Source of the DNA: a virus
IMG/VR virus record: IMGVR_UViG_3300037189_000613
Coordinates: 1 to 22,488 of that record
Length of the DNA stretch: 22,488 bases
Reading direction: 5' to 3' (one strand)
The position numbers and the translations under genes were made by a program. The first letter of the stretch is position 1. Each line of letters opens with the position of its first letter. Under the pieces are notes generated by a model. That model made no database searches and was not told where the DNA came from. It saw only the letters and a list, made by a program, of their open reading frames with translations. Shown piece after piece: positions 1 to 22,488 of the stretch.

Positions 1-1
1 G

Positions 2-313
2 ATCTGCGTATCGTCTCGCGGCATGGGTTCGCTGAAGATGAACAAAGAAGGCATCAACGAAGTACAGGATGATTTCAGATTGGCAACTGCGGCAGACATT
101 GTTGCAGATCCGTCAGCTCCAGGTGCTTTCGTAAACGGAATTATGGAATCTGTTGATTGGATCTATGACACAAAGGCAGGTTGGAAAGCAGTCGACCTTG
201 CCGAGCAGACCAAGAAGCAAATCGAAAGAGCCGTTTCCTCTCGCTCACTTGAAGAGAGAAAGCTACAGATTTTTGAGAATTACTTAAACAAACTTTCAAA
301 AATTACGTTTTAA
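2..313 (+). CDS. 21: Prohead core protease gp21, C-terminal part (5' truncated by window)
   Basis: The reading frame is open from the first bases, so the gene starts before the window. The visible residues begin with ICVSSRGMGSL, which resembles the active-site serine region of T4-type prohead proteases (SSRG-G). The protease is an assembly enzyme of the capsid interior. It cleaves scaffold, capsid and internal proteins after (I/L)-x-E and then degrades itself. Identity is supported by position: genes 22 and 23 follow directly, as in T4. The catalytic histidine region lies outside the window. Confidence is high for the family and limited only by truncation. Confidence 0.85.
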   Translation: MCVSSRGMGSLKMNKEGINEVQDDFRLATAADIVADPSAPGAFVNGIMESVDWIYDTKAGWKAVDLAEQTKKQIERAVSSRSLEERKLQIFENYLNKLSKITF

Positions 314-319
314 TAAATA
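312..319 (+). promoter_or_regulatory. Possible weak T4-type late promoter before gene 22
   Basis: AATAAATA overlaps the stop codon of gene 21, 33 nt before the gene 22 start. It differs from the late consensus TATAAATA only at the first base. The region is AT-rich, so chance is possible. Gene 22 could also be read from a promoter further upstream. Confidence 0.3.
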
Positions 320-352
320 TATTAAAATTATCTACTTTAAAGGAGTATAATA

Positions 353-1672
353 ATGTCAGAGAAGGAAACTAACAGTGTAGATAACACTGAACTAGATATC
401 GAACAGATCGATGAAGCGTATGATAAAATTATCGATTCTAAAAAATATCCGGGTTTAAAGATTCATCAAAGTAGTACAACTGGAGCAGTTAAATTAACAC
501 ATCCAGACCATGCCGATATGAAATTAAATTATAGTCGCGCACGCGATAGATATAGGCATCCAGTTCATGGTGAATTTTGGCACGATAAATTATGGGGTAT
601 TGCATCCAAATATCATAAACATGGTCCTTCACTTGGAAACCCAAATGTAGTAGCCGAACAGATCGATGAAGGTTCGGCTGCTGATACACTACACCCTGGT
701 GCTGGCTCAGGTGGTGGAGATACCAAGGCTGAGACCCTTGCTACTTTCACTTCACTTCTAGCACAGCTTGGTAAGGAAGATCTTTCAAACCTATTCAACG
801 ATGTGCAGGCACAATTTGGCGCTAACAAGGCACCAGGTGCAGTGGACAATTCAGCTAAGAATCGCTCTACTGTAGATGCGAAGCCTTCAGCTGCACAAGG
901 CACAGGCGCTTGGAAGGAAGACATCGACGACATGTTCGGCGGTGACGAACTAACAGAAGACTTCCGTGAAAAGGCAAGCATTGTTTTTGAAGCAGCTGTC
1001 AATACACGTATCACATTAGAAGAAACACGTCTTCAGGAAGAATTCGAAGCTGTTCTAGAATCTCTAGAAGAAGAGTATGAAACAAAGCTTCAAGAAGAAG
1101 CATCTAAGGTATTCGAAGATGTTTCAGCAAAGCTAGACCAGTATCTCGACTATGTTGTAGAAAACTGGATGGAAGAAAATCAGCTCGCAGTTGAAAGCAC
1201 ATTACGTGCAGACATTGCAGAAAACTTCATTCAGGGTCTACAAGGTCTATTTTCAGAGCACTATATTCGTGTTCCAGACGAACAGATCGATCTAGTAGCA
1301 GAAATGAAGGCAGAACTTGACGAACTCAAGGAAAAGCTAAACGAAACAATCGACACTAAGCTAGAACTAGAAGGTGTTATTGAAGAAGCTACTAAAGAAG
1401 CTACACTAGAAGAAGTTTCCGAAGGTCTTGCAGTAACACAGGCTGAAAAGCTTCGTACACTGTCAGAAGGTATCGAATATACTGATGCCGATTCATATCG
1501 TCGTAAGCTAGAAATCGTTAAGGAAAACTATTTCAATAAGAAATCAGCTTCAACAGGTTCAGGTTTTATTACTGAAGAAATTGATGGCGATGACGGCGAA
1601 GAAAAAGCCGACAGATATACTGCTCCAGGAATGGACATGTATATGAACGCAATTAAGAAATCAGTGAAATAA
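353..1672 (+). CDS. 22: Prohead core scaffold protein gp22 with an N-terminal in-frame insert
   Basis: This is the internal scaffold around which the prohead shell assembles; gp21 later cuts it into small peptides. The protein has 439 residues, against about 270 in T4. Residues about 180-395 are strongly acidic and helical or coiled-coil in character (many Glu, Leu and Lys), as expected for a core protein. A Gly/Ala-rich linker surrounds residues 107-125. The gene lies between 21 and 23, with ribosome site AAAGGAG just upstream. Residues 22-106 differ from the rest: they are rich in His, Lys and Arg, and use mainly AAA for Lys and TTA for Leu where the rest uses AAG and CTA/CTT. This segment is bounded by a 17-bp perfect direct repeat encoding EQIDE. 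Assignment to gp22 rests on position, composition and the C-terminal half. Confidence 0.85.
   Translation: MSEKETNSVDNTELDIEQIDEAYDKIIDSKKYPGLKIHQSSTTGAVKLTHPDHADMKLNYSRARDRYRHPVHGEFWHDKLWGIASKYHKHGPSLGNPNVVAEQIDEGSAADTLHPGAGSGGGDTKAETLATFTSLLAQLGKEDLSNLFNDVQAQFGANKAPGAVDNSAKNRSTVDAKPSAAQGTGAWKEDIDDMFGGDELTEDFREKASIVFEAAVNTRITLEETRLQEEFEAVLESLEEEYETKLQEEASKVFEDVSAKLDQYLDYVVENWMEENQLAVESTLRADIAENFIQGLQGLFSEHYIRVPDEQIDLVAEMKAELDELKEKLNETIDTKLELEGVIEEATKEATLEEVSEGLAVTQAEKLRTLSEGIEYTDADSYRRKLEIVKENYFNKKSASTGSGFITEEIDGDDGEEKADRYTAPGMDMYMNAIKKSVK
400..416 (+). repeat. Left copy of 17-bp direct repeat in gene 22
   Basis: The sequence CGAACAGATCGATGAAG occurs here and again at 655-671. The offset is exactly 255 bp (85 codons), so the reading frame is kept. 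It encodes E-Q-I-D-E, whose I-D-E fits the (I/L)-x-E rule of T4 prohead proteases. The first 13 bases recur once more at 1279-1291 within the same gene. Confidence 0.9.
655..671 (+). repeat. Right copy of 17-bp direct repeat in gene 22
   Basis: This is a perfect copy of 400-416 in the same frame. It ends the differently coded 85-codon segment. After it, codon choice returns to the AAG/CTA style of gene 23. Confidence 0.9.
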
Positions 1673-1679
1673 TTATTTT

Positions 1680-1687
1680 TATAAATA
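1680..1687 (+). promoter_or_regulatory. T4-type late promoter of gene 23
   Basis: An exact TATAAATA octamer lies in the 54-bp gap after gene 22, 39 nt before the gene 23 start. In T4 this is the only element needed by the gp55 holoenzyme with gp33 and the gp45 clamp. gp55 and gp45 are both encoded in this window. A ribosome site AGGGAGAAG follows. Confidence 0.85.
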
Positions 1688-1726
1688 TAATAGCTACATA
1701 TAGCTTTTATTAAGGGAGAAGAAGAA

Positions 1727-3097
1727 ATGTCATATCTAGACGAATCAATTCAGAATAAGTGGAAGCCAATCCTCGAGCACGAAGATCTTCCAACAATCGG
1801 CGACAGCCACAAGCGTGCTGTAACTGCACAGATCCTAGAAAACACAGAAAACGCAATTCGCGAATCTCGTGCAACTTCTATGAGCGGTACAGGTCTACTT
1901 TCAGAAGCACTTCCAACCAACAACACTTCACCAAACGCAAACATTGATAACTTCGATCCAGTGCTTATCTCACTAGTTCGTCGTGCAATGCCAAACCTAA
2001 TTGCGTATGATATCTGCGGTGTTCAGCCAATGACAGGTCCAACAGGCCTTATCTTCGCAATGCGTGCACGTTATGATACACAGGGAGGTACAGAAACATT
2101 CTACAACGAAGTTAACACCGGTCGTTCAGCTCGTGGTGGTGCAAACGCTTCTAACTCAGACGCTGGTTATTCCAGTGGTGCGACATCTGTTGGTGGTGCT
2201 AATACCAACGTAGGTACTACACCATCTGCTAACTCAAACGCATCAAACAGTCTTTATAACTTTGCTGGTGGTATGCAGACTTCACTAGCTGAAAAGCTCG
2301 GCACAGACTCAACATCAATCTTCCCAGAAATGGCTTTCTCAATCGAGAAGGTTTCTGTAACTGCTAAGTCACGTGCTCTAAAGGCTGAATACTCACTAGA
2401 ACTTGCACAGGATCTAAAGGCAATTCACGGCCTAGACGCTGAAACAGAACTTTCAAACATTCTATCAGCAGAAATTCTTGCAGAAATCAACCGTGAAGTT
2501 ATTCGTACAATCGTTGTAAGCGCTGTTAAGGGTGCTGCAGAAGGTACAACAACAACTGGTCTATTCGATCTTGACACAGACTCAAATGGCCGTTGGTCAG
2601 TTGAAAAGTTCAAGGGTCTTATGTTCCAGGTAGAGCGTGAAGCTAACGCGATCGCAAAGGGCACCAGACGTGGTAAGGGTAACGTAATCATTTGTTCATC
2701 CGACGTTGCTTCAGCACTTCAGATGGCAGGTGTTCTTGATTACGCACCAGCTCTAAACAGCAACAACCTAAATGTTGATGACACAGGCAACACATTTGCT
2801 GGTGTTCTTAACGGCCGTCTTCGCGTGTACATTGATCCATATGCAGGCAGCAACTACATGGTTGTTGGTTACAAGGGTTCAAGCGCATTCGACGCTGGTC
2901 TATTCTACTGCCCATATGTTCCACTACAGATGGTTCGTGCAGTAGATCCAAGCACATTCCAACCAAAGATTGGCTTCAAGACCCGCTACGGAATGGTTGC
3001 AAATCCATTCGCAGAAGGTACAACCGCTGGTGAAGGTCGTCTTGTTGAAGATAGCAACCAATATTATCGTCGTGTTATCATCAGCAACCTTATGTAA
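1727..3097 (+). CDS. 23: Major capsid protein gp23
   Basis: This protein forms the hexamers of the T4-type head shell. Residues about 80-110 (LVRRAMPNLIAYDICGVQPM and following) match the best conserved part of T4 gp23, where MVRRAIPNLIAFDICGVQPM is found. The length is 456 residues, against 521 in T4. A prohead protease site is visible at L58-S59-E60|A61, so about 60 N-terminal residues should be removed on maturation, as in T4 (after residue 65). Codon choice is very uniform (CGT, AAG, CTA/CTT, GCA), which fits a highly expressed gene. It has its own late promoter upstream and a strong terminator downstream, so it can form a single-gene late transcript. Confidence 0.97.
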   Translation: MSYLDESIQNKWKPILEHEDLPTIGDSHKRAVTAQILENTENAIRESRATSMSGTGLLSEALPTNNTSPNANIDNFDPVLISLVRRAMPNLIAYDICGVQPMTGPTGLIFAMRARYDTQGGTETFYNEVNTGRSARGGANASNSDAGYSSGATSVGGANTNVGTTPSANSNASNSLYNFAGGMQTSLAEKLGTDSTSIFPEMAFSIEKVSVTAKSRALKAEYSLELAQDLKAIHGLDAETELSNILSAEILAEINREVIRTIVVSAVKGAAEGTTTTGLFDLDTDSNGRWSVEKFKGLMFQVEREANAIAKGTRRGKGNVIICSSDVASALQMAGVLDYAPALNSNNLNVDDTGNTFAGVLNGRLRVYIDPYAGSNYMVVGYKGSSAFDAGLFYCPYVPLQMVRAVDPSTFQPKIGFKTRYGMVANPFAEGTTAGEGRLVEDSNQYYRRVIISNLM

Positions 3098-3137
3098 GAT
3101 TGTTGAAGTTTATAACAATAAACGTAATAAAAAAACT

Positions 3138-3166
3138 GAGGGGGTCCGAAAGGACTCCCTCTTTTT
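3138..3166 (+). terminator. Rho-independent terminator after gene 23
   Basis: A 10-bp stem (GAGGGGGTCC with GGACTCCCTC, one G-T pair) closes on a GAAA tetraloop and is followed by five T. It starts 41 bp after the gene 23 stop and just before the next late promoter. It is the clearest terminator in the window. Confidence 0.93.
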
Positions 3167-3172
3167 ATTGAC

Positions 3173-3180
3173 TATAAATA
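3173..3180 (+). promoter_or_regulatory. T4-type late promoter for the tail-tube-like gene
   Basis: An exact TATAAATA starts 7 bases after the terminator T-run and 75 bp before the next coding start. The leader contains a short inverted repeat (TAACCT at 3200-3205, AGGTTA at 3222-3227) and a ribosome site GAGGT. Confidence 0.82.
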
Positions 3181-3247
3181 ATGTGATTAAAGATATTCAT
3201 AACCTACATATAAGATTATACAGGTTACAGCTTAGAGGTCAAGTGAA

Positions 3248-3721
3248 ATGGTGTCCTTCGATAACAATAATGCGTCAAAACTCAATTATAAATTTAAGTT
3301 GAGTATTACTCCTAAAGTAGAGTATAAAGTACAATCTATAACCATACCTGGGTTGACCTTAGGTGCTCCTACACAAGCAACTCCATTTGTACGTATAAAC
3401 CATCCAGGCAATATTAGCTATGGTGGCTTAGATGTTAGTTTTCTTGTCGGAGAAAATTTCTCAGATTATCTAGAAATTTTTAATTGGATGGAAAGCCTAG
3501 GTTATCCAGAAGGTTTACAACAGTATGAAAATATTAGAGCGGATTGCTCGGTAATAATCCTAGATAGTGCAATGAAGCCTAAGTTAAATGTAAGATTTAC
3601 GGATGTCTTCCCTACCTCTCTATCGGGCGTGGATTTTGCCTCCAATCTAGACGATGTACAATATATCACTGTTTCTGCAACATTTAACTTTAATAGATTT
3701 TATTATTCTTTATTAGGTTGA
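3248..3721 (+). CDS. Tail-tube-fold virion structural protein (gp19/gp54-like)
   Basis: This 157-residue protein begins with an extended beta-rich segment containing VQSITIPGLTLG. It then has a region with NYLEIFNWM-like character (DYLEIFNWMESLGYPEG, about residues 78-94) and ends in alternating aromatic and polar beta strands (YITVSATFNFNRFYY). This layout (strand, 'PG' turn, F/W-rich helix near residue 80, final strand) resembles the tail tube superfamily of T4 gp19 and gp54. It lies directly after gene 23 behind a late promoter, so a virion role is likely. Its exact place (tube, tube initiator or tail completion) cannot be fixed from the sequence. Many marine T4-like phages carry gene 3 at this position, but I do not recognise gp3 features here. 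Confidence 0.6.
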   Translation: MVSFDNNNASKLNYKFKLSITPKVEYKVQSITIPGLTLGAPTQATPFVRINHPGNISYGGLDVSFLVGENFSDYLEIFNWMESLGYPEGLQQYENIRADCSVIILDSAMKPKLNVRFTDVFPTSLSGVDFASNLDDVQYITVSATFNFNRFYYSLLG

Positions 3722-3778
3722 CTTTAAAGAAAAAATACGTTACATTGAACAATGTGTATGTATCTTTAAAGGTATGAA

Positions 3779-4213
3779 ATGAAACTAGAATCCATCTTTG
3801 AAATGTGGGGCGAAGACTCCAACATTGATCGTAATGAACTTGGTAATGAATCCCTAAAGATTTCTAAATTACACCACAAATATCATCAGATCTATACTAA
3901 CGAACGCCTATTGTTGCGTAAGTTCGAATCCGAACTAAAGAAACTTCGGCTAGAGAAGTTTGAGTTTTACACACAAGGACCTACTAGGGAAACACAAGAA
4001 CGTGGTTGGCAGTTGCCTCCTATTGGTAAAGTCCTTAAAGCAGACGCTAATACATATATTGACGCTGATAAAGAAGTTATCACGTTATCCCTTAAAATCG
4101 GCATTCAACATGAAAAAATTGAGCTGTTGGAATCTATTATTAAGACCGTTATGGCTCGTGGGTTTCAAATTAACACAGCACTCAATTGGATCAAATTCCA
4201 AAGTGGTGGCTAA
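3779..4213 (+). CDS. uvsY: Recombination mediator UvsY
   Basis: UvsY loads the UvsX recombinase onto ssDNA covered by gp32, in recombination-dependent replication and repair. The 144-residue protein is close to T4 UvsY (137). It is highly charged and helical throughout. Shared features include a Lys/Arg-rich helix at about 45-60, 'KVLKADAN...KEVITLSLKI' at about 83-105 (T4: KTVLSADKDVLKVDTSLQY), and a C-terminal 'IKTVMARGFQINTALNWIKF' (T4: LDAIKSRGFAIKHIQDMRAF). Its stop codon overlaps the start of uvsW by one base, and uvsW is also its neighbour in other T4-like phages. Ribosome site AAAGG lies 6 bases before ATG. Confidence 0.88.
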   Translation: MKLESIFEMWGEDSNIDRNELGNESLKISKLHHKYHQIYTNERLLLRKFESELKKLRLEKFEFYTQGPTRETQERGWQLPPIGKVLKADANTYIDADKEVITLSLKIGIQHEKIELLESIIKTVMARGFQINTALNWIKFQSGG

Positions 4214-5712
4214 TGACTGACGTGCATTTAGAGCAAATAAATTCTGTACACTGTAGACTGCGGTGTGACCCTGGCATTATGATGGAACTGTCAGATAAGT
4301 TTACCTTCTTTGCAGAAAACTACAAATTCCATCCAAAGTATAAGATGCGTGTCTGGGATGGTAAAATCCGCCTAGTGAATACACTTACTGGTATAGTGTA
4401 TGCTGGTTTAGCACAGCGTATTAAAAAGTTCTGCGATGCCAACGACTATACCTTTTCTTTTAGTGATGAACTAGCGTACGACAACGTATCCGAACACGAA
4501 GTGCGTGAGTTTATTAAAACCCTAGATTTACCGGACTGGATGGAAACTAGAGATTATCAGATTGATGCTATTGTAAAGTGTCTGCGCTCTAAGAGACGTA
4601 CTCTGTTATCTCCTACATCATCAGGTAAATCGTTTATTATTTACGTAATAGCTGAATGGTATCGTATTAAACATGGTACTAAGTCTCTAATTATTGTACC
4701 TACTATTAGTCTGGTTGGACAGCTGAAATCTGACTTTGAGTCATATGGCTTTAAAGGCACAATCGATACTTCTATGGGAGGTTTATTAAAAGACAATGAT
4801 ATCCCCGCTAATCATGTTATCTCTACCTGGCAGTCGCTCGACAACGGTAAATCGAAAATGCCGAAAGAGTGGTTCAAACAATTCCAAGTTGTATTCGGTG
4901 ACGAGGCGCACGGCGCAAAAGCAGCAAGCCTCGTTAAAATCCTGTCCAACATGGAACAAACTCCGTACAGATTTGGAACAACAGGTACACTAGACAACGT
5001 AGCATTGAATCAACATACCATTGAAGGTTTGTTTGGTGCGCAGTATAAAACTGTTACTACTCGAGAACTAATCGATCAGGGACATGCTTCGGATATTAAG
5101 ATTAAGTGTATTATTCTGAGGTATCCTGAAGAAGTTGTTAAAGAGTTTCATAAGGCTGTTTATGATAAGAAACTACAGAAGACTCGTAAGAAAACTTACG
5201 CAGAAGAAGTAGACTTTCTTATTAACTATCAGAATCGAACAGACTTCATTAAAAACTTGACTTTGTCCTTGAAAGGTAATAAGTTAGTATTCTTCAGAAT
5301 GACTGATCACGGAGAAACAATATACAAATCTTTAGCAGAACATTCTAATGCTTTTTATATTGATGGATCTGTATCGGGCGTTAAAAGAGAAGAGATACGT
5401 AAGGCGATCGAAGAAGAAGAAAACGCAATACTTGTTGCTTCATTAGGTACTACATCAACAGGTGTAAGTATTAACAAACTACACCATATGATCGCGGCAT
5501 CCCCCTCTAAGTCTAAGATTAAAGTTTTACAGTCTATTGGTCGTATGTTACGTCAACACGACGAAAAAACGCATGCTATACTATATGACATTGTTGATAA
5601 TCTTTCTAGAGGCGCAACAAAGAACTTCACTATGCTACACTTCGAGGAACGTGCTAAGATATATGACGCAGAACAATTCGACTATAAAATCTACAACGTA
5701 GGATTAAAATGA
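4213..5712 (+). CDS. uvsW: Superfamily 2 DNA/RNA helicase UvsW
   Basis: UvsW is a RecG-like helicase that unwinds branched DNA, drives Holliday junction and fork regression, and removes R-loops, so T4 can switch from origin to recombination-dependent replication. With the start at 4213 the protein has 499 residues (T4: 503). An upstream in-frame ATG at 4186 lies inside uvsY and is unlikely; 4213 gives the usual TAATG overlap. Visible motifs are motif I SPTSSGKS at about 133-140, DEAH box at 230-233, motif III GTTGTL near 260 and motif VI QSIGRMLRQ near the C-terminus. The N-terminal 110 residues match the small substrate-binding domain by size and position. Confidence 0.95.
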   Translation: MTDVHLEQINSVHCRLRCDPGIMMELSDKFTFFAENYKFHPKYKMRVWDGKIRLVNTLTGIVYAGLAQRIKKFCDANDYTFSFSDELAYDNVSEHEVREFIKTLDLPDWMETRDYQIDAIVKCLRSKRRTLLSPTSSGKSFIIYVIAEWYRIKHGTKSLIIVPTISLVGQLKSDFESYGFKGTIDTSMGGLLKDNDIPANHVISTWQSLDNGKSKMPKEWFKQFQVVFGDEAHGAKAASLVKILSNMEQTPYRFGTTGTLDNVALNQHTIEGLFGAQYKTVTTRELIDQGHASDIKIKCIILRYPEEVVKEFHKAVYDKKLQKTRKKTYAEEVDFLINYQNRTDFIKNLTLSLKGNKLVFFRMTDHGETIYKSLAEHSNAFYIDGSVSGVKREEIRKAIEEEENAILVASLGTTSTGVSINKLHHMIAASPSKSKIKVLQSIGRMLRQHDEKTHAILYDIVDNLSRGATKNFTMLHFEERAKIYDAEQFDYKIYNVGLK

Positions 5713-6098
5713 TAGTTATTTTTAAACTAACTAACGGCGAAGAGATTATCGGAGATCTAACAGATCACGGAGAGCATGCTTATACTCTAGTCGATCCAAT
5801 GTATATTATAGAATCCCCTGACTATGGTATGCGCCTCCGTGATTGTATGATGTTATCAGACGAAGATAGGTTGTCTATTAAGATATCTCATGTTATAACG
5901 TATTATAAGCCGTCGAAAACACTCGCTAATTATTACGGTGTTGCAAGTAAATTTGCAGCTAAGTTTTCACGCCCAATGATAGATGTTCAAATTCAAACAT
6001 CAATTGCAGAGATGCAAATAGCCATGACAGAAGAGGAAGAAACCGTGGATAGATTAACCGATACATTACGTAGCATTACAGGTTCGAGGCTCCATTAA
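5709..6098 (+). CDS. Sm-like (LSm-fold) phage protein
   Basis: This 129-residue protein starts IVIFKLTNGEEIIGDL, a typical Sm1-type strand pattern ('L-x-NGEE-I-G'). A second strand pair, YTLVDPMYII, follows, then a C-terminal extension rich in Glu and Thr. Sm-like proteins bind RNA or assemble into rings. From memory, a putative cyanophage protein of this fold has a published crystal structure. The start overlaps the uvsW stop (ATGA) and the end overlaps gene 55 by one base, so it is co-translated with late-transcription and recombination genes. Its role in phage is unknown; RNA binding or a structural scaffold are possibilities. Confidence 0.6.
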   Translation: MIVIFKLTNGEEIIGDLTDHGEHAYTLVDPMYIIESPDYGMRLRDCMMLSDEDRLSIKISHVITYYKPSKTLANYYGVASKFAAKFSRPMIDVQIQTSIAEMQIAMTEEEETVDRLTDTLRSITGSRLH

Positions 6099-6652
6099 TG
6101 TCAAATCACTATGTGGATAACAAAAAATTATACACCGAAATGGTTAAGTATATTAACGAGTATAATCGTGCTAAAGAAGCGGGGGAAGAACTACCACGAG
6201 CTAACGATTATATAGGTAAATGTATTTGGCTTATCGCTAATAGACTATCTACCAATAGGAACTTTATCGGCTATACATACCGTGAAGAAATGATTGGAGA
6301 TGCTATCGAAAACTGTCTACGGTACATACATAATTTTAATCCGGATAAGTCTACTAATCCTTTTGCTTATTTTACACAGATCATGTATTACGCATTTATT
6401 AGACGTATTGACAAAGAAAAGAAACAGTCGTATATTAAATACAAGTCCATGGAAAACTCTCTAGTGATGAATACTCTAGTTGAAATGGCACCAGATGATC
6501 AGTCTCATTTCCAGGCAGTAGTTGTTACTATGGATATGGATAAGCTAGCTAACTTATCACAAAAATATGAAACTAAACAAACTGTTAAAAAAGAAAAGCG
6601 TAAGACAGGTTTAGAAAAGTTTATTGAAGGCGAAGATAAACCCGCCGAGTAA
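6098..6652 (+). CDS. 55: Late-transcription sigma factor gp55
   Basis: gp55 is the highly diverged sigma-family protein that directs host RNA polymerase to TATAAATA late promoters with co-activator gp33 and the sliding clamp gp45. The protein has 184 residues (T4: 185). Shared blocks are NDYIGKCIWLIANRLSTNRNFIGY (T4: [24 protein letters not shown]), 'EEMIGDAIENCLRYIHNFNPDKSTNPFAYFTQI' (T4: [33 protein letters not shown]) and 'AFIRRIDKEKK', which together make up the sigma region 2 homology. The Lys-rich C-terminus may carry the clamp-binding tail. Its target octamers occur at 1680, 3173 and 10254 (minus) in this window. Confidence 0.95.
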   Translation: MSNHYVDNKKLYTEMVKYINEYNRAKEAGEELPRANDYIGKCIWLIANRLSTNRNFIGYTYREEMIGDAIENCLRYIHNFNPDKSTNPFAYFTQIMYYAFIRRIDKEKKQSYIKYKSMENSLVMNTLVEMAPDDQSHFQAVVVTMDMDKLANLSQKYETKQTVKKEKRKTGLEKFIEGEDKPAE

Positions 6653-6663
6653 AGGGATATACT

Positions 6664-7728
6664 ATGAAAATTGCTTTATTAGGGGATACACACTTTGGTG
6701 CTCGTAACGACGCAGCATCTTTCCACGATTACTTCGAACGTTTCTATAGTACTGTTTTCTTTCCATATCTAGAGAAAGAAGGTATTACAGAAGTAATCCA
6801 GTTAGGTGACTTGTTTGACCGCCGCAAATATATTAACTTCTTAACACTATCTAGATCCAGACAGTACTTCTTTGATCCGCTAAAAGAAAATAATATTAAT
6901 CTAAGTGTGTTTGTAGGCAACCACGATACCTTCTATAAGAACACAAATGAAATTAACTCGCCACATCTACTGTTAGGCGAATATGATAATGTATCCGTAT
7001 ATAGTGAATACACTGAAGTATATTATGACGATGTTCCTATTGTTTTGCTGCCTTGGGTAAATAGTAGCAATCTTGAAAGTGTCCAACAAGCGATAGATAA
7101 TACTAAGGCTCAGATTCTATTTGGACATTTAGAACTAGCAGGCTTTGAAATGTATCGTGGTGTGTTTCATGATCATGGCATGTCCGCTAGTATGTTTGAT
7201 AAATTTGACATTGTAGGTTCGGGACATTTCCACCATCGTTCGTCTAAGGGCAATATTCATTATCTCGGAACCCCTTACGAAATGACTTGGTCTGATTACA
7301 ATGATCCGCGAGGATTCCATATCTTTGATACAGAAACTCGTGATCTAAAGTTTATTGTTAATCCATATTGTATGTTTAGCAAATTACACTATGATGATAC
7401 TGATAAACTCCAACATGAAATTATGGATATAGATATTGATAAGCTGCGCAATACGTTTATTAAAATAGTGGTTCATAATAAAAATAATCCATATTGGTTC
7501 GATATGTATGTAGATATGTTGGAGAAAGCCGGAGTGGCTGACATACAAATTGTAGAAGATCATCTTAATCTTAACTTAGAAGATGATTCCGATATTATTG
7601 ACGAGGCTGAAGATACTCTAACTATTCTACGTAAGGTAGTTGATAACATCGATACTAAAAACGTCACTAAGAAAGAACTTGACAATTTTCTAACAAACCT
7701 GTACAGTGAAGCATTACATGTGGAGTAA
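6664..7728 (+). CDS. 47: Recombination endonuclease subunit gp47 (Mre11-like)
   Basis: gp47 is the nuclease subunit of the gp46/gp47 complex, which resects DNA ends for recombination and degrades host DNA. The protein has 354 residues (T4: 339). Metallophosphoesterase motifs appear in order: LLGDTHFG (D8, H10), LGDLFDRRKY (D49), VGNHDTF (N86, H87), GHLEL and GSGHFHHRS near residues 185-195. All metal-binding residues expected for the Mre11 family are present. The C-terminal 100 residues, acidic and helical, fit the capping and gp46-binding part. Ribosome site AAAGGGATAT precedes the ATG. Confidence 0.95.
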   Translation: MKIALLGDTHFGARNDAASFHDYFERFYSTVFFPYLEKEGITEVIQLGDLFDRRKYINFLTLSRSRQYFFDPLKENNINLSVFVGNHDTFYKNTNEINSPHLLLGEYDNVSVYSEYTEVYYDDVPIVLLPWVNSSNLESVQQAIDNTKAQILFGHLELAGFEMYRGVFHDHGMSASMFDKFDIVGSGHFHHRSSKGNIHYLGTPYEMTWSDYNDPRGFHIFDTETRDLKFIVNPYCMFSKLHYDDTDKLQHEIMDIDIDKLRNTFIKIVVHNKNNPYWFDMYVDMLEKAGVADIQIVEDHLNLNLEDDSDIIDEAEDTLTILRKVVDNIDTKNVTKKELDNFLTNLYSEALHVE

Positions 7729-7731
7729 CTT

Positions 7732-7926
7732 ATGACATTTGATCAATGGTTAAACGAAATCGAGAACTATAGTCTTCGCATTGAACGTCTCTATGACGAT
7801 CTTGATGTAATAACTGGTGTTGATAAAACAGCAAGTGAGTCCGTTCGAAACAGAGCGCTGATGCTGGGTTGGCTAAAGGCTGCATATGAAACTGGATACA
7901 GCCATGGTTATAACGAAGGCGTATAA
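7732..7926 (+). CDS. Small protein of unknown function between genes 47 and 46
   Basis: This 64-residue reading frame is packed between 47 (3-base gap) and 46 (adjacent to the next start). It begins MTFDQWLNEIENY and has two predicted helices and a Gly/Tyr-rich C-terminus (GYSHGYNEGV). It has no signal peptide, membrane segment or catalytic motif. The tight packing and a conserved-looking amphipathic helix argue that it is a real gene. It could be a partner or regulator of the 46/47 nuclease, but this is only inferred from position. Confidence 0.7.
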   Translation: MTFDQWLNEIENYSLRIERLYDDLDVITGVDKTASESVRNRALMLGWLKAAYETGYSHGYNEGV

Positions 7927-9642
7927 ATGATTCTATTTAAAAAACTACGATATCAGAATCTACTATCTACAGGTAATCAGTTTACTGAACTTGTTTTTAC
8001 TAAATCTAAGTCGACACTGGTAGTAGGACAAAACGGTGCGGGTAAGTCAACGTTTATCGAGGCGTTGACTTTTGCTCTGTATGGTAAACCCTTTCGAAAT
8101 ATTAACAAGCCACAGTTGCTTAACTCTATTACACAAAAGAATCTATTAGTTGAACTAGAGTTTTCTATTGGTAAGAAAGAGTATATGATTCGTCGAGGCA
8201 TTAAGCCTAACGTATTTGAAATTATAGTCAACGGGCAGCTACTAGATCAGAACGCAGACGCACGAGAATATCAGGAACATCTAGAGAAGAACATTCTTAA
8301 ACTAAACTTTAAGTCGTTTAGTCAGATTGTTGTACTAGGTTCGGCAAACTATGTTCCGTTTATGCAGTTACCTGCATCTGAACGTCGCAAGGTTGTAGAA
8401 GATCTTTTGGACATACAGATCTTCTCCGTAATGAACAGCATCCTAAAAGATAAGATCGCAAATAACCGGACCGCAGTAACTGAAATAGATTACAGTATCA
8501 ACTTATGTGAACAGAAGATCGAAATGCACACTAAGCATATCGATACACTGAAAGCAAATAACGATGATCTAATCGTACAGAAACAACAGAAGATTAAAGA
8601 ACATCAAGAAGGATTAGATAGTCTATCTGTTGATACTGATTTACTTTTAGAAAAAGTGGAGATATTAAATGAAGAAGTCTGTGATGAAACCAGGGTCTTG
8701 GGTCGTAAGACTAAACTTGTTCAGATGGAATCTACAATTGAAGATAAGATACGCAAACTTAAAAAAGAAGTGGCGTTCTATCACGATCATGATAACTGCC
8801 CCACATGTAAGCAGGGCATTGACCATGAATTTAAGACCGAAACTATCTCTAAGCGCGAAGCAAAATCCGGCGAACTAACAGAAGCACTTACTAAGCTAGA
8901 AACAGAGATTACTACAACAGAAAGTCGTATCGAAGAGATTAATAAACTCAACGAGCAGATCTCTAGCCTAAATACTAAGATTAGTGAAAACAATCAGCAG
9001 ATTAAGTTCTACAATAGATACATTAAAGATCTACGTGAAGAAATTACTAACCTGCAAGATCAGGCTTCTAAGATTGATACTAACTCTGAAGATACCGTGA
9101 AATATGAAGAAGAGCTAAATAAGCATAACGCACGTAAACAAGAACTGATTAAAGAAAAGTCTGTACTAGATATTGCTGGACAATTACTAAAAGATACAGG
9201 TATTAAGACTAAGATTATTCGACAGTATGTACCTGTTATGAACAAATTGATTAATAAGTATCTATCAGCATTGGACTTTTTTGTAGACTTTCAATTGGAT
9301 GAATCATTTAATGAAACAATCAAATCAAGATTCCGGGACGACTTTTCATATGCTTCTTTCTCCGAGGGAGAAAAGATGCGCATTGATCTTGCTCTTATGT
9401 TTACCTGGCGTGCTATTGCTAAGCTACGTAATAGCGCTTCCACTAATCTTCTTATCATGGACGAGGTCTTCGATTCGTCGCTTGACGCAACTGGTACAGA
9501 AGAGTTCTTAAAGATACTAGAGAGCTTGACTTCTGATTCGAATACGTTTATTATTAGTCATAAAGGCGATAGTTTGTTCGATCACTTCCACAGCGTAATC
9601 AAGTTCGAGAAGCATGCTAATTTCTCACGTATTACTACCTAA
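7927..9642 (+). CDS. 46: Recombination endonuclease subunit gp46 (Rad50/SMC-like ATPase)
   Basis: gp46 is the ATPase partner of gp47 in DNA end resection. The protein has 571 residues (T4: 560). Features in order are Walker A GQNGAGKS at 34-41, a long coiled coil from about 170 to 400 interrupted by the zinc hook CPTC at 291-294, the ABC signature FSEGE at about 478-482, Walker B LLIMDE with D512/E513, and the H-loop ISHKGD. All Rad50-type elements are intact. The 3' end overlaps the convergent minus-strand endonuclease gene by 18 bp. Confidence 0.96.
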   Translation: MILFKKLRYQNLLSTGNQFTELVFTKSKSTLVVGQNGAGKSTFIEALTFALYGKPFRNINKPQLLNSITQKNLLVELEFSIGKKEYMIRRGIKPNVFEIIVNGQLLDQNADAREYQEHLEKNILKLNFKSFSQIVVLGSANYVPFMQLPASERRKVVEDLLDIQIFSVMNSILKDKIANNRTAVTEIDYSINLCEQKIEMHTKHIDTLKANNDDLIVQKQQKIKEHQEGLDSLSVDTDLLLEKVEILNEEVCDETRVLGRKTKLVQMESTIEDKIRKLKKEVAFYHDHDNCPTCKQGIDHEFKTETISKREAKSGELTEALTKLETEITTTESRIEEINKLNEQISSLNTKISENNQQIKFYNRYIKDLREEITNLQDQASKIDTNSEDTVKYEEELNKHNARKQELIKEKSVLDIAGQLLKDTGIKTKIIRQYVPVMNKLINKYLSALDFFVDFQLDESFNETIKSRFRDDFSYASFSEGEKMRIDLALMFTWRAIAKLRNSASTNLLIMDEVFDSSLDATGTEEFLKILESLTSDSNTFIISHKGDSLFDHFHSVIKFEKHANFSRITT

Positions 9643-10230
9643 TGAATTAGTTTTTGTTATCTTTGGTTCATTTGGATTGGTCTTTTTAAGGCCTTTATTC
9701 CAACCTACAGAAACACCTTTTTTGCCCTTATTCCAAGCAACCCGCCCTTTCATTTTTTCTATGGTTTCAGCTGTATGTTTATAGCCTTTTGTTGACGGCA
9801 TTTGTTTACCATTAGCCATTTTATTTTTTTCATCTTGGCTTTTTGCTAATTTTCTTTCTTCTGACCATTTTTCTTTTTTGGGTTTTCGCATTTTTATTAA
9901 AGTTTCAGGTTTGTGTTTATAGCCTATTTTTGGTGTTGGCGGCGCTCCAATAGCAATGTTCAACCAATCTTCTCTGGTTTTTACTTTGAGTTTAGTTAGT
10001 ACTTTTTGTTCCCATAATTGACATTGTTCTCTTGTATCAAATATTTTTCGTATTTGTACATCAAAAGATTCTTTACCATGTTCTTTTATGAGTTGTTTTA
10101 CTTTTTTTGATGAGGTAAAATACGTATTCCATAGATCATTAGGATGGCATCCTGTTTTCCAACGGGCTCCATAATAATGTTGATTTGTTATCCTATTATA
10201 GATATAGTAGGTAAAATAAACAGTGTACAT
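9625..10230 (-). CDS. GIY-YIG-like homing endonuclease with NUMOD3-type repeats
   Basis: This is the only gene on the minus strand. The chosen start at 10230 gives 201 residues and has a perfect GGAGG ribosome site 5 bases upstream. An upstream ATG at 10323 would run into the deformylase gene and is less likely. The N-terminus reads YYIYNRITNQHYYGARW, a GIY-YIG-type core with the usual Tyr pairs and Arg; a candidate catalytic Glu lies in LWEQKVL. Downstream, GYKHKPETLIKM and GYKHTAETIEKMKG are NUMOD3-type DNA-binding repeats, followed by two WNKG motifs. This is the domain order of free-standing phage homing endonucleases. It sits between genes 46 and def and has its own late promoter. Such genes spread by cutting phage lacking the insert. 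Confidence 0.8.
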   Translation of the reverse strand: MYTVYFTYYIYNRITNQHYYGARWKTGCHPNDLWNTYFTSSKKVKQLIKEHGKESFDVQIRKIFDTREQCQLWEQKVLTKLKVKTREDWLNIAIGAPPTPKIGYKHKPETLIKMRKPKKEKWSEERKLAKSQDEKNKMANGKQMPSTKGYKHTAETIEKMKGRVAWNKGKKGVSVGWNKGLKKTNPNEPKITKTNSLGSNT

Positions 10231-10252
10231 TATATCCTCCATGTAGTATAGT
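10224..10252 (+). promoter_or_regulatory. Possible sigma70-type promoter for def-queE-dexA
   Basis: TGTACA (10224-10229) and TATAGT (10247-10252) are 17 bp apart, 38 bp before the deformylase start. A second pair, TTGATT (10180-10185) and TATAGT (10203-10208), is also 17 bp apart. A + strand promoter is needed here because the preceding gene reads the other way. Both -35 boxes match the consensus at only 4 of 6 bases. Confidence 0.35.
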
Positions 10253-10253
10253 G

Positions 10254-10261
10254 TATTTATA
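10254..10261 (-). promoter_or_regulatory. T4-type late promoter of the homing endonuclease gene
   Basis: Read on the minus strand this is an exact TATAAATA, 23 bp before the ATG at 10230. The predicted leader is short and contains the GGAGG site. The mobile gene therefore appears to be expressed late, independently of its neighbours. Confidence 0.82.
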
Positions 10262-10289
10262 GAAAACAAGTTTTTAGTAGGATCGCAGC

Positions 10290-10805
10290 ATGATTCTTGA
10301 TTTAATTCCAGCAAATAGTCCAATTCTTAAACAGGAAATGGAACGTTTTGATTTTTCTAATCCGCCAGTAAATCCCCTAGATCTAGTTACGGATCTAGCC
10401 GAAACAATGCTACATCATAATGGTATTGGACTAGCAGCAAATCAATGTGGTCTTCCATACCGTGTATTTGTTATGAATGCAGATGAATTAATTCCTTGTT
10501 TTAATCCTATTATAGTACATTATGATCCTGATACTATTGTACTAGAGGAAGGGTGTCTGTCTAATCCTAATCTGTTTGTCAAGATTAAGCGCCCTCGTAC
10601 TATCAAGGTCCGTTATACGGAACCAGACGGAAATACTCTTACTCGTGTTTTTGATGGTATGACAGCAAGAATCTTTCAGCATGAATTATCTCATCTTAAC
10701 GGGGAGAATTATATCCGTCTCGCTTCTTCGTATCATAGAGAACAAGCACGCAGTCAACAGAAGAAAGCTAATCGACAAAATAAGGAACTACATTATGCCT
10801 ATTAA
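10290..10805 (+). CDS. def: Peptide deformylase
   Basis: This enzyme removes the formyl group from the initiator Met of new proteins and is common in marine T4-like phages. The protein has 171 residues. All three family motifs are present: G-I-G-L-A-A-N-Q (45-52), E-G-C-L-S-N-P (87-93, metal ligand Cys89) and H-E-L-S-H (131-135, metal ligands His131 and His135, catalytic Glu132). The third motif is usually HELDH; Ser replaces Asp, but the HExxH core is intact. A ribosome site AGGA precedes the ATG. Its 3' end overlaps queE by 11 bp, so it is the first gene of an operon with queE, dexA and the phosphoribosyltransferase. Confidence 0.95.
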   Translation: MILDLIPANSPILKQEMERFDFSNPPVNPLDLVTDLAETMLHHNGIGLAANQCGLPYRVFVMNADELIPCFNPIIVHYDPDTIVLEEGCLSNPNLFVKIKRPRTIKVRYTEPDGNTLTRVFDGMTARIFQHELSHLNGENYIRLASSYHREQARSQQKKANRQNKELHYAY

Positions 10806-11619
10806 AGTATCTGAACTATTTTATTCTATTCAGGGAGAGGGACGTTATATGGGCGTCCCTTCTATCTTCTTACGTACATTTGGTTGTAATTTCCATTGCC
10901 AGGGTTTTGGTATGCCTCGTGGAGAACTGTCACAGGAACGTGAAGCTATCGATCCTAAAGATTACAAGGAATATGGCAATCTGCCATTAGTTACTACAGG
11001 TTGTGATTCTTATGCGAGCTGGGATCCACGGTTTAAGCACCTAAGCCCTATGTTGGAAGTAGATGCTATTGTAGAACGTATTCATGAGCTACTACCACAT
11101 AAAGAATGGTTGGACGAGCATCTGGTTATTACAGGAGGAGAGCCTCTACTTGGTTGGCAGAAGCAATATATTGAACTTATTAGTAAGATGCCTGAACTAC
11201 AGGAAATTACATTCGAGACTAATGGCACACAAGAACTTAATTCGGAACTAGCTGATTATCTTAAGAGTGAATTTCATCCAGCAGCTATTACATTTTCTGT
11301 GTCGGCTAAGTTGCCTTGTTCTGGACATACTTTTGAAGAAGCTATTAAACCAGAGATTGTTGTAGATTATGAAAAGGTTGGTTACACTTATTTGAAGTTT
11401 GTTGTAGCAAACGAAGAAGATGTCGCTGATGCTGAGAAGGCTGTTGCAATGTATCGTGATGCTGGGTTTATTGGACCAGTATATCTAATGCCTGTAGGTG
11501 GTGTAGAATCTGTTTACACATTAAATAACAAGAACGTAGCACTTATGGCACTAGAACGTGGTTGGAGATACTCTGATCGTCTACAGGTTCCTCTCTTTAA
11601 GAACGCCTGGGCCACATAA
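10795..11619 (+). CDS. queE: 7-carboxy-7-deazaguanine synthase QueE (radical SAM)
   Basis: QueE converts 6-carboxy-tetrahydropterin to 7-carboxy-7-deazaguanine, the ring-contracting step of preQ0 synthesis. The start at 10795 (AAGGA upstream) gives 274 residues beginning MPIKVSELFYSIQGEG, the conserved QueE opening. An upstream in-frame ATG at 10681 is buried in def. The cluster-binding cysteines are C31 and C35 (GCNFHC) with a distant third, probably C70 in TTGCDSY. The normal radical SAM spacing is CxxxCxxC, so a 34-residue insert separates the last two. Known QueE proteins also show variable insertions here. The SAM-binding ITGGEPLL motif and the C-terminal 'PVYLMPVGG' are present. It overlaps def and dexA. 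Confidence 0.9.
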   Translation: MPIKVSELFYSIQGEGRYMGVPSIFLRTFGCNFHCQGFGMPRGELSQEREAIDPKDYKEYGNLPLVTTGCDSYASWDPRFKHLSPMLEVDAIVERIHELLPHKEWLDEHLVITGGEPLLGWQKQYIELISKMPELQEITFETNGTQELNSELADYLKSEFHPAAITFSVSAKLPCSGHTFEEAIKPEIVVDYEKVGYTYLKFVVANEEDVADAEKAVAMYRDAGFIGPVYLMPVGGVESVYTLNNKNVALMALERGWRYSDRLQVPLFKNAWAT

Positions 11620-12236
11620 TGAAGTATAACTTTATTCTAGATTACGAGTCTATTGGAAACTTTGTTTTTGATTGTCCTGTAATTAATTGTGCGTACTTTG
11701 TTTTTGATTGGGAACGTTTTACTAGCGATAACCCATACACTTTTGAAGAACTTATCGAATCTATCAAGATGGATAAGTTTGATCTAGAAGATCAGAAAAA
11801 GTATGGTTACAAGCCTAAACAAGAAAACATCGACTGGTGGATGGGACAGAGTAAGGAAGCTCGTAAGCAACTGTTTCCAAGCGATAAAGATATTACACAA
11901 AAACAGTTTGTATCTAACATTACGAATTATCTAACACCGTATAAGATTGATTGCTGGTGGTCTAGAGCTAACTGTTTTGATCCAGTATTGTTGCAACGTC
12001 AGTTTGTTGATGTTTCTTCTAACGAAGATCTAAATAAACTACTCAAGTTCTGGAAGATGCGAGATATCAGAACATATATAGATACACGATTTAATTTCGA
12101 GAACAAAAAGAATGGATTTTGTCCCGAAGAAGATGAAAAAGCATGGGACGCTAAGTTCATTCTACATAACTCTATACATGACGTTGCAGCAGATATCTTA
12201 AGGCTACAACGCATTGAACGTTTAATCCATACCTAA
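11619..12236 (+). CDS. dexA: Exonuclease A, DnaQ-like 3'-5' exonuclease
   Basis: DexA is the T4 3'-5' exonuclease of the DEDD family. The 205 residues (T4: 227) align well with it: DYESIG at 8-13 (T4 DFETMG, metal ligands D8 and E10), 'IDWWMGQSKEARKQLFPSDKD' at about 71-91 (T4: IEWWKNQSPEARKNIAPSDED), NCFDPVLL with D121, 'KFWKMRDIRTYID' (T4: KFWNQRDIRTRIE) and HNSIHDVAADI with H187 and D188 (T4: HDSIHDCAKDI). All catalytic residues are present. The start overlaps the queE stop by one base. It probably degrades host DNA or trims phage DNA ends. Confidence 0.9.
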   Translation: MKYNFILDYESIGNFVFDCPVINCAYFVFDWERFTSDNPYTFEELIESIKMDKFDLEDQKKYGYKPKQENIDWWMGQSKEARKQLFPSDKDITQKQFVSNITNYLTPYKIDCWWSRANCFDPVLLQRQFVDVSSNEDLNKLLKFWKMRDIRTYIDTRFNFENKKNGFCPEEDEKAWDAKFILHNSIHDVAADILRLQRIERLIHT

Positions 12237-12245
12237 GGAGTTTAA

Positions 12246-12731
12246 ATGATTGACCCAACTACTATTATAGATTATGAGTATAACGACTTTCGCAGCGGTA
12301 TCGATAAGATCGCCAAAGCTATCACAGCTTCGGGCTGGTCTCCTGACTATATCGTGGGTATTGTTCGTGGTGGCGCTGTCCCAGCAGTTTATCTATCTCA
12401 TAAGCTGAAGATTCCGGTACAGATGGTCCACTGGAATACAAGAGATACTACTATTTTTGATAAAGAATCTAACTGTTGGATTCCTGAAGATATACACAAC
12501 GGTAAAAAAGTTTTAATTGTTGATGATATTGTTGATGGCGGCGATACTATTCGGGAATTACTCGAAGACTGGTATCAATCTACTGCAGGACTAGGAGATT
12601 TACCTATTGACAATATTAGAATTTCTGCTATGATATATAATACATCACAAGATGTTAAAGTAGATTTTTACGATCGTACTATAGATCGTAACGAGGATTC
12701 CCGGTGGGTAATCTTTCCATGGGAAGCGTAA
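12246..12731 (+). CDS. Purine phosphoribosyltransferase (Gpt/COG2236-like)
   Basis: This 161-residue protein has the type I phosphoribosyltransferase fold. It contains YIVGIVRGGAVPAVYLS (about 36-51), the PRPP-binding loop V-L-I-V-D-D-I-V-D-G-G-D-T (89-101) and a C-terminal RWVIFPWE typical of xanthine-guanine phosphoribosyltransferases. The likely reaction is a free purine base plus PRPP giving the nucleotide and pyrophosphate; the exact base is not readable. It is preceded by a strong ribosome site (TAAGGAG) and lies between preQ0 genes. An attractive but untested role is salvage of guanine released when DpdA exchanges bases in DNA. Confidence 0.82.
   Translation: MIDPTTIIDYEYNDFRSGIDKIAKAITASGWSPDYIVGIVRGGAVPAVYLSHKLKIPVQMVHWNTRDTTIFDKESNCWIPEDIHNGKKVLIVDDIVDGGDTIRELLEDWYQSTAGLGDLPIDNIRISAMIYNTSQDVKVDFYDRTIDRNEDSRWVIFPWEA
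12607..12634 (+). promoter_or_regulatory. Possible sigma70 promoter inside the phosphoribosyltransferase gene, upstream of queD
   Basis: A perfect TTGACA (12607-12612) lies 16 bp before TATGAT (12629-12634), which also has an extended -10 TG at 12626-12627. It lies within coding sequence, 167 bp before queD, and would give queD a leader of about 160 nt. A chance match inside a gene is possible. Confidence 0.4.
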
Positions 12732-12800
12732 GCGGTCTTAACAGCATCATCCCGCTATACTAAATTCTGCTGCTCTATTAACCTAATAGGGGAATACAAT
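12732..12800 (+). other. Leader of queD with possible folded structure
   Basis: This 69-bp gap holds three short inverted repeats. Stem 1 is AGCGG/CCGCT (12731-12735 with 12752-12756). CAGCA in its loop (12742-12746) can pair with TGCTG (12768-12772), giving an H-type pseudoknot. A third stem is CTATTA/TAATAG (12775-12780 with 12784-12789), touching the AGGGGA ribosome site. TATACT at 12756-12761 could be a -10 box but has no good -35. The stems are short, so the fold is tentative. Confidence 0.3.
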
Positions 12801-13253
12801 ATGCCATATTATAGTACAAAACATTATGGACACAACATTGGTCTTTCGGCTGTATTTCGGCAACCGAACGCAGATCATTCGCATTGCCATTTACTTCATG
12901 GGTATAGCCTTGCATTTACCTTTAAGTTTGGTTGTGATGAACTAGACAATAAGAATTGGGCAGTTGACTTCGGCGGTCTTAAGCAAATTAAGGCGTGGCT
13001 AGAAGATAATTTCGACCATAAGGTCGCAGTTGATATTAATGACCCGCACTTAGATAAGTTAAAGGAACTCGAAGCACTTGATCTTGCAGAGCTTCGTATC
13101 TTTGACGGAGTAGGCGCAGAAAAGTTTGCATACCACGCATTCCAGTATGCAGACAAATTAATCCGTGAAAAGACTAACAACCGTTGTTGGGTGCAGTCAG
13201 TAGAGTGTGCCGAACATGGTGCTAACTCAGCAATTTATGAAAAGGAAGATTGA
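12801..13253 (+). CDS. queD: 6-carboxy-tetrahydropterin synthase QueD (variant zinc site)
   Basis: QueD converts dihydroneopterin triphosphate to 6-carboxy-tetrahydropterin, the second step of preQ0 synthesis. The protein has 150 residues. The family pattern is clear: SHCHLLHGY (25-35 region; candidate catalytic C29), VDFGGLK (56-61; the classical form is IDFAELK), FDHKVAVDINDP (D72, H73) and VECAEHGANSAIY at the end. Two classical zinc ligands differ: the first His position reads Phe19 (AVFR in place of AAHR) and HGH reads HGY (Tyr35). Nearby His8, His11, His26 and His28 might take over metal binding. I believe a QueD-like subgroup with this pattern exists, so it is probably active. Confidence 0.85.
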   Translation: MPYYSTKHYGHNIGLSAVFRQPNADHSHCHLLHGYSLAFTFKFGCDELDNKNWAVDFGGLKQIKAWLEDNFDHKVAVDINDPHLDKLKELEALDLAELRIFDGVGAEKFAYHAFQYADKLIREKTNNRCWVQSVECAEHGANSAIYEKED

Positions 13254-13255
13254 TT

Positions 13256-13417
13256 ATGAAATATCCAGACCCTAAGAAGCATCAGCTCGTATCGTTCGTC
13301 AAGAGCGGTCTACGTATTGCTGGATGTGTATGTGCAATTTCTAGTGGCGGTATCGTTGGGCTTGCAATTGCATTGTTGTTGGCTGAACTTGTTGGCATCT
13401 ACGAAGAATTAGTTTAA
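13256..13417 (+). CDS. Small membrane protein of unknown function
   Basis: This 53-residue reading frame starts 2 bases after the queD stop. The first 20 residues are polar and basic (MKYPDPKKHQLVSFVKSGLR). Residues about 21-46 form one hydrophobic, Gly/Ala/Leu-rich transmembrane helix, and the end is acidic (GIYEELV). This is a single-span protein with its positive N-terminus probably in the cytoplasm. I recall similar short proteins with an HQ-VSF-KSG-RI pattern in marine T4-like phages, but their role is not known. It could act in membrane association, inhibition of superinfection or lysis control; nothing in the sequence decides. Confidence 0.7.
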   Translation: MKYPDPKKHQLVSFVKSGLRIAGCVCAISSGGIVGLAIALLLAELVGIYEELV

Positions 13418-13433
13418 TTTTTTTTGTATCTGC

Positions 13434-13462
13434 TTGACAGAAATTGCTAAATACACTATAAC
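13434..13462 (+). promoter_or_regulatory. Strong sigma70-type promoter of the folE-dpdA-queC operon
   Basis: A perfect TTGACA (13434-13439) is followed after 17 bp by TATAAC (13457-13462, 5 of 6). An AT-rich run with eight T lies just upstream and could act as an UP element. The expected leader is about 24 nt and contains AAGGAG. It lies in the only sizeable gap of this block, so it probably drives folE, dpdA, the PLP enzyme and queC early in infection. Confidence 0.75.
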
Positions 13463-13492
13463 AAGTAATATTGTACAGCAGAAGGAGTTAAT

Positions 13493-14158
13493 ATGAAAAC
13501 TGATTACGAACTAGGCAAGAAGGTAAATGCGTATTTGGTATCTAAGGGTGTAGAAACACCTGTAGTTCTGGATATGTTGAATGTATCTGACAAGAGTAAG
13601 ATTACAAAGATCGAAAAGAACTTCCGTAATATTATGGAAACACTTGGGTTGGATCTGACTGATGATAGTCTTGTAGATACACCTACTCGTGTTGCTAAGA
13701 TGTATGTTAACGAAATCTTTCGTGGTCTTAACTACGAGCAGTTTCCTAAGTGTACTGTAGTAGAGAACAAGATGAAGTACGACGAAATGGTTGTAGAAAA
13801 GAACATTACAGCAATTTCTTCTTGCGAACATCACTTTGTTACTATTGATCAGAAGGTACACATTGCTTACATTCCAGCAGATAAGGTTCTTGGTCTTAGT
13901 AAGCTAAATCGTATTGCAAAGTTCTTTGCGCATCGTCCACAGATTCAGGAACGTTATGCTGAACAGTTGTTCTATGCACTAGAATGTATTCTGGAAACTA
14001 GCAACATTGCTGTTGTTGTTACTGGTAAGCATTATTGTGTTGCACAGCGTGGTGTAGAGGATACTAGCTCTTATACTATTACAAGCAAGCTAGGTGGTTT
14101 CTTTAAGTCGGACTCTTCTGTTCGCAAGGAATTTATGGATTTGGTAAACAGCAAATGA
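13493..14158 (+). CDS. folE: GTP cyclohydrolase I (FolE)
   Basis: FolE opens GTP to dihydroneopterin triphosphate and formate, the entry step to preQ0. The protein has 221 residues, normal for the bacterial enzyme. Zinc ligands and catalytic residues are visible: C111 and H114 in SSCEHHFVTI, C182 in HYCVAQRGVED, and the conserved GLSKLNRIAKFFAHRPQIQE helix (134-153). VDTPTRVAKMY near 61-71 is also a family signature. It has its own promoter and a good ribosome site. Its stop overlaps the dpdA start (ATGA), so the two are translationally coupled, tying precursor supply to base insertion. Confidence 0.96.
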   Translation: MKTDYELGKKVNAYLVSKGVETPVVLDMLNVSDKSKITKIEKNFRNIMETLGLDLTDDSLVDTPTRVAKMYVNEIFRGLNYEQFPKCTVVENKMKYDEMVVEKNITAISSCEHHFVTIDQKVHIAYIPADKVLGLSKLNRIAKFFAHRPQIQERYAEQLFYALECILETSNIAVVVTGKHYCVAQRGVEDTSSYTITSKLGGFFKSDSSVRKEFMDLVNSK

Positions 14159-15456
14159 GATTAGAATATGTGCTTTCTGGGTTGTCGCACACAAAGATAA
14201 CCACGCCGTACTTTGACGCCCCTGTCCTTGTTGACATGGGGCGTCAAGCTCTGAAATACGTATCCGACAATACAGATCATGATCTTGGACTATTGTTTAA
14301 CGCAATGGTCGAACCTTCTTTTCCTAAGAAGTTTGAAAATTATCGTGATTGTGTAAAGTATATTCATAGTGACTCTGGTGGACTACAGTTAGCACAGAAG
14401 GGTAAGCCTCTTACACCTGATGTAGAAGCAAAGATCTACAAGACACAGGCTCTTAACTCTAATATCTCGATGAGTATTGATAAAATTCCATTGGAAATTA
14501 TTCCAGGAATGGGCGATCCTCGTACAGATATGAATGCTAAGCGCTTTGTTGTCTCTGAGAACAAAGATGCCGGTATTGAATCTGGAAAGAATTTGTATAG
14601 ACAGATTCAGGCATTTAAAAAGTATCGTATAGACGATACTAAAAACTACGATAGCAAGCCTCTAATGATTATTCAGGGTAATGCTCTAGAAGATTACATC
14701 GAGTACTTCGATAACATTCTAGCACAGATTCCTGAAGAAGACTACTGTATGATTGGAGGCTATGCTCTCGCGGGTTCTGCTATTGGTATTGGCACTCTAG
14801 AAGCTATGGACACTCTGTTCTCGTTTCTAGCTCTTGACAAGCCAAAACAGATTCCAAAGAAGATCCACTTGCTGGGGTATGGATCTGTACAGCGTCTTAT
14901 GCCAGTTCTTTCACTGAAGGAAACATTCTTTAGTGATTATGAAATTAGTTACGACTCTACTACACACACTTCTAAGTATAACTTTGGTGGTGTATTGGGA
15001 GAACATGGCGGAGACGTTTCTTTTGGTATGCAGGACAATCCAGAGGGACGTGAAGTATTTGGTAGAGTTTATGATAGGTTTGCCGATGCTATTAAGTCTA
15101 GTCTAGGTGTAGACAGACAGCGTTGGGTAGACGTTATCGTAAGTGAACTTACTGGTTCTACACGTTACCATCCTTCGGACGAGGCAGGTATTATCCACCG
15201 CAGTGGTCCACTCATGTGTTCGTTGTATTCTGCTTACAACTTTATTAAACTAGTTGACAAGACAGAAAAGAATATTCGCACATCTAAGCATTCGTTTACT
15301 GGTGTGCTACATAATATTCAACAGAACGTAAAGAGCCCGGAACACTGGTTCGAAGAATATCGTGATAAGGTTAGCATTCATTTACCGTCTAACCGGATTA
15401 AAAGGATTGACTTTAGAGGAAACTACGGTAATAATTTGGATAGTTTCTTCGATTGA
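14155..15456 (+). CDS. dpdA: DpdA-like DNA 7-deazaguanine transglycosylase (TGT superfamily)
   Basis: Proteins of the tRNA-guanine transglycosylase superfamily swap guanine for a 7-deazaguanine. The DpdA branch does this in DNA and is found in phages with 7-deazaguanine-modified genomes. The protein has 433 residues. TGT-like positions are HSDSGGLQ (71-78, D73; classical SDSGGFQ), MSIDKIP (D109), MIIQGN (Q174), MIGGYALAG (199-207), KIHLLGYGS (236-244) and ISYDSTTH, where D267 fits the nucleophile Asp. The CxCxxC zinc site of bacterial TGT is not seen, consistent with a DpdA rather than a tRNA enzyme. Context with folE, queD, queE and queC supports preQ0 or a derivative as substrate. Confidence 0.87.
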   Translation: MRLEYVLSGLSHTKITTPYFDAPVLVDMGRQALKYVSDNTDHDLGLLFNAMVEPSFPKKFENYRDCVKYIHSDSGGLQLAQKGKPLTPDVEAKIYKTQALNSNISMSIDKIPLEIIPGMGDPRTDMNAKRFVVSENKDAGIESGKNLYRQIQAFKKYRIDDTKNYDSKPLMIIQGNALEDYIEYFDNILAQIPEEDYCMIGGYALAGSAIGIGTLEAMDTLFSFLALDKPKQIPKKIHLLGYGSVQRLMPVLSLKETFFSDYEISYDSTTHTSKYNFGGVLGEHGGDVSFGMQDNPEGREVFGRVYDRFADAIKSSLGVDRQRWVDVIVSELTGSTRYHPSDEAGIIHRSGPLMCSLYSAYNFIKLVDKTEKNIRTSKHSFTGVLHNIQQNVKSPEHWFEEYRDKVSIHLPSNRIKRIDFRGNYGNNLDSFFD

Positions 15457-15471
15457 TAAAGGAATTAAAAA

Positions 15472-16317
15472 TTGTTTGGACCTTCAGCACTACCTATTGA
15501 ATACTCGCATCGTTGTGAGTCTTTCCACATATTGTATCGCAATACTGTAAATCTCTTTAAGCAGAAGTTTAACCTGCCTGAAGAAACAATCGTTCTGCTA
15601 GTTACTGGTTCTGGTACAGTAGCAAACGAAATCGTTATGTACTCTATGAAAAACTATCCCGATGTGGTAACAGAGGGTGGTTTCTCTTCTCGTCTAAAAG
15701 ATAATACTTTCCACCACCTTGTGGGTCCTATTCCGGACGAAGAAACTTCTACTGTAGGTGTTCAGTACGAGACTGGTATTTCTAAGTTCTATGACAATCT
15801 GGACGTGGATTTCGCAGATTGTGTTTCTGCTTTTCCATATCATGATCCAGTAGGCAAAGTGTGGACCACTGTTTCTTTTAAGCAATTGGGCTCGGTGACA
15901 GGATTATCCTTGATTGTTATTAAGAATGAAGCTACAATGAAGGAACTGTTTAGGGAAACAGAACCTACTTACCTGTCTCTAATGAAGTATTACGATGCTT
16001 CGCTTAAAAACGAAACACCTAATACACCTGCTGTATCTGCTATTGAACATTTTTACGATATATTGGTAGATTTTGATCTGGATAAGCATCGTAAAACTAT
16101 TGATACACGTTATGGCATTATTAAAGATCTCCTTGCAGTTAAAGGCATAGAGACTAAAGGCATAGAACCTGTGCTTACTGTTGTAACAACTCCTGAAGTT
16201 CGTGAACGTCTAAAGAAGTTTAAACTATATGGTAACTCTGGAGACCTACAAATCTTTACTTGGACAGGTACAGATGAACAATATGAAAACTTTTATAAGG
16301 AACTAATGGCACTATGA
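15472..16317 (+). CDS. Compact class V aminotransferase-fold PLP enzyme
   Basis: The gene uses a TTG start with AAAGGA 8 bases upstream. The protein has 281 residues; class V enzymes are usually 350-400. It follows the family order: FGPSALP at 2-8 (family pattern TPGPTPVP), SHRCESFHILYR (12-23), LLVTGSGTVANE (42-53), D116 in ADCVSAF (the Asp that binds the pyridine nitrogen), K137 in SFKQLGSVTGLSLIVI (Schiff-base Lys; compare SxQKALGxPPGLA), and 'TPAVSAIEHFYDIL' in the small domain. About 40 residues between the cofactor loop and D116 appear shortened. Its stop overlaps the queC start (ATGA), so it is coupled to preQ0 synthesis. The substrate is unknown: base tailoring, amino-acid supply or cysteine-type chemistry are possible. 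Confidence 0.72.
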   Translation: MFGPSALPIEYSHRCESFHILYRNTVNLFKQKFNLPEETIVLLVTGSGTVANEIVMYSMKNYPDVVTEGGFSSRLKDNTFHHLVGPIPDEETSTVGVQYETGISKFYDNLDVDFADCVSAFPYHDPVGKVWTTVSFKQLGSVTGLSLIVIKNEATMKELFRETEPTYLSLMKYYDASLKNETPNTPAVSAIEHFYDILVDFDLDKHRKTIDTRYGIIKDLLAVKGIETKGIEPVLTVVTTPEVRERLKKFKLYGNSGDLQIFTWTGTDEQYENFYKELMAL

Positions 16318-16955
16318 AGGTACTAAGTCAGCTATCTGGAGGCATTGACTCTGTAGGATCTACACTAAAGATCGCAGAGTCTGGTGTCGTGTTCGGAACA
16401 ATCTTCTTTGATCTTGAACAGGCATATGTCGCCCAAGAATCTCTCGCTGTAGACTATTTCGTAGAATACTTGAAAGAAAACTATCCAGACACATATACGG
16501 GTCATTATTATTCTGAAGTGTTTATGGATACCTTTTCCCCGGATCCGAACACACCTTCGGAATACATTCCGGTACGCAACTTTGTTCTGGGTGCTATGTC
16601 TGTTAACAAGGCACTAGCAAATGGCTTTGACACGATTGCCGTAGGCTCTAAGACTGTTAAGGTACGTCCTGGAGATCCGTATTCGTTCTCGGATTGCTCT
16701 ATTGAGTTCTTCCAGAAGATGTCTGATATTGCCACATTCTGTTCTGAGAACCAGAAGGTAGAGTTTATTATGCCTCTTATTGATGGCGAAACTCCGATGA
16801 CTAAACAGGAAGTTATTAAATATCTTATTGATAATGATGTAGATGTATCTCGACTGTGGTCTTGTTACAATGGTGAAGTTGACAAGCATTGTGGTGTATG
16901 TTATCATTGTCAAGAGATTAAGAAGACTGGTTATTGGGACTACTTCTCTCGTTAA
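16314..16955 (+). CDS. queC: 7-cyano-7-deazaguanine (preQ0) synthase QueC
   Basis: QueC uses ATP and ammonia to turn 7-carboxy-7-deazaguanine into preQ0. The 213-residue protein has the PP-loop S-G-G-I-D-S at 8-13 and the zinc-binding set C184-x8-C193-x2-C196-x2-C199, exactly the QueC spacing. VRNFVLGAMSVNKALANGFDTIAVG (about 87-111) matches the family's second block. All key residues are present, so full conversion to preQ0 is likely. It overlaps the PLP enzyme by 4 bases. No QueF-like reductase to preQ1 is seen in the window. Confidence 0.95.
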   Translation: MKVLSQLSGGIDSVGSTLKIAESGVVFGTIFFDLEQAYVAQESLAVDYFVEYLKENYPDTYTGHYYSEVFMDTFSPDPNTPSEYIPVRNFVLGAMSVNKALANGFDTIAVGSKTVKVRPGDPYSFSDCSIEFFQKMSDIATFCSENQKVEFIMPLIDGETPMTKQEVIKYLIDNDVDVSRLWSCYNGEVDKHCGVCYHCQEIKKTGYWDYFSR

Positions 16956-16970
16956 TGGAGATACTTTGTT

Positions 16971-17381
16971 ATGACGCGTATTAATTCGGACATTGATCCG
17001 AGAACGTTGAAGCGTGCGCATTTGATTGCTGAAATCCGTGAAATTACTATGGTACCTGCTTCTCTTAAGCGTAGTCTTAAGACACGTAAGAAAACTGATA
17101 TTGTAAAAGAAATTCCTAAAGAGTTTACTCTTAATAAGGGACATGTAAAGTTCTTTTATGATAAGCTAGGCTTTCTACAGAAGCGCTTTAACAAACTAGC
17201 AGACGAAATGGAACGACGAGGCTATAAACCTGATCGTAGTCGTATTCTATATTTTGATGGTTTCGATACTTGCTGGTACAAAGATTGGTCTGCAACACAA
17301 GTGGACAATAACATCGTTCTTGCCCGTATTAATGCGCGCATAGCACAAAAGCCACACCTGTATACTGACGTATTGGACTAA
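16971..17381 (+). CDS. denV: Endonuclease V, pyrimidine-dimer glycosylase (DenV-like)
   Basis: This enzyme cuts the glycosyl bond at UV-induced cyclobutane pyrimidine dimers and then nicks the DNA. The protein has 136 residues (T4: 138). It begins MTRIN as in T4; Thr2 is the nucleophile after removal of Met. Glu24 in HLIAEIREI corresponds to T4 Glu23 (HLMAEYREL). 'GHVKFFYDKLGFLQKRFNKL' (about 57-76) matches T4 [20 protein letters not shown], and the C-terminus 'INARIAQKPHLYTDVL' matches T4 LDEKIAQRPTWYKYYG. The family is unmistakable. A light-exposed, for example surface-water, habitat would fit but is not proven. Confidence 0.95.
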   Translation: MTRINSDIDPRTLKRAHLIAEIREITMVPASLKRSLKTRKKTDIVKEIPKEFTLNKGHVKFFYDKLGFLQKRFNKLADEMERRGYKPDRSRILYFDGFDTCWYKDWSATQVDNNIVLARINARIAQKPHLYTDVLD

Positions 17382-17383
17382 AT

Positions 17384-17872
17384 GTGGATAAGAAATTCAC
17401 ATACGCTAAATTAGTCGGTAATGTAGGAGAGGCTTTTACCTTAGGTTATCTACGTTCAGAATACAAAGATTGTATGGTAGAAACTGTAGAAGAGTACTAC
17501 GGTAAAGGTTATAGGTGGAATAATATGTGTCTGCCTGATGTTCTTATTACACCACCTGAAGGTCGTAAGACACTTGTAGAAGTTAAGTGTAAGAAAGGCT
17601 GGAAGGGTATGATGAATATCGAGCTTAAAGATGTCAAAGACTACCTAAAGATCGCTGAACTGAAGGATTGTAATTTCTTTCTTCTATTCTTTTTTCTATA
17701 CGACAACTATGTGTATAAGTTGTCTGTAGAAGATCTTAAAAAACCTACAACTAAAGAACGTAATTTTAACGGAGTGGAATTCCTCTGCTACGACCCAGAA
17801 GGTAAAGATAAGTTTATTGAGAATCCGGTTCCAGCAGGAATCTTTAATCGAGATATTATGGAACATATCTAG
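17384..17872 (+). CDS. PD-(D/E)XK nuclease-like protein of unknown role
   Basis: The 162-residue frame uses a GTG start 2 bases after the denV stop; an out-of-frame ATG overlaps it. Near the N-terminus are GNVGEAF (E16), LPDVLI (D52) and LVEVKCKKGW (E66 and K68). The spacing E...PD...(x13)...EVK fits the core of restriction-endonuclease-like PD-(D/E)XK enzymes. The second half has an unusually aromatic stretch (NFFLLFFFLYDNYVYKL) that could be a core strand rather than a membrane helix. The exact family is not recognised. Position beside denV and the modification genes suggests DNA repair or host-DNA degradation. Confidence 0.6.
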   Translation: MDKKFTYAKLVGNVGEAFTLGYLRSEYKDCMVETVEEYYGKGYRWNNMCLPDVLITPPEGRKTLVEVKCKKGWKGMMNIELKDVKDYLKIAELKDCNFFLLFFFLYDNYVYKLSVEDLKKPTTKERNFNGVEFLCYDPEGKDKFIENPVPAGIFNRDIMEHI

Positions 17873-17881
17873 GAGAAAATA

Positions 17882-18184
17882 ATGGCAGAGAAGAAAATCG
17901 GATATAAATATAATGAAGGCAATGCACTTCAAGAGATCACCGAATACATCAATAATACCTACGGTGAACACTACTCCAAAAACAAATATCAAGCAACCGA
18001 GTTTATCATAGACAATGGTCATGGTACCGGTTTTTGCATTGGTAATGTGCTCAAGTACGCACAGCGATATGGTCGCAAGGGAGATCCAAACGAATGGCGC
18101 AAAGACCTTCTGAAGGTAATCCACTACGCTATCATCCAACTTCACGTACATGATACCTCTACATTTGAAAATAAGGTTATTTAA
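17882..18184 (+). CDS. DUF3310-type small protein
   Basis: This 100-residue protein has a C-terminal half with HYSKNKYQATEFI, 'GFCIGNVLKYAQRYGRKGDPNEWRKDLLKVIHYAIIQL', which fits the DUF3310 (SaV-like) pattern (hY...eaidvi...GNalKYlaRagkK...eDL-Ka-hYl). Such proteins are common in phage genomes. Some are annotated as nucleotide kinases, but evidence for this is weak. The ribosome site AGGAG stands before ATG. It follows the nuclease-like gene by 9 bases and precedes the glycosyltransferase-like gene by 2. Confidence 0.75.
   Translation: MAEKKIGYKYNEGNALQEITEYINNTYGEHYSKNKYQATEFIIDNGHGTGFCIGNVLKYAQRYGRKGDPNEWRKDLLKVIHYAIIQLHVHDTSTFENKVI
17903..17910 (+). promoter_or_regulatory. Late-promoter-like octamer inside the DUF3310 gene
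   Basis: An exact TATAAATA occurs here, 22 bp inside the coding sequence (codons for Tyr-Lys-Tyr). It might allow late expression of the glycosyltransferase-like gene that starts at 18187. Since it encodes ordinary residues in an AT-rich gene, chance is a serious alternative. Confidence 0.3.
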
Positions 18185-18186
18185 TA

Positions 18187-19170
18187 ATGAGTGATAATAT
18201 AGAAATTAAACTACCAATTGAAGAACTACAGAAGCGCAAGTTGTTTGTAGCAGCGCCTATGTATGGCGGACAATGCGCAGGTATGTTTGCACGTTCAGTT
18301 GCAGATCTTTCAGCGTTGTGTACACATTACGGTATTCAAGTTCGTTTCTACTTTCTTTTTAATGAAAGTTTGATTACGAGAGCTAGAAACTACTGCGCAG
18401 ACGAGTTCCTACGTTCAGGTGATACACACATGATGTTTATTGACTCTGACATCGGCTTTAATGCTCGGGATGTTATTGCCCTTCTAGCACTACAAGATCC
18501 TGATGATACGCAAGATAATTATGACGTATTAGCTGGACCTTATCCGAAAAAGTGTATATCATGGGAAAAGATTAAGACGGCTGTAGACAAGGGCTTCGCC
18601 GACGATAATCCAGCAGATCTGGAAAAATATGTGGGCGACTATGTATTTAATCCTGCAAGCGGTTCCGGTTCTATTCCTCTTAATCAGCCTGTTGAAGTTC
18701 TCGAAGCAGGAACTGGGTTTATGATGATTCGCCGCCGTACACTAGAGAAGTTTCAGGAACTATATCCTGAAAAGCTATACAGGCCAGACCATGTTCGTAC
18801 AGAACATTTTGATGGTAGCCGTGAAATTATGGCATTCTTTGATACACCTATTGACGGTAAGCGTACTAACATTACTAATGAACTAAAGGCTTTCTTGGAA
18901 CAGAATCCACAAGCCACCCACGAACAGGTTCTCAATTTTGTTACAGATCCGAATAACGGTGTTATTAAGGAATATACTAAGCGTTACCTATCAGAAGACT
19001 ATATGTTCTGTCAGTGGGTTCGTAATGCAGGTATGAAGGTTTGGTTCTGTCCTTGGATGCAACTACAGCACGTAGGTATGTACGTCTTTGGAGGATCTTT
19101 AGTTGATCTTGCACAAATAGGGGCATCTGCTACAGCAGACCCATCACAATTGAAGAAGTTCAAGAATTAA
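18187..19170 (+). CDS. Glycosyltransferase-like protein (GT-A fold, DxD motif)
   Basis: This 327-residue protein starts with a Rossmann-like strand, KLFVAAPMYGG (18-28). It has 'NESLITRARNYCADEFLRSGDTHMMFIDSDIGF' (59-91), with a D86-S-D88 motif of the type that binds metal and sugar nucleotide, then VLEAGTGFMMIRR (about 170-182) and a late SEDYMFCQWVRNAGMKVWFCPW block typical of GT2-like catalytic domains. The acceptor could be a virion protein, a host surface glycan or modified phage DNA; nothing here decides. It lies just before the sliding clamp gene. Confidence 0.65.
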   Translation: MSDNIEIKLPIEELQKRKLFVAAPMYGGQCAGMFARSVADLSALCTHYGIQVRFYFLFNESLITRARNYCADEFLRSGDTHMMFIDSDIGFNARDVIALLALQDPDDTQDNYDVLAGPYPKKCISWEKIKTAVDKGFADDNPADLEKYVGDYVFNPASGSGSIPLNQPVEVLEAGTGFMMIRRRTLEKFQELYPEKLYRPDHVRTEHFDGSREIMAFFDTPIDGKRTNITNELKAFLEQNPQATHEQVLNFVTDPNNGVIKEYTKRYLSEDYMFCQWVRNAGMKVWFCPWMQLQHVGMYVFGGSLVDLAQIGASATADPSQLKKFKN

Positions 19171-19189
19171 TTTTTGAAAGGACTATATT

Positions 19190-19876
19190 ATGAAGTTTTC
19201 TACACGCACAATCCAGATTCTACGTAACTTTGCGTCTATTCACCAAGCCCTGCATTTTAAGACAGGTAATGTGTTGAAGACTATGTCGGAGACTAAGTCT
19301 ATCCTCGCAAAAGCTACTATCGATACTGAAATTGAAAAGGCTTTCGCAATCTATGATGTGCCTAAGCTTCTAAGTGCAATTTCTATGTTCGAAGATCCAG
19401 AACTTATTCCGCATGATTCTTATGTAGAGATCGCACAGAATAACGAACGTATCGAGTATACATATTCCGAACCTTCTCTTATTAAGACTCCGCCTGAGAA
19501 GGAGATTGTGTTTCCAGAGCCAGACGTCTTGTTTGAACTAAAGAACGAAGATATTAATCGGGTTCTAAAGGGTATGGGTATTACAGGCGCAAACGCTGTC
19601 TGTATTACTGGAGAAAATGGTAAGATCTATCTGGAATCTAAGACTGTAGCACTCGGACCAAAGTCTAGTCAGGGCAATGCAACTGGTGCTCCGTCTTACC
19701 GTGCAGAAGTAGGTGACACAGATAAGAAGTTCTGTTTTATCTTTACAGCAGAAAACATTAAGTTGCTACCTGGTGACTACACTGTATCACTATCTAAGAA
19801 GGGCATTTCGCACTTTAAGGGAACTGATGTAGAGTATTGGATTTCTATGGAACAGACTTCTACTTTTGAAGGCTGA
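19190..19876 (+). CDS. 45: Sliding clamp gp45
   Basis: gp45 is the trimeric DNA clamp that tethers the phage polymerase and, when bound to RNA polymerase with gp55 and gp33, activates late promoters. The protein has 228 residues, the same length as T4. Shared features are TIQILRNFASIHQAL (T4: TTALLKNFATINSGI), 'FAIYDVPKLLSAISMFEDPEL' (T4: VAIYDLNGFLGILSLVNDDAE), 'FIFTAENIKLLPGDYTVSLSKKG' (T4: FIINMANMKMQPGNYKLLLWAKG) and a 'YWISMEQTST' end. The ribosome site is GAAAGGA. A strong hairpin with a T-run follows the gene and could make clamp transcripts separate from the loader. Confidence 0.95.
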   Translation: MKFSTRTIQILRNFASIHQALHFKTGNVLKTMSETKSILAKATIDTEIEKAFAIYDVPKLLSAISMFEDPELIPHDSYVEIAQNNERIEYTYSEPSLIKTPPEKEIVFPEPDVLFELKNEDINRVLKGMGITGANAVCITGENGKIYLESKTVALGPKSSQGNATGAPSYRAEVGDTDKKFCFIFTAENIKLLPGDYTVSLSKKGISHFKGTDVEYWISMEQTSTFEG

Positions 19877-19882
19877 TTTTAA

Positions 19883-19911
19883 TTGACTCTAGTTTACGGT
19901 CTGTGTAACAT
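19883..19911 (+). promoter_or_regulatory. Possible sigma70-type promoter for gene 44, overlapping the terminator stem
   Basis: TTGACT (19883-19888, 5 of 6) is 17 bp before TAACAT (19906-19911, 4 of 6). An alternative is TTTACG (19893-19898) with TATTAT (19915-19920), 16 bp apart. Initiation here would omit or split the left arm of the downstream hairpin, so new transcripts could escape termination. Confidence 0.4.
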
Positions 19912-19955
19912 GTATATTATAACTATACAAATAGCACAGATCGTAAACTTTTTTT
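19891..19955 (+). terminator. Long hairpin terminator between genes 45 and 44
   Basis: AGTTTACGGTCTGTG (19891-19905) pairs with CACAGATCGTAAACT (19935-19949) in a 15-bp stem with one G-T pair, followed by seven T. The 29-nt loop contains a second inverted repeat (TGTATA at 19911-19916, TATACA at 19924-19929). This fits a rho-independent terminator or attenuator after the clamp gene; the long loop is unusual. Confidence 0.72.
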
Positions 19956-19971
19956 GTGATGGAGATATATT

Positions 19972-20910
19972 ATGTTGGAAGAATTCCTTTGGGTAGAGAA
20001 GTATCGCCCGCAGACTATTGAAGATACAATTCTGCCACAGCAGCTAAAGGATACCTTTCAAGAGTTTGTTAATCAGGGAAATATCCCTAATCTGTTGCTA
20101 ACAGGCTCGGCTGGTTGTGGTAAGACTACAGTAGCACGTGCTATGTTGGAGCAGCTAGGCTGTGACTATATTATCATTAACGGCTCGATGAACGGTAACA
20201 TTGACACACTGCGTAACGAGATTATGCAGTTTGCTTCGTCTGTGTCTCTTATGGGCGGACGTAAGTATGTTATCCTTGATGAGGCTGACTATCTAAACGC
20301 TAACTCGACTCAGCCTGCTCTTCGTAACTTTATGGAAGAGTTTAGCCGTAACTGTGGTTTTATTCTTACTTGCAACTTTAAGAATCGTATTATTGAGCCT
20401 CTACATTCTCGGTGTTCGGTTGTAGAGTTTAAGATTAAAAAGAAAGATCTGCCTGAACTTGCTAAGCAGATGATGAAACGGCTATGTCATATTCTTGACT
20501 CTGAAGGTATTGAATACGACAAGGCAGTGGTCGCAGAACTTATTAAGAAGCACTATCCCGACTGGCGCCGTGTAATTAACGAGCTACAGCGCTACTCGTC
20601 TACAGGTAAGATTGACTCTGGTCTGCTTGCTAACTTAACAGAGACTACCTTTAAGCAAGCAATTACGTTTATGAAGGAACGTGACTATACTTCACTTCGT
20701 AAGTGGGTTGCTGAGAACATTGATACAGACTCGACCGCTATCTTCCGTCTACTGTACGATACCGCTTCGGTACATATTGATACTGGTTCTATTCCACTTT
20801 TGGTTATTATCCTAGCTAAATACCAATATCAGTCAGCCTTTGTTGCAGATCATGAAATTAATCTTGTAGCATGTTTGACAGAAATTATGGCAGACTGTAA
20901 GTTCCTATGA
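19972..20910 (+). CDS. 44: Clamp loader large subunit gp44 (AAA+ ATPase)
   Basis: gp44 forms the ATPase part of the gp44/62 loader that opens and closes the gp45 clamp. The protein has 312 residues (T4: 319). Motifs are the N-terminal LWVEKYRPQTIEDTILP (6-22), Walker A G-S-A-G-C-G-K-T-T (45-53), Walker B VILDEAD (100-106), arginine-finger SRC (146-148), and a collar domain from about 225. The ribosome site is TGGAGA. Its stop overlaps the next small gene by 4 bases. Confidence 0.97.
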   Translation: MLEEFLWVEKYRPQTIEDTILPQQLKDTFQEFVNQGNIPNLLLTGSAGCGKTTVARAMLEQLGCDYIIINGSMNGNIDTLRNEIMQFASSVSLMGGRKYVILDEADYLNANSTQPALRNFMEEFSRNCGFILTCNFKNRIIEPLHSRCSVVEFKIKKKDLPELAKQMMKRLCHILDSEGIEYDKAVVAELIKKHYPDWRRVINELQRYSSTGKIDSGLLANLTETTFKQAITFMKERDYTSLRKWVAENIDTDSTAIFRLLYDTASVHIDTGSIPLLVIILAKYQYQSAFVADHEINLVACLTEIMADCKFL

Positions 20911-21101
20911 GCTGGTGGAAACGCAGAAAATGCGCTTCCTGTAAGAAAGTTCTAAAGGAAAAAAACGGCATCCATGATCTAAGACTACAAACTGCGGAAG
21001 GTCTAGTTGAGCTAGAAATCTGTGGGGAATGTTCTGAGTTCTGGGACAAGTCTGCTGAGGTATTGAGTACAGGGAAAAAACTAAATGAGCAATCCGTTTG
21101 A
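20907..21101 (+). CDS. Small zinc-ribbon protein between genes 44 and 62
   Basis: This 64-residue protein starts in the gp44 stop (ATGA overlap) and ends inside gene 62. It has two Cys pairs, C9-x2-C12 and C39-x2-C42, 26 residues apart, with strands between them (LRLQTAEGLVELEICGECSEFW), so a one-zinc ribbon is likely. The N-terminus is basic and Trp-rich (MSWWKRRK). No family name is recognised. Coupling on both sides to loader subunits suggests a replication or DNA-binding accessory role, which is inferred. Confidence 0.72.
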   Translation: MSWWKRRKCASCKKVLKEKNGIHDLRLQTAEGLVELEICGECSEFWDKSAEVLSTGKKLNEQSV

Positions 21102-21477
21102 TTATGTAAATGCAGTGAACTTCACTAAGAAGGACATGATGACCGATACAGACAACGACGAGTTGGCTGAAAAGAGTTATGTGCCTTTTATGACTAATCG
21201 TTCGTTATCGTACTTTGTAGACACTATACAGTATGCTAATGAGATGAATATGAACCACCACTTGGATAACAAACTTCAGTTTCATTATCTACTAAATAGT
21301 GTACGCCCTAAAAAGAGGTTTTCGAAATGGGTGAAGAAACAGTCAGATAGTGATATTGAAGTTATTAAAGAGTACTACAAATACAACACTGTGAAAGCAG
21401 CAGCAGCCTTAGAACTACTGACACCTGAACAACTAATAATAATAAAGAAAAGATTATATACAGGTGGTACAACATGA
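21085..21477 (+). CDS. 62: Clamp loader small subunit gp62
   Basis: gp62 is the non-ATPase subunit that completes the loader with four gp44 chains. The 130-residue protein is shorter than T4 gp62 (187). I base the call on the order 44-62-regA and on the block 'LDNKLQFHYLLNSVRPKKRFSKWVKK' (about 60-85), which resembles T4 '[23 protein letters not shown]'. The N-terminus MSNPFDYVNAVNFTKKDMM resembles the marine T4-like version. It overlaps the zinc protein by 17 bp and regA by 4 bp. Confidence 0.88.
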   Translation: MSNPFDYVNAVNFTKKDMMTDTDNDELAEKSYVPFMTNRSLSYFVDTIQYANEMNMNHHLDNKLQFHYLLNSVRPKKRFSKWVKKQSDSDIEVIKEYYKYNTVKAAAALELLTPEQLIIIKKRLYTGGTT

Positions 21478-21869
21478 GCGTTTTAGAAACTCTATTAGAA
21501 ATTAAATTGGGCGAGGAAGATGATTTCCTAAAAGTCCGCGAAACATTAACACGCATCGGTGTTGCTTCACGCAAAGACAAGACACTATATCAATCTTGTC
21601 ACATCTTACACAAACAGGGTAAGTTTTACATCGTACACTTTAAAGAGATGTTTGCTCTAGATGGCAAGCCTTTTACTTTCTCTGAAGAAGATAAAGGTCG
21701 TCGTAATACTATTGCTAAGCTCCTAGAAGACTGGGGACTGATTAAGATTGTTGACGAAAACCAAGCAGCTAATCCGCGTGCTACATTAAATCAGATTAAG
21801 ATTCTACCTCATAAGGAAAAGGATCAGTGGACGCTAGTTGCAAAATATAATATCGGAAAGAAGAAGTAA
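21474..21869 (+). CDS. regA: Translational repressor RegA
   Basis: RegA binds start regions of many early phage mRNAs, including 44, 45 and its own in T4, and blocks ribosome binding. The 131 residues (T4: 122) match strongly: 'EEDDFLKVRETLTRIGVAS' (T4: PEDFLKVKETLTRMGIAN), KDKTLYQSCHILHKQGKFYI (T4: KDKVLYQSCHILQKKGLYYI), VHFKEMFALDG, 'RRNTIAKLLEDWGLIKIV' and 'LVAKYNIG'. It is the best conserved protein of this group. The start overlaps gene 62 (ATGA). AT-rich start regions such as TATATTATG before gene 44 could be its targets. Confidence 0.97.
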   Translation: MSVLETLLEIKLGEEDDFLKVRETLTRIGVASRKDKTLYQSCHILHKQGKFYIVHFKEMFALDGKPFTFSEEDKGRRNTIAKLLEDWGLIKIVDENQAANPRATLNQIKILPHKEKDQWTLVAKYNIGKKK

Positions 21870-21870
21870 G

Positions 21871-22488
21871 ATGCAGACTTTCAAAGATTTCATCTCAGAA
21901 GCATTAGATCCACACTCTAAGACATATCATGCTTTTGACATTGATGAAACTTTGTTTGCACATGACCACGATAAACTTAAAGTGCATTTAAAAGATAAGA
22001 AGACTGGACAGCGTGTAGGTTCTTTAAATAACCAAGAGTTTAATACACACGAGTTAAAACCAGAACATGAATATGATTTTAGCGAGTTTAAGTCTTCTAA
22101 GACTTTTCAACAATCAGCAAAACCTATTCGTAAAATGCTTGCGAAGATGAAAGCTATTCATAAGAATAATAAGAATGTTGAAATGGTCACTGCTCGTCAA
22201 GATTTCGACGATAAAGATGCGTTTGGCAAACATTTTAAAAAGTATGGTGTTGATATTAATCAAGTTCACGTCCGCCGTGCTGGTAACGTAGATCCTGTTG
22301 GACCTCCGGGACCTAATAAAGCAAAAGTTATTTCTGATCAGATTAAAAAGAATGGGTATAAAAAAGTCCATTTATATGACGATTCGCAGTCTAATCTAGA
22401 CCATTTTCTCGCATTGAAGAAAGCACATCCAGACGTTGAGTTCCATGCTCACTTAGTTCATCACGACCCTGATACAGGTAGTGTCAAA
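21871..22488 (+). CDS. HAD-superfamily hydrolase with a capsid-targeting-like N-terminus (3' truncated)
   Basis: The frame opens 1 base after the regA stop and runs off the window (206 residues visible). HAD motifs are FDIDETLF (D23 and D25, motif I), MVTAR (105-109, motif II) and LYDDSQSN (D170 and D171, motif IV), so it is probably a phosphatase. The first residues, MQTFKDFISEA, closely resemble the capsid-targeting sequence of T4 internal head proteins (MKTYQEFIAEA). They contain I8-S9-E10|A11, a fit to the gp21 cleavage rule. It may therefore be packed in the head and injected with DNA. The substrate is unknown. Confidence 0.78.
   Translation, partial: MQTFKDFISEALDPHSKTYHAFDIDETLFAHDHDKLKVHLKDKKTGQRVGSLNNQEFNTHELKPEHEYDFSEFKSSKTFQQSAKPIRKMLAKMKAIHKNNKNVEMVTARQDFDDKDAFGKHFKKYGVDINQVHVRRAGNVDPVGPPGPNKAKVISDQIKKNGYKKVHLYDDSQSNLDHFLALKKAHPDVEFHAHLVHHDPDTGSVK

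Follow-up and report, generated by a model that had tools for sequence, protein, structure and literature searches.

T4-type phages are abundant in water. Among the internal head proteins of T4 are one that inhibits restriction and an enzyme that modifies the RNA polymerase of the host, which makes proteins carried in the head important at the moment when infection begins. The internal proteins IPI and IPII bind DNA. IPI, IPII and IPIII are small and basic (approximately 8, 10 and 20 kDa), enter the prohead core, are released by the protease gp21 at L/I-x-E and vary fast between phages (PMC9026906, PMC3012670). In T4, gp21 cuts after L/I-x-E, and the first of its substrates to be shown was the scaffold protein gp22, cut at a Glu-Ala bond (PMC9026906). 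Core proteins are cut to pieces, most of which leave the head, and some of the gp22 fragments made by gp21, such as gp22*, are kept in the mature head (PMC9026906). Alt, another head cargo, is trimmed by gp21 at both ends (PMC9026906). Internal proteins remain in the head and are then ejected (PMC9026906, PMC3012670).

We analysed a stretch of 22,488 nucleotides (the window), a fragment of a T4-like water phage that starts inside gene 21, has the gene order 21-22-23 and finds its best phage matches in Kyanoviridae. Its gp22 is identified as a T4-type scaffold protein by the core domain (Pfam T4_CASP, E=6e-67, residues 188-433; PHROG 237, E=5e-73) and by its location between genes 21 and 23 (Table 1). 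At residues 58-61, the N-terminal part of gp23 holds a candidate gp21 site, LSE↓A. L001, a second record (58.6 kb) of this phage type, shows 10 single-base differences from the window over 22,488 positions and none in gene 22. The two records share an identical first base inside gene 21, approximately 400 bp upstream of the segment described below, perhaps because assembly broke off where strains differ. Further along the window, a GIY-YIG homing endonuclease gene (9625-10323, minus strand; Pfam SegE_GIY-YIG; PHROG 314, E=1e-26) lies between gp46 and a deformylase-like gene and uses AAA in 34 of its 37 Lys codons.

Gene 22 contains a perfect 17-bp direct repeat, CGAACAGATCGATGAAG, whose copies are spaced 255 nt apart; it is the longest exact direct repeat of the whole window. 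A 17-nt repeat was reached in 0 of 500 codon shuffles of gp22 and in 8 of 500 shuffles that preserved the protein. The two edges of the enclosed segment matched each other better than the 5′ edge matched any of 363 other positions in the gene. Both edges encode EQIDE and read QIDE↓A and QIDE↓G. Throughout the segment, the gp22 frame is the only open one among six, and the two other forward frames are full of stops. The original prediction of an 85-codon in-frame insert with a perfect 17-bp repeat, and with EQIDE at both edges, agrees with these coordinates and repeat statistics. A third, imperfect copy further downstream in gene 22 is probably due to chance.

Table 1. Features of the head-gene region of the window and of gp22 genes with extended leaders in other loci. 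↓ marks the point of predicted cutting.
Feature	Record	Positions	Strand	Basis or remark
gp21 prohead protease, C-terminal part	Window	2..313	+	PHROG 207 head maturation protease, E=2.8e-24; gene cut by window start
Ribosome-binding-like site of gene 22, AGGAG	Window	341..345	+	Sequence
Gene 22, T4-type scaffold (prohead core) protein, 439 aa	Window	353..1672	+	Pfam T4_CASP, PHROG 237
Short acidic native leader of gp22, residues 1-21, ending IEQIDE	Window	353..415	+	Alignment with empty relatives
Repeat copy 1 (17 bp), encoding EQIDE; predicted gp21 site IDE↓A after residue 21	Window	400..416	+	
Inserted 85-codon unit, gp22 residues 22-106, basic, His-rich	Window	416..670	+	Absent from 12 relatives; composition
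Repeat copy 2 (17 bp), encoding EQIDE; predicted gp21 site IDE↓G after residue 106	Window	655..671	+	
Conserved block GSAADTLHPG, after the site in relatives	Window	671..700	+	Alignment
Third, imperfect repeat copy (88%), EQIDL	Window	1279..1295	+	Most relatives read EKID there
Gene 23, major head protein	Window	1727..3097	+	PHROG 138, E=1e-170
gp22	L131	1976-3511		Long Lys/Arg/His-rich segment in leader slot
gp22	L138	2192-3577		His-rich segment between QLDE↓N and MVDE↓S
gp22	L130	1517-2773		75-codon unit within its own, different 17-bp exact repeat
gp22	L089	2701-3987		Lys/Glu-rich low-complexity block; KMKKMKKMKKM tandem units
gp22	L087	2827-4002		Lys/Glu-rich low-complexity block in leader

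We compared the gene with its close relatives, 12 IMG/VR loci with a readable gp22 start (L003-L013 and L015) whose best segments are 63-90% identical to the window. The inserted unit was absent from all 12. Each carries one short acidic leader that ends in a site such as IDE, LDE, IEE, IQE or LEE; the next residue is A, G or V, and the conserved block, typically AADTL(K/H)PG, comes after it. By alignment, the site in the second repeat copy (IDE↓G, residue 106) is the counterpart of this single site. The nearest relative, L003, is 87.7% identical in nucleotide sequence before the segment and 86.8% after it and is colinear across the empty site; the gap between the aligned parts is approximately 300 nt in the window versus approximately 30 nt in L003. 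L001 carries a segment identical to that of the window. Because the relatives are empty, L003 is colinear and L001 is filled, a gain of the segment since the divergence from L003 is the most likely history, and one far more likely than its loss from every other lineage. The gp22 alignment that had been proposed as a check thus returned an absent segment and a single retained (I/L)xE site in the relatives, and at the level of aligned sequence this empty site shows that acquisition by insertion, as originally claimed, is real.

The segment (85 aa, 9.8 kDa) has a pI of 9.2 and a net charge of +3, versus a pI of 4.2 and a net charge of −48 for gp22 without it. It is rich in Trp, Tyr and His (2 Trp and 8 His), and has one Glu ahead of its tail. 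These values confirm the earlier description of a basic, His-rich segment unlike the acidic core. The reported codon contrast with the rest of the gene was likewise reproduced: AAA encodes Lys in 8 of 9 insert codons versus 5 of 25 in the remainder of gene 22, and TTA encodes Leu in 4 of 5 versus 2 of 31, where CTA and CTT predominate. Measured against gp22 and its structural neighbours, the codon style of the insert was matched in extremity by none of 2,000 simulations; measured against the replication and metabolism genes of the phage, it was unremarkable (P = 0.11). We therefore dropped codon use as proof of foreign origin, as the style matches other genes of the same phage. Such codon use is consistent with a sequence that has yet to adapt to the high expression of the gene around it.

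A homology search of the insert alone, also proposed at the outset, found nothing above chance by tblastn to E=10 against phages and plasmids, with two peptide-pattern sets each in viral_contigs and genome_contigs, in PDB sequences, Pfam, PHROGs, NCBIfam and PADLOC, or elsewhere in the L001 record and 1.8 Mb of related loci. Its match to PHROG 11991 reached E=0.077 over 28 residues. Origin by local duplication was rejected, since nothing but the repeats has a match at another place in the phage. Neither the insert (pLDDT 54) nor whole gp22 (pLDDT 47) was predicted with a confident fold, and both models were too weak for a fold search. The searches gave neither a donor nor a homolog, and codon use of this kind is ordinary for this phage, so the foreign origin proposed for the segment is not established.

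Both edges of the insert carry IDE, and in relatives the site is conserved as (I/L)xE with A, G or V as the next residue. Ahead of its tail, the insert contains no L/I-x-E. We rejected this absence as a sign of selection, because low Glu content alone leads to the same result (shuffle mean 0.12 internal sites). gp22 as a whole holds 28 looser [LIFVM]xE sites. L/I-x-E is short and often occurs in acidic proteins, so that cutting at the two edges is a prediction. Being cut free would not in itself place the peptide in the virion, because T4 scaffold fragments mostly leave the head (PMC9026906).

Other proteins of the phage start with capsid-targeting-like sequences (MQTFKDFISEA, MKSFKNYIAE, MKTLKQFMSE and MKNFKSWLAE). 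Because these separate proteins carry such starts, head cargo is probably part of the biology of the phage. gp22 residues 1-21 (MSEKETNSVDNTELDIEQIDE) are unlike this MxxFKxFxxE type. The first of the listed proteins is encoded in the window at 21871-22488 (plus strand); MQTFKDFISEA resembles the capsid-targeting sequence of T4 internal proteins and includes an ISE↓A site. This protein also has a phosphatase-like motif, FDIDETLFAHD, and matches PHROG 415 (polynucleotide kinase, E=1e-8), so that its product is a candidate head-borne, ejected enzyme. The other starts lie in L001 (records L047 and L048) at 30713 (MKSFKNYIAET), 57239 (MKTLKQFMSEI) and 57406 (MKNFKSWLAET).

The same place in gp22 is reused by unrelated long segments in other phages, an observation that is new here. 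We surveyed 134 distinct gp22 sequences with a start, drawn from five scans. The conserved block was present in 55 of the 134, with a median of 21 aa of leader ahead of it, and both the length and the sequence of the leader vary widely. Leaders longer than 80 aa were found in L131 (183), L138 (116), the window type (107), L089 (107), L130 (90) and L221 (86). The extra segments of L131, L138 and L130 span 70-147 aa, lie ahead of the conserved block and have (I/L)xE at their 5′ edge. Two of these loci have empty relatives: L141 for L138 (86.7% amino acid identity; 88-90% nucleotide identity beside the segment) and L134 for L130 (81% amino acid identity). No pairwise similarity was detectable among the segments of the window, L130, L131, L138 and L221. 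Searches of phage records returned no homologs of the L131, L138, L130 and L221 segments, and in viral_contigs the L138 segment matched only L138 itself.

These segments differ in character. The L130 segment is approximately neutral (pI 6.1), L221 has a charged block at the slot, and long gp22 leaders are not all of one kind because L089 and L087 hold Lys/Glu-rich low-complexity blocks. Judging by L130 and L089, cargo in the slot need not be basic. Edge repeats were significant in the window and in L130 (24 of 27 positions when mismatches are allowed) and not above chance in L138 and L131, so a rule that such inserts have repeats was discarded. Repeats also occur where there is no cargo: in a distant lineage, the leader of L288 (gp22 start 2252) is without cargo and holds a 20-nt exact repeat, encoding GDQAVIR, 153 nt apart. 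In L052 (Pelagibacter phage HTVC008M), a small Lys-rich hypothetical gene (965-1315) sits between genes 21 and 22, where the slot would be, as a gene in its own right. The presence of unrelated segments at a shared slot suggests that a disposable scaffold can carry passenger peptides into the head.

Considering these data together, we assign a probability of about one half to the following reading, which extends the sequence comparisons by analogy with T4. The leader N-terminal to the (I/L)xE site and the AADTL(K/H)PG block would be a tolerant slot into which an 85-codon segment was recently inserted in frame, duplicating the sequence of the site. The insertion may have arisen by illegitimate recombination or template switching at short homology, and only in-frame products that kept the protease site beside the conserved block would have survived; this is the simplest account, with an order of events that we infer. 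As a stretch of gp22, which is abundant, the segment would enter the prohead core during head assembly, and gp21 would then cut at residues 21 and 106 to free a basic peptide of approximately 9.8 kDa. This peptide would stay with the DNA and be ejected alongside it into the cell. The comparisons document the insertion, its fit to the frame, the conservation of the site and the recurrence at the slot; the later steps, from cleavage through retention in the head to ejection and a possible effect on the host cell, are inferred from T4.

The segment could instead be a functionless passenger, inserted by short homology into a little-constrained leader and degraded or expelled with the scaffold after maturation. 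The wide variation of gp22 leaders, the departure of most T4 scaffold fragments from the head (PMC9026906) and the lack of a homolog or a confident fold all fit this explanation. We nevertheless consider it unlikely, because 85 codons stay open in the one frame that is needed while the other two forward frames do not, the Trp-, Tyr- and His-rich composition is unlike random drift, and 255 useless bases should be costly in a gene whose product is made hundreds of times for each head. The recurrence of comparable long segments at this slot also counts against a functionless passenger; it fits a cargo peptide and strengthens the plausible reading as head cargo. A role within the scaffold before cleavage, through contact with the portal, shell, membrane or internal proteins or through a change in head size, appears less probable still. 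The T4 gp22 core does organize the prohead and bind internal proteins (PMC9026906), and long charged leaders occur in L089 and L087 too. However, close relatives with near-identical gp22, gp21 and gp23 manage without the segment, and protease-type sites at both edges would be needless for a purely structural part.

Two further explanations concern how the DNA came to be there. A small mobile element that generates a 17-bp target duplication would account for the direct repeat at both ends, the window does encode a homing endonuclease, and L130 also has a 17-bp repeat. The repeat could equally be produced by recombination at the site, and we found neither inverted ends nor a second copy in the 58.6-kb record or the collections. 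The L130 segment shares no sequence with that of the window, its repeat differs, and the repeats of L138 and L131 are not above chance; a mobile element is thus highly improbable. We regard an assembly artefact that joined unrelated DNA into gene 22 as scarcely credible. The segment does lie close to the record end, and the window and L001 start at the same base, but the gp21, gp22 and gp23 flanks are colinear with L003 on both sides, two records with 10 single-base differences agree in the insert, and the frame is kept across both joints.

If the tolerant-slot account with a gp21-freed peptide is true, the scaffold slot would be a second, overlooked loading route for head proteins, parallel to the capsid-targeting sequence, and would flag orphan peptides as candidates for host takeover or counter-defence. 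More tentatively, and with somewhat more doubt than assurance, T4-type gp22 leaders may form a general slot in which unrelated, fast-changing peptides sit between duplicated sites and are released as effectors that pass from head to host. The empty and filled pairs L003/window, L141/L138 and L134/L130 make the slot idea directly testable.

Compared with known systems, the leaders of L131, L138 and L130 share with the window the slot ahead of the conserved block and, for L138 and L130, empty relatives; they differ in lacking similarity to the window segment and in that the repeat is significant in L130 only. The gp22 fragments of T4 derive from native acidic scaffold, whereas the segment described here is inserted and basic. 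Two-ended trimming of cargo by gp21, as for Alt, is predicted for the segment, but Alt is a large enzyme encoded by a separate gene and is not part of gp22. The segment has the size and charge of IPI and IPII, and, at 9.8 kDa and pI 9.2, it would match the T4 internal proteins in size, charge and orphan character. Unlike them, it is embedded in the scaffold, internal to gene 22, and would need two cuts. It falls outside the internal protein family, having neither its own gene nor a capsid-targeting sequence at its N terminus; if our inference holds, it would function like T4-type internal head cargo.

Follow-up and report, generated by a model that had tools for sequence, protein, structure and literature searches.

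Antisense GIY-YIG homing endonuclease gene at the end of phage gene 46 and its probable spread by tail replacement

The locus raised the question of how a free-standing endonuclease gene can enter a packed phage operon, reaching from the opposite strand into the end of gene 46. We analyzed the whole of a 22,488-base virus record (IMG/VR record IMGVR_UViG_3300037189_000613), which is called the window here. The PHROG and Pfam matches of the window gave a T4-like gene content, and a longer IMG/VR contig (L104, 58,641 bases) was 99.97% identical to it across 8,513 compared bases. The features that bear on the question were as follows.

7927-9642, plus strand: gene 46, SbcC-like recombination nuclease subunit, which hosts the insertion (PHROG 77, E 4.3e-180; tblastn to annotated gp46 of T4-like phages)
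9625-9642, both strands: dual-coding, codon-aligned overlap, seen in the sequence and with the same 18 nt in L233 and the relic L031
9625-10230, minus strand: SegE-type GIY-YIG homing endonuclease, 201 aa, with a NUMOD3-like C-terminal part under the NUMOD3 cut-off (Pfam, PHROG, model)
9625-10272, no strand assigned: putative extent of the insert, with a few nt of uncertainty at its right edge (from empty ends and the gp44-site relatives L236 and L237)
10236-10240, minus strand: GGAGG ribosome-binding site of the endonuclease, five bases before its ATG (sequence)
10254-10261, minus strand: TATAAATA, T4-type late promoter box of the endonuclease, 31 nt before its ATG (exact; conserved in relatives)
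10273-10293, plus strand: displaced native gene 46 3' end, TTTAGTAGGATCGCAGCATGA, which now gives def its AGGA site and start codon
10290-10805, plus strand: def, peptide deformylase, the next gene, with a start that overlaps the displaced ATGA (Pfam PF01327, E 4.3e-33)

The minus-strand gene had been read from the letters as a homing endonuclease, and this was borne out. The ORF runs from an ATG at 10230 to a TGA at 9625-9627; the program-made ORF list places its start at an upstream TTG, 10323. The protein matched the SegE_GIY-YIG family (PF19835) with 27.7 bits against a cut-off of 25 (E 3.4e-6), which places it in this family, and PHROG 314, 'homing endonuclease', with E 3.5e-26. The general GIY-YIG model (PF01541) gave 14.1 bits, below its cut-off of 22.6. 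The relative in contig L218 stayed under the SegE cut-off (22.6 vs 25), and the NUMOD3 scores of the window (15.5 bits) and L218 (20.3) were both below 20.4. In the AlphaFold model, residues 1-90 had pLDDT values of 77-96 in ten-residue blocks, and the model was weaker past residue 90, with block means of 40-74. The three best PDB structure matches were all to the catalytic domain of I-TevI, with probabilities of 0.99-1.00 and E values of 0.008-0.06 (1.00 and 0.008 for the best), none of them reaching 0.001. Y8, Y19, G21, and N91 were invariant in 18 of 18 aligned sequences, and we take them to correspond to I-TevI residues. The GIY-YIG fold and its conserved residues were thus found in the model and in the alignment. 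A PDB sequence search with alignment A2 gave no match at E up to 0.1. The search with alignment A1 found no relative in bacterial and archaeal genome contigs; among viral contigs it gave 11, the close family, and exactly these 11 came back when the viral contigs were scanned with alignment A3. The remaining minus-strand ORFs of at least 60 aa in the window all overlapped plus-strand ORFs, in agreement with the statement that this is the only minus-strand gene.

The end of the endonuclease gene is also the end of gene 46. On the plus strand, the overlap reads TCA CGT ATT ACT ACC TAA, the final six gp46 codons (S R I T T stop). On the minus strand, it reads TTA GGT AGT AAT ACG TGA, the final six endonuclease codons (L G S N T stop), so the gp46 serine TCA is the reverse complement of the endonuclease stop TGA. 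The gp46 end of the window is TTC TCA CGT ATT ACT ACC TAA. An empty gp46 end reads, for example, AAC TTT AGT AGG ATC GCA GCA TGA, and its ATGA starts the next gene. The same 18-nt overlap was found in L233, with the endonuclease C-terminus LRSHT, and in L031, a relic with only a 55-aa C-terminal remnant that ends alike (LRSDS). An accidental overlap was rejected because of this recurrence. The codon-aligned 18-nt form was limited to these three; the overlap was 7 nt in L218, 8 nt in L235, and absent in L001, whose endonuclease has lost most of its NUMOD3 part.

The gp46 tail was recoded at the occupied sites. All six occupied sites with a known gp46 end (the window, L083/L001, L218, L233, L235, and relic L031) had CGT, CGC, or CGA as the Arg codon of NFSR, against 8 of 83 other tails among the matches listed (Fisher p 5e-6, which is too small as the sequences are related). 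The 83 tails came from a set fetched by gp46 or def alone, not by motif, with 39 tails without FSR and three occupied ones set aside. AGG stood at the tail Arg in 58 of the 83 empty tails, against 120 of 1565 Arg codons in the gp46 body (among the matches listed), as expected if AGG doubles as the ribosome-binding site of the next gene. The Ser codon AGT was retained in the gp46 tail of L235. L038, which has a recoded tail, a displaced tail, and no recognizable endonuclease, was set aside as a possible scar only and is counted within the 8 of 83.

The sequence-only reading had stated that the gene invades gene 46 by 18 bp. The overlap is there, but the replacement of the tail had been missed: the native tail was displaced to 10273-10293, and TTTAGTAGGATCGCAGCATGA now lies about 630 bases past the gp46 stop and directly before def. 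When TTTAGTAGGATNGCAGCATGA, with one base free, was searched in 2.9 million IMG/VR viral contigs, 43 of the 46 exact matches were in-frame gp46 ends. The other three were the window's own contig, L193, and L218. L218 carries a 175-aa endonuclease relative in the same antisense position, and L193 begins inside an endonuclease copy (tblastn 93% over residues 1-57; locus L084, same contig), with its gp46 end outside the contig. A looser tail motif gave at least 120 stretches, 80 of them listed; together with the TTTAGTAGGATNGCAGCATGA set and minus nine duplicates, these made 105 distinct stretches. Among these listed matches, 97 were gp46 ends and eight were not, namely the window, L193, L218, L031, L038, L256 (a sense-strand endonuclease), and L261 and L270, which had no gp46 sign. 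AGG was kept in seven of seven displaced tails (window, L001, L193, L218, L233, L235, and L031), and also in L038. With the 21-nt native tail displaced to the position before def, the point of entry of the endonuclease lay among the final gene 46 codons. It had also been proposed that the endonuclease leader may be a divergent promoter, with plus-strand boxes for def. The region 9400-10400 held five such sites against 3.1 ± 2.1 in shuffled sequence, which is not above chance, and it is more likely that the displaced tail has preserved the ribosome-binding site of def.

Both empty and filled sites were found. The gp46 site with a displaced tail was present in the window, L001/L083 (99.97% alike), L193, L218, L233, L235, and relic L031. 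The endonuclease family occupied the gp46 site in seven contigs (six phages) with six different next genes: def, MNKEVYN.., MTRFIWV.., MNDFEKW.., MNKLKN.., and MTTFLAE... Elsewhere, the next gene stood straight after an uninterrupted gp46 tail in five of the six cases (MTRFIWV at four loci, MNDFEKW at one with 38% identity, MNKLKN at three, MTTFLAE at two, and def at many). For MNKEVYN, the 30-aa ORF of L001, no relative was found in which it follows an uninterrupted gp46 tail. The close family was rare at gp46 ends, with 3 of 125 distinct ends among the matches listed (the window contig, L001, and relic L031), and some of these contigs stop soon after gene 46, so that the family may lie beyond their ends. 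Every gene 46-site carrier found was a metagenome-derived contig. In the closest relative, L105, gp46 was 92% identical at the protein level over residues 41-571, and the site was empty with a native-type tail. It had been proposed to compare the 46-def junction among relatives, and a gene fixed everywhere would have counted against mobility; empty gene 46 ends exist, including that of L105.

We consider it probable that the gene, a free-standing one of the GIY-YIG homing type, moves from phage to phage by replacement of the gene 46 3' tail. In many phages that lack it, the closing codons of gp46, typically AAC TTT AGT AGG ATN GCA GCA TGA, seem also to carry the ribosome-binding site and the overlapping start of the next gene. 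Since the tail would be both code and start signal, its DNA would be strongly conserved and a good target. The endonuclease, probably made late, would cut the end of gene 46, or nearby, in a co-infecting empty phage, and some repair pathway would copy the unit into the cut phage. After insertion, the last codons of the endonuclease would complete gp46 from the opposite strand in a recoded form. Because the tail is recoded, the site would no longer be the native one and may resist the enzyme. gp46 would stay whole because the endonuclease end doubles as its own end, and the next gene would not lose its start, since the native tail now stands directly before that gene. The predictions follow that the native tail is cut and the recoded tail spared. 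A wider version, which we hold somewhat short of even chances, is that one shared DNA piece ending both genes would give harmless insertion, an altered target, and protection from deletion in one step. The displaced tail would then both provide the start signal of the next gene and act as a short homology arm on the right, allowing the unit to home beside different downstream genes, and the sister genes at gp44 and def would likewise be tail-grafting.

The gene 46 junction also held other inserts. L030/L032 carried another antisense endonuclease-like ORF of 192 aa, from 17 nt inside to 562 nt past the gp46 end; it was GIY-YIG-like by eye with NUMOD3 below the cut-off, and the gp46 tail there was changed (NFSVMVVE). 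L014/L015 carried a sense GIY-YIG endonuclease 33-687 nt past the gp46 stop; the C-terminus of this endonuclease (..IIRIAA) is itself the displaced tail of gp46. The L014 endonuclease exceeded the Pfam cut-off, and gp46 there ends ..NFSVIKQEKQEKV. A sense endonuclease was also present at the junction in L256/L275 and L164/L166/L167, presumably of an Endo VII/HNH-like type. In L006, L022, L233, and also L212, a 41-aa ORF (MNKLKN../MNKIKN.. type) between gp46 and def or its neighbor ends in an extra copy of the gp46 tail. The copies with a small non-endonuclease ORF (L006, L022) showed that tail duplication can arise without an endonuclease.

Such inserts can be read in another way, which we consider unlikely. 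The junction would be prone to recombination, insertion would be illegitimate or driven by microhomology, tail duplication would be neutral for any cassette, and the endonuclease would be one of several passengers that cuts elsewhere. The small ORFs that close with a further copy of the tail (L006, L022, and L233) and the endonucleases of other types, lying in either orientation (L014, L030, and L256), are consistent with this, and a table in PMC2988022 gives the neighboring gene as the target for several T4 Seg and Mob enzymes. However, in six diverged phages the family sat at identical gp46 codons and was antisense every time, and the presence of several unrelated endonuclease types at one junction suggested a target. 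Several endonuclease types in both orientations pointed to the gene 46 end as a repeated entry point.

Inheritance was examined by comparing the endonuclease with gp46 in the same phages. Between the window and L001, endonuclease codons 1-121 agreed at 332 of 363 nt (91.5%), against 1199 of 1704 nt (70.4%) for gp46, and six nonsynonymous and 23 synonymous codons had changed in the endonuclease. Protein identities were 76% vs 50% for L218 and L233 and 74% vs 59% for L233 and L235. Among the five gp46-site proteins, the endonuclease was closer than gp46 in 8 of 10 pairs, hardly so for L082 and L235 (62 and 61%); in the two exceptions, L233 with the window and L233 with L082, it was no closer. 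A single ancient insertion followed by many losses would fit the similar values of the window and L233 (63 and 64%), and relics do show loss (L031, perhaps L038). This history is very improbable in view of the L001, L218, and L235 comparisons and of the empty, native-type tail of L105. At the sequence level, the gene has moved horizontally between diverged phages relative to gene 46, and empty and occupied alleles of one site exist, as is characteristic of homing endonuclease genes, for which site-specific cleavage of the empty allele and unidirectional inheritance would also be expected. Co-conversion was only suggestive in the comparison with L105, where the last 60 nt agreed at 37 of 60 positions against 44-58 in 26 other 60-nt bins.

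The orientation of the gene was constant in the close family. Each of the 11 contigs obtained with alignment A1 had it antisense, seven at gp46 (two 99.97% alike and one without its gp46 part) and four behind gp44. Distant relatives were antisense behind def (L252), before gp47 (L085), and in L086, L087/L088, and L092, and co-directional in L089, L091, L093, L095, and L101. Matches were found in 129 records of cultured phages. Seven of these were looked at, six of which were annotated; five of the six homologues lay on the strand of their neighbors and one was antisense. This meant that the antisense orientation marks a sub-family, not every relative. In a tree of 24, the antisense label was clustered, with four changes against a shuffled mean of 7.9 (1 of 500 shuffles was as low; inner support was modest).

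The exact TATAAATA, the GGAGG, and the 18-nt overlap were each present as claimed. The window holds four copies of TATAAATA against 2.39 expected, and 22 of 100 shuffles reached four, so the count alone is not above chance. The copy at 1680 precedes the major head protein gene (1727), that at 3173 precedes the tail tube gene (3248), and the remaining one (17903) falls within an ORF. Before the endonuclease, the box was conserved in relatives. An exact TATAAATA stood 25-31 bases before the ATG in seven of nine distinct gp46- and gp44-site members, with a chance expectation per leader of 1-4% by shuffles; the non-exact boxes were those of L001, with one extra A, and L235, with one mismatch. Within 80 bases upstream, an exact box was found for 9 of 16 antisense genes (L030 included) vs 2 of 10 co-directional ones. 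The gp44-site leaders of L236 and L237 (AAAACTTGATT..TATAAATA, in a AAAACTTG...TATAAATA form) resembled AAAACTTGTTTTCTATAAATA of the window, which suggested that the promoter travels with the gene. The view of the gene as a self-sufficient mobile module held, with promoter box and leader beside different neighbors. A T4-type late gene is defined by an upstream TATAAATA and by late, gp55-dependent transcription, and late expression of the endonuclease, driven by its own TATAAATA promoter, is probable. No minus-strand terminator was found in a simple scan of 9400-10400, and an antisense effect on 46/47 is possible. That the gene is a domesticated antisense regulator, kept because its late transcript lowers 46/47, is scarcely credible: the antisense orientation, the conserved late box, and the scan for terminators agree with it, but the gene is absent from nearly all relatives (at 3 of 125 ends among the matches listed), 23 of the 29 codons that differ in the catalytic part changed synonymously, a sign of selection on the protein, and sister genes lie behind gp44, behind def, and before gp47.

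Spread by tail replacement has partial counterparts in known systems. The window endonuclease is like T4 SegA-G as treated in PMC2988022, above all SegD and SegE, in its GIY-YIG catalytic domain and in being free-standing between phage genes. It is also like SegD in lying antisense to its neighbors; that source describes SegD as the sole antisense endonuclease gene in T4, with no promoter of its own found, and lists late or middle promoters for some T4 Seg endonucleases. Unlike T4 SegD, all 11 close-family contigs are antisense and mostly have their own TATAAATA, and the unit at gene 46 replaces the tail of a host gene. I-TevI shares the catalytic fold, as judged from the model, and has a late promoter (PMC2988022); it is intron-encoded and in the orientation of its host gene, whereas the window endonuclease is free-standing and antisense. 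The split nrdA of phage Aeh1 (mobE) is also an insertion in the coding region of a replication or nucleotide gene, but there, as PMC2988022 describes it, the host protein is in two pieces, whereas gp46 here stays whole.

A further likeness was to the fungal mitochondrial mORFs of atp6, atp9, cox2, and nad3 (Glomus; Allomyces atp6), which PMC3630166 describes as replacing the tails of their host genes. As in those mORFs, a foreign, largely synonymously recoded host C-terminus is brought in by the insert and the native C-terminus is displaced downstream. As described there, the mORFs have their replacement tail on the strand of the endonuclease gene, either ahead of that gene or in phase with it. 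Here, in contrast, the endonuclease was antisense in 11 of 11 contigs, the replacement tail is formed by the endonuclease's own end, and the next gene takes its start from the displaced tail. A search of titles and abstracts in the open-licence literature found no published case of antisense tail replacement in a phage. The sequence of this locus offers an answer to how a free-standing endonuclease gets into a packed operon while leaving the entered gene and the translation of the next one intact. Tail replacement, known from fungal mitochondria, would thereby be extended to phages with an antisense twist, and the gene 46 end, conserved as it seems both as code and as ribosome-binding site, was entered by different endonuclease types.

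Several minor observations were made at other junctions. The sister endonucleases of L236, L237, L239, and L240 lay antisense behind gp44, and those of L236 and L237 overlapped the gp44 end by 8 nt. In L237, the other strand of the leader is read as a portion of an extended N-terminus of the clamp-loader gene that follows (gp62-like). At L252:3208-3795, an antisense endonuclease relative overlapped the def end by 30 nt. In addition to the family relative before gp47, L085 held a second antisense ORF of 234 aa between gp47 and gp46 (YLYIKQHS..GLKYFGKT), with a 38-nt overlap with the gp47 end, which is possibly another GIY-YIG endonuclease. In the window itself, at 14155-16955, a 433-aa gene adjoined a QueC-like gene, and its neighbors are presumably queE-, queD-, and folE-like; the stretch may be a deazaguanine DNA-modification cluster. 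The name dpdA for 14155-15456 was rejected, as the PHROG of the 433-aa gene is one without known function. In L105:1128-2010, the gp46 match starts at residue 41 (2011), about 0.9 kb past the gp47 end (1127), against a gap of 198 nt in the window, and this stretch is possibly another insert.
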